A DNA stretch of 64,000 nucleotides. Origin: Burkholderia sp. 9120 (GTDB lineage Bacteria; Pseudomonadota; Gammaproteobacteria; Burkholderiales; Burkholderiaceae). The notes below the pieces were generated by a model. That model had not been told where the DNA came from. It worked only from the letters and a program-made list of their open reading frames with translations, and ran no database searches. Positions 1-64,000 of the stretch are shown piece by piece. The DNA lies in assembly GCF_000745015.1 (NCBI RefSeq), contig NZ_JQNA01000002.1:4340001-4404000 (forward strand), in the 5' to 3' direction. Position numbers and translations under genes: made by a program. Every line of letters begins with the position of its first letter. Position 1 is the first letter of the stretch.

Positions 1-153
1 ATAGGTTGCGCTGACGGTAATGGTGGGCGGCGCGATGTCGGGAAACTGCGAGATCGGCAGGTTGAACATCGCGACCGTGCCGGCCACCACCAGGATGATC
101 GACACCACTGACGCGAAAATCGGCCGGTCAATGAAAAAGTGGGCGAACTTCAT
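1..153 (-). CDS. RND efflux pump inner-membrane permease (N-terminal part)
   Basis: The minus-strand reading starts at the ATG at 153 and runs off the left edge; only the first 51 residues are present. They read MKFAHFFIDRPIFASVV..., then a first transmembrane helix, then LPISQFPDIAPPTI. This is the standard opening of HAE1-type (AcrB/MexB) proton-driven RND transporters. The preceding adaptor gene stops only 3 bases upstream, so the two are co-transcribed and presumably form one pump with an outer-membrane channel beyond the window. The substrate cannot be told from this fragment. Confidence 0.93.
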   Translation of the reverse strand, partial: MKFAHFFIDRPIFASVVSIILVVAGTVAMFNLPISQFPDIAPPTITVSATY

Positions 154-156
154 CGC

Positions 157-1908
157 TCAGCCTCCGGTCGTGGGGCTGAGGGTGACATCGACGCGGCGCG
201 ATTTGTCGGGCGCGTCGGTGGCGACGATCCGTGCGGGGCGGTGCATGTCGATCCGCGCGACGTCGACGCCCGCGACGATCAGCGCGGAGCGCACGGTCGC
301 GGCACGCGCGGCGGCCAGTTTGACGTTGTCGGCGTAGGAGCCGGTGGCGTCGGTGTAGCCGGAAATCGCCACGCGCGCACCGGGCGAAGACGCCAGTTGG
401 CGTGCCACGGTGGCTAGTGTGTCGGCGGATTGGTGGTCGAGGCTTGAACTGCCGACAGCGAAGAAGAGTTCGGTGTGGGCCGGTTGTGCGGCGCCGGCTG
501 TTGTCGTGCTTGCCTGAGCGCCGGCGTTGCCCCTGGCGCTGTTGGTGCCGTTGCCCGTTGCGCCCGTTGCGCCCGCTGTTGCGGCACCGCCAGCGGCACC
601 TGCCGTCGCGCTCGTGCCGGACTGAGCCGCGCCACCTTGCGCCCCTGCCCCCGCACCGTTTTGACCCGCCGCCCCGGTCGTTGCGCTCGCACCCGATTGA
701 CCCGCGGCTTTACCGCCACCCCCCGCCGTTCCACCCGCCCCGCCCGCGATCGCCGCGATATTCACACTCGCGGCCGGCAACGGCACCACACGCGCATTCA
801 CCGCCGCTCCCGGCATCAATCGCATCGCGTTGTCGATCACGACCCGATCGCCCACCTGCAGGCCGGAATTGACGACCCAGTCGTTGCCGTTCCATTCGCC
901 GGCTTCGATCGCGCGTTGCTGCGCCTTGTTGTCTTTATCGACGGTCCACACGTATTCGCCGCGCGCTCCCTGCATGACCGCGCCCTGCGGCACGGCGACC
1001 GCCGCGCTGCGCTGCGCGCCGAGCAGCTTGATCCGGACGAACTGCCCGGGCCGCAACGAGCCGGCCGGGTTCGGCACGGCGGCGCGAATCAGATACGTGC
1101 CGGTCTCCGAACTCAACGCCGCGTCCTGAAACGCGATATGGCCGCGCTGCGGATAGATGCTGCCGTCGGCCAGCACGATCACCGCTTCGAGATCGCCGAG
1201 CGGCGGCAGCTTCAGCGTGCCGTTCGCGGTCTGCGCCCGCAATTGCAGCATCTCGTTCTCGGACAGCGAAAAATTGATCCACATCGGATCGAGCTTGGCG
1301 ACGTAAGTCAGCAGGCTATTGGACGAATCGATATACGAGCCGTCCTGCTTCTTCGCGAAGCTCGACAGGCCGGTGACCGGCGCGGTGATCGTCGTGTAGC
1401 CGAGATTCAGATTCGCACTGGTGACGTTGGCGCGCGCCTGTTCGAGCGCGGCGGCGGCGCTCAACTGCTGGCCGATCGAATCGTCGAGATCTTTCTGGCT
1501 CAGCGCATTCTTCGCGACGAGCGGCCGCACGCGATTGAGATTCGCCTGCGCCGTATCGAGCCGCGCTTTCTGCTGTGCCATTTCGGCGCGCGCGGCGTCG
1601 AGCGCCGCTTCGAACGGCTTGCGGTCCATCACGAACATCACGTCGCCCTGATGAACCATCGCGCCTTCCTGGTAGACGCGCTTCTCCAGAAAGCCGTTCA
1701 CGCGCGCGCGGATCTCGACCTGTTGCGAACTCTCCGTCTGGCCGACGTAGTCGAAAGGCACGGGCACGTCGCGCAGCGCGACGTCGACCACGTCGACGTT
1801 GACCGGCGCTCGCGCGGCTTCCGGCGCCGGTTTGTCGTGGCATCCACTCAGCGCTGCCAGCACCGTAATGGCGAGGCCAGTGGTTAAGACGTGCAACGCT
1901 CGCATCAT
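157..1908 (-). CDS. RND efflux periplasmic adaptor (MFP) lipoprotein with C-terminal OmpA-like domain
   Basis: This 583-residue protein starts at the ATG at 1908, which has GGAG 6 nt upstream; a longer reading to 1947 lacks such a site. Residues 1-23 form a lipoprotein signal with lipobox LSGC (Cys23). Residues of about 35-375 are a typical AcrA/MexA adaptor with biotinyl-lipoyl halves, a coiled-coil hairpin and a beta-barrel. A Gly/Ala-rich linker of about 90 residues follows. The last ~106 residues resemble an OmpA C-terminal peptidoglycan-binding domain (SGYTDATGSYADN, the RAATV helix and SRRVDV). Ordinary adaptors are about 380-400 residues long and end before this, so the protein is a fusion. 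It would link the pump directly to the cell wall. The adaptor call is firm; the peptidoglycan role is inferred from the motifs. Confidence 0.92.
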   Translation of the reverse strand: MMRALHVLTTGLAITVLAALSGCHDKPAPEAARAPVNVDVVDVALRDVPVPFDYVGQTESSQQVEIRARVNGFLEKRVYQEGAMVHQGDVMFVMDRKPFEAALDAARAEMAQQKARLDTAQANLNRVRPLVAKNALSQKDLDDSIGQQLSAAAALEQARANVTSANLNLGYTTITAPVTGLSSFAKKQDGSYIDSSNSLLTYVAKLDPMWINFSLSENEMLQLRAQTANGTLKLPPLGDLEAVIVLADGSIYPQRGHIAFQDAALSSETGTYLIRAAVPNPAGSLRPGQFVRIKLLGAQRSAAVAVPQGAVMQGARGEYVWTVDKDNKAQQRAIEAGEWNGNDWVVNSGLQVGDRVVIDNAMRLMPGAAVNARVVPLPAASVNIAAIAGGAGGTAGGGGKAAGQSGASATTGAAGQNGAGAGAQGGAAQSGTSATAGAAGGAATAGATGATGNGTNSARGNAGAQASTTTAGAAQPAHTELFFAVGSSSLDHQSADTLATVARQLASSPGARVAISGYTDATGSYADNVKLAAARAATVRSALIVAGVDVARIDMHRPARIVATDAPDKSRRVDVTLSPTTGG

Positions 1909-2592
1909 CGTGATCTCCGTCGGCAAAGCGGCTGGACCGTGGTGCACGGACGCCGGGACGCAATCGCGCTACGCCGCGGCGTGTTGCCGGTGCGTGCGCG
2001 TGGAACCATCTTGATACTGCGCTGCAGCGCCAGGTATTCCGCACGAATGTGCGTGTGCTCAACGTGAAATCCGTCTGCGGACCAATTCGCTTCCGCTCGT
2101 TAAAAACGGACAAACGTGGAGCGTCCTGTCGTTCAGCGACGACTCACGGCCTATGACAAAGCCGTTAAAGCGACCGCAAAAAACGGGTGAACCGCATGGA
2201 AATGAAGGGAGGCAAACCGCACGGACGAGTGCGGCGCCAGCAAGCGTGTTCCGGGTGACTCGTCCACTGATGCATACGTGCTCCTTATTTTTCTAGCAGT
2301 ATGTCAATCGGATATCCAGTACCGTTGCACCGAGTTAGAAGGCAATGGCCATTTGCCCGGGAATGTTTCGTGCGTTTTCCCACCTCTGCGCGCAGGCAGT
2401 GTAGCACCGCTAATCGAAAAACAACATGTGAGGGTGGGAATCAGGCTGCGCGAATAATAGGTCTATTTTGTGCGCTTTTCAGCGTGCGCCACATAGTGAG
2501 TTGGGCCATAGACCAGGCTGCCAGGCGAGTTGACGGATCGCCGACCGTTGCGCGAGCTTCGCCGGTTTTTGCGGCGAAGCTCGACAGCTCGA
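1909..2592. other. Intergenic region without a supported gene
   Basis: These 680 bases lie between the start of the minus-strand efflux operon and the end of the minus-strand PraB-like gene. The right part holds a perfect 12-bp hairpin (annotated separately). The left part must carry the efflux operon promoter, but no clear -35/-10 pair or operator was recognised. Short open readings here have no start signal or recognisable product. Confidence 0.5.
2553..2583. terminator. Perfect 12-bp stem-loop downstream of the PraB-like gene
   Basis: CGAGCTTCGCCG at 2553-2564 pairs perfectly with CGGCGAAGCTCG at 2572-2583 around a 7-nt loop. It lies about 10 nt beyond the stop of the minus-strand gene at 2593. 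There is no strong U-run on the far side, so it may end transcription inefficiently or simply protect the mRNA 3' end. Confidence 0.5.
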
Positions 2593-3075
2593 TTACGGCG
2601 AAACCGTGAACGCCGGATTCGGGCTGACCGACAGGCTATTCACCTTGCAGTTGCCGGACAGCGGCTGATTGCTCGCGCTCAGCGTATTGGTCGCGTTGCT
2701 CCACGCGCCGCTGATCGTGGAAGGACCGCAGTTCGCGCCGAGCACGCTGAAGCCGACGTTCGCCACATTGCCGGTCGTCGTGCTGGTGGCGACGAGCTTC
2801 CACGGCAGTCCGATGATCTGCGGCACGCCGCACAGGCCACCGCCCGTGATCGCGACCGAGTTGATCTGCGCGTACGTGCCGTCGGTGCTCACCACGCCGC
2901 TGAGCGTGATACCGCAACTCACATTGGGCGCGATCGGTGTGCTGACGTTGATCGTGCCCGGTGCGCTGAAGGAAGCGCCTGCCGGTCCGATCGTCGCCGC
3001 GGCGGCGATCGGCGCGACGGCGGCGAATGCGATAGCGATGGCGCTGCTGCATGCGAAAGTTTTGATCAGCTTCAT
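2593..3075 (-). CDS. Small secreted protein resembling the alkane-oxidation activator PraB family
   Basis: The 160-residue product has a Sec signal peptide (MKLIKTFACSSAIAIAFAAVAPIAAA, cleavage near residue 27). The mature part is rich in Ser, Thr, Gly and Asn, with four cysteines at 54, 82, 116 and 143 that could form two disulfides. The opening TIGPAGASFSAPGTI and the short beta-rich repeats resemble secreted proteins annotated as PraB in Pseudomonas and Burkholderia, some of which are associated with biofilms. The ATG at 3075 has GGAAGG 8 nt upstream. The gene stands alone, with long non-coding stretches on both sides and a hairpin after its stop. The family assignment is from memory of sequence style and is moderate; secretion is clear. 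Confidence 0.6.
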   Translation of the reverse strand: MKLIKTFACSSAIAIAFAAVAPIAAAATIGPAGASFSAPGTINVSTPIAPNVSCGITLSGVVSTDGTYAQINSVAITGGGLCGVPQIIGLPWKLVATSTTTGNVANVGFSVLGANCGPSTISGAWSNATNTLSASNQPLSGNCKVNSLSVSPNPAFTVSP

Positions 3076-3937
3076 GATTTACCTTCCCAGAAAAAAGGCT
3101 AAAGAAATTGCTGGAGTTGGGCAGCCGGCGGCGCTGTGCGTGGACCTCGCCGCCTGACCGTTTGACGCGCCTGACTACTGCCATCCGCTCGGTCGGCGGG
3201 CATCGTCATGCCTGCCGCCGTCGGCGTCGTTCGTGATCCTGATCGCCTTGGTGTGGTGTTTTCAGGAAGGCCGAACCTCATGCGATTGCTGTTTCGATTG
3301 CGATTGCCATGTTGGTTGCGATTGCACGAAGGCCCGCATAATGACGGCCGACACAGCGCCACGCACAGGTGTCCCAAATCCCATTGCTTTGTCTCCGTCA
3401 GTATTTTTAATTCGCCACGTACGATAATCGTTCGGCATACGTAAGCCGGTTTGATACGGACGTAACAGGCCACGACATTAAAATGCCGCGTATAGCACTG
3501 CCCGGCCCAGTTAGCCGACGATCTATTCAGTCTGAAAATGCGCGCCGCATTTAAAAACGGGTTGAATCCCGTAATAGGCGTGGTGTCTCGCGAGACGCTT
3601 GTGCCATCGCACTCCTCGTTGGATTGGGATGCTGCAGTGCACCGCAGTCATTGGCCGGATGTTTCAAATAATTATGTGGGCACACAGTAGTCTGGACGGC
3701 GCGGCCTGTATATAGAATTTTTGATCCAAACCGATGCTTTCGGCTGAGCCTTGTATTGCCGTCGTTTCGCGGATGTTTTTAAACGGTCGAATGAATCCGG
3801 TGTCACGGTGCGGAGGCGTTTAATAGTTTCGACCTGATGCAATTAGCGTATTCTGACTGCCGGGCCGACTAATTTAGAAAGCGCCGCGATCCGATTGATT
3901 GCGTCGGCAATCGGCTGTTAATGGGGAAACGCGCACT
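3076..3937. other. Long, relatively A+T-rich intergenic region
   Basis: About 860 bases separate two divergent small genes. The DNA is noticeably richer in A+T than the neighbours from about 3500 to 3900. A run of near-repeats of GCGATTGC lies at about 3280-3330. A minus-strand reading at 3099-3473 lacks a ribosome binding site and has a composition unlike local genes, so it is not called. No RNA gene or terminator could be supported. Confidence 0.5.
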
Positions 3938-4813
3938 ATGTCATTCCGGAACGCGAGAAAACCTACCGCCATGCGGTTATGGCTTTTCGCCGGCTGTGGG
4001 GTATTGGGCTTCGGCACGATAGCGCTGACTGCGATCTTGATGGGGCAGTGGCCGACGCGCGCGGACCCCGCCACGCAGGTTGCGATTCAAGCGGAGGCCG
4101 AGCCTGGAAATAACGGACCGGTCACGAATCGCCATAACCTGGCGGTGGCGTCTCCTGCGGCACCGCCCTCCTCGACTCACGAAGGGATTGACGTGCTATC
4201 GCGGCTGGAAACGGCGGGACGCGATAAATCGCTGATCCAACCGGAAGCCAACCTCAGCAATACGCTCGACGAAGCGCTGCAGCGTGCTTTGTCGTTTCCC
4301 GATTTCGGCGCGCTCGCGGGACGCACCGACCCGGAGGGCCTCTTTGAAGCCGCGGCCTGGGTCGATGCCTGCGAGCGTGGCGCCTTCGCCGCTCAGGAGA
4401 TGTCGTTGCGATGCCGGGAACCGGATCTGCACGGCGCGCATTACGCGGACGACCTGTTGAAGCAGGCCGCCGATGCGGGCCAACCCGGCGCCGTTCTGAG
4501 CCTGGCCGCACGACACCCCGAACAGTGGCTGGAGATCCCTTTGCGCAGCGGCGGCATGCTCGGCGACCGCGTGTTCGCACTCGCCGCGCGGGGCCGATCC
4601 GCCGCGCTCGTGCTGCTCAGTCAACTGTGCGCCGTGCCCGACGCCTGCGTCGACGAACAATTGACGCGCAACGTGCTGGCGCTGCTGCAGTTGAGCATCT
4701 ACAAAACGGGGACGTCGGAGACGGGTGACTATCTGACGGGCGCCGAGATCAACCGCCGCGAAGCGGTCGATCGCGCCGAACGGATTCGCACTGCACTGCA
4801 ATGGCCGCCTTGA
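3938..4813 (+). CDS. Hypothetical single-pass membrane-anchored protein, possibly with TPR/Sel1-like helices
   Basis: The ATG at 3938 opens a 291-residue protein; GGGGAA lies about 10 nt upstream. Residues 12-37 (LWLFAGCGVLGFGTIALTAILMG) form one membrane segment after a short positively charged N-terminus, so the rest should be periplasmic. The C-terminal two thirds is alpha-helical and rich in Ala and Leu (DDLLKQAADAGQPGAVLSLA, VFALAARGRSAALVLLSQL), which looks like degenerate Sel1/TPR repeats. It has cysteines but no catalytic motif that I recognise. It is monocistronic and the function is unknown. Confidence 0.65.
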   Translation: MSFRNARKPTAMRLWLFAGCGVLGFGTIALTAILMGQWPTRADPATQVAIQAEAEPGNNGPVTNRHNLAVASPAAPPSSTHEGIDVLSRLETAGRDKSLIQPEANLSNTLDEALQRALSFPDFGALAGRTDPEGLFEAAAWVDACERGAFAAQEMSLRCREPDLHGAHYADDLLKQAADAGQPGAVLSLAARHPEQWLEIPLRSGGMLGDRVFALAARGRSAALVLLSQLCAVPDACVDEQLTRNVLALLQLSIYKTGTSETGDYLTGAEINRREAVDRAERIRTALQWPP

Positions 4814-4823
4814 GCCATCGCAG

Positions 4824-4984
4824 CTAGGCCGCAGCAAGCGGTTCACGCCGCGTCGGCGCCGCGGCCACCGCAGCGGGTTGCGACAGATTTTTCGGATCGA
4901 AAACGCGTTCATGCAGCCGCGTGAACGAGCGGAAATTCCACAAGCTGCGCGCCACGAACACGCGCTGCACCCAGCGATACAGGG
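4824..4984 (-). pseudogene. C-terminal remnant of an unrecognised minus-strand gene
   Basis: Reading leftward to the TAG at 4824-4826, the last ~50 codons give RVFVARSLWNFRSFTRLHERV...REPLAAA. The third-position G+C bias is that of a real gene, but nothing upstream continues it. At about 4985 the sequence switches to a plus-strand transporter remnant. I read this as the tail of a gene whose 5' part was deleted. The family was not recognised. Confidence 0.4.
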
Positions 4985-5306
4985 GCTGGTGGAAGCCGCA
5001 CAGACGCTCGGCTTCAGCCGCGCCGAACTGATCCTTCATGTGGTGCTGCCCGGTGCGCTGCCCACCGCGCTGGTGGGCCTGCGTTATGCGCTCGGTTCGG
5101 CATGGCTCGCGCTGGTGTTGGCCGAGCAGGTGAACAGCCAGGGCGGGCTCGGCTATCTGGTCACGTTTGCCCGCGAAGTCTATCGCACCGACATTATCGT
5201 CGTGTGCCTCATCATCTATGCGCTGCTGGGCCTCGCTGCGGATTTCGGCGTGCGCGCTCTCGAAAAGGGACTACTGTCATGGCGTCCGGCATTTCGCGCT
5301 CGTTGA
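4985..5306 (+). pseudogene. ssuC: SsuC-like ABC transporter permease, 5'-truncated remnant
   Basis: From about 4985 the plus-strand reading gives LVEAAQTLGFSRAELILHVV..., through the EAA-loop region and the last transmembrane helices to RALEKGLLSWRPAFRAR and TGA at 5306. This matches the C-terminal ~100 residues of aliphatic-sulfonate (SsuC/TauC) ABC permeases, which are normally about 260 residues. The first ~150 residues are missing and are replaced by unrelated minus-strand sequence. The overlap of its stop with the ATG of the following ATPase remnant (5279) preserves the usual ssuCB arrangement. The product would not be functional. Confidence 0.8.
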
Positions 5307-5549
5307 ATCATCCTGTTGCCGTGGACGACACGCTCGCCGTGCGCGTCCGCGACCTCACCAAACGGTTCGGCGCGCGCCGCGTGATCGACGGTCAGTCGCT
5401 GGAGATTCGTCGCGCTGGCCGGACCGAGCGGTTGCGGCAAGAGCACGTCGTTGCGCGTGCTCGCCGGGCTCGATCGCGAGATCGACGGCGACGTGCGGGT
5501 GTCGACGAGTCGGACGTTATCGCTTCGACGAGTCGGACGTTATCGCTTG
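5279..5549 (+). pseudogene. ssuB: SsuB-like ABC ATPase, frameshifted and 3'-truncated remnant
   Basis: The ATG at 5279 begins a reading with AVRVRDLTKRFGARRVIDGQSLEIRR, the normal N-terminus of an SsuB-type ATPase. Walker A (GPSGCGKSTSLRVLAGLD) then appears in a different frame from about 5423. The break lies at ATTCGTCGCG near 5405, where the usual 'RGEFVAL' codons are missing. A 14-nt deletion between two copies of TTCGTCGCG would produce exactly this. After GDVRV the gene ends in a 23-bp tandem repeat, with no Walker B or signature motif. It is dead. Confidence 0.8.
5502..5547. repeat. Perfect 23-bp tandem duplication at the end of the ssuB remnant
   Basis: Positions 5502-5524 and 5525-5547 are identical 23-base units (TCGACGAGTC...TATCGCT). 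They mark the 3' break point of the transporter remnant and fit a slippage or end-joining scar. Confidence 0.9.
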
Positions 5550-5603
5550 AGGTTCGCTACTAGCGCGCCCTACCCGCACAGTTTGCCGATATCCATATCG
5601 ATT

Positions 5604-5709
5604 ATGGTTGTTTGTTCAATCAGTTCGGCTTGCTTAAGGTGACTTGCCACCTCGCTTCTCGCACCGGCAAATCATCCCCGACTTCAATAAAACTGATTTG
5701 AACAACCAT
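5604..5709. promoter_or_regulatory. Inverted repeat framing the porin 5' leader and start codon
   Basis: ATGGTTGTT at 5604-5612 is the exact reverse complement of AACAACCAT at 5701-5709. Inside these arms, ATCAGTT (5619-5625) pairs with AACTGAT (5691-5697). The right arm contains the translation start region of the porin, including the first two bases of its ATG. If the left arm is transcribed, the leader could fold over the start codon. It could equally be a scar of local rearrangement. No strong Shine-Dalgarno is visible before the porin start. Confidence 0.45.
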
Positions 5710-6937
5710 GAAAAAAATCATCTTCGCCTTTGGCGTGTCGTCTCTTCTGGCCGGTACTGCCAGTGCTCAAAGCAGCGTCACGCTGTACGGCATCGTGACC
5801 GGCAACGTGACGTATTCGAACAATGCGCAAACCGCGGTGACGTCGGCCTCCGGCAAACCTAAAGGCGGTACACAGGTCGCGCAACTCGACGGCGGTTCGT
5901 CGGGACTGTCGTCAAGCCGCTGGGGCCTCACCGGCGCGGAAGATCTGGGCGGCGGACTGAAGGCGATCTTCAAGCTCGAAAGCGGCTTCAGCGTGAATAG
6001 CGGCGCGCTTGGACAAGGCGGCACCGAGTTCGGCCGTCAGGCGTGGGTGGGATTCACCGCCGACAAGTACGGCACGTTCACGCTGGGGCGTCAGGCCGAT
6101 ACGTCGGTGGAGTTCATCTCGCCGCTGCTGGCCGGCTGGTACTGGGGCAACCTCGCGATCCACCCCGCCGACTACGACAACCTGAACTTCACGCACCGTA
6201 TCAACAACACGGTCAGGTACCTGTCGGATTCGTTCAGCGGGTTCCGCTTCGGCGCGTTGTACAGCGTGGGCGGCGTGGCCGGGAATGTCACGCAGAATCA
6301 GTTCTGGTCGACCGGTTTGAGTTATAGCGGCGGGGCATTTGCCTTCGCGGCGTCGATCATCAATGCGCGCAATCCGAATTCGTCGCTCTACGGTACGAAC
6401 GCCAATGCGAGCGCGACCGGCAATAACCTCGGTTCCGCCGGCTCGGCCACGGCCGCGGAGTCCAATCCGGCGATCGCGGGTTTCGCTTCGGCGCATACGC
6501 AACAGACGGTGTCGGTCGCGACCACGTACACGGTGGGCGGTGCGATTTTAGGCGCGGCTTATTCGACCACACAGTTCCGCGGGCTCGGCTCGAACGCGTC
6601 GCTGAATACGCTCAATTACAGCGGCTCGACGACACTCAGCACGGTCAGCGCGAGTCTGCGTTATCAGGCGACGCCGTACCTGCGCTTCGGCACGTCGTTC
6701 GATTACACGCAAGGCGGCAGTGTGGGCAGCAAGGGCAATGCGAAGTACGAGCAATTCAATCTCGGCAGCGCGTATTCGCTGTCGAAAGCGACCGAGCTTT
6801 ACCTGACTGGGGCATTCCAGCATGCGAGCGGCACGGATTCGCTGGGCCGTCCCGCGGTCGCGGCGATCGGCTATCTGACACCTTCCGCGACGGACAGGCA
6901 GGTGGCGGTATCGGCGGGGCTGAAGCATCTGTTCTGA
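5708..6937 (+). CDS. Gram-negative trimeric porin (OmpC/Porin_4 family)
   Basis: The 409-residue product has a signal peptide (MKKIIFAFGVSSLLAGTASAQ). It is followed by the family opening SSVTLYGIVTGNVTYS, the conserved SRWGLTGAEDLGGGLKAIFKLESGF and FGRQAWVGF...GTFTLGRQ blocks, and a final strand ending in Phe (VSAGLKHLF), the BAM recognition signal. Length and motifs fit the 16-stranded general porins that are abundant in Burkholderia. It forms a passive channel for small solutes in the outer membrane. It is monocistronic, with an inverted repeat over its start region. Confidence 0.95.
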   Translation: MKKIIFAFGVSSLLAGTASAQSSVTLYGIVTGNVTYSNNAQTAVTSASGKPKGGTQVAQLDGGSSGLSSSRWGLTGAEDLGGGLKAIFKLESGFSVNSGALGQGGTEFGRQAWVGFTADKYGTFTLGRQADTSVEFISPLLAGWYWGNLAIHPADYDNLNFTHRINNTVRYLSDSFSGFRFGALYSVGGVAGNVTQNQFWSTGLSYSGGAFAFAASIINARNPNSSLYGTNANASATGNNLGSAGSATAAESNPAIAGFASAHTQQTVSVATTYTVGGAILGAAYSTTQFRGLGSNASLNTLNYSGSTTLSTVSASLRYQATPYLRFGTSFDYTQGGSVGSKGNAKYEQFNLGSAYSLSKATELYLTGAFQHASGTDSLGRPAVAAIGYLTPSATDRQVAVSAGLKHLF

Positions 6938-7045
6938 TGCACTCGAATGACAGGGCCTGTTGCATGGATGGCCCTCTCCTACCTGATGCGGGACCGTGGA
7001 TGCGCTGCATTCCGATGGTCCCGCGCCAGTACTTCATCACCGCCC

Positions 7046-7591
7046 TTAGCGTGCCAGTTCGGCCTCGATTGCCGCGACGAGGCGCGGGTCGTCGGCGGTG
7101 ACATCGGGAGAGAAACGCCCCACTACGCGACCATCGCGACTGACCAGGAATTTTTCGAAATTCCACAGCACGTCCGGCACAGCGTTGGGTTCGATGCCGT
7201 AACCCTTGAGCCGTTCGCGGAACGGACCCTCGCCGGTGGCGTCGGGCTGCGCGGCCGTCAGCGTGTGATACAGCGGATGCTGGTCGGCGCCGACCACCGA
7301 GATCTTCGAGAACAGCGGGAATTTCACGTCATAGGTGCTGGTGCAGAAGGTCTGGATTTCCTCGTCGCTGCCCGGCTCCTGGCCTTTGAAGTTGTTCGCT
7401 GGAAAACCCAGTACTTCGAGACCGTCGCCGCGTTTGTCTTCGTAGAGTTTTTCCAGACCTTCGTATTGCGGCGTCAGCCCGCATTTCGAGGCCACGTTCA
7501 CGACCAGCAGCACCTTGCCTTGAAACGGCTTCAGTGTTTGCGGCGTGCCTTCAATCGACGTGACGGGTACATCGTATAAGGCTTGACTCAT
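7046..7591 (-). CDS. Glutathione peroxidase family thiol peroxidase
   Basis: This is a 181-residue protein of the Cys-type GPx family (BtuE/Gpx). The peroxidatic cysteine is Cys37 in VNVASKCGLTPQY. The Gln of FPANNFKGQEPGS and the Trp of WNFEKFLV complete the catalytic site. A second cysteine in IQTFCTSTYDVKFPLF sits where the resolving Cys of thioredoxin-dependent members is found. It reduces hydrogen and lipid peroxides in the cytoplasm or periplasm; no signal peptide is present. The gene stands alone between convergent and divergent neighbours. Confidence 0.95.
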   Translation of the reverse strand: MSQALYDVPVTSIEGTPQTLKPFQGKVLLVVNVASKCGLTPQYEGLEKLYEDKRGDGLEVLGFPANNFKGQEPGSDEEIQTFCTSTYDVKFPLFSKISVVGADQHPLYHTLTAAQPDATGEGPFRERLKGYGIEPNAVPDVLWNFEKFLVSRDGRVVGRFSPDVTADDPRLVAAIEAELAR

Positions 7592-7780
7592 GGATCACCT
7601 TCGGTTGGTTGAGGGATGGGCACACGATACGCCGCTTTTTGAATTTCGGCAGAACGCGGCATAGCCACCCTTCAATATCCTTATTCCTATTGATTGGTTC
7701 GCCTGGTTTCGGCGGGACGCTATTGTCGAGCGCGTGCACGGTCTCACGCACTCCACCCCAAACAGAATGAGAGTTCAGTC

Positions 7781-8731
7781 ATGAAACCACAACGTTCACT
7801 ACGCTTCACCGGCTTAGCTGTGCTCAGTGCGATCGCGTCGATCGCCATGGGCTTCAGCACGCTCGCATTGGCCGGCGTCGCGCTGGATCTCAGTCCGCAG
7901 CAACCGGACCGGATCCGCGTGCAAAAAGATCCGGCGGCCGTGAAAGCCGTGTCCGCGCAGTTTCGTTTCGTGAAAGACGACACGCTGACGATCGGCATTC
8001 ATCCGACCATCCCGCCGATCAGCACCTATGCCACCGACGCCAAAACCGTAGTCGGTTTCGATGCCGACCTCGCGCAAGTAGTCGCGGATAGCCTGGGTAG
8101 AAAGCTGGAGCTGGTGCCGGTGGCATGGGCCGACTGGCCGCTTGCGCTGGAGTCCGGCAAGGTCGACGCGGTGTTGTCGAACGTCACGGTAACGGAGGAG
8201 CGCAAGCTCAAATTTGATTTTTCCAGCTACCGTCAGGATCAGGTTGGCTTTTACGTGAAGTCCGATAGCAAGATCGTTTCGCTGAAGGAGCCGAAGGACG
8301 TGGCCGGCCTGCGAATTGTCACGGACTCCGGCACCAACCAGGAAAAGATCCTGCTGGCGTGGGACAAGGAGAATGTCGCGCACGGTCTGAAGCCGGTCGC
8401 CGTCCAGTACTACGACGACGTTGCCGTGAGGAATCTCGCGCTTCAAGCCGGCCGCGCCGATGCCGTGTTCAGCGTCAATGCGACCCAGGCTTATCAGGCC
8501 GCGCAGCAAGGCAAGACCCGACTGGTCGGCACGGTAAGCGGCGGCTGGCCGCGCACCGCCGAACTCGCAATCGCGACGCGCAAAGGCAGCGGTCTCGCCG
8601 ATGCGCTCACCACCTCGTTGAACGACCTGATTGCGTCGGGTACGTACACGCGTGTGCTGGACCGATGGAATCTCGGCTCGGAGGCGATCGCGCGGTCGGC
8701 GACTAATCCGCCGGGGTTGCCGAAGCTCTGA
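7781..8731 (+). CDS. ABC transporter substrate-binding protein, family 3 (amino-acid/sulfur compound type)
   Basis: The ATG at 7781 gives a 316-residue protein with a Sec signal peptide (residues 1-31, ending in ALA). The bilobed family-3 domain follows: LTIGIHPTIPPISTY, VVGFDADLAQVVADSLG, GKVDAVLSNVTVTEERKLKFDFS and the hinge segment with DLAGLRIV-type sequence. There are no permease or ATPase genes beside it. The next gene is an NtaA/DszA-type monooxygenase, so the ligand may be an organosulfur or amino compound, but this is inference. The ssuCB remnants 2.2 kb upstream suggest the region once held more transport genes. Confidence 0.9.
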   Translation: MKPQRSLRFTGLAVLSAIASIAMGFSTLALAGVALDLSPQQPDRIRVQKDPAAVKAVSAQFRFVKDDTLTIGIHPTIPPISTYATDAKTVVGFDADLAQVVADSLGRKLELVPVAWADWPLALESGKVDAVLSNVTVTEERKLKFDFSSYRQDQVGFYVKSDSKIVSLKEPKDVAGLRIVTDSGTNQEKILLAWDKENVAHGLKPVAVQYYDDVAVRNLALQAGRADAVFSVNATQAYQAAQQGKTRLVGTVSGGWPRTAELAIATRKGSGLADALTTSLNDLIASGTYTRVLDRWNLGSEAIARSATNPPGLPKL

Positions 8732-8799
8732 GGCGGTTCCTATCCTCGATTGCAGCGTAAGTGTTACAACCATGCCGCCCGGCTAAACGGAGTGTCGCG

Positions 8800-10171
8800 A
8801 TGAGCGAGAAAAAACGGCAGATCAAGCTAGGCGCGTTTCTGATGGAGACGGGCCACCATATCGCCGCATGGAGGCACCCCGAGGCTCAGGCCGATGGCGG
8901 GCTCAACTTCGAACACTATGCGCAAGTCGCGCGTATCGCCGAACAGGCCAAATTCGACGCGATCTTTTTCGCCGATAGCGTCAGCGTGCGCGATACCAAT
9001 CTCGCTTCGCTATCGCGTACCGCGCGCGCGGATCACTTCGAACCGTTGACGCTGTTGTCGGCGCTCTCGGTGGTCACGCGCAACATCGGCCTGATCGCGA
9101 CGGTGTCGACCACCTTCAACGAACCCTACAATCTGGCGCGCAAATTCGCGTCGCTCGATCATCTGAGCGGTGGCCGCTCAGGCTGGAATCTCGTCACGTC
9201 GAGTACGGAATCCGAGGCGCTGAACTTCAGTTTCGAGCAGCATCCGGACCATGCGGTGCGTTATGAACGCGCGAAAGAGTTCTACGACGTGGTCGCGGGT
9301 CTGTGGGATAGCTGGGAAGACGATGCCTTCTCGCGCGACAAGCAGAGCGGTGTCTATTTCAATCCCGACAAGCTGCATGTGCTAAACCATCGCGGCAAGC
9401 ATTTCAAGGTGCGCGGGCCGTTGAACGTTGCGCGTTCGCCGCAGGGCTGGCCCGTCGTCGTGCAGGCAGGCGCATCGGATGCCAGCAAGGAACTCGCCGC
9501 GCAAACCGCTGAAATGATTTTTGTCGCGCACCAGACGCTGGAGGAAGCGCAGACGTTCTATCGGGACATCAAGGGACGGCTCGCGCGCTACGGGCGGCAG
9601 CCGGATCACCTGAAGATCATGCCCGGCATCTTCCCGGTGATCGGCAAAACCGAAGCCGAGGCGCGTGCAAAATTCGACGCGTTGCAGGAACTGATTCATC
9701 CTACGGTCGGGTTGGCGCTACTGTCGAATATGTCGGGCGGTGTCGACCTGTCCGGCTATCCGCTGGACGGGCCGGTTCCCGATCTGCCGGAAACCAATGG
9801 CGGTAAAAGCCGTCAGCAGTTTGCTGCTGGACCTGGCGCGGCGCGAGAACCTGACGATCCGCGAACTGTATCTGCGGATTGCGGGTGCGCGCGGACATCA
9901 GCAGGTGGTCGGTACGCCGGGGAGCGTCGCCGATCAGTTACAGCAATGGTTCGAGGAAGAAGGCGCGGACGGCTTTAACATCATGTCGCCGTGGCTGCCC
10001 GGTGGGCTGGGTGAGTTTGCGGAGTTGGTCGTGCCGGAGTTGCAACGGCGTGGGCTGTTCAGGACCGAGTACGAGGGGTGCACGCTGCGGGAAAATCTGG
10101 GGCTGCCGCGACCGGTGAATCGGTATGTTCAGGTTGCAACGGACCAACGCCTGACTGTAGCAGCGCAATAG
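8800..10171 (+). pseudogene. NtaA/SnaA/DszA-family FMN-dependent monooxygenase, frameshifted
   Basis: The ATG at 8800 (GGAG 6 nt upstream) starts a typical 450-residue LLM-class flavin monooxygenase. The motifs seen are KLGAFLMETGHHIAAWRHP, FDAIFFADS, FEPLTLLSALSVVT, HLSGGRSGWNLVTSS and GWPVVVQAGAS. At 9820-9822 the sequence reads TTT inside a stretch that should encode RQQLLLDLARREN. One extra T moves the rest (LTIRELYLRIAGARGHQQVVGTP... to the stop at 10171) into the +2 frame. Unrepaired, translation ends at 9978 with about 50 wrong residues and loses the C-terminal part of the barrel. It is either a recent pseudogene or a sequencing error. The family oxidises sulfonates, sulfones or aminopolycarboxylates with FMNH2 from a partner reductase. 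Confidence 0.88.
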
Positions 10172-10308
10172 CACATTCCATCGCATCTCCCCTTGCGAAA
10201 TGGTGTTCGTCGCCATGCGACGAATGCGCTCACGTTCACGCACCTTTCTTCACTACCCCTCCGAAGTTTCTTCAACCGATCTCGGCGTGTCATTTTGATC
10301 AGTTGGCG

Positions 10309-10337
10309 TTGACAATGATTCGCATTACAGATAATTT
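10309..10337 (+). promoter_or_regulatory. Microcin promoter with an overlapping Fur-box-like operator
   Basis: TTGACA (10309-10314) and TAATTT (10332-10337) are spaced by exactly 17 bp, a good sigma-70 promoter. The bases at 10311-10329, GACAATGATTCGCATTACA, resemble the 19-bp Fur box GATAATGATWATCATTATC (about 14 of 19 positions, with inverted AATG/CATT cores) and cover the -35 and spacer. Iron-loaded Fur bound here would block RNA polymerase. The microcin gene starts 56 bp downstream of the -10. Iron-starvation control is known for enterobacterial class II microcins. Confidence 0.65.
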
Positions 10338-10392
10338 ACGAGCCGTGGCCACGCGAAAAATTTCTCCAATTTTTTAATCCACAGGAATCCAG

Positions 10393-10734
10393 ATGATTGT
10401 TGAATTGAATCGGCAAGAAATCGAACAGGTCTCCGGTGCCGGCTTGACCGGCACAGTAGCAGGCACGGTCGGAGGAACAGTCGCAGGGCAAGCAATCGGT
10501 CCGGAAGTCGGAGCAGGATTTGGCGCGGCGGTTGGATCATTCCTTCCCGGCATCGGCACTTTGGGCGGCGCAATTATTGGAGCCGGCATCGGCACCATGT
10601 ATGGCGGCCTGGCGGGCGGAGCGGCGGGCGCTTACGTAGCGGACAAACTTCAGGATCACGGGTGGGCATACTTCTTCCCCAACGGGGCGCCGACGTTCAA
10701 TGACCTTTTGCAGTTTACTGATCAGCTTCAATAA
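10393..10734 (+). CDS. Class II microcin precursor with double-glycine-type leader
   Basis: This 113-residue peptide begins MIVELNRQEIEQVSGAG. It matches the class II microcin leaders (M-x-x-[LI]-x-x-x-E-[LI]-x-x-V-[SG]-G-[AG]) that C39 exporter peptidases cut after the GA/GG pair, here after Ala16. The mature ~97 residues carry a long glycine-zipper region (GTVAGTVGGTVAG, GAGFGAAVGS, GGAIIGAGIG, GGLAGGAAGAY) and a polar aromatic tail (HGWAYFFPNGAPTFND). There are no cysteines and no Ser-rich siderophore-acceptor tail, so an unmodified class IIa-like membrane-active microcin is most likely. RBS AGGA lies 8 nt upstream. Its place ahead of immunity, adaptor, PCAT and TolC genes supports the call strongly. 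Target species are unknown. Confidence 0.88.
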   Translation: MIVELNRQEIEQVSGAGLTGTVAGTVGGTVAGQAIGPEVGAGFGAAVGSFLPGIGTLGGAIIGAGIGTMYGGLAGGAAGAYVADKLQDHGWAYFFPNGAPTFNDLLQFTDQLQ

Positions 10735-10750
10735 AATTCCTGACTAAAGC

Positions 10751-10766
10751 GCGCCAAGCTTGGCGC
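10751..10766 (+). terminator. 16-bp perfect palindrome between microcin and immunity genes
   Basis: GCGCCAAGCTTGGCGC lies 17 nt after the microcin stop and can fold into a 6-bp stem with an AGCT loop. No U-run follows. It may act as a partial terminator or RNA-processing stop that sets the microcin transcript above the export genes. Confidence 0.4.
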
Positions 10767-10796
10767 AATAGCTGGGCCTAGCGTTCAAGTATTTAT

Positions 10797-11174
10797 ATGA
10801 TATCCACCAGAAAATTTCTAGAAAAATTCATTGCGTTTTCCACTCTATTCATGGTGATAATAATCTCCATGTTTTTCTTGCTGGCCGAAGACTACGCTAT
10901 AGATTATGTGACCGGAAGCGCTTTATGTCTGATCAGTATAATTTTTCTGAGGAAGATCGCTTCAAAAAAATGGCCCGGCTTTCTTAATATCCCGTGGTAC
11001 AAAACCGACCTGCCGATTTACGGTGCACTTTTCGGACTGGCATTGTCACTGCTGGGAATTCTATCCAAAATGAATGGTGGTACTGCCGCCATTGCCTTTG
11101 CCTTGCCCGCCTCGCTCGGAACTGCATTGTACGATTATGTAGAAATCTTTCATGAAAAAGATAAAGGCAATTAG
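10797..11174 (+). CDS. Predicted microcin immunity protein (small multi-pass membrane protein)
   Basis: The product is 125 residues with about four hydrophobic segments at roughly 12-30, 36-50, 72-88 and 95-112, and a charged tail (EIFHEKDKGN). It sits immediately downstream of the microcin gene, is clearly more A+T-rich than the flanking chromosome, and has no recognisable enzyme motif. Small inner-membrane proteins in this position are the self-immunity proteins of class II microcins. The start codon has no good Shine-Dalgarno, so expression may depend on coupling or be weak. The role is inferred from position and topology. Confidence 0.65.
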   Translation: MISTRKFLEKFIAFSTLFMVIIISMFFLLAEDYAIDYVTGSALCLISIIFLRKIASKKWPGFLNIPWYKTDLPIYGALFGLALSLLGILSKMNGGTAAIAFALPASLGTALYDYVEIFHEKDKGN

Positions 11175-11195
11175 TAGACGGCAATTGAGACTTCA

Positions 11196-12470
11196 ATGAG
11201 CAGCCGTACCCAACTTTTCCGAAATAAAGCACTCGATGCCCAGCGCACGTCGGTAATCGGCGAGATCGTGCTGGCGCGCCCTGTCTCGTTCTCGTTCCTG
11301 ACGGCTGTAGCCATCTGCATGGCGCTCGCCGTCGCCTCGTTATTGGCGTTCGGCAGTTATACGCGCCGCACCACGGTGGATGGCGTCGTCATGCCCAACA
11401 TCGGACTCGTCAAGGTCTATTCACAGCAGTCGGGCATTGTGTTGCGCAAGGCAGTCGTCGAAGGTCAGTACGTAACGCGCGGCATGGTGCTCTATACGCT
11501 CTCCACCGACCTGCAGAGCGCCGCCGAAGGTCGCACACAGGTCGCGTTGATCGAGCAGGCACGTCAGCGCAAACAATCGCTGCTGCGCGAGAGCGACAAG
11601 ATACGTCTGCTGCAACGGGATGAGCGCGATACGCTGCAGGCGAAGCACGCCAGTTTGCGCGCCGAACTCGCCCGCCTCGAAGACCAGCTCGCACGTCAAG
11701 TCGAACGCGCATCGCTTGCGGCCGACGGCGTTGGCCGCTATCGGCGTCTCCTCGCCCAGGACTACGTCTCGACCGACCAGCTCCAGCAACGGCAAGCCGA
11801 TCTGATCGACCAGCAGTCGAAGCTGCTCGGGCTGCAGCGCGACCGGGCCAACGTCTCCCAGGCAGTCAAGGCGAGCGCGAACGAACTCGCCGGTCTTGCG
11901 CTCAGGCAGCAGAACCAGTTGGCGCAGCTCGATCGCAGCGTGATCGATGTCGACCAGACACTGATCGAAAGCGAGGCGCGACGCTAACTCGTCATCACCG
12001 CGCCTGAGAACGGTATCGCGACCGCCGTCATTGCCGAACCGGGCCAGACGATAGACGCCATCCATCCGGCTGTGAGCATTGTGCCGGAAGGCTCGCGTTG
12101 GTACGTTCAGTTGTACGTGCCCAGCGCGGCGGTCGGCTTCGTCGGCGTCGGCGTTCCGGTGCGAGTGCGCTACCAGGCTTATCCGTACCAGAAGTTCGGC
12201 CAGTATCGCGCGCAGGTGACGTCGATCGCGCGGACGGCGCTGTCGGCCGCCGAACTGTCGATGAGTGGCATGGCCGCAGTCGGTGCACGTGGAGGCGACG
12301 CTACGTTCTACCGCGTCACGGCCACGCTTGATCAGCAGACAGTGACCGCGTACGGCAAGCCGCAACCGCTGCAGTCGGGCATGGCGCTCGAAGCCGACAT
12401 CCTGCGCGAACGCCGGCGTCTTTACGAATGGGTGCTCGAGCCGCTCTACAGTCTCACCGGCAAACTCTAA
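11196..12470 (+). pseudogene. CvaA/HlyD-like microcin export adaptor interrupted by an in-frame TAA
   Basis: The reading from the ATG at 11196 has an N-terminal cytoplasmic stretch, one membrane helix (about residues 29-52), a lipoyl-type half (GIVLRKAVVEGQYVTRGMVLYTLS) and a long coiled coil. It stops at TAA 11985-11987 after SEARR. The same frame continues at once with LVITAPENGIATAVIAEPGQ, the second lipoyl half, then the beta-barrel and C-terminus to 12470. Related adaptors have Gln at this point, so one C-to-T change (CAA to TAA) explains the break. Without it the gene would encode 423-424 residues, the normal CvaA size. The downstream exporter ATG overlaps its final stop (TAATG). No strong restart site follows the TAA. 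Export is probably lost unless the stop is read through or is a sequence error. Confidence 0.88.
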
Positions 12471-14740
12471 TGTCTCTTTCCGCCATGTTCTTTTCCGACC
12501 GCCTCTCGTTCGGTTTTAGCAGCAAGCTGCCCATCTTCTTGCAGACAGAAGCAACTGAATGCGGACTCGCCTGTCTTGCGATGGTCGCCGGCTATCACGG
12601 CGACCATGTGGATCTCGCCACGTTGCGCGGCCGCTTTCCGGTATCGCTAAAGGGAACCGCGCTCGCTCGCCTGATCGAGATCGCACAACGCCTCGAACTG
12701 GGTACTCGTGCACTAAAGCTCGACCTCGACCAGATCGGGCAACTCCGCATGCCGTGCATCCTGCATTGGAACTTCAACCACTTCGTCGTGTTAAAAAAGA
12801 TCAGCGGCAAGCTCGCTGTGATACACGATCCCGCACAAGGCATTCGCAAGTTGCCGCTCGACGTGCTATCGCGCTGTTTCACCGGCGTCGCACTGGAGTT
12901 GTGGCCCACCGGTGGTTTCAAACAGCGCGATCCGGCACCGCCGATCAGGTTGCGTGCGCTGCTCGGTCCCGTGTCGGGGCTATCCCGCTCGCTTGGCCAG
13001 GTGCTGGCGCTCGCTTTCGCGCTCGAAGTGTTTGCGATCGTGCAGCCGTTCTTTATGCAATGGGTCATCGACGAGGTGATCGTCAGCGCCGACCACGATC
13101 TACTCACCGTGCTGGCACTCGGGTTCGGGCTCCTGCTGTTTATGCAGCAGGCGACCAGCGCAGTCCGCGCGTGGGTGCTGATGTACTTCGGCACGACGCT
13201 AAATGTGCGGTGGCGTGCGAACGTGTTCATGCATCTGCTCAGCTTGCCGGTGCGCTACTTTGAGCGACGCCATCTCGGCGACGTCGTGTCGCGCTTTGGT
13301 TCGATCGACGCGATCCAGCAGACGCTCACCACATCGTTCCTGAGCGCGGTAATCGACGGCCTGATGACCGTCGCCACGCTTGTGATGATGTTCATCTACA
13401 GCAGCGCGCTCGGTGGTATCGCGCTCGGCGCGATGGCGCTTTATACTTTGCTGCGCTGGCTTTGGTACCGTCCTCTGCGGCGCGCAACCGAAGAGCAGAT
13501 CGTACGCGCCGCGAGACAACAGAGTTACTTTCTCGAAAGCGTGCGCGGCGTGAAAACGATCAAACTGTTCAATCGGCAGAACGAGCGCTGTGCGAGTTGG
13601 CTGTCTCTGTTCGTCGAGCAAGTCAACGCCGGATTGCATACGCAGAAACTGCAGTTGCTGTATCAGCAGGTCAATGGGTTGCTGTTCGGCATAGAAGGCT
13701 TGCTGGTTATCTGGCTCGGTGCACGGATGGTGATGGAGGGCCAGTTTACCGTTGGCGTGCTCATGGCATTCAACGCGTACAAGATGCAGTTCGATAGTCG
13801 CGTCGGCGGCCTCATCGATAAGTATTTCGAGGTGCGCATGTTGCAGTTGCAGGGCGAGCGGCTAGCCGACATCGTATTCGCGAGCCCTGAGCCTGACGCC
13901 AGCCTGCGCCATGTGCCGGGCGAAGCCGACCACCTCGCCGCGAGCATCGAATTTGACGCGATCTGCTTCAGCTATGCGGAGGGCGAGCCGACCGTGCTCG
14001 ACGGCGTGGCGCTCGCTATCACTCCCGGCGAATCGGTAGCGATAGTCGGGCCGTCGGGATGCGGCAAGACGACGCTCGTCAACGTCCTGCTCGGCGTGCT
14101 AGAACCGACGGCGGGCAAAGTGCGGATCGGTGGAATCGAACTCGAGCGGCTCGGACTCGATCGCCTGCGTGCGCTCGTAGGCACCGTGTTGCAAGACGAC
14201 GTGCTCTTCGCCGGCTCGATTGCGGACAACATTAGCTTCTTCGATCCGGACGCCGACTTGCGATGGGTTGCAGAGTGTGCAGGGCTCGCCGCGGTGCATG
14301 CCGATATTGTCGCGATGCCGATGGGCTACAACACGCTTGTCGGCGATATGGGCACTGTCCTGTCCGGGGGGCAGAAACAGCGCGTGCTACTTGCCCGCGC
14401 GTTATACAAGAGGCCGAAGATTCTCGTACTCGACGAGGCGACGAGCCATCTCGACCTGCAGCGCGAGCAGGAGGTCAACACGGCCGTCGGCGCGCTGCGG
14501 ATCACGCGCGTGATCGTCGCTCACCGACCCGAGACGATTGCGTCGGCCGATCGCGTCGTGATGTTGAACAGTGGACGGATCGTGCTCGACCGGCCGACTA
14601 CGCAGTCTTTCGAGACCGCTTCAGCGGCGCCGATGGGCAGCTCTCGCGGCGCTCACGAGCCGGCGGCCGTAATCGCATCGGCCCGCCCGTTTGCGACGCC
14701 TGGCGTTGCCACGCCGTGGCCCGTCGAACAGCCCAACTGA
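12470..14740 (+). CDS. CvaB-like peptidase-containing ABC exporter (PCAT)
   Basis: This 756-residue inner-membrane exporter starts at the ATG at 12470, which overlaps the preceding stop. Residues 1-140 form a C39 peptidase: Cys31 in QTEATECGLACLAMVAGYHG, the His of HWNFNHFVVLKK and the Asp of VIHDPAQG. An ABC transmembrane domain with six helices follows (about 165-445). The nucleotide-binding domain has Walker A GPSGCGKTTLVN, signature LSGGQKQR, Walker B ILVLDEATSHLD and the H-loop VAHRPE. Such proteins cleave the double-glycine leader and export the mature microcin through an adaptor and TolC. All catalytic motifs are intact. Confidence 0.96.
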   Translation: MSLSAMFFSDRLSFGFSSKLPIFLQTEATECGLACLAMVAGYHGDHVDLATLRGRFPVSLKGTALARLIEIAQRLELGTRALKLDLDQIGQLRMPCILHWNFNHFVVLKKISGKLAVIHDPAQGIRKLPLDVLSRCFTGVALELWPTGGFKQRDPAPPIRLRALLGPVSGLSRSLGQVLALAFALEVFAIVQPFFMQWVIDEVIVSADHDLLTVLALGFGLLLFMQQATSAVRAWVLMYFGTTLNVRWRANVFMHLLSLPVRYFERRHLGDVVSRFGSIDAIQQTLTTSFLSAVIDGLMTVATLVMMFIYSSALGGIALGAMALYTLLRWLWYRPLRRATEEQIVRAARQQSYFLESVRGVKTIKLFNRQNERCASWLSLFVEQVNAGLHTQKLQLLYQQVNGLLFGIEGLLVIWLGARMVMEGQFTVGVLMAFNAYKMQFDSRVGGLIDKYFEVRMLQLQGERLADIVFASPEPDASLRHVPGEADHLAASIEFDAICFSYAEGEPTVLDGVALAITPGESVAIVGPSGCGKTTLVNVLLGVLEPTAGKVRIGGIELERLGLDRLRALVGTVLQDDVLFAGSIADNISFFDPDADLRWVAECAGLAAVHADIVAMPMGYNTLVGDMGTVLSGGQKQRVLLARALYKRPKILVLDEATSHLDLQREQEVNTAVGALRITRVIVAHRPETIASADRVVMLNSGRIVLDRPTTQSFETASAAPMGSSRGAHEPAAVIASARPFATPGVATPWPVEQPN

Positions 14741-16167
14741 TGAAACGGCGTCTTCTCGCCGCCGCGGTCGTTGCGCTAACCGGTGCCCCTCGCGTCAATG
14801 CCCAGATGCTTCTTGACGTGTTCGCCACGCAGAGCAGCGTGTGGCTCACGCCTGCAGCACCACTGTTAAAAGACGCTTCATGCCGCGAGTTGCCGGACAC
14901 GCGACCGCTCGAACTCGACGACGTAGTCCTGCAGGCGGTTTGTGCGAATCCGCAGTTGCGTGTGGCGTGGGCACAGGCGCGCGCGCAAAGCGCCGCGCTG
15001 GGTATTGCCGATACCGCCTACCTGCCGACGCTGAACGGGACAATGGGCGCCGAGCGTGACACGCTGTCCACCACCTACGACTACAGTGCGCTGGGCGCAG
15101 GCTCGATCCGCCAGTCGCAGAATACGTCGAGCAATTACGGGGTGCTGAACCTGAGTTGGGTCCTGTTCGACTTTGGCAAGCGCGGCGCCTCCCGGCGGCA
15201 GGCCGGCGCGTTGCTCGCAGCGGCGAACGCCACGCAGGACGACACGCTGCAGACGGTTTTTTTCAACGCGGCCCAGGCGTTCTACTCTCTGCGAGACGCC
15301 CAGGCATCACTCGATGCAGCGCAGCGCACCGAAGCGATCTCACGCGAAAGCCTCGATGAGACGAGAGCGAAACATGTCGCTGGCGCCGGCGCGCTAGCCG
15401 ACGAACTGCAGGCCCGCACCGGCCACCGACGCGCGCTGCTCGAACGGGTCTATGCGGAAGGCGAGGTCCGCGTGGCGACAGGCGTTCTTGCCGTCGCGCT
15501 AGGACTCGAGGCGAACGCCGCGATACGAATCGCGTCCGCCGAGCGCGACGCGGATGCGCCGGAGGACATCAGCGCCGGTATCGACGCACTGATCGACGAA
15601 GCGAAGCTGCGCGAACCCAGGCTTGTCGCCGCACAGGCAAAACTCGACGCGGCTCGCGCGAATGTCGACGCCGCACGCGCGCAGGGCCGCCCGACCCTCG
15701 CGCTCGTCGGCAGCCTCACGCAGAACAACCCGTCATACCAGCAGCAACCCCGGTCGATTCCGATCACGCAAAGCCGCGGCAGCACGATCGGCGTGCAACT
15801 GACGATTCCACTGTTCGAAGGTTTCGCGTCCGACTATCGAATCGAGCAGGCCCAGGCGCAAGCCGACGCGCGGGAGGCGATGCTGCGCGACGACCAGTTG
15901 CAGGTATCGCTCGACGTGTGGAAGAGCTACCACAGCGTGCGGGCCGACGCCGCCAATCTGGCCAACTCGCGAGATCTGCTCGACGATGCGCAGCACGCGC
16001 TCGATATTGCGCGCGGCCGTTACAAGGAGGGTGTGGGCACGTTCACCGAACTGCTGAATACACAAACCGCGCTCGCCGATGCCCAGAAACAGCGCGTTCT
16101 TGCGGCGTCGAAATGGCGCGCCGCACGTCTCAAACTCGCCGCGAGCCTCGGCAAACTCGGCCGGTAG
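14740..16167 (+). CDS. TolC-family outer-membrane channel of the microcin exporter
   Basis: The ATG at 14740 overlaps the stop of the exporter (TGATG), showing translational coupling. The 475-residue product has a signal peptide (MKRRLLAAAVVALTGAPRVNA) and the two-repeat outer-membrane efflux protein fold: VLQAVCANPQLRVAWAQARAQSAALG with a long helix, the beta strands SSNYGVLNLSWVLFDFGKR and STIGVQLTIPLFEGF, and RYKEGVGTFTELLNTQTALADAQ. Enterobacterial microcin loci borrow the chromosomal TolC, whereas this cluster carries its own channel. It completes the tripartite secretion apparatus with the adaptor and PCAT. Its 3' end overlaps a minus-strand reading (16130-16372). Confidence 0.94.
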   Translation: MKRRLLAAAVVALTGAPRVNAQMLLDVFATQSSVWLTPAAPLLKDASCRELPDTRPLELDDVVLQAVCANPQLRVAWAQARAQSAALGIADTAYLPTLNGTMGAERDTLSTTYDYSALGAGSIRQSQNTSSNYGVLNLSWVLFDFGKRGASRRQAGALLAAANATQDDTLQTVFFNAAQAFYSLRDAQASLDAAQRTEAISRESLDETRAKHVAGAGALADELQARTGHRRALLERVYAEGEVRVATGVLAVALGLEANAAIRIASAERDADAPEDISAGIDALIDEAKLREPRLVAAQAKLDAARANVDAARAQGRPTLALVGSLTQNNPSYQQQPRSIPITQSRGSTIGVQLTIPLFEGFASDYRIEQAQAQADAREAMLRDDQLQVSLDVWKSYHSVRADAANLANSRDLLDDAQHALDIARGRYKEGVGTFTELLNTQTALADAQKQRVLAASKWRAARLKLAASLGKLGR

Positions 16168-16372
16168 ATATCGAGGCCGAGAAAACCGCAAACCCCAACA
16201 CCATCGCACAGATCGCACCCGCCGCGGCAAGCCGAAACATCAGCGTCTGAAAATAAGCCTCGGGCACACCAAACGCAAAGATCGAAACCAACGCGCCTAA
16301 CTGGATGACAACCGCCGACATCGACGCGGTCACCAGATAAGCGCGCAACCTGACGGTAGTGGAAAGCTTCAT
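16130..16372 (-). CDS. Small two-TM membrane protein overlapping the tolC-like gene tail to tail
   Basis: The minus-strand reading from the ATG at 16372 encodes 80 residues with two clear membrane helices (VTASMSAVVIQLGALVSIFAFG and RLAAAGAICAMVLGFAVFSASI). The final ~14 residues (STGRVCRGSRRV...) lie inside the 3' end of the TolC-like gene. They look like read-through into foreign sequence, as if the original stop was lost when the microcin cluster joined. The hydrophobic pattern and codon bias support a real gene; the Shine-Dalgarno is weak. The function is unknown. Confidence 0.5.
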   Translation of the reverse strand: MKLSTTVRLRAYLVTASMSAVVIQLGALVSIFAFGVPEAYFQTLMFRLAAAGAICAMVLGFAVFSASISTGRVCRGSRRV

Positions 16373-16523
16373 GGGCTGCTGCCTGATAAGCAAAACGCGA
16401 CGAGCGTTGCGCGCGCAACCAACCGTCCCAAACGACGAAACCGTCCGGGCGGCACACTACGCACATCACAGTACGCACATCAACCGACGTTCCAGCCTAT
16501 CAAGCGAACCTTAATGGAACCTG

Positions 16524-16547
16524 ATGCGGCGAGAATCTTCGCCGCAT
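16524..16547. terminator. Perfect 9-bp stem-loop downstream of cbpM
   Basis: ATGCGGCGA (16524-16532) pairs with TCGCCGCAT (16539-16547) around a 6-nt loop. It lies 28 nt past the stop of the minus-strand cbpA-cbpM operon. A U-run is lacking, so the efficiency is uncertain. Confidence 0.45.
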
Positions 16548-16574
16548 GAATCCCAAATCACCAGCGCACGCGCC

Positions 16575-16880
16575 CTAAGCCCCACGCGGACGCTTCACGC
16601 GCGCCCGCAGCGCCTCGATCTCGTCCAGCAGGTCGAGCGCAAGCGCGATGCCCGGCGGGTTGATCTCCAGATCGTGCGCGAGGCGCTGCGCGGTTCGCAC
16701 GCGCCGTAGCGCGACGCCGCTAAAACGCCACTCCTCGGGCTTTTCGCCCGCGGGTTCGAACACGCCTTCAGAAACCCACAGCGTCATCTCTTCCGTCGAT
16801 GCCCCGCTCACCCGGCACAACTCGACCAGCGTGAATTCGACGTTTTCATCGACGATCTGGCCTTCCATGTAAGTCGTCAC
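16575..16880 (-). CDS. cbpM: Chaperone modulatory protein CbpM
   Basis: The 101-residue product (VTTYMEGQIVDENVEFTLVELCRVSGASTEEMTLWVSEGVFEP...) fits the MerR-like helix-turn-helix CbpM family. CbpM binds the J domain of CbpA and inhibits its co-chaperone activity. The start is a GTG at 16880, with AAGGAG 7 nt upstream; the internal ATG four codons later has no such site. It lies 11 nt after cbpA on the same strand, the standard cbpA-cbpM operon. The C-terminus (LALDLLDEIEALRARVKRP) is a coiled helix. Confidence 0.9.
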   Translation of the reverse strand: MTTYMEGQIVDENVEFTLVELCRVSGASTEEMTLWVSEGVFEPAGEKPEEWRFSGVALRRVRTAQRLAHDLEINPPGIALALDLLDEIEALRARVKRPRGA

Positions 16881-16891
16881 AGTGGTCTCCT

Positions 16892-17887
16892 TCACGAGGA
16901 TGATCCATAAAAGTGCGCGCGCGGATCGAAGCTGAAAGACCGACGCATCGTCTCGTAAGCGGCCTTCGCGGCATCGCTGTCCGCGGGCGGCAGCACGAGA
17001 TTCAGCACCACGTACAGATCGCCCGGCGGGTTGGCGGGAATCCCCTTGCCTCTCAACCGTAGACGCCGTCCGCCTGCCGAGCCGGCCGGCACGGTCATCT
17101 CGACGGAACCGTCGACGGTCGGCACCGTGACTTGCGCGCCGAGCGCCGCTTCCCATGGCGCGACCGGCAACTCGATGGAGACGTCGCGGCCATCCACGCG
17201 AAAACGCGGATGCTCGCGAAAGCCGACTTCAAGGTAGAGATCGCCGGCGTTTTCGGGCGTCGAGCCGGGGCCGCCCTGACCGGCCAGCCGCAGGTGCTGC
17301 CCCGCGCGAATGCCTTTCGGAATGGCGACGTCGAGCGTGCGCGTTTCCAGCGTGACATGGCCTTGCGCGTCCACCGCCGGCATCTGTAGGGAAATGGAGC
17401 GTTGCGCGCCCCGATACGCGTCTTCGAGATCGATCAGCACCTTCGCGTGATGATCCTCGCCGCGCATGTCGAACGGCCGGTGCTGTGACTGCGCCCCGTG
17501 TCGACCCTGCGGGCCGTGCGCGCCGCCGCCGAACATCTGCTCGAAGAACGACTGAAAATCGGCCTGCGCGCCGGCCTCGTCACCCGCACTGCTGCCACCC
17601 CCCGCGCCGCCACCACGGAATTCGAAGCCCTCGTCCCAGTTCGGCGGCGGCTGAAATTCCTGACCGTTGCGCCATTCGCTGCCCATGCGGTCGTAGGCGG
17701 CACGCTTCTCCGGGTCCTTGAGCACTTCGTAGGCTTCGCCCAGTTCCTTGAAGCGCTCTTCGGCGTCGGCCTCCTTGCTGACGTCCGGGTGATACTTGCG
17801 CGCGAGCTTGCGATACGAGCGTTTGATGTCGTCCTGAGACGCACCGCGCTCGAGCGCAAGCACCTCGTAATAGTCCTTGTATTTCAT
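16892..17887 (-). CDS. cbpA: Curved DNA-binding protein / DnaJ-like co-chaperone CbpA
   Basis: This is a 331-residue class II J-domain protein. Residues 4-69 are the J domain with the HPD motif at 33-35 (KYHPDVSKEADAEERF). A Gly-rich linker (about 80-135) follows, then two beta-sandwich substrate-binding domains (IPKGIRAGQHLRLAGQGGPG; VTVPTVDGSVEMTVPAGSAGGRRLRLRGKG). It stimulates DnaK ATPase and can bind DNA under stress. It is transcribed with cbpM, its inhibitor. A 9-bp GC hairpin (17922-17943) stands in its leader. The position beside stress and low-oxygen genes suggests a part in that response. Confidence 0.94.
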   Translation of the reverse strand: MKYKDYYEVLALERGASQDDIKRSYRKLARKYHPDVSKEADAEERFKELGEAYEVLKDPEKRAAYDRMGSEWRNGQEFQPPPNWDEGFEFRGGGAGGGSSAGDEAGAQADFQSFFEQMFGGGAHGPQGRHGAQSQHRPFDMRGEDHHAKVLIDLEDAYRGAQRSISLQMPAVDAQGHVTLETRTLDVAIPKGIRAGQHLRLAGQGGPGSTPENAGDLYLEVGFREHPRFRVDGRDVSIELPVAPWEAALGAQVTVPTVDGSVEMTVPAGSAGGRRLRLRGKGIPANPPGDLYVVLNLVLPPADSDAAKAAYETMRRSFSFDPRAHFYGSSS

Positions 17888-18031
17888 CCTGGCGGCAGCT
17901 CCTTGAGGTCAGGAAGCAGCGGTGCGGCGCCTGCGCGCCGCACGGCAGTCACCGTTTTACTTTATACCAATCTGGGCGGCCCGCCAGTGGCGCAGCCCAC
18001 ATGGAAACCCGCCCCAACCGGCGGCGGTCCA

Positions 18032-18721
18032 TCAAATGCCGGGCAGTACCGGATAAGGCTCCGTGTGGTCTTCCACCCGCTTCACGCCAGGAATACCTTC
18101 GGCCGCCACCCGCACCGCTTCGACGGCTTCCATCGAATGGAACACGCCCCAGAGGTGAATCACGCCGTCCGTCACGACGACGTTGCGCCCCGCGAACGCC
18201 CACGTGTGACCGGCCAGTTCGCCGAGCAGCATCGCGCGGATCTCGCGGTCGGAGAAGGTGGTGTCGGGTGCCGGTTCCTCGGGCAGGCTCGCCAGCGCCT
18301 GAACCAGGTTGGCGCGGCTGACAATGCCGGTGAGCTGTCCCGCCTTGGTGACCGGCACGCGTTTGATGCGACGCGTTTCGAGCAGGTTGGCGATTTCGCC
18401 GAGCGGCATGTCTTCGTCCACCGAGACCACCGGGCTCGACATGATGTCCTGCACGTGCATCGCATGTGACTTGACGTAGCCGCGGGCGTCGTCGTTCGTG
18501 GAGAACAGTTCGAGCCACGACGATCGGCGGCGTTGTTCGGTGCCGATCTCCACGCGGTGCAGCAGATCGCCTTCGCTGATCATGCCGATCAACTTGCCGG
18601 CTGCATCGACCACGGGCGCGCCGCTGATCTTGCGCTCCACGAAAATGCGCGCGACTTCGCGCACGGTCATCTCGGGTTTGACGGCAATGACGTTACTGGT
18701 CATCACATCCGCTGCACGCAT
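18032..18721 (-). CDS. CBS-domain pair with C-terminal BON domain
   Basis: The ATG at 18721 (AGGGAG 9 nt upstream) gives 229 residues. Two CBS motifs come first (MRAADVMTSNVIAVKPEMTVREVARIF; VQDIMSSPVVSVDEDMPLGEIANLLETRRIKRVPV) and usually bind adenosine nucleotides. The last ~70 residues (SDREIRAMLLGELAGHTWAFAGRNVVVTDGVIHLWG...GIPGVKRVEDH) are a BON domain, which binds phospholipid or surfaces. Such CBS-BON proteins recur in the low-oxygen-activated gene sets of Burkholderia. It is a probable energy-state sensor; the partner is unknown. Confidence 0.93.
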   Translation of the reverse strand: MRAADVMTSNVIAVKPEMTVREVARIFVERKISGAPVVDAAGKLIGMISEGDLLHRVEIGTEQRRRSSWLELFSTNDDARGYVKSHAMHVQDIMSSPVVSVDEDMPLGEIANLLETRRIKRVPVTKAGQLTGIVSRANLVQALASLPEEPAPDTTFSDREIRAMLLGELAGHTWAFAGRNVVVTDGVIHLWGVFHSMEAVEAVRVAAEGIPGVKRVEDHTEPYPVLPGI

Positions 18722-18821
18722 GATGAATCTCCCTGACGGTTGCGTTGAATGTTTTGCCGCACGCTCACTCTGCGCGGCGCGTTGCCTGAGCATGGCCGTG
18801 AGGCCGTATGACGCACGGCGG

Positions 18822-19862
18822 TTATGACACTTCGATAATCACTTTCAGCGCATGCGTTTCGGCCGCGCGGCTGAAGGTGTCGTAGGCGCCGGCCATGTCT
18901 TCGAGCTGGAAGCGATGCGTGATGAGCCGCGTGGGATCGATGCGTCCCGCGCTCACGGTTTTCAGCAGCATCGGCGTGCTGATCGTGTCGACCAGCCGGG
19001 TGGTGATCGAGATATTGCGGTCCCACAGCTTGTCGAGATGCAGATCGGCCTTCACGCCGTGCACGCCGACGTTGGCGATCACGCCGCCCGGCGCGACCAG
19101 CGCTTCACACAACTCGAAGGTTGCGGGCACACCCACCGCTTCGATCGCGCAGTCGACGCCGATCTGTCCGGTCAGCGCGAACACCGCATCGACCGGATCG
19201 ACCCGGCCGCTGTCGATGCACGCCGTGGCGCCGAAGCGGCTCGCCACCTCCAGCCGGTTCGGGTCGAGATCGATCATCACGATCTGCGCCGGCGAATAGA
19301 GTTGCGCGGTCAGCAGCGCGGCGAGGCCGATCGGCCCCGCGCCGACAATCGCCACGGTGCTGCCGGGCTGGACCTTGCCGTTCAGCACGCCGCACTCGAA
19401 GCCGGTCGGCAGAATGTCCGACAGCATCACCAGCGCTTCTTCGTCGGCGCCGGCGGGAATCGGGTACAGACTCGTTTCGGCGTGCGGGATGCGCACGTAT
19501 TCGGCCTGGGTGCCGTCGATCCGGTTGCCGAGAATCCAGCCGCCGGTGGTGCAATGCGAATACATCGAGCGGCGGCAGTAGTCGCAGCGGCCGCACGACG
19601 AAATACACGAAATCAGCACGCGGTCGCCGACCTTCAGCGTCGACACCGCCGCGCCGACTTCCTCGATCACGCCGACGCCTTCGTGGCCAAGCACGCGTCC
19701 CGGCTCGCAGCTCGGCACGTCGCCCTTGAGGATATGCAGATCGGTGCCGCAAATCGTGGTGCGCGTCATGCGGACGATCGCATCCGTGGGAGCGATGAGG
19801 GTGGGCATCGGCCGTTCGTCGAGCGACTTCTTGCCGGGACCGTGATACACGAGCGCTTTCAT
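18822..19862 (-). CDS. Zinc-dependent alcohol dehydrogenase
   Basis: The 346-residue medium-chain dehydrogenase has catalytic zinc ligands Cys38 (TTICGTDLHILKG) and the His-Glu pair 60-61 (LGHEGVG), and a structural zinc site Cys90/93/96/104 (CGRCDYCRRSMYSHC). A Rossmann NAD site (VAIVGAGPIGLAA) follows, with Asp in MIDLDPNR favouring NAD(H). It interconverts alcohols and aldehydes and could reoxidise NADH when oxygen is low. Its promoter region is shared with the divergent oleate hydratase gene and contains an FNR-like box 73 bp upstream of its start. Confidence 0.93.
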   Translation of the reverse strand: MKALVYHGPGKKSLDERPMPTLIAPTDAIVRMTRTTICGTDLHILKGDVPSCEPGRVLGHEGVGVIEEVGAAVSTLKVGDRVLISCISSCGRCDYCRRSMYSHCTTGGWILGNRIDGTQAEYVRIPHAETSLYPIPAGADEEALVMLSDILPTGFECGVLNGKVQPGSTVAIVGAGPIGLAALLTAQLYSPAQIVMIDLDPNRLEVASRFGATACIDSGRVDPVDAVFALTGQIGVDCAIEAVGVPATFELCEALVAPGGVIANVGVHGVKADLHLDKLWDRNISITTRLVDTISTPMLLKTVSAGRIDPTRLITHRFQLEDMAGAYDTFSRAAETHALKVIIEVS

Positions 19863-19934
19863 GTGCTGCCTCCGTGGTACGCAATGAGCAATGAGCTTGC
19901 AGGACTGACTTTAAGCTCGTCCACGCCCTGCCCA

Positions 19935-19948
19935 TTGACGTGCATCAA
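19935..19948. promoter_or_regulatory. FNR/ANR-like box between divergent adh and oleate hydratase genes
   Basis: TTGACGTGCATCAA matches the FNR consensus TTGAT-N4-ATCAA with a single mismatch. It lies 73 bp upstream of the adh start and 117 bp upstream of the hydratase ATG, and an FNR-type regulator is encoded 6 kb away in the same block. Confidence 0.6.
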
Positions 19949-20064
19949 GCGATCCCTTTGCCCGCCGAAGCCTCGCTCGCTGCGACCGTTGCTTGATCCA
20001 ACGCAACCGCGTCGGCGCGGGCCGCGCGTATGTTGAGCCGACGTCCGCTGTCCGTATTGGGGGC

Positions 20065-21738
20065 ATGGCGGCGTTTATCGAAAGGACCTCCCTCGTGCAA
20101 AAAACTGATCCGCTTCACCACGCAACTCGCCACGCCGACCTCGCTACCGACCGACTCGCCGACACGGCGGACGGCCAGTTCTACCTGGTCGGCGGCGGCA
20201 TCGCCGCAATGGCGGCCGCGGCCTTCCTGATCCGCGACGGCCGGGTACGTGGCCGCGACATCACGATTCTCGAAGCGCTCGACAAACCCGGCGGCAGCCT
20301 CGACGGCGCGGGCACGGCGCAAAGCGGTTACGTGGTGCGCGGCGGGCGCATGCTCGAAAGCAAGTATCTGTGCACCTACGATCTGTTCTCGTCGATCCCC
20401 ACGCTCGACGACAGCAAGAGCGTCACGCAGGAAATCTTCGACTGGAACGAGACGATCCGCACCTCGTCGACTTCGCGGCTGGTCAGGAACGGCCGACGCG
20501 AAGCCGCGCCCGCGTACGGGCTCGACGAAAAACATCTGCTCACGCTGGGCCGTCTGTCGATCGAACCGGAACGGATGCTCGCCGACAGCCGGATTGCCGA
20601 CCACTTCGACGCATCGTTCTTCGAGACCAATTTCTGGCTGATGTGGTGCACGACCTTCGCGTTCCAGCCGTGGCATAGCGCGGTCGAATTCCGCCGCTAT
20701 CTGCTGCGTTTCGCGCATATGTCGGCGGGCTTCAACCAGTTGCACGGCATCATGCGCACGGTCTACAACCAGTACGATTCGATGGTGCTGCCGCTGCGCC
20801 GCTGGCTGGACGATCACGGCGTGGTCTTCGAAGCGGACACCTGCGTGACCGATCTGCTGGTCGACGAGACGGACACGCTCAATCGCGTGCGCGGGCTGGT
20901 CTGCGAAACCGCGCAGCGGCGTGTCGAGTTGCCGGTCGGCCCCGCCGACAAAGTGATCGTCACGCTCGGTTCGATGACCGCCGCGTCGAGTCTGGGCGGC
21001 ATGGATCGCCCCGCGCCGTTGAACACTGTGGACAGCACCGGCGCCTGGCGTCTGTGGAAAAACATCGCCGCCGGCCGGCCCGAATTCGGCCACCCCAGCG
21101 TGTTCGCCGATCACACCGATGCGTCGAAATGGCTCTCTTTCACCGTGACGCTGCGCGATCCGACGCTGTTCCGGCTGATCCGCGATCTGACCGGCAACGT
21201 GCCGGGCGAAGGCGGTCTGATCACGTTTCCGGAATCGAGCTGGCTGGCCTCGATCGTGTTGCCGCATCAGCCGCATTTCATCGGCCAGCCGGCCGACGTG
21301 CAGGTGTTGTGGGGCTACGGATTACGCGTCGACGAGCCGGGCGATTTCGTCGGCAAACCGATGCACGCCTGCACCGGCCGCGAAATCCTGACGGAGATGC
21401 TCGGTCATCTGCAGATCGACGCCGAAGCCGCTCGAATCCTCGATCACGCCAATTGCATTCCATGCATGATGCCGTTCATCACGAGTCAGTTCCTGCCGCG
21501 CAAGCATGGCGACCGGCCGGCCGTGACGCCGGAAGGCTGGCGCAATCTCGCCTTCATCGGGCAGTTCTGCGAGTTGCCGGACGATGTGGTGTTCACGGTG
21601 GAGTATTCGGTGCGCTCGGCGCAGAACGCCGCTTATGCGTTGCTCGATCTCGATCGTGCGGCGCCGGCAGTCTACAAGGGGCAGCACGATCCGCGGGTGG
21701 TGCATCAGGCGTTCTCTTCGCTGCGGGACCGGACGTAG
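20065..21738 (+). CDS. ohyA: Oleate hydratase (MCRA family)
   Basis: The reading gives 557 residues with the MCRA/oleate hydratase signature. The FAD-binding glycine loop is YLVGGGIAAMAAAAFLIRDG. It is followed by ALDKPGGSLDGAG and GYVVRGGRMLE, the WLMWCTTFAFQPWHSAVEFRRY catalytic region, NQYDSMVLPLRRWL, and the C-terminal PFITSQFLPRKHGDRP...FIGQFCELPDDVVFTVEYSVRSAQ. The enzyme adds water to the 9,10 double bond of oleic and related acids to give 10-hydroxy acids, using FAD structurally. The ATG at 20065 is chosen; a GTG at 20095 with AAAGGA 8 nt upstream is an alternative start. Divergent from adh across an FNR-like box. Confidence 0.94.
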   Translation: MAAFIERTSLVQKTDPLHHATRHADLATDRLADTADGQFYLVGGGIAAMAAAAFLIRDGRVRGRDITILEALDKPGGSLDGAGTAQSGYVVRGGRMLESKYLCTYDLFSSIPTLDDSKSVTQEIFDWNETIRTSSTSRLVRNGRREAAPAYGLDEKHLLTLGRLSIEPERMLADSRIADHFDASFFETNFWLMWCTTFAFQPWHSAVEFRRYLLRFAHMSAGFNQLHGIMRTVYNQYDSMVLPLRRWLDDHGVVFEADTCVTDLLVDETDTLNRVRGLVCETAQRRVELPVGPADKVIVTLGSMTAASSLGGMDRPAPLNTVDSTGAWRLWKNIAAGRPEFGHPSVFADHTDASKWLSFTVTLRDPTLFRLIRDLTGNVPGEGGLITFPESSWLASIVLPHQPHFIGQPADVQVLWGYGLRVDEPGDFVGKPMHACTGREILTEMLGHLQIDAEAARILDHANCIPCMMPFITSQFLPRKHGDRPAVTPEGWRNLAFIGQFCELPDDVVFTVEYSVRSAQNAAYALLDLDRAAPAVYKGQHDPRVVHQAFSSLRDRT

Positions 21739-21743
21739 AGAGC

Positions 21744-21757
21744 GTGATCTGAATCAA
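21744..21757 (+). promoter_or_regulatory. FNR/ANR-like box upstream of the universal stress gene
   Basis: GTGATCTGAATCAA differs from TTGAT-N4-ATCAA at one position. It lies 84 bp upstream of the universal stress protein ATG, a distance compatible with FNR activation. Confidence 0.6.
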
Positions 21758-21841
21758 CGCCGCGCGGCCTCGCGCTCATAGACTCGGGGCACACGTTTGT
21801 GCGTCGCATGTGCGTCGTTCGTTGACTTTCGGAGCCTTGCC

Positions 21842-22678
21842 ATGAGCTACAGGACCCTCGTCGTTCATCTGGATACGAGTCTGCGCGCGCATCCGCGTCT
21901 GGAACTCGCTATCACCCTCGCCAGACAGTTCGGCGCGCATCTGACCGGCGTGTTTGCGCTGTACACGCCGAATCCGCGTTCGCTCGACGTGATGTCCGGC
22001 ACGTCCGGTTACTTCGAGGCGCACCAGCAGTTGCGTGCCGAGCGGCGTGGCGCGCTCGAACGGCTCTTTCATGCGGAGCTGAAGCGCGCCCAGGTGCCGG
22101 GCGAGTGGCTCGCCACCGATCAGGCGGCCACGCTCGCCATGCCGCAACTGGGCCGTTGCGCGGACCTGATCATTGCCGGTCAGGACGACCCGCAGGATCC
22201 GGAGGCGTACGTCGGCGACAATTTCGCGGCCAACCTCGTGCTGTCCGCCGGCCGGCCGGTGCTGCTGGTGCCCTACGCGGGCAGCGTCGAGTCGGCCGGG
22301 ACACACGTCCTGGTCGGCTGGGACGGCAGCCGCGAAGCTGCCCGCGCGGTCCACGACGCGCTGCCGTTCATGCGCTCGGCCGCGCGTATCACGGTCGTGG
22401 CGGTGAACGGCGCGCATCGCGACGCGACGGCGCGGATTCCGATGGCCGGCATTGCCACGGCGATCGCGCGGCATGGCGTCCATGTCGAGACCCGCGACGT
22501 CACGGTCGATTCGGAGGCGTCGGTCGGCGATACGCTGCTCTCGGAAGCGGCCGGACTCGGCGTGGACCTGCTGGTGATGGGCGGCTATGGCCGTACGCGC
22601 TGGCAGGAACTGGTGCTGGGCGGCGCGACCCATACCGTGATGCAGTCGATGACCTTGCCGGTGCTGCTGTCGCATTGA
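21842..22678 (+). CDS. Tandem-domain universal stress protein (UspA family)
   Basis: The ATG at 21842 (GGAG upstream) gives a 278-residue protein with two Usp domains. The first (YRTLVVHLDTSLRAHPRLELAITLARQFGAHLTGVFAL) lacks a clear ATP site. The second ends with MGGYGRTRWQELVLGGATHTVMQSMTLPVLLSH, a good match to the G-2x-G-9x-G-[ST] nucleotide-binding motif. Such cytoplasmic proteins accumulate under oxygen limitation and starvation in Burkholderia and Pseudomonas. An FNR-like box stands 84 bp upstream. The ligand and partner are unknown. Confidence 0.93.
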   Translation: MSYRTLVVHLDTSLRAHPRLELAITLARQFGAHLTGVFALYTPNPRSLDVMSGTSGYFEAHQQLRAERRGALERLFHAELKRAQVPGEWLATDQAATLAMPQLGRCADLIIAGQDDPQDPEAYVGDNFAANLVLSAGRPVLLVPYAGSVESAGTHVLVGWDGSREAARAVHDALPFMRSAARITVVAVNGAHRDATARIPMAGIATAIARHGVHVETRDVTVDSEASVGDTLLSEAAGLGVDLLVMGGYGRTRWQELVLGGATHTVMQSMTLPVLLSH

Positions 22679-22914
22679 GCCGGCGAGCCGGGGCGTCATG
22701 TCGGACGCACTGGTACGAATCGCGCAAATCGCGGAAAATGCGCGGAGCGGGTTCGGCGCGCGGCTTGCATGAGTAGGCGCCGCGCGGCCACCGCTGATCG
22801 TTGACTACTGCTTTGCTGGCCGCGCTCGTCCGTCGAGATATCGCGCCGTTCCTGATCCGCCCCGCGCTGTTATCGGCACGACTTGCGGATCGCTCTTCAC
22901 TCCAGGAGGCGCCC

Positions 22915-24312
22915 ATGCCCTGTCGCGGTAAAACGCCCCTCACACCCGAATCGCCTTCCGCGTCGCCAACGCCTGCGCCCGCGCGCGCACCGACCACCCA
23001 GCGGTTGCGACGCCCCGCCCTGATCGCGGCGACGACACTGGCCGTCGCGCTGGCCATTGCATTTACCGCGTGGCAGTGGGCCGTTTCAAGTTTCGCCGGC
23101 GACACCCCCGCGGCCGCTCACACCCTGCTGGCCGCGTATGTGATCGCAGCCTGCCTGCTCTGCGCCCTCGCCTTCGTCCTGGCGCTGCAGCACGGCGGCT
23201 CCAGCGCGAGGAACGAGGCGCTCGACCAGTCGAGCCTGAACGAAGCGCGCATGATGGGCATCATCCGTTCGTCGATGGAAGCGATCATCACCGTCGACGA
23301 ACGCCAGAACATCGTCATCTTCAATCCCATGGCCGAGCATGTGTTCGGCTGCAGCGCGCACGAGGCGATCGGCGCGTCGCTGGCGCGCTTCATCCCCGAA
23401 CGGTTTCGTGCGGGCCATGACCGGCATGTCGCCCAGTTCGGCGTCACCGGCGTCTCCGAGCGGCAAATGGGCCGGCAGCAACGCGTGCTATTCGGCCTGA
23501 GAAGCAACGGCGAAGAGTTTCCTATCGAAGCGTCGATCTCGCAGGTGCGCGACGGCGACAGCAAGCTCTACACGGTCATGCTGCGCGACATCACCGAGCG
23601 CTTCGAGGCGGAAAGCGCGCAACGCAAATCGCGCGAGGAATTGCGCGAACTGTCGGCCAATCTGCAAAAAGTGCGCGAGGAAGAGAAGACCCGCATCGCC
23701 CGTGAGTTGCATGACGATCTCGGCCAGCAACTGACCGCGCTGAAAATGGACCTCTCGTCGGTCGAGCAGGCGCTGGACACCCGCACCGACCCCGAGGTGC
23801 TGCAACAGCTCGGCGGCATGCGCCGGCTGATCGATGCAACGGTCGCGTCGGTGCGGCGGATCGCCGCCGATCTGCGGCCGGTCATGCTCGACGACCTCGG
23901 CCTGATTCCGGCGATCGAATGGCTCGCCAACGACTTCACGAACCGCTACGGGATCGATATAGATCGCGACGTCGAGGTCGGCGAAGCGAATTTCACCCCG
24001 GCCGGCGCGACCACGCTGTTTCGTATCGTGCAGGAGGCGCTGACCAACGTCGCGCGTCACGCGGAGGCCACGCTCGTCACGCTCACCGTGCGGCTGGACA
24101 CGGACACCTGCATCGTGCGGATCGCGGACAATGGCCACGGCGCGAGCCGTTCCACCGCGCCCACCGAAAAATCATTCGGCTTGCTCGGCATACGCGAACG
24201 CGCGCACATGCTGGGCGGCACCGTCGACATTCATACGGTCAACGGCCAGGGTTTCGCGCTGACGGTGCGCTTCCCGGCCACGGCCGTGCAACAGCAGGAG
24301 ATGGAAACATGA
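22915..24312 (+). CDS. PAS-domain membrane sensor histidine kinase, NarL/NreB class
   Basis: The ATG at 22915 has a perfect AGGAGG site. The 465-residue kinase has two membrane helices (about 44-63 and 75-97) with a very short periplasmic loop, so it probably senses a membrane or cytoplasmic cue. One PAS domain (MGIIRSSMEAIITVDERQNIVIFNPMAEHVFG...) follows, then a HisKA_3 helix with phospho-acceptor His266 (RIARELHDDLGQQLTALK) and an HATPase with N box FRIVQEALTNVARHAEA and G boxes IADNGHG and FGLLGIRERA. ATGA coupling joins it to the response regulator. RoxS-type kinases of low-oxygen loci have the same architecture. Confidence 0.94.
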   Translation: MPCRGKTPLTPESPSASPTPAPARAPTTQRLRRPALIAATTLAVALAIAFTAWQWAVSSFAGDTPAAAHTLLAAYVIAACLLCALAFVLALQHGGSSARNEALDQSSLNEARMMGIIRSSMEAIITVDERQNIVIFNPMAEHVFGCSAHEAIGASLARFIPERFRAGHDRHVAQFGVTGVSERQMGRQQRVLFGLRSNGEEFPIEASISQVRDGDSKLYTVMLRDITERFEAESAQRKSREELRELSANLQKVREEEKTRIARELHDDLGQQLTALKMDLSSVEQALDTRTDPEVLQQLGGMRRLIDATVASVRRIAADLRPVMLDDLGLIPAIEWLANDFTNRYGIDIDRDVEVGEANFTPAGATTLFRIVQEALTNVARHAEATLVTLTVRLDTDTCIVRIADNGHGASRSTAPTEKSFGLLGIRERAHMLGGTVDIHTVNGQGFALTVRFPATAVQQQEMET

Positions 24313-24956
24313 TTCGAGTGCTGATAGCCGACGATCACGCGCTGGTGCGCGACGGTCTGCGGCATATCCTGCGCAACGCCGACGGCTTTGAAGTCGTCGG
24401 CGAGGCCAACGACGGCGCGAGCGCGATCGCGCTCGTCCGCTCGCAAGCCGCCGAGGTACTCGTGCTCGATCTGTCGATGCCCGGGCGCAACGGCGTCGAA
24501 CTGATCAAGCAGATCAAGGAGGAAATGCCGGCGCTGCGAATTCTCGTGCTGACCATGCATGCCGAGCAGCAATACGCGGTGCGCGCATTCAAGGCGGGCG
24601 CGTCGGGCTATCTGACCAAGGAAAGCGCCAGTGCGGAGCTGGTCGCGGCGGTCTCCAAAGTGGCGTCCGGCGGCGTCTACGTGAGCCTCGCCATGGCAGA
24701 GCGTTTCGCGCAGAGCCTCAACGAGCCGGCCGACACGCTGCCGCATCAACGGCTTTCAGATCGTGAATTCGACGTGTTTCGCCGCATCGCCGCCGGCCAG
24801 ACGCTCACCGAGATTGCCGGCGAACTGTGCGTCAGCAGCAAGACGGTCAGCACGTACAAGACACGCATCTTCGAGAAAATGCAGATGCCGCATGAAGCCG
24901 CGCTGGTGCGCTACGCGCTGCGCCACAAACTGCTCGGCGACGACGACGAGATTTGA
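24309..24956 (+). CDS. LuxR/NarL-family response regulator
   Basis: The 215-residue protein has a receiver domain with acidic pocket DD at 8-9 (LIADDHALVRDGL), phospho-acceptor Asp54 (VLVLDLSMPG) and a Lys in GYLTKESA. A C-terminal LuxR helix-turn-helix follows (LSDREFDVFRRIAAGQTLTEIAGELCVSSKTVSTYKTRIFEKM). Its ATG overlaps the kinase stop. It is the cognate output of that kinase. A 22-bp palindrome 50 bp after this gene, in front of the next regulator, is a plausible binding site. Confidence 0.95.
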   Translation: MIRVLIADDHALVRDGLRHILRNADGFEVVGEANDGASAIALVRSQAAEVLVLDLSMPGRNGVELIKQIKEEMPALRILVLTMHAEQQYAVRAFKAGASGYLTKESASAELVAAVSKVASGGVYVSLAMAERFAQSLNEPADTLPHQRLSDREFDVFRRIAAGQTLTEIAGELCVSSKTVSTYKTRIFEKMQMPHEAALVRYALRHKLLGDDDEI

Positions 24957-25006
24957 CGCCCGGCTTATCTGCAACGCCCCCGCTGTTCTTCTGACTGCAA
25001 CACCTT

Positions 25007-25028
25007 CGTGTAGGAAATTCCCTACACG
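25007..25028. promoter_or_regulatory. 22-bp palindromic operator candidate upstream of the orphan receiver and fnr genes
   Basis: CGTGTAGG (25007-25014) and CCTACACG (25021-25028) are perfect 8-bp arms around AAATTC. The site is 75 bp upstream of the next ATG, at a distance typical for activator sites of LuxR-type response regulators. The regulator that binds it is not known; the adjacent NarL-type regulator is the first candidate. Confidence 0.6.
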
Positions 25029-25102
25029 ACTTCCTCCTCGCCTACCTGAAGTTCGTTCAGCGCCGATTTCTTTTTGAGATAGCGCGCCCGATACTGCCAG
25101 CC

Positions 25103-25534
25103 ATGAACTCAAGCCCGTCACAACACGCGTTGCGCGTGTTCCTCGTCGAGGATGCGCTGGCCATTCGGGCGCGCATGGCGGCCCGTCTGGGTGCGATCGA
25201 AGGTGTCGAAATCGTCGGCGAAGCCGAGGAACCGGACGCCGCGCTCGCGGCGATCGGCGCGACTGCTGCGGACGTCGTGGTACTCGATCTGCGCCTCGCG
25301 GGCGGCACCGGTCTGGAGTTGTTGCAGCGCCTCGCGCAGCGCAACTCGCCGGTCGTCACGATGGTGCTGACGAACCATTCCGGCGCATGGTTCCGGCAAG
25401 CCTGCCTGACGAACGGCGCGCGCTATTTCTTCGACAAGACCAGCGAATTCGATCTTGCCTGTCACACCATCAAGCGACTTGCCCACGCGCATTGCGCACG
25501 GGATCTCTATCATCTGGGAGCACACCATGTCTGA
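25103..25534 (+). CDS. Orphan receiver-domain protein (no output domain)
   Basis: This 143-residue protein is a single response-regulator receiver: Glu16-Asp17 in VFLVEDALAIRARM, phospho-acceptor Asp62 in VVVLDLRLAGG, Thr/Asn in MVLTNHSG, and Lys in YFFDKTSEFD. There is no DNA-binding or enzymatic domain. It sits between a two-component pair and an FNR gene, overlapping the latter by 8 nt (ATGTCTGA), so the two are translated together. It may act as a phosphate sink or by protein contact. Confidence 0.9.
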   Translation: MNSSPSQHALRVFLVEDALAIRARMAARLGAIEGVEIVGEAEEPDAALAAIGATAADVVVLDLRLAGGTGLELLQRLAQRNSPVVTMVLTNHSGAWFRQACLTNGARYFFDKTSEFDLACHTIKRLAHAHCARDLYHLGAHHV

Positions 25535-26357
25535 TGTTGCCGACTACCTTGAAACCCGGCCGCTAACGCCGACCGCGGCTGTCGTGCCGATCGTGCCGAT
25601 CTCGTCTTTAACGGGCGCCGCCGTGTCGCCGCAAGCGAAACAGGCCGGGCTCGCGGCCCCCGACGCGAAACGCGCCGGCGTGCCCTGCTCGAGCTGCGCG
25701 ATGCATTCCTTCTGCATGCCGGAAGGTTTGACGAGCGCCGAGGCCGAGCGCATCGAAGCGTTGATCTGCCCGTCGCGCACCATCCGCAATGGCGAGACGC
25801 TGTTTCGCACCGGCGATTCGTTCCAGAGTCTCTACGCGGTCCGCGCGGGTTCGTTCAAGACCATCGTGATGCATCGCGACGGCCGCGAGCAGGTCACGGG
25901 CTTTCATCAGGCCGGCGACATGCTCGGGCTCGACGGCGTCTGCTCAGGCCACCATAGTTGCGACGCGGTCGCGATCGAAGACAGCCAGGTCTGCATCATC
26001 CCGTTCCATCTGCTCGAGGCCATGTGCCGCGACGTCAAGGTCGTGCAGCAGCACGTCCATCGCATGATGGGCGGCGAGATTGTGCGCGAGGCGACGCTGA
26101 TGATGCTGCTCGGCACGATGTCCGCCGAGCAGCGCGTGGCGACCTTCCTGCTGAACCTGTCGGGCAAACTGCAGAAACGCGGTTACTCGCCCGCCGAATT
26201 CCATCTGCGCATGACGCGCGAAGAGATCGGCAGCTATCTCGGCATGAAGCTCGAAACCGTCAGCCGGATGTTGTCCAAATTCCAGAAAGACGGTCTGGTC
26301 GACACGCACGGCAAACAGATCCGGATTCTCGACATGGAGGGTCTGCGTCGCGTGTAG
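25527..26357 (+). CDS. fnr: FNR/ANR-type oxygen-responsive transcription factor
   Basis: The 276-residue Crp/Fnr regulator has an N-terminal cluster Cys54-X2-Cys57-X5-Cys63 (PCSSCAMHSFCMPEG), the spacing of E. coli FNR, plus Cys156 in QVCIIPF at the place of the fourth 4Fe-4S ligand. The cAMP-like beta-barrel spans about 75-190. The recognition helix (EEIGSYLGMKLETVSRMLSKFQ) keeps the E-x-x-SR residues that read TTGAT half-sites. It is therefore an oxygen-sensing activator/repressor that should bind the FNR-like boxes at 19935 and 21744. The N-terminal ~50 residues form an unusual extended Pro/Ala-rich lead. Confidence 0.94.
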   Translation: MSDVADYLETRPLTPTAAVVPIVPISSLTGAAVSPQAKQAGLAAPDAKRAGVPCSSCAMHSFCMPEGLTSAEAERIEALICPSRTIRNGETLFRTGDSFQSLYAVRAGSFKTIVMHRDGREQVTGFHQAGDMLGLDGVCSGHHSCDAVAIEDSQVCIIPFHLLEAMCRDVKVVQQHVHRMMGGEIVREATLMMLLGTMSAEQRVATFLLNLSGKLQKRGYSPAEFHLRMTREEIGSYLGMKLETVSRMLSKFQKDGLVDTHGKQIRILDMEGLRRV

Positions 26358-26433
26358 ATGCAACGACGCTACGGCACGGCGAAACGCAGGCGCAAACGCT
26401 GAGATTCAAGCGCTGAGATTCAACCGCTCAGAC

Positions 26434-26625
26434 TCAAGCACTGTCGTGAGGCGTCGGAATCAGCAGCGCAACGAAACCGATCACGCCGATCACCAGCGCC
26501 GCCGCGCCGTAGTGAATGAAGCCGGGGCTGTCGTCCAGCAGGCCGCGGATCGCCGCGCCGATCCCCGCCAATGCCGTGAACACCGCCACCACCGCGCAAA
26601 CGATTCTGGGTTCGCCACTGACCAT
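26434..26625 (-). CDS. DUF2964-family small membrane protein
   Basis: This is a 63-residue protein with two membrane helices (RIVCAVVAVFTALAGIGAAIRGLL and YGAAALVIGVIGFVALLIPTP). Sequence and size fit DUF2964, a family I know from Burkholderia and relatives. AGGAGG lies 5 nt before the ATG at 26625, so translation should be strong. It is convergent with fnr. The function is unknown. Confidence 0.85.
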   Translation of the reverse strand: MVSGEPRIVCAVVAVFTALAGIGAAIRGLLDDSPGFIHYGAAALVIGVIGFVALLIPTPHDSA

Positions 26626-26933
26626 GATGTCCTCCTGGGCCGAGGCACGCGAGGCCCGGCACGGAGGGTGTCCGCGAGCCGGCGAGTCGACGTAGAGAGA
26701 TCATCATCGGCCTGTTGGCGGCCGAGCGGTTGATTTGCGGCAAAGAAATATCTGTCGCCGGCGAGCGGCCGTCCGTTCGATGCGGCGGTCGATTGGGCCG
26801 CCGCGTCCTGAACGATCCGATCTCGTTACCGCCGCCCCTCACGCGGCGGCGCATCACGTCTATGTCAGATCGCCCGCCTCGATCAGTTCGCCTTCGTGCA
26901 ACCGCAGCGGCGCCCCTGTTCAGCCCCGGCGAA
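26626..26933. other. Intergenic stretch upstream of the DUF2964 gene
   Basis: This 308-bp gap must carry the promoter of the minus-strand DUF2964 gene and the 3' end of the upstream acetyltransferase transcript. TTGATTTGCGGCAA at 26730-26743 keeps one perfect FNR half-site, but the other half (GGCAA) has two mismatches. No coding sequence is supported. Confidence 0.4.
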
Positions 26934-28175
26934 TCACTCCGGCTGCGGCCGTACGCGCGCGGAAGGCTGCAAATCGGGCTCATGCGGCTTGTCCGCTTTG
27001 CCCGCGTCTGCTGAATCAGCCGCACCGGCATGCGCGAGGCGCTTGACCCGCTCAGCCACGTTCCTCGCACCGCGTCGCGCCCGCATCGCCAGCAGTCCCC
27101 AGATCGAATTGACGATCTGCACGGTCCACGCGGTGCTCGCCTCGTCGCGCGACCAGTACGATTTGAAGCGCTCGACACCGACGCCGAAGTCGAGGTCGTA
27201 ACCGTTATCGAAGGCCCATTTGACGCATTGCTCGACCGCGATCAGGCCGGGACAGCATTTGCCGACGTACGGGTCGTAGCCCGCGAAAATTGCGCTGGCC
27301 CACGGATTGCCGAGACTGACGATAATCCCGGCCACCGGCGCTTCGTCCAGCGTGACCACGATCAGGCGCGCCATGGACGGCACATCGGCCGAATAGATCA
27401 GCTTGCCGAGAAAACGCTCGAACTCCGGCGAATCGAGCCACACGCTGCGTTTGCCGACCCGATCGCTCCAACTGCGCTTGCAGTTGAACATCCATTCGAT
27501 GACCGCCGCGGTCTCGCTTTCCTCCGTGGGATCCATCACACGCACCGCCACCTCGCCTTCCTTCGACAGCCGGTTCGCGAAGGTGCCGGGCCGTTTGCCG
27601 AACAGCGTGCCGAGCGAGCTGCAATACTCGTCCCACGTCCCCTGACCGCGCAGTTTCGCCGCCGACGCGTTGTGCGCTTCGGCGAACAGCACATGGCGCT
27701 CCTGTGTCACCAGCCGATGCAGATCGAGCATGTTGCGCACATACGGCAGGTGAATGAAATCGGCGCCGCAGCGCCGCCGGGCGGTGTGCCAGGCGCCTTC
27801 CACCCGGGCCGTCGTCGCCGCGTCGTTCTCGACGAGAACGCTCGTGTAGTCGCCGCCTTCGGGACCGAGCGGCACCAGATAGGTCCACAGCACGCGCTTC
27901 ACCGTTTCGAGCGGCCAGATCATTACCAGTTGCCCGGCTTCACGACACACGATGCATTTGAGCCCGCGACCATGCGGCTTCGTCACATGTTTCCATGCGA
28001 GCCAGCAAAAACTGAACGACTGGTAGTAATAACCGTGCGCCCTTAACCAGAGCGCATCCCATTCGGGCTGCAATGCGCGAAAATCGTCTTCGTCGCTGAT
28101 GATGTCGTAACGCCGCGTGCTCGGGGTGCCCGGGGTACTTTGCGTGCTGTGCCCGGTCTGCGTAATCGCGTCCAC
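26934..28175 (-). CDS. CelD/BioF2-like GNAT-fold acetyltransferase
   Basis: The product is 413 residues from the GTG at 28175, which has GGGAG 5 nt upstream; readings further upstream lack a start signal and change composition. The central region (DYTSVLVENDA...FIHLPYVRNM; RLSKEGEVAVRVMDPTEESETAAVIEWMFNCKRSW; ARLIVVTLDEAPVAGIIVSLGNPWASAIFAGYDPYVGKCCPGLIAVEQCVKWAFDNGYDLDFGVG) fits the CelD/BioF2-like acetyltransferase family linked to polysaccharide modification. No polysaccharide genes lie nearby. The substrate is unknown. Confidence 0.85.
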   Translation of the reverse strand: MDAITQTGHSTQSTPGTPSTRRYDIISDEDDFRALQPEWDALWLRAHGYYYQSFSFCWLAWKHVTKPHGRGLKCIVCREAGQLVMIWPLETVKRVLWTYLVPLGPEGGDYTSVLVENDAATTARVEGAWHTARRRCGADFIHLPYVRNMLDLHRLVTQERHVLFAEAHNASAAKLRGQGTWDEYCSSLGTLFGKRPGTFANRLSKEGEVAVRVMDPTEESETAAVIEWMFNCKRSWSDRVGKRSVWLDSPEFERFLGKLIYSADVPSMARLIVVTLDEAPVAGIIVSLGNPWASAIFAGYDPYVGKCCPGLIAVEQCVKWAFDNGYDLDFGVGVERFKSYWSRDEASTAWTVQIVNSIWGLLAMRARRGARNVAERVKRLAHAGAADSADAGKADKPHEPDLQPSARVRPQPE

Positions 28176-28456
28176 ATTGGCTCCCGGAAAGCCGGACGTG
28201 TTGACGCGCGCACAAGTACGTCGCGGACACGAAGCATCGCCGGCATGGGTGAAAACGGATGCGCAAAGCATGCGCCGGAGCGTTATTCGCGTGTGTGCGG
28301 TGCCGAACATTACAGTACCGCAACGCGACATTTCAAAACCTTTCAGTGGCGCCGAACCAGCGCCGCGCAGGAACCGCCGTTGTGCCCCCGTTGTGCCGCG
28401 GTTGCGTCGCAACTGCGTTATTCTTTGCGCCGAAGGCTCGCCACGAGGAGGCAATC

Positions 28457-28858
28457 ATGAATAACAGACGTTTTTGCTATCGGTCTCTGGGCGCGGCGGC
28501 CGCCCTGCTGCTCATGCTGTTCACGTTGCTGACCCCGCCGCCCGCACGGGCGAGCGAAGAAGGCGCCAACGCCAGCACCGAAGCCGCCGGCCAGCGCGCG
28601 CGATTTCTCCAGGACTTCTGCGGCGCGTCGCCGGAAGACATCGCGCAATACAAGGACAAGCTCAGCAAGATCCTCACCGAAGCGAGCGACTTTGAGACCC
28701 GCTGGCAGAACGGCTGGCGGCTCGGCGAACGCGACGCGCTGCAGTTGCGCGCGCTGCAACTGAATTCGCCGGCCGAATTCGCCACGCGCGTCAAAAACAA
28801 TTGCGAGCGCGTCAAGTGGCAGGCCGACAACTCGCTGCGGCCACGCCCACCCAAGTAG
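28457..28858 (+). CDS. Small secreted protein of unknown function
   Basis: The ATG at 28457 (GAGGAG 7 nt upstream) gives 133 residues with a signal peptide (residues 1-32, cleaved after PPARA). The mature part is helical and hydrophilic, with two cysteines (QDFCGASPEDI and VKNNCERVK) that could form a disulfide. It ends 120 nt before mreB on the same strand. No family was recognised; a periplasmic helical role is all that can be said. Confidence 0.8.
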   Translation: MNNRRFCYRSLGAAAALLLMLFTLLTPPPARASEEGANASTEAAGQRARFLQDFCGASPEDIAQYKDKLSKILTEASDFETRWQNGWRLGERDALQLRALQLNSPAEFATRVKNNCERVKWQADNSLRPRPPK

Positions 28859-30066
<1,208 letters not shown>

Positions 30067-30076
30067 AGGCGGCGGT

Positions 30077-30853
30077 TCAGGACACGAACGGCAACTTGCT
30101 GTCCCGCGCGGCCGCCAGCATGGACAGCGTGATCTTGCGCACCTCCAGCTTGCTCTGCGTGATATGCGCGCGTAGCAGGATGATCGCTTCGGTCAGCCGC
30201 CCGCGTTCGATCAGGTTCAGCATGGTCGAATGTTCGTCGTAGGTGGCGCTGGTGCGGTGCGGCTTCAGAAAGTCCAACCGCCGCACAATGCGAATCCGCT
30301 CGGTCACTTCGTTATGGACGCGCAGCATTTCCGCATTGCCGGTGGCGGCCACCAGTTGCCGGTGAAAGTTTTCGTCCATGCCGAACATTTTCACCGGATC
30401 GCTCTCGCGCTGCGCGGGTTCGACACACCACACCGCCTTCAACGCATCCAGCACCGCATGCGCGGTGTCGCCACCCGCGCCGATCCGTTCGACAGCCGCC
30501 ACTTCCAGCACGATGCGTAAATCGTAGAGCTGATCGAGCTGATCAAAGTTGATCGGCGAGACTTTCCATCCGCGCCGGAAGCCGACTTCCAGATAGCCTT
30601 CGCGTTGCAGCCGGAACAGGCCGTCGCGCATCGGCGTGCGCGACACGCCGTAGTGTTGCGCGATGCCGTTTTCCGAAAAGCGGTCACCCGGAAACAGCCG
30701 GAAGCTGAAGATGTCGTTTTTCAGTTGCTGATAAACCTGTTCGGCAAGCGGATTCGCTGCGCCCGGCGAACTGGCCGCAGCGGGCGCCGCGGTCGGGTCC
30801 TGCGTGGTCGTGACGCTGCGTGTCTCGAGCAGATTCGTCGGGTCGTCGTTCAT
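30077..30853 (-). CDS. GntR/FCD-family transcriptional regulator of the ureide cluster
   Basis: The 258-residue regulator has a GntR winged helix at about 38-105 (LAEQVYQQLKNDIFSFRLFPGDRFSENGIAQHYGVSRTPMRDGLFRLQREGYLE). The FCD effector domain has metal/ligand residues (LYDLRIVLEVAAVERI; MDENFHRQLVAATGN; EHSTMLNLIERGR...LRAHITQSKLEV). It is the last minus-strand gene after the biuret-type cluster, 35 nt after the AtzH-like gene. It is the likely controller of that cluster, and the 34-bp palindrome at 39607-39640 fits an FCD-regulator operator. Confidence 0.9.
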   Translation of the reverse strand: MNDDPTNLLETRSVTTTQDPTAAPAAASSPGAANPLAEQVYQQLKNDIFSFRLFPGDRFSENGIAQHYGVSRTPMRDGLFRLQREGYLEVGFRRGWKVSPINFDQLDQLYDLRIVLEVAAVERIGAGGDTAHAVLDALKAVWCVEPAQRESDPVKMFGMDENFHRQLVAATGNAEMLRVHNEVTERIRIVRRLDFLKPHRTSATYDEHSTMLNLIERGRLTEAIILLRAHITQSKLEVRKITLSMLAAARDSKLPFVS

Positions 30854-30888
30854 CTTGCCTGATTCCCTTTTTTCTTATTATCGGCGTT

Positions 30889-31311
30889 TCAGGGCGTGTT
30901 TATCGGGTCGAGTGCGTCGTTGCCGCGAATCGGGCCGATCAGGCTTACATGAGCGGCGACGATTTTCCAGCCCTCAGTAGGACCGAGCCGCGCCCACGTC
31001 TGCATCTGGCGGCCGAGCAACGGTGTCGCGTCGCTGGTGAATTCGGTGCTGACCGTCGCAAAGTCGCGGCCGAAGGTCGTCACCACGGTGCGATGCAAGG
31101 TGCGTGACGTCGGCACCGGCTCGCAACTCTCGCGCCACGCGCGAATCGCCGCCCCGCCATGCTGGATTTCGCCGATGCCGTAGCGGACGGTCTGCGGCGT
31201 GTGCCAGAACAGCGCGTTCATCGCGGCGATGTCGTGGTCGACCAGCGCCCGTTCGTAATCGGCAAACGCCGCCTGCACCTGTGCCACGATCTCCGGCTGA
31301 TTTATTTCCAT
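30889..31311 (-). CDS. AtzH/HpxZ-like (DUF3225) NTF2-fold protein
   Basis: This 140-residue protein ([55 protein letters not shown]...[13 protein letters not shown]) belongs to the AtzH/HpxZ family. Members are small NTF2-like proteins encoded beside amidases of s-triazine and oxalurate catabolism. Its start overlaps the preceding hydrolase by 10 nt. In this cluster it is probably an auxiliary to, or side-activity with, the allophanate hydrolase. The biochemical role of the family is only partly known. Confidence 0.85.
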
Positions 31312-31997
31312 GCTGGGTGAGCCCCGTCGAGTTTCATCAAGGAAGACAGCGGCGCGGTCCAGCCGACAATACCGCCTTGCGAGCGCACCATGTCGAGCGT
31401 CGCCTGTTTGAACGCGGGGAAATAGCTCGCGGTCGCGTCTTCGATCAGCAGACTGTCGTAGCCGCGGTCGTTGGCTTCGCGCATCGACGTCTGCACGCAC
31501 ACTTCGGTGGTTACGCCGGCGAACACCAGGTGCGTGATGCCACGCAGCGCGAGTTCTTCGCCGAGGCGTGTCGCGTAGAACGCGCCCTTGCCCGGTTTGT
31601 CGATCACGAGCTCGCCGGCCAGCGGCGTGAGCGGCTCGACGATCGCATTGCCGGGTTCGCCGCGAATCAGAATGCGGCCCATCGGACCGGCATCGCCGAT
31701 ACGCCTGTTCGGCGCGCCACGCAGACGTTTGGCCGGCGGGCAATCGGACAGGTCGGCGGCATGCGCCTCACGCGTATGCACGACCAGCCAGCCATGGCGA
31801 CGCGCGAACGCCAGCAGCGCGGCCACGGCCGGCACGATTTCGGCGAGCAGCGAGACGTCGTTGCCGAGCGATTCGCCGAAGCCGCCCGGCTCGATGAAAT
31901 CGCGCTGCATGTCGATGACGACGAGCGCGGTGGACGTGGCGTCGAAAGAAAACGGGCTGGGTTGAGCGTCGATCGTCGAGGTCGTGGCGGCGGTCAT
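31302..31997 (-). CDS. Isochorismatase-like cysteine hydrolase (biuret/triuret hydrolase type)
   Basis: This is a 231-residue cysteine hydrolase with catalytic Asp29 ([10 protein letters not shown]), Lys134 ([10 protein letters not shown]) and Cys167 ([20 protein letters not shown]). It is a diverged paralogue of the biuret hydrolase encoded 1.6 kb upstream in the same operon. Such a second copy may act on triuret, carbamoyl- or ureido-type amides. Its ATG overlaps the stop of the ABC ATPase (ATGA) and its end overlaps the AtzH-like gene, so it is translationally coupled on both sides. Confidence 0.88.
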
Positions 31998-33637
31998 TCA
32001 ATCGCTTCCTTGTCGTGTTCCGCGGGCACGGCGTGCCGCGCCGGGGTGTCGCCATGCCCCGCCATGTGTTGACCGAGCACGGCACGATCCGCGTGCGCCG
32101 CCGGGGTGTCGAACACCAGTTCGCCTTCGGCGATCACCATGATGCGGTCCGCCAGTTCCAGCAATTCGTCGAGGTCTTCGCTCACCAGCAGCACGGCCGC
32201 GCCGGCGTCCCGCGCGGCCATCAGACGCGCATGAATATCGGCCACCGACGCGAAATCGAGCCCGAAAACCGGGTTCGCGACGATCAGCACGTCCACCGGT
32301 TGGCCGAGTTCGCGCGCCAGCACCGCGCGCTGCACGTTGCCGCCCGAGAGCGTGCCGATCGCCCGTTCGGGCAGCGGCGGCCGCACGTTGAACTCCGCGA
32401 TCCGCTGCGCCGCGCGCTCGCGCAACGCGCGACGGTCGAGCCACCAGCCGCCGCGCCGCAACGGCTCACGGTCGAAGTCGCGCAACGCGAGATTCTGCGC
32501 AACGCTCATTGCGCCGACGCAGGCGTTTTTCAGCGGCTCCTCGGGGATCGCGAATACGCGTCGCTGGGTCATCTCGGCGCGGGTCGCGTGGTACGGCTTG
32601 CCGGCTATCCGCATGTCGCCGGTTTTGACGCGGCGCTGGCCGACCAGTGCTTCGACCAGTTCCTTCTGGCCGTTGCCGGATACGCCCGCGAGTCCAAGAA
32701 TTTCGCCCGCGCGGACCGACAACGTGGCGTGTTTCACTGCGGTGTGGCCGCGATCGTCTTCCACCGATACATCGCGCAGCGCAAGACGCACGGCAGCGGA
32801 TTCGTCGAGCGGTTTGCGCGGCAGACGTTCTACCTTGACGGCGGCAAGCACGGCGGCGTTGGCGGCGGCGGGTGTTGCGGTCGTAGTGGGCGTAGTGGTC
32901 GCCGTGCCCATCATCCACGCCGCGAGCTGGTCGCGGCTCGTGTCCGCCACCGCGCTCGTGCCGACCTGACGGCCCTTGCGCAACACCGTGACGTCGTCGG
33001 CATAAGCCATCACCTCGCGGAACTTGTGCGTGATCATCAGCACCGTCAACTCGCCGCGCGTGGTCAACGCGCGCATCAGGCCCAGCACTTCGTCCGCTTC
33101 CTGCGGCGTCAGCACCGAGGTCGGCTCGTCGAGGATCAGAAAACGCTGCTGCAAATAAAGCTGCTTGAGAATTTCGAGCTTCTGCTTTTCGCCGGCCGCC
33201 AGCGCGGCGACCGGTGCGTCGAGCGGCAGCCGGAACGGCATGCGCTGCATGAACGCGGCGAGCGCGGCGCGTTCCGCTTTCCAGTCGATTTTCCACGGCA
33301 TCTGGCCGCGCGCGAGCAACAGGTTTTCTTCGACCGACAGCCCGCTAGCCAGCGTGAAATGCTGATACACCATGCCGATGCCGAGCGCCTGCGCGTCGCG
33401 CGGCGAATGAATGTGGACCTCGCGGTCGTCGGCGGCGATCTGCCCGTCGTCGAGCAGGCCGTAGCCGACCAGCCCCTTGACCAGGGTGCTCTTGCCCGCG
33501 CCGTTTTCGCCGAGCAGCGCGTGAATCGTGCCGGCTTTCACCTTGAGCGAGACGCCGTCCAGTGCGCGGAATGCGCCGAACGATTTGCCCGCGTTCATCA
33601 CTTCCACGCCGAGCGCTTGTCGCTGTGCCGTCGCCAT
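31994..33637 (-). CDS. Duplicated ABC ATPase of a BmpA-type nucleoside/ureide importer
   Basis: This 547-residue ATPase has two ABC modules in one chain, as in sugar and nucleoside importers (RbsA/NupA type). Module 1 has Walker [17 protein letters not shown], Walker [13 protein letters not shown] and H-loop MITHKF. Its signature [12 protein letters not shown] is the variant usual in this family. Module 2 has the degenerate Walker [15 protein letters not shown] and signature [15 protein letters not shown] Thr/Ala-rich linker of about 25 residues ([18 protein letters not shown]) joins them. It lies between two hydrolase genes and powers the two permeases encoded upstream. Confidence 0.93.
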
Positions 33638-33639
33638 GA

Positions 33640-34332
33640 TCAGCCACCCAAGGTCTGGAGCAGCGCGGTCGAGTTCGAGACCGTGCCGAATACGCCGCCT
33701 TGCATCGTGATCATGTGCAGGGCGGCGGCGTGATTGCCGGGATCGGTCGCGCCGCAACAGTCGGCCAGCAGCGTGCATTCGAAGCCGCGGTCGTTGGCTT
33801 CGCGCATGGTCGTGTGGACGCAGACGTCGGTGGTAATGCCCGTCAGAATCAGATTGACGATGCCGCGCGTGCGCAGGATCAGTTCGAGGTCGGTCGCGCA
33901 GAACGAGCCCTTGCCCGGTTTGTCGATCACGATTTCGCCCGCCAGCGGCTTCAGTTCGTCGATGATCTCCCAGCCCGGCTCGCCGCGCACGAGGATCCTG
34001 CCGCACGGCCCGTCGTCACCGATGCCCACGCCTTCGGTGCCCGCGCGACGGCTGCGCCAGCGCTTGTTGGCGGGCAGGTCGGACAGATCGGGGCGGTGCC
34101 CTTCACGCGTATGGATGATCGTGAAGCCCTGCTCGCGCAGCGGCTTCAGCACACTGTTGATCGGCTCGATCGGCGCGCGCGTGAGCGACAGGTCGTAACC
34201 CATCTTGTCGACATAGCCGCCGTGGCCGCAGAAATCCGTCTGCATGTCGATGATCACGAGCGCGGTGTTGTCCGGGCGCAGGTTGCCGTCGTAGGGCCAT
34301 GGGTACGGCTTGGCTTCGATGAATCGGGTCAT
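33640..34332 (-). CDS. biuH: Biuret hydrolase (BiuH-type isochorismatase-fold enzyme)
   Basis: The 230-residue enzyme starts at the ATG at 34332; an ATG 9 nt upstream is too close to its GAGG. It keeps the hallmarks of Rhizobium biuret hydrolase: [31 protein letters not shown] (Asp29), [15 protein letters not shown] (Lys138) and [26 protein letters not shown] (Cys171), with [11 protein letters not shown] near the end. Asp-Lys-Cys spacing equals the known enzyme apart from a 3-residue insertion. It splits biuret to allophanate and ammonia, and the allophanate hydrolase of the same operon finishes the job. Confidence 0.9.
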
Positions 34333-34435
34333 GGTCGGCATGTCCTCGTTGGGGTTCGTGTGCGCCGAAGGAAAATGCGTTCGGCTTTCCGTGTGCGGCG
34401 AAAGCAGCAACAACGTCTGCAGCGGCGTGAACATT

Positions 34436-35362
34436 TCAGCGGGTCAGGCTGAGTTCGCCGGGCGCGCCCGCGAGGGTGCGATCCGGACGGCAATTGACGA
34501 TCATGATCGCGAGCGTCAGCACATACGGCGCGGCGTTGAACAGGTAGTAGCCGCTGGTTACGCCGACCGCCTGCAACGCGGGCCCGAGCGCGCCGGCCGC
34601 ACCGAACAGCAACGCGGCCCACAGGCAGCGCAACGGTTGCCAGCGCGCGAAAATCACCAGCGCGACCGCCATCAAGCCTTGTCCGCTGGAGAGCCCTTCG
34701 TTCCAGCTCCCCGGATACACCAGCGACAGATACGCCCCGCCGACTCCCGCGAACACACCGCCCACCGCTGTCGCGGCGATGCGTACGCGGGTGAGCGGAT
34801 AGCCCATCGCGCGCGCGGTTTCGGCGTGATCGCCGACGAGCCGCAGCACCATGCCCCAGCGGGTATTGCGCAATCCCCATTGCAGAACGAAGGCCAGCGC
34901 CACGCCGATCACGAACAGCAGATTCAGATGCAGCGCGTTATGCAGTTGCGGCGACGACGACCACGCGCCGAGATCGATAAACGGCAGCATCGGCGCTTGC
35001 GGTTCGATGAAGGGTTTGCCGAGATAGAACGCGAGTCCGGTGCCGAGCAGCATCAACGCGATGCCGAACGCAATGTCCGACACGCGCGGCAACGAACACA
35101 CGAGACCATGCAGGCAGCCGAGCAGCAAGCCGACCAGTCCGGCGGCGAGCACGCCCACCCACGGCGAGCCGCTCAGAAACGCGGCGGCGTAACCGCTCAT
35201 CGCACCCGAGACGAGAATGCCTTCGAGGCCGAGATTCACGCGCCCGCCCTTCTCGGTCAGACACTCGCCGAGACTGACGAACAGATAAGGCGTGCTGACG
35301 CGGATTGCGCCGGCGAACAGCGACAGCAACAGGATCACGATGGGCGAGTGCATATCAGGCAT
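34436..35362 (-). CDS. ABC permease 2 of the BmpA-type importer
   Basis: The product is a 308-residue polytopic membrane protein of the BPD_transp_2 family ([74 protein letters not shown]). The ATG at 35362 overlaps the end of permease 1; an ATG at 35353 just behind its stop is an alternative. It is the second half of the heterodimeric channel, comparable to NupQ/YufQ. Confidence 0.92.
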
Positions 35363-36479
35363 GGGTCTGCTCCAGTTGCACGGCAGGTTCGGTGCGCGCG
35401 GCGGCCTGCAATTTGACGCGCCACGCGGCAATCCGGCCACCGAGCGCTTCCCACGCGAGCAGGTTGGCGAACAGCAGGCCTTGCAGCACCAAGGTGGTGG
35501 CGTCGGGCAGATCGAGATGCCGTTGCAGCAGGCTGCCGCTCGCTTCAATGCCGCCGATCATCAGCGCGCACGCAATGATGGCGAGCGGATTCTGGCGCGC
35601 GGCGAAGGCCACCAGGATGCCCGCGTAACCGTAGCCCGCGAGCAGCGACGCATTCGCGCTGCCCTGCACCGCCGCGACCTCGAACATGCCGCCGAGGCCG
35701 GCCGCCGCGCCGCCGAGCACGCAGGCGCTCAGCGCCAGCAGGTTGACGGGCAGGCCAACCAGCCGCGCGGCGCGATTGCTGCCGCCCACCACGCGCATCG
35801 CGAAACCTTGCGTGCTGAACTTCACGAAGACCCACGCGGCGATACATGCCACCACGCCCCAGAACAAGCCCCAATGCGTGTCGAGCCCCGGGATCGAGCC
35901 GATCATCAACGCGTCGGGCACCGGCAGCGTGGACGGCTTGTTCAGGCTCGCGGGATCGCGCAGCGGTCCTTCCACCAGATGCTTGAACACGGCGATCGCG
36001 ATATACGACATCAGCAGGCTGCTGATCGTCTCGTTGACGCCGCGCCACTGCCGCAACGCACCGACCGCGCCGATCCAGATGCCGCCGGCCAGCATGCCGG
36101 CGAGCGCCATCAGCGGCGTGGCGATTAGCCAGGGCGTGTTGTGCGGCAGCAGTTGCGGGACGATCGCCGCGCCCAGCCCGCCGAGCGCGAGCGCCCCTTC
36201 GCCGCCGATCACGATCAGCCCGACCTGGGCCGGCAACGCCACGCACAACGCGGTCAGCATCAGCGGCGCCGCGCGCAGCAAGGTGCTTTGCCATGCGAAC
36301 GACGAGCCGAACGCGCCTTCGAAGATCAAACCGATTGCATCGGGCGCGGGCTGCCCTTGCACCAGCAGGAACAGCGAAAAAAGCAGCAAGGTGCCGAGCA
36401 CCGCCAACACGGTCGGCAGCGCGGGCAGGAGCGACAGCAGCGCTCTCGCGGCGAAGGGATTGGGGGGATGGGCACGCAT
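35355..36479 (-). CDS. ABC permease 1 of the BmpA-type importer
   Basis: This 374-residue BPD_transp_2-family permease starts at the ATG at 36479, with GAGGAG 5 nt upstream. Features include PLMLTALCVALPAQVGLIVIGGEGALALGGLGAA and the long helix-rich core with MRVVGGSNRAARLVGLPVNLLALSACVLGGAAAGLGGMFEVA. It pairs with the downstream permease and the dual ATPase. It is comparable to NupP/YufP of nucleoside importers; context suggests a ureide substrate. Confidence 0.92.
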   Translation of the reverse strand: MRAHPPNPFAARALLSLLPALPTVLAVLGTLLLFSLFLLVQGQPAPDAIGLIFEGAFGSSFAWQSTLLRAAPLMLTALCVALPAQVGLIVIGGEGALALGGLGAAIVPQLLPHNTPWLIATPLMALAGMLAGGIWIGAVGALRQWRGVNETISSLLMSYIAIAVFKHLVEGPLRDPASLNKPSTLPVPDALMIGSIPGLDTHWGLFWGVVACIAAWVFVKFSTQGFAMRVVGGSNRAARLVGLPVNLLALSACVLGGAAAGLGGMFEVAAVQGSANASLLAGYGYAGILVAFAARQNPLAIIACALMIGGIEASGSLLQRHLDLPDATTLVLQGLLFANLLAWEALGGRIAAWRVKLQAAARTEPAVQLEQTHA

Positions 36480-36554
36480 CACGGCTCCTCGATTCACGCA
36501 ATTTCGTCAGGCAAACGCGTCAAGCTAAAACATCACGTACGCGCCGCGCCGCGA

Positions 36555-37652
36555 TCAGATCTGACCGACGACGCCCGCGACCAGATAGTTCATGCTCTCG
36601 AGCGTGTAGTCGGTCTGCCCGTGGCTCGCGCCCGAGGCGATCGCCATGCCGCCCTTGTTGTCCTTCATCGGGCCTTTGAAGATCACGAAATTACCGGCCA
36701 CCATGCTGGTTCTGATCGCGTCGGCGTTCTGCTTCGCGGCCGCGCTGACCTTCGCGCCGTACGGCGACATCTTCACGAAACCTTCCTTCAGGCCGCCGCG
36801 CAGCACGTTGGGTTGCGGCGTGCCGGCCTGCGCGCCCGTCACCAGTTGCCTGTACGGCGTCGCCCAGTCCCACTCGGCGCCGGTCAGATAACCCTTCGGC
36901 GCGAGCGCCGCCTGGCTCGCGTGATAGCCGCAACTCATCGCGCCGCGTTTCTCCGCGGTTTCGACCACGACCTTCGGACCGTCGACGTGGCAGGTCACCA
37001 CGTCGCAACCCTGATCGACCAGGCTGTTGGTCGCCTCGGCTTCCTTGACCGGCATCGACCAGTCGCCGGTGAAGATCACCTGGGTGGTGATCGACGGATC
37101 GACCGACTGCGCGCCGAGCGTGAACGAATTGATGTTGCGCAGCACCTGCGGGATCGGTTTGGCGGCCACGAAACCGAGCTTTTTGCTCTTCGTCATATGA
37201 CCCGCGACCACGCCGTTCAGGTACTGGCATTCGTCGATATAGCCGAAGTAGCTGGTGATGTTCGGCGGGTTGCCCTGCTTCCACAAACCGCCGCAATGCG
37301 CGAAACGCACCTTCGGATACTTCGCCGCCATCTTCAGCACGTGCGGGTCGAAGTAACCGAACGAGGTCGCGAAGATCAGCGTGGCGCCGTCCTGTTCGAT
37401 CATCGCTTCCATGGTTTTTTGCACGGCGATGGTTTCCGGCACGTTCTCTTCTTCGACCACCTTTACATCGGGCATCTTCTTGATCACGGCGGCGGCTTGC
37501 GCCTGCGCCTGGTTGTAACCGTAGTCGCCGCGCGCGCCGACGTAGATCACGCCGACGGTGGTCTTCGGCGCGGCAAACACCGACTGGAACGGCAGGATAT
37601 TGCCGAGCGTCAGCATGCTGGCGCTGGTGATGAAATGGCGGCGGCTGGTCAT
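36555..37652 (-). CDS. BmpA/PnrA-family substrate-binding protein with twin-arginine-like signal
   Basis: The 365-residue protein begins MTSRRHFITSASMLTLGN, a twin-arginine-like signal (SRRHFI) followed by a hydrophobic stretch ending VFAA. The mature part fits the BmpA/PnrA family of nucleoside-type binding proteins (VGVIYVGARGDYGYNQAQAQAA; LIFATSFGYFDPHVLKMAAKYPKVRFAHCGG; GCDVVTCHVDGPKVVVETAEKRGAMSCGYHASQAALAP; GAEWDWATPYRQLV). It precedes both permeases and follows the allophanate hydrolase gene by 23 nt, so the ligand is likely biuret or another ureide. Confidence 0.92.
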   Translation of the reverse strand: MTSRRHFITSASMLTLGNILPFQSVFAAPKTTVGVIYVGARGDYGYNQAQAQAAAVIKKMPDVKVVEEENVPETIAVQKTMEAMIEQDGATLIFATSFGYFDPHVLKMAAKYPKVRFAHCGGLWKQGNPPNITSYFGYIDECQYLNGVVAGHMTKSKKLGFVAAKPIPQVLRNINSFTLGAQSVDPSITTQVIFTGDWSMPVKEAEATNSLVDQGCDVVTCHVDGPKVVVETAEKRGAMSCGYHASQAALAPKGYLTGAEWDWATPYRQLVTGAQAGTPQPNVLRGGLKEGFVKMSPYGAKVSAAAKQNADAIRTSMVAGNFVIFKGPMKDNKGGMAIASGASHGQTDYTLESMNYLVAGVVGQI

Positions 37653-37675
37653 GGTGTCCAATTCCTGATCGAGGG

Positions 37676-39595
37676 TTAGAGAGCGTTGGCTTGCGGGTTC
37701 GGCTGAAGACCGGCGGGCGAGTCGCCGTGCGGGCTGTCGTGCGGCTCGGCGCGCTCGGCCGTGGCGCTGTCGAGCCACGCGAGCCAGCCGCCGAACGCGG
37801 TGATGTCGTGCGCGCCGCTGGCGTCGCTCACGGCCGACGGTTCGCAGATAAAGCCCTTCACCGCGCGACCGTCCGCGAGTTGCAGCGTGCCGATGCCGAG
37901 CGGCGCGGGTACGTCGGCGACGAATGGGCCGAAGGTGCGCAGCGGGATCTGCCAGACTTCGACGGCAATCGGTGCGCCCTGGTGCGACGCGTCCGTGCGG
38001 ACCAGGCCGGGTTTGGGCGGTTGGGTGTTGGCGAGCGCGTAGAGCCGGTAATCGGCCGTTGTGGCGGTGGCTTCGACGAAGCGCGCGCCGGCTTGCTGAA
38101 GCTGCCAGTTCAGCGGCTGGCCACGCAGATGCGCGCCGACCACGGCGAGTGCGACGCTGGGTTCCTGGAATGGCAAAGGGGCGATCGCGCTGGCGATGGT
38201 GTCGGTGCTCGTTCCAGCGGCAACGCTGTTTGCGTCGGCGAACAGCGCCTCGATCCGCGCCCCCAGTTCCGCGAGCCGACGATCCGCGCCGCTTGGCGCG
38301 ATCAGCGTGACGCCGGCCGGCAAGCCGTCGTACCGACGCCGGCACGGCACGGCCAACGCGCACAGATCGAGCAGGTTCACGAAGTTCGTGTAGTAGCCGA
38401 GCTGGCTGTTCAGTTCGACCGGATTGGCCACGACGTCCGCGATCAACGGATGGGTCGGCGCGGTCGGCACGATCAAAACGTCAATGGTGTCGAACAACGC
38501 TTCGGCGCGCCGTTTCAGATCGACGAGCGCGTACTGGCCGTTGAACGCATCGACGGCGCTGAACCGGTCCGCCTGGCCGATTACCTTTGCGACGACCGGG
38601 TCGATCGCTTCACGATGCGTGTCGAAAAAAGCCCCGAGCGCGGCACGGCGCTCGGCAACCCACGGACCGTCGTAGAGCAGCGCGGAAACCGCCTTGAGCG
38701 GTTCGAAGTCGACCGGCTGGAGGCTCAAAGACAGATGCGTCGACAGTGTGTCGAGCGCCGAGGAAAACGCCTCGCTCGCTGCGGTGTCGCCATAAAATTC
38801 GAGCGAATCCGGCACGCCGATTCGCGGGGCAGCGTGCAGCAGACCCTGCATCGGGAGCTTGCGCGAATAGCCGTCGAGCGGATCAAAAGCCGCGATTTCG
38901 ACGAGCACGCGCCACGCGTCGCCGACGTCGTGCGCGAATACGGAAATCGTGTCGAGGCTGCGGCAGGCCGGCACCACGCCGCGCTTGCTGACCAGTCCCA
39001 GCGACGGTTTCAACCCGACGAGTCCGTTGAAGCCGGCAGGCACCCGCCCCGACCCGGCGGTATCCGTGCCGAGCGAAAAAGCTACGCAGCCCGCCGCCAC
39101 GGCAACCGCCGAGCCCGAACTCGAGCCCCCCGACACACGCAGCGGATCCACCGGATGCCGCACGGCGCCATACGGCGAACGCGTGCCGACGAGGCCGGTG
39201 GCGAACTGGTCGAGATTGGTCTTGCCGATCAGGATCGCGCCGGCATCGAGCAAACGCTGCACGGCGAACGCGGACACGTCGGGCGTGGTGCTGAACGCGG
39301 GGCAAGCGGCGGTGGTCGGCAGACCGGCGACGTCGATGTTGTCCTTCACCGCGAACGGCACGCCGAACAGCGGCATGCGCTCGAAGACGGCGCCGCCCTG
39401 CTCTTCATAGGCCATTTCGAGCGCACGGGCGCGCGCCATCAGGTCGGCGCCCGGCACACGGAGCGTCCAGACTTCCGGCCGGTCGATGTCGTCGATACGT
39501 GCGAGCGCCGACGCTACGACTCGAGACGGCGTGAGAACGCCCGAGGCATAGTCGTCGAGAAGGCTGCGAACCGTAAAAGGTCGTGGAATAGACAC
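37676..39595 (-). CDS. atzF: Allophanate hydrolase (AtzF type)
   Basis: The 639-residue enzyme starts at a GTG at 39595, with AAGGA 7 nt upstream. It has an amidase-signature domain (about 1-460) with the catalytic Lys84 (FAVKDNIDVAGLPTT), the Ser of GGSSSGSAVAVAAG, and nucleophile Ser182 (GTDTAGSGRVPAG). A C-terminal domain (about 480-620: SVALAVVGAHLRGQPLNWQLQQAGARFVEATATTADYRLYAL...AVEVWQIPLRTFGPFVADVPAPLGIGTLQLADG) is the hallmark of AtzF-type enzymes. It converts allophanate to CO2 and ammonia. It is the first gene of the operon, behind a palindromic operator candidate. Confidence 0.95.
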   Translation of the reverse strand: MSIPRPFTVRSLLDDYASGVLTPSRVVASALARIDDIDRPEVWTLRVPGADLMARARALEMAYEEQGGAVFERMPLFGVPFAVKDNIDVAGLPTTAACPAFSTTPDVSAFAVQRLLDAGAILIGKTNLDQFATGLVGTRSPYGAVRHPVDPLRVSGGSSSGSAVAVAAGCVAFSLGTDTAGSGRVPAGFNGLVGLKPSLGLVSKRGVVPACRSLDTISVFAHDVGDAWRVLVEIAAFDPLDGYSRKLPMQGLLHAAPRIGVPDSLEFYGDTAASEAFSSALDTLSTHLSLSLQPVDFEPLKAVSALLYDGPWVAERRAALGAFFDTHREAIDPVVAKVIGQADRFSAVDAFNGQYALVDLKRRAEALFDTIDVLIVPTAPTHPLIADVVANPVELNSQLGYYTNFVNLLDLCALAVPCRRRYDGLPAGVTLIAPSGADRRLAELGARIEALFADANSVAAGTSTDTIASAIAPLPFQEPSVALAVVGAHLRGQPLNWQLQQAGARFVEATATTADYRLYALANTQPPKPGLVRTDASHQGAPIAVEVWQIPLRTFGPFVADVPAPLGIGTLQLADGRAVKGFICEPSAVSDASGAHDITAFGGWLAWLDSATAERAEPHDSPHGDSPAGLQPNPQANAL

Positions 39596-39953
39596 GCTGT
39601 TTTCCTTGAGTCCAATCTTGAATACAAGTTTGAACTCAACTAAGCAGGAGCTATGCCAAATCCAGTGCCGGCTTCGGTGCAGAGCCTGCGAGCCTTGCCT
39701 GGTAAGGGTTGCGAGGCGACGCTGTCGGTCCCGGCGCATCATTGCGGCGCTCACGGCCAGCCGCGCTCGTGGTGCAGCGCTCACCAACTCGGGGCCGGCT
39801 CGCCCAGTCTTTGCGCCCGGCCGTGTGCCGTTGCGACGCATAGTCCGCCCGTGGCGCCGACGTTATATTTCGCCCGGTAGCCGCCACTTATTTAATTCAT
39901 TATCCCGATCGAATGAGCGTGTTTCTGGATCGGAATATCGCGAGGGAAATCTT
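39596..39953. other. Divergent promoter region between allophanate hydrolase and secreted protease
   Basis: This 358-bp gap drives the ureide operon leftwards and the protease rightwards. A 34-bp palindrome lies at the left end (annotated separately). Just before the protease, the stretch of about 39885-39950 is A+T-rich, as expected for a promoter, but no clean -35/-10 pair is claimed. Confidence 0.5.
39607..39640 (-). promoter_or_regulatory. 34-bp imperfect palindrome, candidate GntR operator of the ureide operon
   Basis: The sequence is symmetrical around 39623.5: TTGAGT (39607) pairs with ACTCAA (39640), and CTTGAATACAAG (39618-39629) forms the core. In all, 14 of 17 half-site positions match. 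Cores like TTGTAT-CAAG are typical of FCD-type GntR regulators. It ends 12 nt upstream of the allophanate hydrolase GTG start, so a bound repressor would block leaderless or short-leader initiation. Confidence 0.6.
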
Positions 39954-41999
39954 ATGCCGCGAACGTTAAAACACGTTCTGATTTATTGCACCCTGCTTTT
40001 AACGGGCGTCTTTCTCCTTTCCGCCGCTAATGCAGCCGATACGCAAGCACTTTGGCAAGATTCAGACAATCCGCGAAACGACACACTGAGATCAAGAATT
40101 GAAGCGGGATATCCGGCACAGCGGCGAATTCTCACCCTGGATTTCGCCAACCTAAAATCAGAAATCGCAGCCATTCCGATAGTTTCAGAAGAAATAACGC
40201 CACGATCTAAATACCCGGATATCCGGCTGTCTTTACCTTTACCTGAAGGCGGTTTTTCCGAGTTTGTCCTGTCCGATTCCGGGACCCTGCCGCCGGCGCT
40301 AGCCCAACGCTACCCGGAAATCCGCAGCCTGAAGGGCCGCGACGCCGAAGGACGCACCGTGCGTCTGGACATGTCGCCGCAAGGCATGAAAGCCATGGTC
40401 TACGACAAGGACGGCGCCTGGCTGGTGCAGCCCGCGGAAACACTGAGCGGTAAGGTGCAAAACGCCCCGGCGCGCGGCGGACAATACTGGAGCTTCCGCC
40501 GTCATTCGCTCCCTGCTTCGGATCAGCCATTTCACGAACACATCAGCGATTCGGCTTCCGGCGATCGACACTCCGACGCGAACCGCGACGCGTCCCAGTC
40601 GCGCACCGCGACCGGTAAAATTCGCCGCGATTATCGTATTGCCGTGGCGGCGACCAGTGCCTATACCGCCAAATTCGGCGGCACGGTGGCCGGCGGATTG
40701 GCGTCCATCAGCCTGATGATCAACCGCGTCAATGAAATATTCGAGCAGAATTTCAACGTGCATCTCACGCTGATTCCCAATAACGACAAGCTTATTTATA
40801 CGAAGGCCGCCACCGACCCGTACCTGAATAGCGGCGATGTATTGCTGGCCAACGTCGAGAATCTGGACCGTGTCGTCGGCGCGGCCGGCTTCGATCTTGG
40901 GCACGTCGTCACCACGGCTAGCGGAGGCGCCGCCGGACGTATCGGCAACACCTGCCGCAACGATGCCGGTACAAACAATAAGGCGGCCGGCATGTCGGGA
41001 CGGACCCATCCCGTGGGAGATGCGTTCCACGTCGATTTCGTCGCGCATGAGTTAGGGCATCAATTCGGCGCCTGGCACACCTTCAACCGCTGCGGCGGAG
41101 GAAGATCGACGCTACCGGGCTCGGCGCTCGAACCCGGCAGCGGCTCCACGATCATGGGATACGCGGGCATGTGTCTGCCCGTGGAGAATCTGCAGGATCA
41201 CTCGGATCCGTACTTCCATGCCGTCACTCAGGCTCAGGTGAATGCCTGGATTTCATCGAAAGGCGGCGACTGCGCGGTTAAACGTCTCAATCCGGGCAGC
41301 GCGCCGACCCTCGAGCCGCTCAGTCTGTCGGCCGGCGGCCTCGACACGCTGACGATCCCCTCGGGTACGCCGTTCGTCCTGCGGGGCCACGCGACCGGAA
41401 GCACACGCGCAAGGATGACGTATGGCTGGGAACAGTTCGATGCCGGGCCGGTGCAGGGCATCGTACTCAAAGACGACGGCCTGGGTCCGCTGTTCCGTTC
41501 CTATCTCCCCAATATCAGCGGCGAGCGCGTGTTCCCGCGCCTCGCGGCGGTCCTCGGTGACGAGCCGTTGGGCAAGGGAGAGGCCTACCCCGCCACGAAC
41601 CGCACACTGACGTTCCGCTTGACGGCGCGCGATACCCTCCAGAACACCACCGCCAGCTCGGATGTCACGCTCAATGTGCTGAAGACCGCGCGTCCTTTTG
41701 CCGTGACACTGCCGGGACGCTCGGCGACGCTATCCGGCGGCTCCGTCCAATCGATCGGCTGGGACGTCGCGAGCACCGACCAGGCGCCGATCTCGTGCAC
41801 GGCGGTGCGTATCGATCTGTCGGTGGATGGCGGGTACACCTATCTGCCGCGCCCGCTGGCTGCTGCCGTACCGAACACCGGCAGCGCGTCCGTCATGCTG
41901 CCGCGCGTGAGTGAGCGGACCGCGAAAGGTCGCGTCAGGGTAAGTTGCATCGGCAATGTCTTCTTCGCGGTTTCACCTGCCAACTTTGTTATCCAGTAA
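39954..41999 (+). CDS. Secreted reprolysin-like metzincin metalloprotease
   Basis: The ATG at 39954 (GAGGGA upstream) gives 681 residues with a signal peptide (residues 1-26, ending ANA). A propeptide-like region of about 200 residues (FSEFVLSDSGTLPPALAQRYPEIRSLKGRDAEGRTVRLDMSPQGMKAMVY) follows. The catalytic domain has the zinc site HELGHQFGAWH (HExxHxxGxxH) and the Met-turn STIMGYAGMC. Two beta-sandwich domains fill the C-terminus (KTARPFAVTLPGRSATLSGGSVQSIGWDV...SVDGGYTYLP). It should be an extracellular or surface endopeptidase. It is monocistronic; its target is unknown. Confidence 0.93.
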   Translation: MPRTLKHVLIYCTLLLTGVFLLSAANAADTQALWQDSDNPRNDTLRSRIEAGYPAQRRILTLDFANLKSEIAAIPIVSEEITPRSKYPDIRLSLPLPEGGFSEFVLSDSGTLPPALAQRYPEIRSLKGRDAEGRTVRLDMSPQGMKAMVYDKDGAWLVQPAETLSGKVQNAPARGGQYWSFRRHSLPASDQPFHEHISDSASGDRHSDANRDASQSRTATGKIRRDYRIAVAATSAYTAKFGGTVAGGLASISLMINRVNEIFEQNFNVHLTLIPNNDKLIYTKAATDPYLNSGDVLLANVENLDRVVGAAGFDLGHVVTTASGGAAGRIGNTCRNDAGTNNKAAGMSGRTHPVGDAFHVDFVAHELGHQFGAWHTFNRCGGGRSTLPGSALEPGSGSTIMGYAGMCLPVENLQDHSDPYFHAVTQAQVNAWISSKGGDCAVKRLNPGSAPTLEPLSLSAGGLDTLTIPSGTPFVLRGHATGSTRARMTYGWEQFDAGPVQGIVLKDDGLGPLFRSYLPNISGERVFPRLAAVLGDEPLGKGEAYPATNRTLTFRLTARDTLQNTTASSDVTLNVLKTARPFAVTLPGRSATLSGGSVQSIGWDVASTDQAPISCTAVRIDLSVDGGYTYLPRPLAAAVPNTGSASVMLPRVSERTAKGRVRVSCIGNVFFAVSPANFVIQ

Positions 42000-42119
42000 C
42001 GACGCGGAACGCGTCACGTAGTAACGCGCCGTGCCGATTATTGTCTGCACGGCGCGCGAATTTATACTCCGTACTCCGACGGGTTCGCTCACGCCCCGTC
42101 TCTCGCTGCGGAGTAGCCA

Positions 42120-43712
42120 TTGCCCGATACCCGACTCGCCGTCTCGACCGGCGGCATGGTCACCAGTCCTCATGCGTTAGCTAGCGAGGCCGGCCGCGAC
42201 GTGTTGCGCGCGGGCGGCAATGCGATCGAAGCCGCGATAGCGATCGGCGCGGCGCTGTGCGTGACGTATCCGCACTTCACCGGTTTAGGCGGCGACGCGT
42301 TCTGGGTTATCGCCGACCGGCACGGGACGCTGCGCACGTTATCGGGCATCGGTCAGGCCGCGGCGCAACTGCCCGCATTCGACGGCGCCATTCCGCTACG
42401 CGGCGCGGCGGCAGCGCTCACCAGCGCTGCCACGGTCGATAGCTGGTCACAGGCCGACGAGATCAGCCGCACAGTCTGGGGCGGCCGGCAGACGTGGGCG
42501 GCACTCTTCGCGCGCGCGATCGAATACGCCAGCGAGGGTTTCCCGGTGACGCCGTCGCAGCACTTCTGGCAAAGTCTGCGTGCCGATGAATTGCGCGCCC
42601 TGCCCGGCTTCGCCGCGACGTTCGCGCCGCACGGCCGGATTCCCGCCATTGGTGAGCGCTTCGCGCAACCGGCGCTGGCAGGAAGCCTCGACCGTCTGGC
42701 CCGGTTCGGTGCGCAGGAGTTTTATCGCGGCGAACTGGCCGAACGCATGGCTCGCGGCTTGCAGCAGGCCGGCTCGCCGCTGCGCTTGAGCGACCTCGCC
42801 CAAACCCGCGCACGCGATGAAGCGCCGCTACGGGTTGCTTACCGCGGTGGCGAACTGGTGAGCATGCGACCGCCAACCCAGGGCGTCACCACGCTGCAGA
42901 TCATGGGGATACTCGAACGCTTCGATCTGGGTCAGATCGCCGAAGGCAGCGCCGACTACTATCACCTGCTGGTGGAAGCGGTGAAATGCGCATTCATGGA
43001 TCGCGATCGCCACGTGGCCGATCCGGAGTTCACGCACGTGCCGGTCGACGACATGCTCTGCGCCGCCACCCTCGACGCGCACGCACGCACCATCCACCCG
43101 CACAGCGCACGGCCGTGGCCGCACACGTTCCGGCCGGGCGACACGGTGTTCATCGGCGCGACGGATCGCGAGGGCCGTAGCGTGAGCGTGCTGCAAACGG
43201 TGTACTTCGATTGGGGCAGCGGCGTGGTGGCGGGCGACACGGGCATTCTGTGGCACAACCGCGGCGCGTCGTTCAGCACGAACCCCACGCATCACAACGC
43301 GATACAACCGGGCAAGCGTCCGTTCCACACGCTCAATCCCGGTATGTTTCTGCAAGACGGCCGGCCGCGTTTGCTGTTCGGCACGCAAGGCGCCGACGGT
43401 CAGCCGCAAACGCTGGCCGCCATCCTAACGCGCCTGATCGACTACGGCATGGACCCGCTGACCGCGCTGGCCCGGCCACGTTTCCTGCTGGGCAAAACCT
43501 TCTCCGACACGCGCGATGCGTTGAAACTCGAAGCGGATGCCGGCGCCGACGTCTTCGCGGCCCTCGCCGCGCGCGGGCACGAAGTCAGCGCGATCCCGGT
43601 GCAGAGTCCGCTGGCGGGTCACCCTGGCGTGATTCGCCTCGACGCGAACGGCGCGGCGTGCGGCGCGCACGATCCACGCAGCGATGGGCGCGCGCTCGGC
43701 GTCGATTTCTAG
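42120..43712 (+). CDS. Gamma-glutamyltransferase family protein
   Basis: The 530-residue product begins at a TTG at 42120, with GGAG 6 nt upstream; no closer ATG precedes the conserved STGGMVTSPHALASEAGRDVLRAGGNAIEAAIA. It is a Ntn-hydrolase with the autocleavage nucleophile Thr342 in GDTVFIGATDREGRSVSVLQTVYFDWGSGVV. Canonical GGT has TTH here, while this shorter variant resembles YwrD-type enzymes. It has no signal peptide, so it is probably cytoplasmic. It hydrolyses or transfers gamma-glutamyl groups; the physiological substrate is unclear. Confidence 0.9.
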   Translation: MPDTRLAVSTGGMVTSPHALASEAGRDVLRAGGNAIEAAIAIGAALCVTYPHFTGLGGDAFWVIADRHGTLRTLSGIGQAAAQLPAFDGAIPLRGAAAALTSAATVDSWSQADEISRTVWGGRQTWAALFARAIEYASEGFPVTPSQHFWQSLRADELRALPGFAATFAPHGRIPAIGERFAQPALAGSLDRLARFGAQEFYRGELAERMARGLQQAGSPLRLSDLAQTRARDEAPLRVAYRGGELVSMRPPTQGVTTLQIMGILERFDLGQIAEGSADYYHLLVEAVKCAFMDRDRHVADPEFTHVPVDDMLCAATLDAHARTIHPHSARPWPHTFRPGDTVFIGATDREGRSVSVLQTVYFDWGSGVVAGDTGILWHNRGASFSTNPTHHNAIQPGKRPFHTLNPGMFLQDGRPRLLFGTQGADGQPQTLAAILTRLIDYGMDPLTALARPRFLLGKTFSDTRDALKLEADAGADVFAALAARGHEVSAIPVQSPLAGHPGVIRLDANGAACGAHDPRSDGRALGVDF

Positions 43713-43880
43713 TCAGCCAGCCAGCCGGTTACGGCACGGCGCAACGGCCCTACGGGAAACCGGATCAGCCCGCGCAACGAGCCTGCTAAGCTACGCGGAC
43801 GCCGTGTGGGCCAGACGCGCTTGCGCTGCCAAAGACCGCTCGCGCGCCCCATTCCAGAACCAGAAAAAATCGGAGACAAG

Positions 43881-44312
43881 ATGAAGCCGACCGCTCATCC
43901 GGATAGCGACACCGCTTCAGCGAACATCACCAGACGGATCGAAGAACTGGCGGACTGGCGTGGCGAAACGCTCGCGCGCATCCGCGAACTGATTCACGCG
44001 GCCGACGCCGACATTCAGGAAGAGTGGAAATGGATGGGCACGCCCGTCTGGTCGCACGACGGCATTGTCTGCACCGGCGAATCGTACAAGCAGGCCGTCA
44101 AGCTCACGTTCGCGCGCGGCGCCGCGCTCAAGGACCCGAAGAAGCTTTTCAATGCCAGCCTCGACGGTAATACGCGGCGCGCGATCGACCTTCACGAAGG
44201 CGAGAAGATCAACGAGGCCGCCTTTAAGCAACTGATTCAGGCCGCGGTAAAAGCCAATACCGAAGCGCTCGCAGAACGCGCGGCGAAGAAAAAAAGCAAA
44301 CCGCGCGCGTGA
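43881..44312 (+). CDS. DUF1801-family protein
   Basis: The ATG at 43881 (CGGAGACAAG upstream) gives 143 residues: RIEELADWRGETLARIRELIHAADADIQEEWKWMGTPVWSHDGIVCTGESYKQAVKLTFARGAAL...FNASLDGNTRRAIDLHEGEKINEAAFKQLIQAAVKAN. This is a good DUF1801 (YdhG-like) domain with a Lys-rich tail (KKKSKPRA). The family is widespread and its role is unknown. Confidence 0.88.
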   Translation: MKPTAHPDSDTASANITRRIEELADWRGETLARIRELIHAADADIQEEWKWMGTPVWSHDGIVCTGESYKQAVKLTFARGAALKDPKKLFNASLDGNTRRAIDLHEGEKINEAAFKQLIQAAVKANTEALAERAAKKKSKPRA

Positions 44313-44334
44313 ATCATGTAGTGGAATCTGACGC

Positions 44335-44925
44335 CTATTCCAGCGTAAAGCGGTCCCGCGTGGTCACGTAATCGCTGGCGCCGAAACGGCCCACCGGAAA
44401 GTAGTGCTGCAGCCGCACGCGCCAGGTGTCGGTGTCGATCAACTCGTCGCGCGCATGGAGCCGATGCACCCGGCCGATGAAAATCTGCCGGCTGCTCGTT
44501 TCCAGCGTCTCCCAGATCGTGCATTCGAACGCAACCGGCGCTTCGGCGATTCGCGGCGGCGCCACGTGGGTGCTCGGCACCGCCGTGAAGCCCACCTCGG
44601 CCAGCTCGCTCACGTTGGGCGGCAGCCGTTCCCCGCAGCGATGCATCTTCAGTGCGATGGCTTCGTCGGCGAGATGCACGACGAACTCGCCCGTGCGCAC
44701 GATATTGACCGCCGTGTCCTTCAGCGTGCCGTCCGCGACGCGGTTGATGCTGATCATCACGATCGGCGGTTCCTCGCCGAGCATGTTGAACATCGAAAAC
44801 GGCGCGGCGTTGATCGTGCCGTCGGCGCCGAGCGTGGTGACGAGCGCGATGGGACGCGGCACGATCAGGCTCGCCATCAGTTTGTAGCGCTGGTATTCGG
44901 TGATCGCGTCGAAGTCGATTTCCAT
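44335..44925 (-). CDS. Flavin reductase-like FMN-binding protein
   Basis: The 196-residue protein (MEIDFDAITEYQRYKLMASLIVPRPIALVTTLGADGTINAAPFSMFNMLGEEPPIVMISI...) belongs to the flavin reductase-like split beta-barrel family that binds FMN and uses NAD(P)H. It follows the GntR regulator by 1 nt and a deacetylase gene, forming a three-gene unit. A monooxygenase partner is not present nearby; the SfnB-like flavoprotein at 51412 is a possible one. Confidence 0.9.
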   Translation of the reverse strand: MEIDFDAITEYQRYKLMASLIVPRPIALVTTLGADGTINAAPFSMFNMLGEEPPIVMISINRVADGTLKDTAVNIVRTGEFVVHLADEAIALKMHRCGERLPPNVSELAEVGFTAVPSTHVAPPRIAEAPVAFECTIWETLETSSRQIFIGRVHRLHARDELIDTDTWRVRLQHYFPVGRFGASDYVTTRDRFTLE

Positions 44926-44926
44926 G

Positions 44927-45682
44927 TCAGCGCCCCTGAATCGGAACAGCGTGCCCGACGAGGCCGAGCAATTGGCCCAGACTTTTTTCGCCACGCATGC
45001 GCGTGATTTCGATGCGCTCCTCGATATGCCGCAAATGCGCTTCCATCAGCGCCATTGCACCCGCGGCATCGCGCGCTTCCAGACAATCGACGATCGCCGC
45101 GTGTTCCGCGTGCTCGCACGGCGCGTTGCCCGGCGTCTCGTAGACGCCGACAATCAGCGAACAGCGCGAGACCAGTTCCTTCAGGTAGTTCTGCAGGATC
45201 GAATTGCCCGCCAGCGCCGCGATGCGCATATGGAAACCGCTCGCAAGCGTCGCCCATGACGGTTGATCGAAACGATGCATCGCCGCATGCTCGCTCGCGA
45301 GTTGTTGACGCAAGGTCTCGATGTCGTGCGCGCTCGCGCGCTGCACGGCCAGTTCCACCAGCATTCGTTCGACCGAGCGCCGCGCTTCGAAAATCTCGCG
45401 GGTTTCCTCCGGCGTCGGCTCGGCGATCACCGCGCCTTTGTTCGGGCGCAACACCACGATGCCATCGTAGGCGAGCTTTTCCAGTACGCGGCGCACGACC
45501 GCGCGGCCGACGCCGAACAACTGGCATAGCTCGGGCTCCGGCAATTTCGTGCCGGGCGTCAGGCGATGATTCAGCACGCCGTCGAAGATCGATTGATAGA
45601 GGCGCGCGTCGACGTCGGCGTCTTCCTTCTGCGCTCCCTTCGGCGTTCTTTTAGCGGTGGCCGCGCCGGCGTTCGCGCTCAT
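44927..45682 (-). CDS. GntR/FCD-family transcriptional regulator
   Basis: This is a 251-residue regulator with a GntR winged helix (DARLYQSIFDGVLNHRLTPGTKLPEPELCQLFGVGRAVVRRVLEKLAYDGIVVLRPNKGAVI) and an FCD ligand domain (EIFEARRSVERMLVELA; SGFHMRIAALAGN; EHAAIVDCLEARDAAGAMALMEAHLRHIEERI). Its ATG overlaps the stop of the deacetylase gene (ATGA). It probably controls its own operon and the divergent ABC transporter; a dyad at 46689-46711 in the shared promoter is a candidate site. Confidence 0.92.
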   Translation of the reverse strand: MSANAGAATAKRTPKGAQKEDADVDARLYQSIFDGVLNHRLTPGTKLPEPELCQLFGVGRAVVRRVLEKLAYDGIVVLRPNKGAVIAEPTPEETREIFEARRSVERMLVELAVQRASAHDIETLRQQLASEHAAMHRFDQPSWATLASGFHMRIAALAGNSILQNYLKELVSRCSLIVGVYETPGNAPCEHAEHAAIVDCLEARDAAGAMALMEAHLRHIEERIEITRMRGEKSLGQLLGLVGHAVPIQGR

Positions 45683-46644
45683 GCCTCGGCCGGCTGCAAC
45701 ACGCCGTCCCGTTCCAGTTGGTCCATGTGATCCGCGATCGCGCCCGGCGTGGTGATCCACACGTCGCCGCGCGCGCGTGCCGCGGCGATATGTTCGAGCG
45801 CGCGCCGCAAATGCCGCAAGCGATACGGCTGCCCGACCAGATAAGGATGCAGCGCGATGCCCATTACCAGCGCCTGCGGCTGCGCGCCACGGTTGGCCTG
45901 GTCGAGCATTTCGTCGAACTGGTCGACGATCATGTCGGCGAACGCGCGGCCGTCCATCAGGCGGCCCACCATCATCGGCAGATCGTTGAGTTCCTGCGGA
46001 TACGGGATCGACCACAGCGGCGCGCCGCGCGTGGCCATCCGCACCGGACGGTCGTCGTGGCACCAGTTCAGCGTATAGCGGTAGCCGGTTTCGGCGAGCA
46101 AATCCGGCGTTAGAGCCGACTCCGAAATCCACGGCGAGAGCCAGCCGTGCGGCGGCGTGCCGGATTCGTCGGCGATCCGTTCGCGGCAATGCAATAGCAG
46201 CTCGCGCTCGCCGGCTTCGTCGAGTTCGCTCTGCCGGTGCGCGTTGGTGTGGCCGTGGCCGATCAGTTCGTCGCCGCGCGCCACGCACGCCGCGATCAAT
46301 TCCGGGCAGTGATCGTAGAGCGCGGTATTGATCAGCGTGCCGGCCGGCATGGCCAGTTGATCGAACAGTTCGATGCAGCGCCATGCGCCCACCCGGTTGC
46401 CGTATTCGCGCCAGCTATGGTTCAGCACATCCGGTTGCGGCGACAACGGACCAAGCGCCGCGCCGAGACCTTCGCCAAAGGCAAAGTGCTCGATATTGAA
46501 GCCCAGATAAACCGCCAGCCCGCTGCCGCCCGGCCAGCGGAACGCGTCGCGATCGGTGATCGGCCGGTACGAAAAACGGCCGTGCGTGGCGAGCCGTTGA
46601 CGCGCGCGGTTCTCTGCTACGGACAAATTGCGTGTGTCGTTCAT
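45679..46644 (-). CDS. Polysaccharide deacetylase-fold hydrolase (PuuE-like)
   Basis: The 321-residue NodB-fold protein (WPGGSGLAVYLGFNIEHFAFGEGLG...NHSWREYGNRVGAWRCIELFDQLAMPAGTLINTALYDHCPELIAACVARGDELIGHGHTNAHRQSEL; GWLSPWISESALTPDLLAETGYRYTLNWCHDDRPVRM) fits the deacetylase family that includes cofactor-independent allantoinase PuuE. There is no signal peptide, so it is cytoplasmic. It is divergent from a polyamine-type ABC importer, which suggests the imported compound is its substrate, perhaps a cyclic amide. Confidence 0.88.
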   Translation of the reverse strand: MNDTRNLSVAENRARQRLATHGRFSYRPITDRDAFRWPGGSGLAVYLGFNIEHFAFGEGLGAALGPLSPQPDVLNHSWREYGNRVGAWRCIELFDQLAMPAGTLINTALYDHCPELIAACVARGDELIGHGHTNAHRQSELDEAGERELLLHCRERIADESGTPPHGWLSPWISESALTPDLLAETGYRYTLNWCHDDRPVRMATRGAPLWSIPYPQELNDLPMMVGRLMDGRAFADMIVDQFDEMLDQANRGAQPQALVMGIALHPYLVGQPYRLRHLRRALEHIAAARARGDVWITTPGAIADHMDQLERDGVLQPAEA

Positions 46645-46960
46645 GGAAAGAAAGCGTGGGTGACGAAACGCGGCCGGCGCCGTTGCGGATGAACCGGTTT
46701 GGCCGGTTCATGCCCCGCGACGGACCGAAGACGCACCGTGATCGCGCAAACCGGATGGCTCGGATCGCTAACGATCGACGCTGCGGATCGTTTGCAATAT
46801 ATGCGCCAACTCGCCGACGTTAAGCGGACCGGCGTGTCGGCGATCGACGCGCGTCGCGACGCAATGGATGGCACATGTTTTGCATTTACGTCGCTTCGCA
46901 TAGGCCGTGCGGTTTCTCGCATGCGTGCCGCGCTTCGCCGTTCACGAGGACTTGCCCTTC
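46645..46960. other. Divergent promoter region, deacetylase operon versus ABC importer
   Basis: The 316-bp gap between divergent units contains the 9-bp dyad at 46689-46711. Around 46790-46900 there is a slightly A+T-richer patch. No coding sequence is supported. Confidence 0.5.
46689..46711. promoter_or_regulatory. 9-bp inverted repeat, candidate operator in a divergent promoter
   Basis: ATGAACCGG (46689-46697) and CCGGTTCAT (46703-46711) are perfect arms around TTTGG. It lies 45 nt upstream of the minus-strand deacetylase start, where the encoded GntR regulator could act. Confidence 0.45.
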
Positions 46961-48019
46961 ATGATTCAGCCTGTTTCAAAGGTGCTCGACACCCACGCCG
47001 CCGATATCGAACTGGTCCATGTGTCGAAGCAGTACGGCGACGCGCTGGCCGTCGACGCCATCGACCTGCGCATTGCCGGCGGCCAGTATTGCTGCCTGCT
47101 TGGGCCCTCGGGATGCGGCAAGACCTCCACCTTACGCATGATCGCCGGGCATGAATCGGTCACCGAAGGTGACATTCTGATCGCGGGCCGCAACGTCACG
47201 CGCGCCGAGCCCGCGGCGCGCGGCACGGCGATGGTGTTCCAGAACTACGCGCTGTTTCCGCATCTGAGCGCGCTCGACAACGTCGCGTTCAGCCTGAAAA
47301 TGCGCGGTATCGCGAAAGACGAGCGCCGCAAGCGCGCCGGCGAACTGCTCGAACTCGTCGCGATGTCCGCGTATGCCGAGCGTAAACCGGCCCAGTTGTC
47401 GGGCGGTCAGCAGCAGCGTGTGGCGCTGGCGCGCGCGCTGCTGAATCAGCCCGGTTGCCTGCTGCTCGACGAACCGCTGTCCGCGCTCGACCCATTCCTG
47501 CGCGTGCAGATGCGCGCGGAACTCAAGCGCTGGCAGAAGGATCTGGCCATCACGTTCGTACACGTCACGCATTCGCAGGAAGAAGCCATGGCGCTGGCCG
47601 ATCTCGTGGTCGTGATGAGCCACGGGCGGATCGAGCAGAGCGGCACGCCGCATGAGGTGTTCAACCGTCCGCGCACTGAATTCGTCGCGCGCTTCCTGGG
47701 CGGTCATAACGTCTTCAAGAGTAATGGCCACTTGTTTACCGTGCGCGCCGATCATCTGCGGATCGTGCCGCATGGCGTGACGCCCGTGCAGAACGCCAGC
47801 GGCGACAGCGGCCTGACGCGGATCGGCGGCGTGCCCTGCACGGTGCGCGAAGCCGAATACCAGGGCACGCATCTGCGCATGACGCTCGATCCGCTCGACG
47901 GCTCCCCCGAACTGATTTCGCTCGTCAGCGATAGCGACTATGACCCGGCGCGGCTCGGTCCCGACGCGCGCGTCGTGGTCTGGTGGAACGAGCAGGATGC
48001 GCATCCGCTCGCCGCCTGA
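46961..48019 (+). CDS. ABC transporter ATPase, polyamine/opine type (PotA-like)
   Basis: The ATG at 46961 gives 352 residues. The ATPase core has Walker A LLGPSGCGKTSTLRM, Q-loop FQNYALFPHL, signature LSGGQQQRVALARAL, Walker B LLLDEPLSALD and H-loop VTHSQEE. A C-terminal TOBE domain (VRADHLRIVPHG...VREAEYQGTHLRMTLDP) is typical of PotA/PotG. It is the first gene of a four-gene importer unit and is divergent from the deacetylase-GntR operon. Confidence 0.94.
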   Translation: MIQPVSKVLDTHAADIELVHVSKQYGDALAVDAIDLRIAGGQYCCLLGPSGCGKTSTLRMIAGHESVTEGDILIAGRNVTRAEPAARGTAMVFQNYALFPHLSALDNVAFSLKMRGIAKDERRKRAGELLELVAMSAYAERKPAQLSGGQQQRVALARALLNQPGCLLLDEPLSALDPFLRVQMRAELKRWQKDLAITFVHVTHSQEEAMALADLVVVMSHGRIEQSGTPHEVFNRPRTEFVARFLGGHNVFKSNGHLFTVRADHLRIVPHGVTPVQNASGDSGLTRIGGVPCTVREAEYQGTHLRMTLDPLDGSPELISLVSDSDYDPARLGPDARVVVWWNEQDAHPLAA

Positions 48020-48089
48020 GCGGCGGCATGCTTGTAGTGAATAGAACGTCAAATCGAACGTCAATCCCGCGTCAACTGAGGAGAAAGCA

Positions 48090-49385
48090 ATGACTGAAGC
48101 GAACGAGAGCCCGGCAGCGGCCGCCGTAGAAGGCAAGGAAAAAGGCCTGTCGCGCCGCACGTTCATCAAGGGCGCGGTGGCGGCGGCCGGCATTGCCGGT
48201 TTTCCGTACGTGCACGCACAGGAAAAGATCACGCTGCGTTATCTCGGCACGGCGGTCAACCAGAGTTCCGACATTGCGAAGAAGTTCAAGGAAGACACCG
48301 GCATCGAGATTCAATACATTCCGGTCACCACCGACGACGTCGCCAAGCGCATCATCACGCAGCCCAACTCGTTCGATATTGTCGACACCGAATACTTCTC
48401 GCTGAAGAAACTGATTCCGGCCGGCACGCTGGCGGGCATGGACACGAAGCGCATCAAGCTCGCCGACAAGATCACGCCGGTGCTCACACGCGGCGAAATC
48501 AACGGCAAGAAGATCGGCGACCAGGGCACCGCGCCGAAGAAGGTGATGTTCCTGACCGGTCCGCGGTCGACCGAGTTCTCCGCCACGCCAACGCAATGGA
48601 TGACGCTGATCCCCACCACCTACAACGCGGATACGCTGGGCATTCGTCCCGACCTGATCAAGCGGCCGATCGACAGTTGGGCGGAATTGCTCAACCCGCA
48701 ATTCAAGGGTAAGGCGGCGCTGTTGAACATTCCCGCAATCGGCATCATGGATTCGGCAATGGCGATCGAGGCGATGGGTCATATCAAGTACGGCGACAAA
48801 GGCAACATGACCAAGGCCGAGATCGATCAGACCATCAAGATCCTGATCGAAGCGAAACGCGCCGGCCAGTTCCGCGCGTTCTGGAAGGACTTCAACGAAA
48901 GCGTGAACCTGATGGCGTCGGGCGAAGTGGTGATTCAGTCGATGTGGTCGCCCGCCGTGACGAAGGTTCGCACCATGGGCATTGCCTGCAAATTCCAGCC
49001 GCTGAAGGAAGGCTACCGTTCGTGGGCCTCGGGTTTCGGTTTCCCGCGCTCGCTGCAAGGCAAGAAACTCGACGCCGCGTATGAGTTCGTCAACTGGTTC
49101 CAGGACGGCTGGGCCGGCGCGTATCTGATGCGTCAGGGCTACTACTCCGGCGTGCTCGAAACAGCGAAGACCCACATGCAGCCGTACGAGTGGGACTACT
49201 GGATCGAAGGCAAAGCGGCGGCGCAGGACATCAAGGCGCCGGACGGCCAGTTGCTCGAAAAAGCCGGCACCGTGCGCGACGGCGGCTCGTACACGCAGCG
49301 CATGGGCGCGATTGCCTGCTGGAACGCGGTGATGGACGAGAACATCTACATGGTGCAGAAGTGGAACGAGTTCATCGCGGCCTGA
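48090..49385 (+). CDS. ABC substrate-binding protein, PotD-like, with Tat signal
   Basis: The 431-residue protein carries a clear twin-arginine signal (LSRRTFIKGAVAAAGIAGFPYVHAQ), so it is exported folded. The mature domain is of the spermidine/putrescine-binding class (LGTAVNQSSDIAKKFKEDTGIEIQYIPVTTDDVAKRIITQPNSFDIVDTEYFSLKKLIPAG...). It lies 70 nt after the ATPase gene. The ligand is unknown; polyamine-like or opine compounds are known for relatives. Confidence 0.93.
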   Translation: MTEANESPAAAAVEGKEKGLSRRTFIKGAVAAAGIAGFPYVHAQEKITLRYLGTAVNQSSDIAKKFKEDTGIEIQYIPVTTDDVAKRIITQPNSFDIVDTEYFSLKKLIPAGTLAGMDTKRIKLADKITPVLTRGEINGKKIGDQGTAPKKVMFLTGPRSTEFSATPTQWMTLIPTTYNADTLGIRPDLIKRPIDSWAELLNPQFKGKAALLNIPAIGIMDSAMAIEAMGHIKYGDKGNMTKAEIDQTIKILIEAKRAGQFRAFWKDFNESVNLMASGEVVIQSMWSPAVTKVRTMGIACKFQPLKEGYRSWASGFGFPRSLQGKKLDAAYEFVNWFQDGWAGAYLMRQGYYSGVLETAKTHMQPYEWDYWIEGKAAAQDIKAPDGQLLEKAGTVRDGGSYTQRMGAIACWNAVMDENIYMVQKWNEFIAA

Positions 49386-49440
49386 GTGTCCAGCCGAGCG
49401 ATCAAACACGCGTTCAATCAAGGGACTAACCGAGCAAGCC

Positions 49441-50355
49441 ATGGCCACCATCGACCTTTCGTCGCGCGCGCAGGACGAGCCCGTCAAGCACCGGCGCGCG
49501 CCGGCCTGGCTGCAGGCGACGCCGCTGACGCTGACGTTCCTGCTGTTTTTCATCGTGCCGCTGGTGATCACGCTGATCGTCAGTTTCTGGGACTTCAACG
49601 AATACCAGATCATCCCCGCGTTCACGCTGAAGAACTACGCGGCGATCTTCAACGGCTGTTCGTCGATGACCGACGTCTGCGTAACGCTCAAGACCTACTG
49701 GTCGACGCTCAAATTCTGCGCGATCGTGTGGGCGGTGACCCTGCTGCTGGGTTTTGCCATCGCCTACTTTCTCGCGTTCCATGTCCGCACCACGAGCATG
49801 CAGACAGTGCTGTTCCTCGTCTGCACGATTCCGTTCTGGACCTCGAACGTGATCCGCATGATCTCGTGGATGCCGCTGCTCGGCCGCAACGGCCTCGTCA
49901 ATCAGGCGCTGATCGGCGCGCATCTGATCGATCAGCCGCTCGAATGGCTGCTGTATTCGAACTTTTCGGTGGTGCTGGCGTTCGTGCATCTGTACACGTT
50001 CTTCATGATCGTGCCGATCTTCAACGCGATGATGCGGATCGACCGCTCACTGCTCGAAGCGGCACGCGATGCCGGCGCGAGCGGCTGGCAAGTGGTGCGC
50101 GACGTGGTCGTGCCGCTGTCGAAAACCGGTATTGTGATCGGCTCGATCTTCGTGATCACGATCGTGATGGGCGACTTTCTGACGGTCGGCGTGATGGGCG
50201 GCCAGCAGATCGCGTCGGTCGGCAAGATCATTCAGGTGCAAACCGGCTATCTGCAGTTTCCCGCGGCCGCCGCCAACGCGATCATTCTGCTGGCCGTGGT
50301 GCTGATGATCGTGTGGGCGTTGACGCGGGTCGTCGATATTCGCAAGGAGCTGTGA
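49441..50355 (+). CDS. ABC permease, PotB-like
   Basis: The 304-residue membrane protein has six helices and the EAA loop EAARDAGASGWQVVRDVVVPLSKTGIVIG, matching PotB-type binding-protein-dependent permeases. It is preceded by the binding-protein gene and followed 2 nt later by the second permease. Confidence 0.94.
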   Translation: MATIDLSSRAQDEPVKHRRAPAWLQATPLTLTFLLFFIVPLVITLIVSFWDFNEYQIIPAFTLKNYAAIFNGCSSMTDVCVTLKTYWSTLKFCAIVWAVTLLLGFAIAYFLAFHVRTTSMQTVLFLVCTIPFWTSNVIRMISWMPLLGRNGLVNQALIGAHLIDQPLEWLLYSNFSVVLAFVHLYTFFMIVPIFNAMMRIDRSLLEAARDAGASGWQVVRDVVVPLSKTGIVIGSIFVITIVMGDFLTVGVMGGQQIASVGKIIQVQTGYLQFPAAAANAIILLAVVLMIVWALTRVVDIRKEL

Positions 50356-50357
50356 AG

Positions 50358-51263
50358 ATGCAGGCCATTCGCGTCAAACACCGGGAACGGCGGCCGGCCA
50401 GTTTCTACTGGCTCGCGCTGCTGTTCGGCCTGTTCGTGCTGTTCCTGTATGGACCGGTGATCACGATTTTCATTCTGTCGTTTCAGGGCCCCGAGGGCGG
50501 TCTCACGTTCCCGATGCGCGGCGTGTCGCTGCACTGGTTCGCGGTGTTGCGCGACGGCGTGGGCGACATCGATATCTGGGCCGCGTTCGGGCGTTCGGTG
50601 CGGCTCGCATTGGCGGTGACGGTGCTGACGGTGCTGTTTTCCGTCGCGGCCGGCCTCGCGTTCCGGCGCAAGTTTCGCGGCGATACCGCGGTGTTTTATG
50701 TGTCGGTTGCCAGTTTGATCATGCCGTCGATCATCGTTTCACTCGGCATCGGCCTGACCTTCCGCCTGCTCGACAACGGCGTGAAGTATCTGGCCAGCGC
50801 GTGGGGCTATCAGTCTTTCGCCGATAGCTATACGACCTCGATGGGCCTGTTCACGTCGGCGCTCGGCGCGCATTTGACGTGGACGCTGCCGTTCGGTCTG
50901 CTGGTCATGTTCGCGGTGTTCAACCGCTTCAATCCGGCTTACGAAGAAGCGTCGCGCGATCTCGGCGCGACGCCGTGGCAGAGTTTCCGCCACGTCGTGC
51001 TGCCGATCATCGGACCTTCGGTGGTGGGCGTCGCCATGTTCGGCTTCACGCTCTCGTGGGACGAAATTGCCCGTACCTCGCAGGCTATCGGCGACCAGAA
51101 CACGCTGCCGCTCGAACTGCAGGGACTCACCACGTCGGTCACGACGCCGGTCATTTACGCACTGGGCACGATGACGACCGTGTTGTCGCTGACGGTGATG
51201 GGCGTGTCGCTATTCGCGGTGCGGTGGCTATCGCGCAGGCGCGCAGTGGCGGCGTTGAAATAG
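50358..51263 (+). CDS. ABC permease, PotC-like
   Basis: The ATG at 50358 (AAGGAG 8 nt upstream) gives a 301-residue permease with six helices and the EAA loop EEASRDLGATPWQSFRHVVLPIIGPSVVG. It pairs with the preceding permease to form the channel and ends the importer operon. Confidence 0.94.
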   Translation: MQAIRVKHRERRPASFYWLALLFGLFVLFLYGPVITIFILSFQGPEGGLTFPMRGVSLHWFAVLRDGVGDIDIWAAFGRSVRLALAVTVLTVLFSVAAGLAFRRKFRGDTAVFYVSVASLIMPSIIVSLGIGLTFRLLDNGVKYLASAWGYQSFADSYTTSMGLFTSALGAHLTWTLPFGLLVMFAVFNRFNPAYEEASRDLGATPWQSFRHVVLPIIGPSVVGVAMFGFTLSWDEIARTSQAIGDQNTLPLELQGLTTSVTTPVIYALGTMTTVLSLTVMGVSLFAVRWLSRRRAVAALK

Positions 51264-51411
51264 CGCGGGTGGCGACAGCCGGTCGAGTCGAACCCAGCGC
51301 GCATTTCACTTCTCGTGCTAAGAATCGGCCAATTTCTTCGTTGCTAGCGCACGCCCTGCTCCCGTACCGTTCTCCGATTGCGCACCACGCGCACCTGTTT
51401 TCGGAGAACCT

Positions 51412-52710
51412 ATGGCAGCAAATGAATCGCAATCAAGCCGGACACACTCCATCGCCGACGCCGCACAACTAGCCGGCGAAGACGAACTGACGCGCCGCTT
51501 CGCGCCAGTCTTCGCGCGGATCGCCGAAGGCGCGGTGCAGCGCGAACAGCAACGCGAACTGGCCTATGCGCCGGTCGACTGGTTGCGCGAGGCGGGCTAC
51601 ACCAGACTGCGCGTGCCGACAGCGTACGGCGGCGAAGGCGTGTCGTTCACGGCGTTTCTCACGTTGGTCACGCGACTCGGCGAAGCGGATTCGAATCTGC
51701 CGCAAATCCTGCGCGTACACGGCGGTTTTATCGAGTCGCTGCTGGAAAGCGACGACGAGCCGTTGCGCGACCGCTGGTTCACGCGCATCGCGCAAGGCCA
51801 GATCATTGGCGGCGCGACCTCCGAGCGCGGCGCCGCGACGGACAACAGCGTGCGTCTCACGCAGACTAACGGCGCATGGCATCTCGACGGCGAGAAGTAC
51901 TACACCACCGGCACGCTCTACGCGGACTGGGTCGACGTCACCGCGCACGACGGCGAGAGCCATGTGCGCGTCATCGTCAAAGCCAACGCGCCGGGGCTCG
52001 AACGTATCGACGACTGGGACGGCTTCGGCCAGCGCCTGACCGGCAGCGGCACCGCGCGCTTCAACCATGTGCCGGTTGCGATCGACAATCTGTACCGCCG
52101 CTATCGCGCGTCCGAGCCGCGCAGCAACAGCCTGCTCACCACGTATTACCAGGCGCTGCATATCGCGAATCTGGCGGGCATCAGCCGCGCGGCGTTGCGC
52201 GACGCGGTCGTCTTCACGCGGGCTAAAACCCGCACCTTCGGCGTTCCCGGCGAATCGAGTCCGCGTGACAACCCGCTGGTGCAGCGGGTGATCGGACGGC
52301 TCGCCAGCCTCGCCTATTCGACGCAGAGCCTGAGCACGTCGCTGGCGCGCGCGATCGACGAAGTCTCGACGGCCCACGCGCAAGGCCGCAGCAATGAACA
52401 GGCCTACGTGCATCTCGACATTCAAACGTTTCAGGCGCAGCAGATCGTGATCGAACAGACACTGCAAGCGGCGACGCTGCTGTTCGAAGTGGGCGGCGCG
52501 TCCGCGACCAGCGAGTCGCTTCGCTTCGACCGCTACTGGCGCAATGCGCGCGTGCTTGCCTCGCATAACCCGGCGATTGTCCGCGAGGCCGCGATCGGCG
52601 ACTTCTATCTGAACGGCAACGCGCATAACGAGCGCTTCGGGCTTGAGCCGCAAAGCGCTTCGGTTGCGGTTGCGGTTGCGGCTTCGGCCTCTGTTTCTGT
52701 CGCCGCGTAA
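51412..52710 (+). CDS. Acyl-CoA dehydrogenase-like flavoprotein, SfnB/DszC class
   Basis: The 432-residue protein has the acyl-CoA dehydrogenase fold (AYAPVDWLREAGYTRLRVPTAYGGEGVSFTAFLTLVTRLGEADSNLPQILRVHGGFIE; GGATSERGAATDNSVRLTQTNGAWHLDGEKYYTTGTLYADW; FDRYWRNARVLASHNPAIVREAAIGDFYLNG). The C-terminal RYWRNARVLASHNP belongs to SfnB/DszC-type monooxygenases acting on organosulfur or other xenobiotic substrates with FMNH2. The last ~15 residues are a low-complexity Val/Ala/Ser tail from GTTGCG repeats. The substrate is not determined. Confidence 0.9.
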   Translation: MAANESQSSRTHSIADAAQLAGEDELTRRFAPVFARIAEGAVQREQQRELAYAPVDWLREAGYTRLRVPTAYGGEGVSFTAFLTLVTRLGEADSNLPQILRVHGGFIESLLESDDEPLRDRWFTRIAQGQIIGGATSERGAATDNSVRLTQTNGAWHLDGEKYYTTGTLYADWVDVTAHDGESHVRVIVKANAPGLERIDDWDGFGQRLTGSGTARFNHVPVAIDNLYRRYRASEPRSNSLLTTYYQALHIANLAGISRAALRDAVVFTRAKTRTFGVPGESSPRDNPLVQRVIGRLASLAYSTQSLSTSLARAIDEVSTAHAQGRSNEQAYVHLDIQTFQAQQIVIEQTLQAATLLFEVGGASATSESLRFDRYWRNARVLASHNPAIVREAAIGDFYLNGNAHNERFGLEPQSASVAVAVAASASVSVAA

Positions 52711-52813
52711 TTAGCCGGCGTCTTCAACTCGGTCGAATCTACGCCGCCCCAGGGCGCCCGGTCGGCACACGCATGCGCTAAGCTTGCGCAACCGAACAGC
52801 CCTGACGAGCGCC

Positions 52814-53332
52814 ATGAAGAACCTGCCCGCCTACGAGCCTCCCGTCGACGAAGCCGAACTGCTGCTGAAGTGGATCCGCCGCGCGCGCGAATCGCAGATG
52901 AGCCATTACGACATGGCCGACCTGTTATCGGCGCGCGACCGCCAGCTCGGCTGGCTGGTCACCGCGTTGACCGCGTTCGTCGGCACGGCGGTATTCGCGT
53001 CGCTGACGGCGGCGGCGGTCGCGCCGGCGTTGCGGATCTTCGTAGGGTTGGTGAGCGTCGCGGCGGCGGTGTCGGCGGCGTTGCAAACTTTTCTGCGCTA
53101 TGCGGAGCGCGCGGAAAAACACCGCGCCGCCGGTGCGCGCTATGGCGCGGTGCGCCGCCGGCTCGAAGCGATCTTCGCCGGCGACGCCGATGCGCGCGAC
53201 GGCCACTACCTTGCCGCCACGCGCGAAGAGCTCGACCGGCTCGCCGAAGATTCGCCCAATGTGCCGCCACGCGTGTTTTATCGCACGCAGCGCAAGCTCT
53301 CCACCGACCCGCTGCGCAGCCGCGACGCCTGA
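52814..53332 (+). CDS. SLATT/DUF4231-like two-TM protein
   Basis: The 172-residue protein starts at the ATG at 52814. An N-terminal helix (LLLKWIRRARESQMSHYDMADLLSARDRQLGW) leads into two close membrane helices (LVTALTAFVGTAVFASLTAAAVAPALRIFVGLVSVAAAVSAAL) and a conserved post-TM helix (QTFLRYAERAEKHRAAGARYGAVRRRLEAIFAG). This layout and the AERAEKHRAAGARYG motif fit the SLATT superfamily, often membrane effectors in nucleotide-signalled conflict systems. No CD-NTase or nuclease gene is adjacent, so a stand-alone role is equally possible. Confidence 0.75.
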   Translation: MKNLPAYEPPVDEAELLLKWIRRARESQMSHYDMADLLSARDRQLGWLVTALTAFVGTAVFASLTAAAVAPALRIFVGLVSVAAAVSAALQTFLRYAERAEKHRAAGARYGAVRRRLEAIFAGDADARDGHYLAATREELDRLAEDSPNVPPRVFYRTQRKLSTDPLRSRDA

Positions 53333-53633
53333 GCCACGCGAAGCCCTGAAGAGCCCGCGCACACCGGCCCCGTCCGGTCGTCGCGCCACCTCGATCCCGC
53401 CACGGCTTAAGCCTCGCTTAAGCGGACGCCGCCCATAATCCGTGACGCTCGGCATACCCGCTCGATCCCCGTGCGATGGCGCCCGGATTCACGCCGCCGC
53501 CTTACTGTCCGATACCAGAAGCCTTACATTTTGGCGGCCTTTGAGGTGGCCTGATTATGGTATCGTCCGGCCTGCGCTTTGAATGCGCATGCCACACTCA
53601 ATCGGGCGCGAAATCGCTCCCCAAAAAAATATC
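53333..53633. other. Intergenic region upstream of the DUF4118 gene
   Basis: About 300 bases hold the 3' end of the SLATT-like transcript and the promoter of the DUF4118 gene. No RNA or palindrome of note was seen. Confidence 0.4.
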
Positions 53634-54404
53634 ATGGATGTCCAAAACGCCCGTCGCTGGGCACCACGGGGTACACGCGCCTGGCTAGTCGCGGCCGCTG
53701 CATTGGCGGTTGCCTGCGACGTGCGCATGTTGCTTCACCCATTAATCGGCCCTTTCTTGCCGGGCACCGCGTTCTGCATCGCGGCGTCGCTGGTCGAGTA
53801 TTTTTTCGGCCTGGCGCCTGCCCTGACAGTGATGCTGCTCGGCCTCGGCATTGCCGACTATCTGTTCGTGCCGCCTTACGCGGCCATCACCGTGTTCAAT
53901 CACGCCGACGTGGTGCTGCTGATCTCCTATCCGCTGGTCACGCTGCTCGTCATCATTCTGATCGAACGCTTGCGGCGCTCGCAGTTCCGCGCCGAGTTGA
54001 TCGCGTCGGTCGCGCAGTCGCGCTATGAAATGCTGCTGCGTCACGATAACGAACGGATGCTCGCGCGCCGCGCCGTCGACGAAACGCACCGGTTGTTGCG
54101 CCATCTGTCGCATCACCACCGCACCTTCATTTTTATTCAGGCGCTCGAACGCGATGCGCTGCAGCCGGCCGACGACCTCAAACAGCACAGCGTGCTGCCG
54201 CGCCTGCCCAATGAAATCGCGCCGGGCCCGCGCTTTGCCGACGTCGATCCCGACGACATTCAGCGCCTGGGCAAAGCACTGCGCCCCGGCACGCACCGCG
54301 TGCGCCTGAAAACCGGCGACGGCGCGGCGAAGCTCACCGAATGCGTGTGCGAACGCTTCACCACGCACGCCGGCGACTTCCTCGTGTTGCGGATCGGAGC
54401 CTGA
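53634..54404 (+). CDS. DUF4118 (KdpD-like transmembrane) domain protein
   Basis: The call uses the ATG at 53634 (MDVQNARRWAPRG); an in-frame ATG at 53583 is possible. The 256-residue protein has about four membrane helices (WLVAAAALAVACDVRMLLHPLIGPFLPGTAFCIAASLVEYFFGLAPALTVMLLGLGIADYLFVPPYAAITVFNHADVVLLISYPLVTLLVIILIERL) of the DUF4118 type found in KdpD and other sensor kinases. A soluble helical tail of about 140 residues follows, without a kinase domain. It precedes a hydrolase gene by 3 nt. The function is unknown. Confidence 0.8.
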   Translation: MDVQNARRWAPRGTRAWLVAAAALAVACDVRMLLHPLIGPFLPGTAFCIAASLVEYFFGLAPALTVMLLGLGIADYLFVPPYAAITVFNHADVVLLISYPLVTLLVIILIERLRRSQFRAELIASVAQSRYEMLLRHDNERMLARRAVDETHRLLRHLSHHHRTFIFIQALERDALQPADDLKQHSVLPRLPNEIAPGPRFADVDPDDIQRLGKALRPGTHRVRLKTGDGAAKLTECVCERFTTHAGDFLVLRIGA

Positions 54405-54407
54405 GCC

Positions 54408-55304
54408 ATGAATCAACCGACCCAGCCGACCAGCCTGTTCTTTCCCGGCGACGACCACGCGGTGCTGATGCTGCACGGCCTGTCGAGTTCGCCGCTCGAA
54501 TTGCGTTTTCTCGCGCGCTATCTGAATGCGGAAGGCTTTACCGCCTGCGCGCCGCTGCTGCCCGGCTATAGCGCCGGCTCCGAAGAAGCCGCGATGGAAA
54601 CGTGGATCGACGCGGCCGTGCGCGAGTACGACGCGCTCGCCGCACGCTTCACGCATGTGTCGATCTGCGGGCTGTCGATCGGCTCGGCGCTGGCTCTCGC
54701 GCTCGCGCATCGGCGTCCGCGGGCGCAATCGCTCGTGTTGTTGTCCTTGACGCTTTCTTACGACGGCTGGGCGATTCCCTGGTATCGTTTCCTGCTTAAT
54801 TGGGCTTACTACACGCCGATGCGCAAGCGCTGGCGCTATCGCGAGGCAGCGCCGTTCGGCCTGCGCAACGAGGCGCTGCGCGCCAAGATCGCGCGCGCGA
54901 TGCAGCGTAGCGACTTCAGCGAAGTCGGGCCGTCCACGATCTCATTGCCGGCGCTGCACGAGGCGAGCCGTCTGGCGTCCGAAGTTCGCACGCTGGTGCG
55001 CGACATCAAGACGGATTGCCTGATCGTGCATGCGATCGACGACGAGACATCGAGCCCACGTAATGCCCAATTCGTGGCCAGCCATATCGGCGCGGCCTTT
55101 TTACGCACAATCTGGCTGGATGACTCGTATCACATGATTACGTCGGACAACGAGCGCGAAATCGTCGCGCGCGAAACCGCGCTGTTTCTGCGCGAAAGCG
55201 AAGCCGTTCGTAGCGGCGGAGACGACGGCCGCCAGCCCGTCGTCTCGAAGGCGCTCGCGCGGCGCCTGCGGCAACTTGCGGCACTCGGCAAGGAGCGGGC
55301 ATGA
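54408..55304 (+). CDS. Alpha/beta hydrolase (carboxylesterase type)
   Basis: The 298-residue protein has the alpha/beta hydrolase landmarks: oxyanion region LMLHGLSSSPLELRFLARYL, nucleophile elbow CGLSIGSALALALAH (Ser), Asp of IVHAIDDETSS and His of LDDSYHMITSDNERE. It resembles monoacylglycerol/carboxylesterases (Est30-like). It is cytoplasmic. It is coupled to the following MipA-like gene by ATGA. Confidence 0.88.
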   Translation: MNQPTQPTSLFFPGDDHAVLMLHGLSSSPLELRFLARYLNAEGFTACAPLLPGYSAGSEEAAMETWIDAAVREYDALAARFTHVSICGLSIGSALALALAHRRPRAQSLVLLSLTLSYDGWAIPWYRFLLNWAYYTPMRKRWRYREAAPFGLRNEALRAKIARAMQRSDFSEVGPSTISLPALHEASRLASEVRTLVRDIKTDCLIVHAIDDETSSPRNAQFVASHIGAAFLRTIWLDDSYHMITSDNEREIVARETALFLRESEAVRSGGDDGRQPVVSKALARRLRQLAALGKERA

Positions 55305-56197
55305 GCGCGCGCGTGAAGCCTGCTGGGCATGGCCTTGTTGGACACCGCGTTGTTGAGCACCGCCAGCCGGCGCGTGCGTCGTCGCTGACGCTGGCATTGG
55401 CGCTAAGCGGCGCGTTGCTGGGTTTGACGACAGCGCAAGCCGCGCATGCCGACGACACGACGCCCGCTACAAACACTGACGCCAGCACCACGACCCCTAC
55501 GTCGTCCGACAGCAAATGGAAGATCGGCGTTGGCCCCGGCCTGGTGGTCACGCCGAAGTATCCGGGCTCGCGGCAACTGAGCTACATCCCGTTTCCGGCG
55601 CTGGACATTTCCTACGACGACCGCTTTTTCTCGCAAGGCCCGGACGTGCTCGGCGTCAACGTGCTGCGCGGGCCGGCCTATCACCTGGGCGCGGCGCTGA
55701 GTTTCGACTTCCAGTCGCGCAAGGAGTCGGACGATCCGCACCTGCACGGTCTCGGCGACGTGGACGGCGGTCCCAAGCTGAAGCTGTTCGGCGACTACAC
55801 GTGGTGGGCGTTCACCGGATCGGTGGCGCTGTATCAGGATATCGCCGGGCATCATCAGGGCACGACGATCAGCACCGATCTGGTGGCGTCCGCGCCGGTG
55901 GGCGGCTGGCTGTTCTCGGTCGGGCCGGGTTTCACGTGGGCCAACGGCACGTACACGCGGACCTTTTTCGGCGTCTCGCCGCAGCAGAGCGCGGCGTCGG
56001 GTTTGCCGACGTACAACACCAGCGCCGGCGTACGCGACATCCATATGAACGCGATGGTGACTTACGATTTTTCGCGGCACTGGAACGGCTCGGTCGCGGC
56101 GACCTTCGGGCGCCTCGAACACAATGCGGCGAATAGCCCGATTACCGAAAAGCGCTTCGAGTTGAATACGCTGGCGTCGGTGAATTACAAGTTCTGA
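55301..56197 (+). CDS. MipA/OmpV-family outer-membrane protein
   Basis: The 298-residue protein has an extended signal peptide (hydrophobic core LTLALALSGALLGLTTAQAAHA) and a mature beta-barrel of the MipA family: WKIGVGPGLVVTPKYPGSRQLSYIPFPALDISYDDRFFSQGPDVLGVNVLRGPAYHLGAALSF...EKRFELNTLASVNYKF, with a terminal Phe. MipA proteins scaffold murein hydrolases or act as outer-membrane barrels. Its ATG overlaps the hydrolase stop. Confidence 0.9.
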   Translation: MSARVKPAGHGLVGHRVVEHRQPARASSLTLALALSGALLGLTTAQAAHADDTTPATNTDASTTTPTSSDSKWKIGVGPGLVVTPKYPGSRQLSYIPFPALDISYDDRFFSQGPDVLGVNVLRGPAYHLGAALSFDFQSRKESDDPHLHGLGDVDGGPKLKLFGDYTWWAFTGSVALYQDIAGHHQGTTISTDLVASAPVGGWLFSVGPGFTWANGTYTRTFFGVSPQQSAASGLPTYNTSAGVRDIHMNAMVTYDFSRHWNGSVAATFGRLEHNAANSPITEKRFELNTLASVNYKF

Positions 56198-56277
56198 TGG
56201 TTGTTGAATGCGCGCTTGCCGGGCCGGCTTGCATCGATGTCGGCCCCGACTCAAGCGCGCAATAGGTGAAACGCCGC

Positions 56278-56982
56278 TCAGGCGTCGTCGCCCAGATCGT
56301 CGACCGCGATCCCCAACTCCGCGGCCATGCGCCGCACTACCGTCTTGAGCCGGCTCACTTCTTCCGCGAGACGCTTCTGCTCAGCCTTCACCGCCTCGAA
56401 CGCGGATAACGGCACGGAGTCGTCGTCATCGCCCGGCTGGGCCAGATCGCTCGCGCTGACTTCGCCGCACAGCAGATGCGTCCAGCGGTTCTCACGCTCG
56501 CCCGGCGTGCGCGCCAGTTTGACGACGCGCGGCGGATCGTTGGCCGCGAGTTCGTCGAGAAACGCCTCGACCGATGAGATGTCCGCGAAACCATGCAGGC
56601 GTGCGCTGTTCAGGCGCAATTCGGCTGCGGTCTGCGGGCCGCGTAGCAGCAAGGTGGTCAGCAACGCGCCCGACTGGCTCGGCAAGCCCAGTACCCGGTT
56701 CATGTTCTGCTCGAAACGCGGCACGCGGCTGCTGCTGCCTTCCATCACCAGACTCAGTCGTTTCAGACCGTCGACGGCGGTCAGCACTTCGGCTTCGGTA
56801 GCGTTCATCACCGGCGCGCGGCCGGTTTTCTGATTGCAGCCCAAGGTCAGCGCGTTCAACGACAGCGGATAACTGTCCGGCACGGTGTGCTGCTTTTCGA
56901 CGAGCACGCTGAGCACGCGCCCTTCGAGCAGGGTCAACGCGCGGAGGGAGGGACGGGAAACAGCGTCGGGAGTGGTGTTCAT
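56278..56982 (-). CDS. YceH family (DUF480) protein
   Basis: The 234-residue protein (LTLLEGRVLSVLVEKQHTVPDSYPLSLNALTLGCNQKTGRAPVMNATEAEVLTAVDGLKRLSLVMEGSSSRVPRFEQNM...) is a clear YceH/DUF480 member with tandem winged helices and a C-terminal coiled coil. It is widely conserved, cytoplasmic and of unknown function. Confidence 0.93.
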   Translation of the reverse strand: MNTTPDAVSRPSLRALTLLEGRVLSVLVEKQHTVPDSYPLSLNALTLGCNQKTGRAPVMNATEAEVLTAVDGLKRLSLVMEGSSSRVPRFEQNMNRVLGLPSQSGALLTTLLLRGPQTAAELRLNSARLHGFADISSVEAFLDELAANDPPRVVKLARTPGERENRWTHLLCGEVSASDLAQPGDDDDSVPLSAFEAVKAEQKRLAEEVSRLKTVVRRMAAELGIAVDDLGDDA

Positions 56983-57199
56983 GGATGATGTTGCGGCTGG
57001 AGTCGCCGGGTCTCGTAGATGTGGTGCGTTGCCGTTGCACAGCCTGGCGGCGCTTTCTGGATGGCGGCCCCTATGATAAACGGGCCAGACGGTGCGCGGT
57101 GCATGAATGCCGGTCGCCGCGCGCCTACGTTCACGTTCACGCTGCGGGCGGTGAACGCAAGGCCGAACTTCACTCCCCCTTTTTGTTCCGATTGACGAA

Positions 57200-57234
57200 T
57201 TTCCATATTCGAGATAATTTCCCGAATATGGAAA
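57200..57234. promoter_or_regulatory. Perfect 12-bp inverted repeat covering the XRE-cupin start codon
   Basis: TTTCCATATTCG (57200-57211) and CGAATATGGAAA (57223-57234) are exact reverse complements separated by 11 nt. The ATG of the regulator (57228-57230) lies inside the right arm. The site is a strong autoregulatory operator candidate. As RNA it would also form a hairpin over the start. Confidence 0.65.
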
Positions 57235-57800
57235 ATATACACCCCGACGACAACGCCATCGACCGCCGCATCGCGCAGCGTCTGCGAGCGCTACGCGCCG
57301 AACGCAACTGGTCGCTCGACGATCTCGCGCGGCTCAGCGGCGTCAGTCGCGCCACGCTGTCACGCCTCGAAAACGCCGCCGTGAGCCCGACCGCGAGCGT
57401 GCTCGGCAAGCTGTGCGTGGCCTATGGCCTGCCGATGTCGCGCCTCATGCATATGGTCGAAGAGGACTTCGCGCCGCGGGTGCCGCGCGCCGAGCAGCCC
57501 TTGTGGACCGACGCCGCGGCCGGCTTCCGGCGTCGCTCCGTGTCGCCACCCGCCCAGGCGTTGGCCGGCGAAGCGCTGGAGTGCGAACTCGAACCCAGCG
57601 CGCACATTACCTACGACGCGTCGCCGAGGCCGGGCCTCGAACATCATCTGATTCTGCTGGACGGCCAACTGCGAATCACCGTCGACGGTCAGAGCCACGA
57701 TCTGCAGCCTGGCGATTGCCTGCGCTACCGGCTGTTCGGCCCGAGCGCTTTCGTGACGCCCGCACACAGCGGCGCCCATTACTTTCTTTTCATCGTGTGA
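57228..57800 (+). CDS. XRE-family regulator with cupin sensor domain
   Basis: The 190-residue protein has an N-terminal helix-turn-helix of XRE type (IAQRLRALRAERNWSLDDLARLSGVSRATLSRLENAAVSPTASVLGKLCVAYGLPMSRLM). The C-terminal cupin barrel (LECELEPSAHITYDASPRPGLEHHLILLDGQLRITVDGQSHDLQPGDCLRYRLFGPSAFVTPAHSGAHYFLFIV) probably binds a small effector. It is coupled with a GNAT gene 6 nt downstream, a common pair. It likely represses its own promoter through the inverted repeat at its start. Confidence 0.9.
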   Translation: MENIHPDDNAIDRRIAQRLRALRAERNWSLDDLARLSGVSRATLSRLENAAVSPTASVLGKLCVAYGLPMSRLMHMVEEDFAPRVPRAEQPLWTDAAAGFRRRSVSPPAQALAGEALECELEPSAHITYDASPRPGLEHHLILLDGQLRITVDGQSHDLQPGDCLRYRLFGPSAFVTPAHSGAHYFLFIV

Positions 57801-57806
57801 GCCGAC

Positions 57807-58382
57807 ATGAGCGCCATGACCATCACCCCTTTTTCCGCCGACGATCTCGAACGCCATCTGCCGGAACTCGGTACGCTGCTGCATGCTTGCGTGCATGACG
57901 GCGCCAGTGTCGGTTTCGTGCTGCCCCACGGCGTCGACGAGAGCGAAGCGTTCTGGCGCGGCAAGGTGCTGCCGACGCTGCGTAATGGCCGGCTGGTTCT
58001 GCTTGTCGCGCGTGAAGGCGACGCAATCGCCGGCACCGTGCAACTGGATTACGACACGATGCCGAACCAGCGACATCGCGCCGAAGTGCGCAAGCTGCTG
58101 ATTCATCCGGCGTGGCGTCGTCGGGGGATCGCCCGTGCGTTGATGATGGAGTTGGAGCGGCACGCGCTGCGTTTGCAGCGCAGCCTGCTCACGCTCGACA
58201 CGCGTACCGGCGATCACGCCGAGCCGCTGTACATCGCACTCGGCTATCAGGCGGTCGGCATGATCCCGGGCTACGCGCGCGGACCGGACGAGGAACGCTT
58301 CGACGCCACGACGATCATGTATAAGTCACTGCGCCCGCGACACCTTGAAGATGAATCGCGAATGGACGGATCGGCGCGATGA
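57807..58382 (+). CDS. GNAT-family N-acetyltransferase
   Basis: The 191-residue protein contains the acetyl-CoA-binding motif A (HRAEVRKLLIHPAWRRRGIARALMMELERHALR, with R-R-x-G-I-A) and the beta strand LYIALGYQAVGMIPGYA. It lies in an operon with the XRE-cupin regulator, which probably controls it. Substrate unknown; detoxification by acetylation is a common role for such pairs. Confidence 0.9.
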   Translation: MSAMTITPFSADDLERHLPELGTLLHACVHDGASVGFVLPHGVDESEAFWRGKVLPTLRNGRLVLLVAREGDAIAGTVQLDYDTMPNQRHRAEVRKLLIHPAWRRRGIARALMMELERHALRLQRSLLTLDTRTGDHAEPLYIALGYQAVGMIPGYARGPDEERFDATTIMYKSLRPRHLEDESRMDGSAR

Positions 58383-58464
58383 ATAACCCATGCCGCGTGC
58401 TCCCCGAGCAGGTCGGCGTCATACTGCCGACCGTTACATGCGGCCATCGCCAGGCGCCGCACGC

Positions 58465-59595
58465 TCATTCGGAATCGCTGGATTTTCTGTCGCGCGGCAC
58501 GCCTCGTTCGAGAAGGTGAACCTTGCTGGCCTGACCCGCTGCCGCGTCGATATGCGCCTCGATGAACTCCAGCGCACCTTCCGCGACTTCGCGTGGCGGC
58601 AACTTCTTCAAGGCCTCCGCTGTGCGGCCCGTTTCATGCGCGACAAACTCGGTGTTGTAGTCCACGTTGTCTTTCAGTGACGCGCCCTTGTACCCTTTCG
58701 CATCGATTGCGTATAAGTCGTAGTGACCCTCCCCGTATTCACCGTTGCCGAAGATGCGGGCACCTTCCGGCGTTTCAGAAACGATAATCGCGTCGCCCTG
58801 GATCATCTTCTGAATTCCGCCGAAGTGATTGGACGGACTAAAGCCATGCGCGGCGATCTCTTCTCGAAGACCGGGACGCTCAACCCGATACACGGTTGAA
58901 AACGACGACTTCTCCAGCATGCCGACTTCATTGATATGCATGCCGCGCGGCACGGCGTTCGGGCTGAGATAGGGATTGGGACCGCGTATTCCGGCATGAC
59001 TGGCGGACGGCGCGCTGCCTTGCGCCGAATCGGCCGGCCGGTCTGCCGTGGTCCCATCCGGGCGACCCGCTGCGGGCGTGGGTGATGTGTCCTTCGGCGA
59101 TGCTGGACGCGACGGTGCGGGCGACACGTCCATTGGAGAGGGAGGACGGACTGGAACCCCGGATGGCTTCTGGAGCATCTCGGTCGGGCCGCCGGCTAAC
59201 ACCGCGAAAGATATCGCCAATAAAATATCGAGGGTCGATTGCTTCGGCTGCTTCCCTTCGTTCGCTGGTACCGAACCCGCCTCGCACGTGCCGCTCTGGC
59301 GGTTATTCCAGTTGAAATGCCTGCACTGGAATTCGCTCCAGGTCTCCTTGCTGGACTGCCATCGCGGTTCAGTCAACGCCCGTTGCGTACGAACGTGCGC
59401 TGCGCCCGCGTGACCGTCTCCCGGCAAGAGACTCGGCCCCTGTCCCGTCGGCGCGTTCGTCTTCGTAGGATCGGGGCGAGAGGCCGGGGCCATGGACTGC
59501 TGCCCGCCGGCGCTAGCACCGGTGCCGACAGACTTCCTTTGAAATGCAGATTGAAGGGGGGAATCGCTCCGAATGGGCATGCTCATGTCGTTCAT
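58465..59595 (-). CDS. Putative secreted effector with ADP-ribosyltransferase-like C-terminal domain
   Basis: This is a 376-residue protein with a long disordered, Ser/Pro-rich N-terminal half (about 1-220) and no Sec signal. Residues of about 233-320 read FSTVYRVERPGLREEIAAHGFSPSNHFGG...DAIIVSETPEGARIFG...HYDLYAIDAKGYKGASL. The order of VYR-type Arg (Arg237), GF-x-P loop, VSETPEGA strand and YDLYAID strand resembles bacterial mono-ADP-ribosyltransferase toxins of the pertussis/Scabin type, where R, STS and E are catalytic. Here the STS is SET, and the catalytic Glu cannot be pinned down (Glu316 or Glu321 in TEFVAHET are candidates). It stands alone. I rate the effector idea as plausible but unproven. 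Confidence 0.6.
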   Translation of the reverse strand: MNDMSMPIRSDSPLQSAFQRKSVGTGASAGGQQSMAPASRPDPTKTNAPTGQGPSLLPGDGHAGAAHVRTQRALTEPRWQSSKETWSEFQCRHFNWNNRQSGTCEAGSVPANEGKQPKQSTLDILLAISFAVLAGGPTEMLQKPSGVPVRPPSPMDVSPAPSRPASPKDTSPTPAAGRPDGTTADRPADSAQGSAPSASHAGIRGPNPYLSPNAVPRGMHINEVGMLEKSSFSTVYRVERPGLREEIAAHGFSPSNHFGGIQKMIQGDAIIVSETPEGARIFGNGEYGEGHYDLYAIDAKGYKGASLKDNVDYNTEFVAHETGRTAEALKKLPPREVAEGALEFIEAHIDAAAGQASKVHLLERGVPRDRKSSDSE

Positions 59596-59749
59596 CCGCC
59601 TTTTCCAATGTCGTCCGCCGGGGTAGCAGACTAAGGAGTCAGCATAGACATGACGACAGTCAGGCGGTCATAGCGGAGTAACGCAACGACACGCCGACAC
59701 AACGACACGCCGAAGGCGGAGCATTGGCCCGGGAATGCTATCGAACCGC

Positions 59750-60382
59750 TTACCGACGCGAATCGAGCGCGATCCGCACCGCGAGTCCGGCGAGCACCGT
59801 GCCCATCAACCAGCGCTGCACCCTCAGCCACACGGGACGACCCGCGAGGAACCCGGCGATCGACCCCGCCATGCTCGCGATAATCGCATTCACCGTCACG
59901 CTGACCACGATCTGCACGCAGCCGAGAGCCAGCGACTGCAACAGCACACTGCCATGTCCCGGCGAAATGAATTGCGGCAGCAGCGACAGATACATCACCG
60001 CGATCTTCGGATTCGCGATGTTGGTGACGAAGCCCATGGTGAACAGCTTACGGGGGCTATCGTGCGGCAGATCGCGCAGCTGGAACGGCGAACGGCCGCC
60101 GGGTTTGACTGCCTGCCACGCGAGATACAACAGATACAGTGCGCCGCCGAAGCGCAATGCGTCGTACGCAAACGGCACCGTGAGCAATAACGCGGTAATG
60201 CCGAACGCCGCGCAGAACATATAGAACACGAAACCGAGCGCCACGCCGCCGAGCGACACGAGACCGGCGCGCTTGCCCTGACAGAGCGATCGCGAGATCA
60301 GATAGATCATGTTCGGTCCCGGCGTGAGCACCATGCCGAGTGAAACCAGACCGAAAGCGAGCAGCGTTGTGAAAGCGGGCAC
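59750..60382 (-). CDS. LysE/RhtB-family amino-acid exporter
   Basis: The 210-residue membrane protein has about six helices and the family opening LLAFGLVSLGMVLTPGPNMIYLISRSL, with NPKIAVMYLSLLPQF in the middle. It exports amino acids or related small molecules across the inner membrane. It lies upstream of, and divergent to, the glycine riboswitch gene. Confidence 0.93.
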   Translation of the reverse strand: MPAFTTLLAFGLVSLGMVLTPGPNMIYLISRSLCQGKRAGLVSLGGVALGFVFYMFCAAFGITALLLTVPFAYDALRFGGALYLLYLAWQAVKPGGRSPFQLRDLPHDSPRKLFTMGFVTNIANPKIAVMYLSLLPQFISPGHGSVLLQSLALGCVQIVVSVTVNAIIASMAGSIAGFLAGRPVWLRVQRWLMGTVLAGLAVRIALDSRR

Positions 60383-60588
60383 GGCGTTCTCCTCGTTGAT
60401 GAATGGGAATTGTGCCGCCGACTATAGCCGATCGCCGCCACGCCGACCCGGTACACAATCGCAGCACACGCACAGGACAGCGCGCACGCATACCCACGCT
60501 CGGACCGCACACACGCGCTGCAACGCAGCGCACGAAACACTTGCGGCAATAATTTTTGCCCGGTATCGTCGTGCCGTTCTGCAATGCA

Positions 60589-60815
60589 GCGCGGGAGAGA
60601 TCGTCATGCGGTTAGTGACGACGCCGACGGAGCAACCGCCCCGGAAACTCTCAGGCAAAAGGACCGCGCAGCGGGAACATCTGGAGAGCGACGCCGCCGA
60701 CACTTGCGCGCGTCCACCGAAGGGGATTCCCCACTCCGGCTCGCATTGAGCCGGCATGGCGCGGGAAGAAACTCTCAGGTACAGGGACAGATGGGGCATC
60801 GACGCCGGTTTCGAC
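60589..60815 (+). ncRNA. Tandem glycine riboswitch
   Basis: Two consecutive gcvT-type aptamers are visible. The first starts at GCGGGAGAGA (60591) and has GGAAACTCTCAGGCAAAAGGAC at 60642-60663. The second has CCACCGAAGGGGATTCCCC around 60714-60732, then AAACTCTCAGGTACAGGGACAGATGGGG at 60769-60796. These are the conserved glycine-binding cores in the usual tandem order. The riboswitch ends about 45 nt before the ATG of a DadA-like oxidase, so glycine is expected to switch on expression of that gene. Confidence 0.92.
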
Positions 60816-60858
60816 ACGAAATCGACACCGGTGATGCTCAACTCATCTGGACTATGTC

Positions 60859-62070
60859 ATGTCACGAATCGCCATTATCGGCGCCGGCATTACCGGCGTC
60901 ACGACCGCTTACGCCCTCGCTCAACGCGGCCACCACGTCACGGTTTTCGAACGCCATCGCTATGCGGCAATGGAGACGTCGTTCGCCAACGGCGGCCAGC
61001 TATCGGCCAGCAACGCCGAAGTCTGGAACAGCACCGCTACCGTGCTGAAGGGGCTGCGCTGGATGCTCACGCGCGACGCCCCGCTGCTGCTCAATCCACT
61101 GCCCACGTGGCACAAATACTCGTGGATGGGCGAATTCCTGCGGCAGATTCCGCACTACCGGAGCAACACCGTCGAGACCGTGCGGCTCGCGATTGCCGCG
61201 CGCGAACATCTGTTCTCGACGGCGCGTAGCGAGGGCATCGAGTTCGATCTCGAACGGCGCGGCATTCTGCATATCTACAAAACGCAGAAGGAATTCGCCG
61301 CGGCGAACAAGGTGAATGCGTTGCTGCGCGAAGGCGGCCTCGACCGCAATCCGGTGTCGGCGACCGAGTTGCAGCGGATCGAGCCCACGCTGCAAGGCGA
61401 TTTCTTCGGCGGTTTTTTCACGCCGTCCGATTCGACCGGCGACATCCACAAGTTCACGCGCGGTCTCGCGGATGCCTGCGTGCGGCACGGCGTCGAGTTT
61501 CACTACGACGCCGAGATCACGGCGATCGAGCAGCCCGTGGAGGGCAAGTTTTCGCTGACGGTCAATCTGGAAGGCGAGTCGCAGCGCTTTGCGTTCGAGC
61601 GGATCGTCGTCTGCGCCGGGGTGAAGAGTCGCGATTTCGCGGCGATGCTCGGCGATCACGTGAACATCTATCCGGTGAAAGGCTATTCGATCACGGTCTG
61701 TCTCGACGACGAAACCAGTCGGCGGCGCGCGCCATGGGTGAGCCTGCTCGACGACAGCGCGAAGATCGTCACCAGCCGGCTCGGTGTGGATCGATTCCGC
61801 GTGGCGGGCACGGCGGAGATCAACGGCTTCAACCGCGATATCCGCTCGGACCGGATTGCGCCGCTGGTGGACTGGACACGGCGCTACTTCCCCGAAGTGT
61901 CGACGTCGCGTGTGATTCCGTGGGCGGGTTTGCGGCCGATGCTGCCGAGCATGCTGCCCAAGGTGGGACGCGGCAAACGGCAAGGCGTGTTCTACAACAC
62001 CGGGCACGGGCACCTCGGGTGGACGTTGTCGGCGGCAACGGCACAGGCGGTGGCTGCGGCGATTGTGTAG
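60859..62070 (+). CDS. FAD-dependent D-amino-acid dehydrogenase/glycine oxidase (DadA-like)
   Basis: The 403-residue flavoprotein has the FAD motif IAIIGAGITGVTTAYALAQRGHHVTVFER and the DadA signature blocks (GGQLSASNAEVW, YVKGYS-type YPVKGYSITV, WAGLRPMLPSMLPKVG, TGHGHLGWTLSAATA). It oxidises D-amino acids or glycine to the keto/glyoxylate product and passes electrons to quinone. Control by a tandem glycine riboswitch makes glycine (or glycine-derived D-amino acids) the likely physiological substrate. Confidence 0.92.
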   Translation: MSRIAIIGAGITGVTTAYALAQRGHHVTVFERHRYAAMETSFANGGQLSASNAEVWNSTATVLKGLRWMLTRDAPLLLNPLPTWHKYSWMGEFLRQIPHYRSNTVETVRLAIAAREHLFSTARSEGIEFDLERRGILHIYKTQKEFAAANKVNALLREGGLDRNPVSATELQRIEPTLQGDFFGGFFTPSDSTGDIHKFTRGLADACVRHGVEFHYDAEITAIEQPVEGKFSLTVNLEGESQRFAFERIVVCAGVKSRDFAAMLGDHVNIYPVKGYSITVCLDDETSRRRAPWVSLLDDSAKIVTSRLGVDRFRVAGTAEINGFNRDIRSDRIAPLVDWTRRYFPEVSTSRVIPWAGLRPMLPSMLPKVGRGKRQGVFYNTGHGHLGWTLSAATAQAVAAAIV

Positions 62071-62085
62071 CCTCCGTTTGCAACG

Positions 62086-62122
62086 CGCCCCTGCTGTGGG
62101 ACGTCCCCCTACAGCAGGGGCG
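62086..62122 (+). terminator. 12-bp stem-loop after the DadA-like gene
   Basis: CGCCCCTGCTGT (62086-62097) pairs with ACAGCAGGGGCG (62111-62122), with further GGG/CCC pairing inside. It lies 15 nt past the stop. A T-rich tail is weak, but the stem is strong. Confidence 0.6.
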
Positions 62123-62221
62123 AACGCCTTTGTGGATGGCGATCACGGCGGCAAAGGCCGAATGCAAAATCCGTCACATCTGCTAGTGTTCTCCCATCCC
62201 CGCAATCTCCGTGGAGAACTC

Positions 62222-62482
62222 ATGCCACACCACCGTTCCACGAAACACAGCACGACCAGCCCGCGCCTGACCGACGCTCAGATCGCCGCCGAAGCAACCC
62301 GTCGCCTCGCGTGGGATACCGCGGTTCCCGAGCACGCCGTCAAGGTGAAAGTCGCCGCCGGTCGCATCACGCTGCGCGGCGAACTGCAACGCGATCAGCA
62401 ACGAATCGCCGCCCTCGAAGACGTCACGCGTCTGTTCGGCGTCACCGGCGTATTGGATCGCACGACCATCAAGCCGAAATAA
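62222..62482 (+). CDS. Small BON-domain protein
   Basis: The ATG at 62222 (GGAGAA upstream) gives 86 residues consisting of one BON domain (LTDAQIAAEATRRLAWDTAVPEHAVKVKVAAGRITLRGELQRDQQRIAALEDVTRLFGVTGVLDRTTIKP). No signal peptide is present, so it is probably cytoplasmic. Similar proteins are found beside stress and low-oxygen genes; here it lies next to the phosphoketolase-acetate kinase operon on the other strand. Confidence 0.88.
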   Translation: MPHHRSTKHSTTSPRLTDAQIAAEATRRLAWDTAVPEHAVKVKVAAGRITLRGELQRDQQRIAALEDVTRLFGVTGVLDRTTIKPK

Positions 62483-62520
62483 GAGGCTAGGTCAGCGGAA
62501 AAGAAAGCGGCCAGATCAGT

Positions 62521-63678
62521 TCAATGCGCCTCAGCGCGCAACAGCGTCCGGCAATGCCGCGCGATCTGCTTCTCTTCCTCGGTATGAATCGCCCTCACCT
62601 TGCCCGCCGGATCGCCCTCCACGAGTCCCATGAAAGCAAGCCCGTCGCACACGCGCTTGCGAATCCCCGCGCTGTGTTCACCGATCCCACCCGTGAACAC
62701 CAGCAGATCGATCCCGCCCAGCAACGCCGCATACGCGCCAATGGTTTTGCGCACCGCCGTAGCGAACGCATCGAGCGCCAGCGCCGCATTGGCATCGCCC
62801 GACGCGGCCAGTTTTTCCAGCGCCTGCATATCGCTTTCGCCATCCGTATAACCGGCGAGGCCGCTGTGCCGATTCAATAGCGTCTCCAACGCGGCGGCGT
62901 CCAACTTCTCGACCCGCATCAGATACAACAACACGCCGGGATCGAGATCGCCGCTGCGCGTGCCCATCGGCACACCGCCGGTCGGCGTCAACCCCATCGA
63001 CGTATCGACCGACTTACCCTCGCGTAGCGCGCACAGGCTCGACCCGTTGCCGAGATGTGCGAACACCGCGCGAGGAGGCAGCGCGTTGCCGAGCTGCGTG
63101 ACCAGCGACTCATACGACAGCCCGTGAAAACCGTAGCGGATCACCCCCGCCTTTACATACCGCCGTGGCAACGCGAGTTGCGCCGCGCGCGGCGGCAGCG
63201 TTGCATGAAACGCGGTATCGAAGCAGGCGAAATGCGGCGCGTCGCCGAAAATCCGCGCGGCCTCGTCGATCAGTGCGAGCGCCGGCGGAATATGCAGCGG
63301 CGCGAAATGCACGGCGTCCTGCAGACGCTGACGCACCTCGGGCGTGAGCCGCTGATGCTTGCGCAAATGCGGCCCGCCATGCACCACCCGATGCCCGACC
63401 GCCGCGGGCCGCCCATGACCCTGCTGCGCGAGCACCTCGGCGAGCTTGCGCAACGCGTCGGTCTGCGACTCCAGCACCCGCTCCTGCTGCACCAGCACGC
63501 GGCCGTCCGGCGCCTTGATCAGCAGGCCGCCGTCGCCGCGCCCGATGCCTTCCGCACTGCCGGCGAGCAGCAACGCTTCGTCGCCGCTCGCGTAGGTGAA
63601 CAGCCCGAACTTCAGCGACGACGAACCGCTGTTCAGCACCAGAATCGTCGGCGCCGGGGCGCGCTCTTGAGGTTCCAT
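62521..63678 (-). CDS. ackA: Acetate kinase
   Basis: The 385-residue ASKHA-fold kinase has the motifs LVLNSGSSSLKFGLF, VGHRVVHGG, FDTAFHATLP, YGFHGLSYE, FAHLGNGSSLCAL, GLTPTGGVPMGTRSGDLDPG and FTGGIGEHSAGIR. It makes ATP from acetyl phosphate. It follows the phosphoketolase gene by 12 nt, so acetyl phosphate from phosphoketolase is turned into acetate and ATP, a way to gain energy when respiration is limited. Confidence 0.96.
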   Translation of the reverse strand: MEPQERAPAPTILVLNSGSSSLKFGLFTYASGDEALLLAGSAEGIGRGDGGLLIKAPDGRVLVQQERVLESQTDALRKLAEVLAQQGHGRPAAVGHRVVHGGPHLRKHQRLTPEVRQRLQDAVHFAPLHIPPALALIDEAARIFGDAPHFACFDTAFHATLPPRAAQLALPRRYVKAGVIRYGFHGLSYESLVTQLGNALPPRAVFAHLGNGSSLCALREGKSVDTSMGLTPTGGVPMGTRSGDLDPGVLLYLMRVEKLDAAALETLLNRHSGLAGYTDGESDMQALEKLAASGDANAALALDAFATAVRKTIGAYAALLGGIDLLVFTGGIGEHSAGIRKRVCDGLAFMGLVEGDPAGKVRAIHTEEEKQIARHCRTLLRAEAH

Positions 63679-63690
63679 CGCCTGCCTCGC

Positions 63691-64000
63691 TCAGCCTTTC
63701 CAGGTCCAGTTGCGGATCTCTTCCTTGTCGATGCCTTCGGCATGCGCATAAGCAAGATGCTCGATGATCTGGCCGCGCAGCCATTCCTTCGCATGGTCGC
63801 CGACGCCGCGCAACGCCGGCACGCGATCGATCACGTCGATGGCAAGCGAGAAACGGTCCACCTGGTTGATGATCGCCAGTTCGAGCGGCGTATTGATGTT
63901 GCCCTTCTCGTGATAGCCGTGCACGTGCAGATTGTCGTGATTGGTGCGGTTATAGGTCAGCTTGTGCACCAGCGAAGCATACGAATGGAAGTTGAAAATC
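63691..64000 (-). CDS. Xylulose-5-P/fructose-6-P phosphoketolase (C-terminal part)
   Basis: The minus-strand reading enters from the right edge and ends at TGA 63691. The ~102 residues visible (FNFHSYASLVHKLTYNRTNHDNLHVHGYHEKGNINTPLELAIINQVDRFSLAIDVIDRVPAL...EEIRNWTWKG) are the conserved C-terminus of phosphoketolase. The thiamine-diphosphate enzyme splits xylulose-5-phosphate or fructose-6-phosphate to acetyl phosphate and a smaller sugar phosphate. It is in an operon with ackA. Confidence 0.93.
   Translation of the reverse strand, partial: IFNFHSYASLVHKLTYNRTNHDNLHVHGYHEKGNINTPLELAIINQVDRFSLAIDVIDRVPALRGVGDHAKEWLRGQIIEHLAYAHAEGIDKEEIRNWTWKG

What the first reader, a model, noticed from the sequence alone, without database searches (positions are those of the whole stretch)
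10309..16167. A complete class II microcin locus in a Burkholderiaceae genome
The sequence shows a 113-aa peptide with a VSGAG-type leader and glycine-zipper core, a small multi-TM protein, a CvaA/HlyD-like adaptor, a C39-peptidase ABC exporter with intact Cys/His/Asp, and its own TolC, with exporter and channel genes overlapping. Established knowledge: class II microcins (V, L, N, E492) use exactly this set, but are best known from enterobacteria. Inference: this is a new microcin of Burkholderia/Paraburkholderia with a glycine-rich pore-like core and a dedicated channel.
Basis: partly seen in the sequence, partly recalled or inferred. Interest (0 to 1): 0.85.

Follow-up and report, generated by a model that had tools for sequence, protein, structure and literature searches.

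The report
Decaying glycine-zipper microcin operon in Paraburkholderia
A Paraburkholderia bacterium carries genes for a small secreted peptide that probably kills rival bacteria, with its likely antidote and export machine, but in this strain one export gene is cut short, so the weapon is probably not released while the protection may remain.

Summary
A 113-aa precursor with a 16-aa GA leader and two glycine zippers, a 125-aa membrane protein, a C39/ABC exporter (C31, H104, D120 intact) and a TolC-type channel lie in one apparent operon. The HlyD-type adaptor gene between them is interrupted by an in-frame TAA at 11985-11987, one of two real coding lesions seen when 44 ORFs of a close relative were compared with the window. 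The same gene is open in the four relatives checked one by one. The ~6-kb stretch is an insertion: genome G117 has the flanks 254 bp apart. Peptide and membrane protein stay together in 6 of 6 clear orthologues across two genera, while adaptor, exporter and channel are together and open in only 2 of 6. A Fur-like box lies 81-92 bp upstream of the peptide gene in 5 of 8 loci examined. Best reading: an iron-regulated, pore-type bacteriocin of the class II microcin / Cdz-like kind, here probably an immune non-producer. New member of a known kind. Killing, immunity, cleavage and Fur control are untested.

The parts
10311..10329 (.). Fur-like box (14/19 to the E. coli consensus on -, 13/19 on +) overlapping a promoter-like TTGACA at 10309-10314 (read by eye, no promoter scan run)
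   Evidence: a 14/19 site at a similar place in G105, G016, G399, G462
10393..10734 (+). 113-aa precursor peptide (putative microcin)
10393..10440 (+). 16-aa double-glycine-type leader ending SGA, hydrophobic at -4, -7, -12
   Evidence: invariant residues
10450..10536 (+). glycine zipper 1 (G20-G48, eight Gly in register)
10555..10629 (+). glycine zipper 2 (G55-G79, seven Gly in register)
10797..11174 (+). 125-aa membrane protein, candidate immunity protein
11196..11987 (+). HlyD/CvaA-type adaptor, first piece, ending at premature TAA 11985-11987
11988..12470 (+). HlyD/CvaA-type adaptor, second piece in the same frame
12470..14740 (+). C39 peptidase/ABC exporter (756 aa from 12470; ORF open from 12428)
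14740..16167 (+). TolC-type outer-membrane channel

Best explanation
The locus is a horizontally gained, probably Fur-repressed bacteriocin operon of the class II microcin / Cdz-like kind. Shown by sequence: leader, zippers, membrane-protein partner, exporter with intact catalytic residues, channel, Fur-like box, empty site in a relative, interrupted adaptor. Inferred: under iron shortage the precursor is made, the C39 domain cuts after GA(16), and ABC-adaptor-TolC would release a 97-aa peptide whose two glycine-zipper segments insert into a rival's inner membrane and depolarise it; the 125-aa protein protects the maker. In this strain the adaptor gene is cut short, so release is probably abolished and the strain is an immune non-producer.
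For: Leader, glycine content and C39 residues match published microcin criteria. All 15 zipper glycines are invariant in the five aligned sequences, against 24 of 82 other core residues. A 125-aa membrane protein directly follows the peptide in 6 of 6 clear orthologues: G000, G105, G016, G015, G399, G462. Related exporters in L193, L195 and L196 sit beside other GG peptide plus small membrane protein pairs. Empty site in G117. Fur-like 14/19 box in 5 of 8 upstream regions, 0-4 of 500 shuffles each; the core palindrome lies 5' of two TonB-receptor genes. Adaptor stop.
Against: No activity, immunity or cleavage was measured. Pfam microcin/bacteriocin profiles match only below cut-off: Bacteriocin_IIc 16.7 of 27.1 bits, MccV 15.2 of 27. 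AlphaFold models are poor (pLDDT 42.6 and 59.6). Exporter-less copies exist (G016, G462). 3 of 8 upstream regions lack a 14/19 box, and an exact copy of the palindrome also lies before a penicillin-amidase gene. The stop could be an assembly error; no reads were available and no second genome with the same sequence was found.
Confidence: 0.66

Rival explanations
1. The operon is functional and the stop at 11985 is a sequencing or assembly error, so the strain is a normal producer.
For: Both adaptor pieces stay similar to the relative (dN 0.051/dS 0.187 and dN 0.026/dS 0.243), so the lesion is recent or not real. Exporter and channel are open.
Against: Two-contig genome, completeness 100. Of 44 relative ORFs (150 aa or longer) compared with the window only 2 real lesions remained, so general error is low. 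The paralogous adaptor in the same genome (L147) has also lost its end.
Confidence: 0.2
2. The peptide is a Cdz-like contact-dependent toxin that stays on the producer surface and kills on contact instead of diffusing. This competes with the diffusible reading, not with the bacteriocin reading.
For: Length, leader and one clean glycine zipper meet published Cdz-like criteria (PMC5380434); a small membrane protein and T1SS genes lie beside it.
Against: Zipper 1 is interrupted by P37/E38 and the part after the zippers is 34 residues, not clearly short and polar. Contact dependence cannot be read from sequence.
Confidence: 0.35
3. The peptide and membrane protein act inside the population (autolysis or another self-directed role), as reported for the gonococcal Nap peptides, and not against competitors.
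For: GG-leader peptides that promote autolysis and did not inhibit competitors are documented (PMC11798529, passages); the pair is kept without a close exporter in G016 and G462.
Against: Nap peptides are short and cationic with another export channel; here the family lies with the whole T1SS gene set in G105 and G399.
Confidence: 0.1
4. A glycine-zipper envelope or structural protein wrongly read as a toxin (one source calls P0003 an outer membrane protein with glycine zipper; the name is cut).
For: Weak Gly-zipper_YMGG and Rick_17kDa_Anti matches; unrelated zinc-ribbon glycine-zipper proteins turn up in the same searches. No signal-peptide predictor was run.
Against: Invariant GA leader, C39 exporter next door in G000, G105, G015 and G399 and 125-aa partner in 6 of 6 orthologues, Fur-like box.
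Confidence: 0.05

Closest known systems
Class II microcins (MccV, L, N, E492, H47 and others), criteria from PMC9746304 and PMC11494933
   Same: GA leader of 16 aa with hydrophobic -4/-7/-12, glycine content 23% (precursor), C39/ABC exporter with Cys/His/Asp, adaptor gene, small membrane-protein neighbour; a Fur-like box (that several known microcins are iron-regulated is recalled)
   Different: No match above the Pfam cut-off to MccV; two long glycine zippers; TolC-type gene in the operon; no serine-rich C-terminus; adaptor interrupted in this strain; Betaproteobacterial host
Cdz and Cdz-like systems (Caulobacter CdzABCDI; PMC5380434)
   Same: Small G[G/A/S]-leader glycine-zipper protein, T1SS, small multi-TM partner like CdzI; Burkholderia cepacia listed among Cdz-like carriers
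   Different: One toxin gene, channel encoded in the operon, zipper 1 broken by P37/E38, longer C-terminal part; contact dependence untested
Neisseria gonorrhoeae Nap island peptides (PMC11798529)
   Same: GG-leader peptides on an acquired island with a C39 peptidase and a putative immunity protein
   Different: Nap peptides are short and cationic, use a FapF-related channel and act in autolysis
C39 exporter loci of Burkholderia and Paraburkholderia (L027-L037, L193-L196, L219, L225, L226)
   Same: Homologous adaptor, exporter and TolC-type channel; a GG-leader peptide next door in 5 of the 11 loci L027-L037 by the strict pattern
   Different: The peptides seen are not clear orthologues except in L219 (G399), which has an orthologous peptide with the whole operon

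Membership tests
class II microcin | 15-18-aa leader ending GG or GA, hydrophobic at -4, -7, -12 (PMC11494933) | tested here: met
   16-aa leader ending GA; V13, I10, L5
class II microcin | glycine content 12-26% (PMC11494933) | tested here: met
   26 of 113 (23.0%); mature 25 of 97 (25.8%)
class II microcin | C39 ABC exporter near, with Cys32/His105/Asp121 equivalents (PMC9746304) | tested here: met
   C31/H104/D120, aligned to PCAT1
class II microcin | membrane fusion (adaptor) protein present and intact | tested here: not met
   gene interrupted at 11985-11987 in this strain; open in L019, L021, L219
class II microcin | TolC channel | tested here: met
   OEP domain E 2e-51; type_I_sec_TolC E 3.1e-53, below that model's cut-off
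class II microcin | cognate immunity protein, 51-216 aa, usually membrane-borne, near the peptide (PMC9746304) | tested here: inconclusive
   125 aa, 3 hydrophobic peaks, 4 long helices in a weak model, adjacent in 6 of 6 orthologues; immunity itself untested
class II microcin | sequence membership in a known microcin/bacteriocin family profile | tested here: not met
   Bacteriocin_IIc and MccV below cut-off; no NCBIfam match; the protein search found only two homologues, at 96 and 68% identity, though genome search found more
class II microcin | antibacterial activity | not testable with these tools
   no experiment
class IIb (siderophore) microcin | serine-rich C-terminus for siderophore attachment (recalled) | tested here: not met
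   C-terminus reads ...FNDLLQFTDQLQ
Cdz-like | 60-151 residues, leader ending G[G/A/S], T1SS genes within 10 kb (PMC5380434) | tested here: met
   (one T1SS gene interrupted)
Cdz-like | one or two glycine zippers not interrupted by proline or charge | tested here: inconclusive
   zipper 2 (55-79) is clean; zipper 1 holds P37 and E38
[quoted passage not shown]
   34 residues after zipper 2, five charged
Cdz-like | contact-dependent killing, surface aggregates | not testable with these tools
   no experiment

The most novel reading that the evidence does not exclude
The unit that selection keeps is the peptide plus 125-aa membrane protein, not the weapon: export genes decay repeatedly (stop here, deletion in G016, transposase sequence inside the operon of G015, absence in G462) while the pair stays. 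The pair would then work as a resistance module of immune non-producers, or have an export-independent role such as iron-controlled self-killing.
Probability: 0.2. Interest if true: 0.55.

Novelty: new member of a known kind. Interest (0 to 1): 0.42.

Why it matters
It would be a testable bacteriocin family of Paraburkholderia and a second Burkholderiaceae genus, with a candidate antidote and an iron switch. The searches made here listed no paper whose title or abstract start describes this family. Loss of the export genes with the toxin-antidote pair retained would give a natural series for studying how bacteriocin producers become immune non-producers.

Tried and rejected
Peptide search over the genus: 16 of 144 genomes matched at E<=0.001, but only 4 (G000, G105, G016, G015) are clear orthologues. 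Four weak matches inspected as L022, L023, L024 and L026 (G106, G125, a second place in G000, G053) are zinc-ribbon glycine-zipper proteins. G086 (L025) has a different GG peptide beside a related exporter. The weak matches in the other 8 genomes were not inspected. In the family search (28 of 398 genomes at E<=1e-4) I call G000, G105, G016, G015, G462 and G399 clear (E 9e-40 or better). G336 and G346 are weaker (1e-21, 5e-20); L220 (G336) has a 155-aa membrane protein next to the peptide, L221 (G346) a 196-aa one about 0.7 kb away, neither with an exporter beside it. Of the remaining matches, L222-L227 were fetched but not pursued.

A second gene supplying the adaptor in trans: the paralogue in L147 (63% identical) does not match the last 16 residues and has no related exporter in its 17-kb stretch, so rescue is unlikely. 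The other C39 exporters of the genome and the ABC matches (29-33% identical) were not tested as substitutes.

General assembly error: 5 of 44 ORFs were flagged. Two discrepancies lie ahead of the conserved domains and probable true starts. One flagged ORF has no Pfam match and lies antisense to a response-regulator-like ORF. That leaves the adaptor stop and a frameshift near 9818 in the upstream monooxygenase-like gene. ORFs under 150 aa were not compared.

Structure: AlphaFold2 models of peptide and membrane protein are low confidence; Foldseek on the latter gave no match at E<=0.001. Plasmid search with the peptide: no match. The strict leader pattern misses true peptides (for example L021), so 29 of 80 loci with a GG-leader ORF within 3 kb (37 hits in 433 kb near, 9 in 555 kb far) is a rough figure.

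My TolC query (14719-16164) carried seven codons upstream of the ATG at 14740, and the exporter query 14 codons upstream of the likely start; neither changes the matches materially.
Full report
What is there. Six ORFs lie head to tail on the + strand between 10393 and 16167. Pfam and NCBIfam identify HlyD-type domains in both adaptor pieces, a C39 peptidase (E 3.1e-36) with ABC transporter domains, and a TolC-type OEP protein; the 125-aa protein has no Pfam match at E<=1 and the peptide has only sub-threshold matches. Junctions are tight: the adaptor stop and a likely exporter ATG share base 12470, the exporter stop and channel ATG share base 14740. The genome is 8.46 Mb in two contigs; the 96%-identical protein P0003 is named Paraburkholderia.

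The break. The adaptor is read as 263 codons, then TAA at 11985-11987, then 160 codons in the same frame. The first piece has the start of the barrel-sandwich/lipoyl part (sub-threshold matches), the second the HlyD_3 match. In L019 (G105), L021 (G015) and L025 (G086) and in L219 (G399) the gene is open throughout. Among 80 named exporter relatives 72 adaptors could be assessed: 68 open, 4 not. Both pieces still show low dN against dS compared with G105 (0.051/0.187 and 0.026/0.243), so the lesion is young or not real. Across the window, 44 ORFs of G105 with a match gave two real lesions, this one and a frameshift near 9818 in the neighbouring monooxygenase-like gene; three further flags were explained as ORF-calling artefacts. 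So the assembly is not generally faulty. The database held only this one truncated sequence and its next best match is 86% identical, so no second strain could be checked. A paralogous adaptor elsewhere in the genome has lost its end.

The peptide. The leader MIVELNRQEIEQVSGA fits the published class II rules (rules; test). The core has eight glycines at every fourth position (20-48) and seven more (55-79). All 15 are invariant among five aligned sequences down to 56% identity, against 24 of 82 other core residues. Eight in register is reached by 8 of 20000 shuffles and recurs in all seven homologues checked. The PGIG stretch between the zippers suggests a helical hairpin; this is inference, since the model is poor.

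The partner. The 125-aa protein follows the peptide in all six clear orthologues but is less conserved: 87, 75 and 30% identity in G105, G016 and G015, where the peptide has 96, 95 and 56%. This fits a fast-evolving immunity protein but does not prove it. Related exporters elsewhere in Paraburkholderia lie beside other GG peptide plus small membrane protein pairs (L193, L195, L196), as expected of exchangeable toxin-immunity cassettes; in L192 and L194 no such pair was recognised.

Distribution and decay. In 144 genomes of the genus, 4 hold a clear orthologue of the peptide and 15 a related exporter at E<=1e-150, both counts including this genome. In 398 genomes of the family a profile finds strong matches in a second genus (G462, G399; weaker G336, G346). 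Of the six clear orthologues, G105 and G399 have adaptor, exporter and channel together and open. G000 has the stop. In G016 the export genes are deleted, the match to the first 20 adaptor residues abutting that to the last 43 of the channel, and its best exporters are 29-33% identical. In G015 transposase sequence (PF01609) lies between adaptor and exporter and no channel match was found in the stretch. G462 shows only a fragment (89 residues, 41%) of an ABC match at the edge of its stretch and 33% elsewhere.

Origin. In G117, window 8812-10127 and 16196-17992 are neighbours 254 bp apart: the same site without the operon. The kilobase around the peptide has the lowest GC of the window, 0.52.

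Regulation. A 19-base site at 10311-10329 matches the E. coli Fur consensus at 14 of 19; 13 of 19 is quoted as possibly functional for orbS (PMC4786211, passages). A 14/19 site starts 81-92 bp upstream of the peptide start in 5 of 8 loci (0-4 of 500 shuffles each); L021, L220 and L221 score 10, 12 and 10. Of 313 control tiles of the window 1 reaches 14, and 10 sites of 13 or more occur in the whole window on both strands, so a single match means little without the conservation. The core palindrome with up to one mismatch occurs 13 times in the genome (two overlap) against 1 for the reversed control. Of the 12 other sites, 7 were looked at: two lie just 5' of TonB-dependent receptor genes, one 5' of a penicillin-amidase gene, three beside MFS, nitroreductase and dioxygenase genes, one in a stretch without an obvious target.

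Comparison. By published criteria this is a class II microcin-like locus and also close to Cdz-like systems, which were predicted in B. cepacia (PMC5380434, passages). I searched for class II microcin + Burkholderia, microcin + Paraburkholderia, Burkholderia + bacteriocin + glycine zipper (10 of 11 listed) and C39 peptidase + Burkholderia + bacteriocin; no title or abstract start listed describes this family. Most subscription papers are not held and supplements could not be searched. PMC9746304, PMC11494933, PMC13174018, PMC11798529, PMC8386478, PMC4786211 and PMC9023288 were read as passages only.

Verdict. A real, degenerating bacteriocin-type operon; interesting as a conserved toxin-antidote pair with repeated loss of export genes; not a complete microcin locus.

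Noticed in passing
window 8761-10171: The upstream flavin monooxygenase-like gene carries a frameshift near 9818 relative to G105 and G016, where it is one 456-aa ORF.
   Followed up: partly
L147 8022-10064 (G000:C2:2680000-2697000): A second, orphan microcin-like locus in the same genome: GG peptide (9572-9874 -), 71-aa membrane protein (9849-10064 -) and an adaptor lacking its end, without exporter; IS21-type IstB gene at 971-1747. A similar peptide sits with an exporter in L195 and L196.
   Followed up: partly
L149 3537-9042 and 15805-16152: Another exporter in the genome fuses cyclic-nucleotide-binding, C39 and ABC domains; small proteins with a different leader-like start ending RGG lie on both sides, one beside a PP2C phosphatase gene.
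   Followed up: partly
L056 2383-6282 and L083 6063-6293: Janthinobacterium exporter loci carry GG-leader peptides (five in L056) with repeated 'IGEEGG'-like units.
   Followed up: no
L151 4195 (G000:C2:5603194): An exact copy of the Fur-like palindrome lies 5' of a penicillin-amidase family gene.
   Followed up: no
L112, L113, L122: Related exporters in G087, G123 and G056 were flagged with in-frame stops inside the match; their places were not checked.
   Followed up: no
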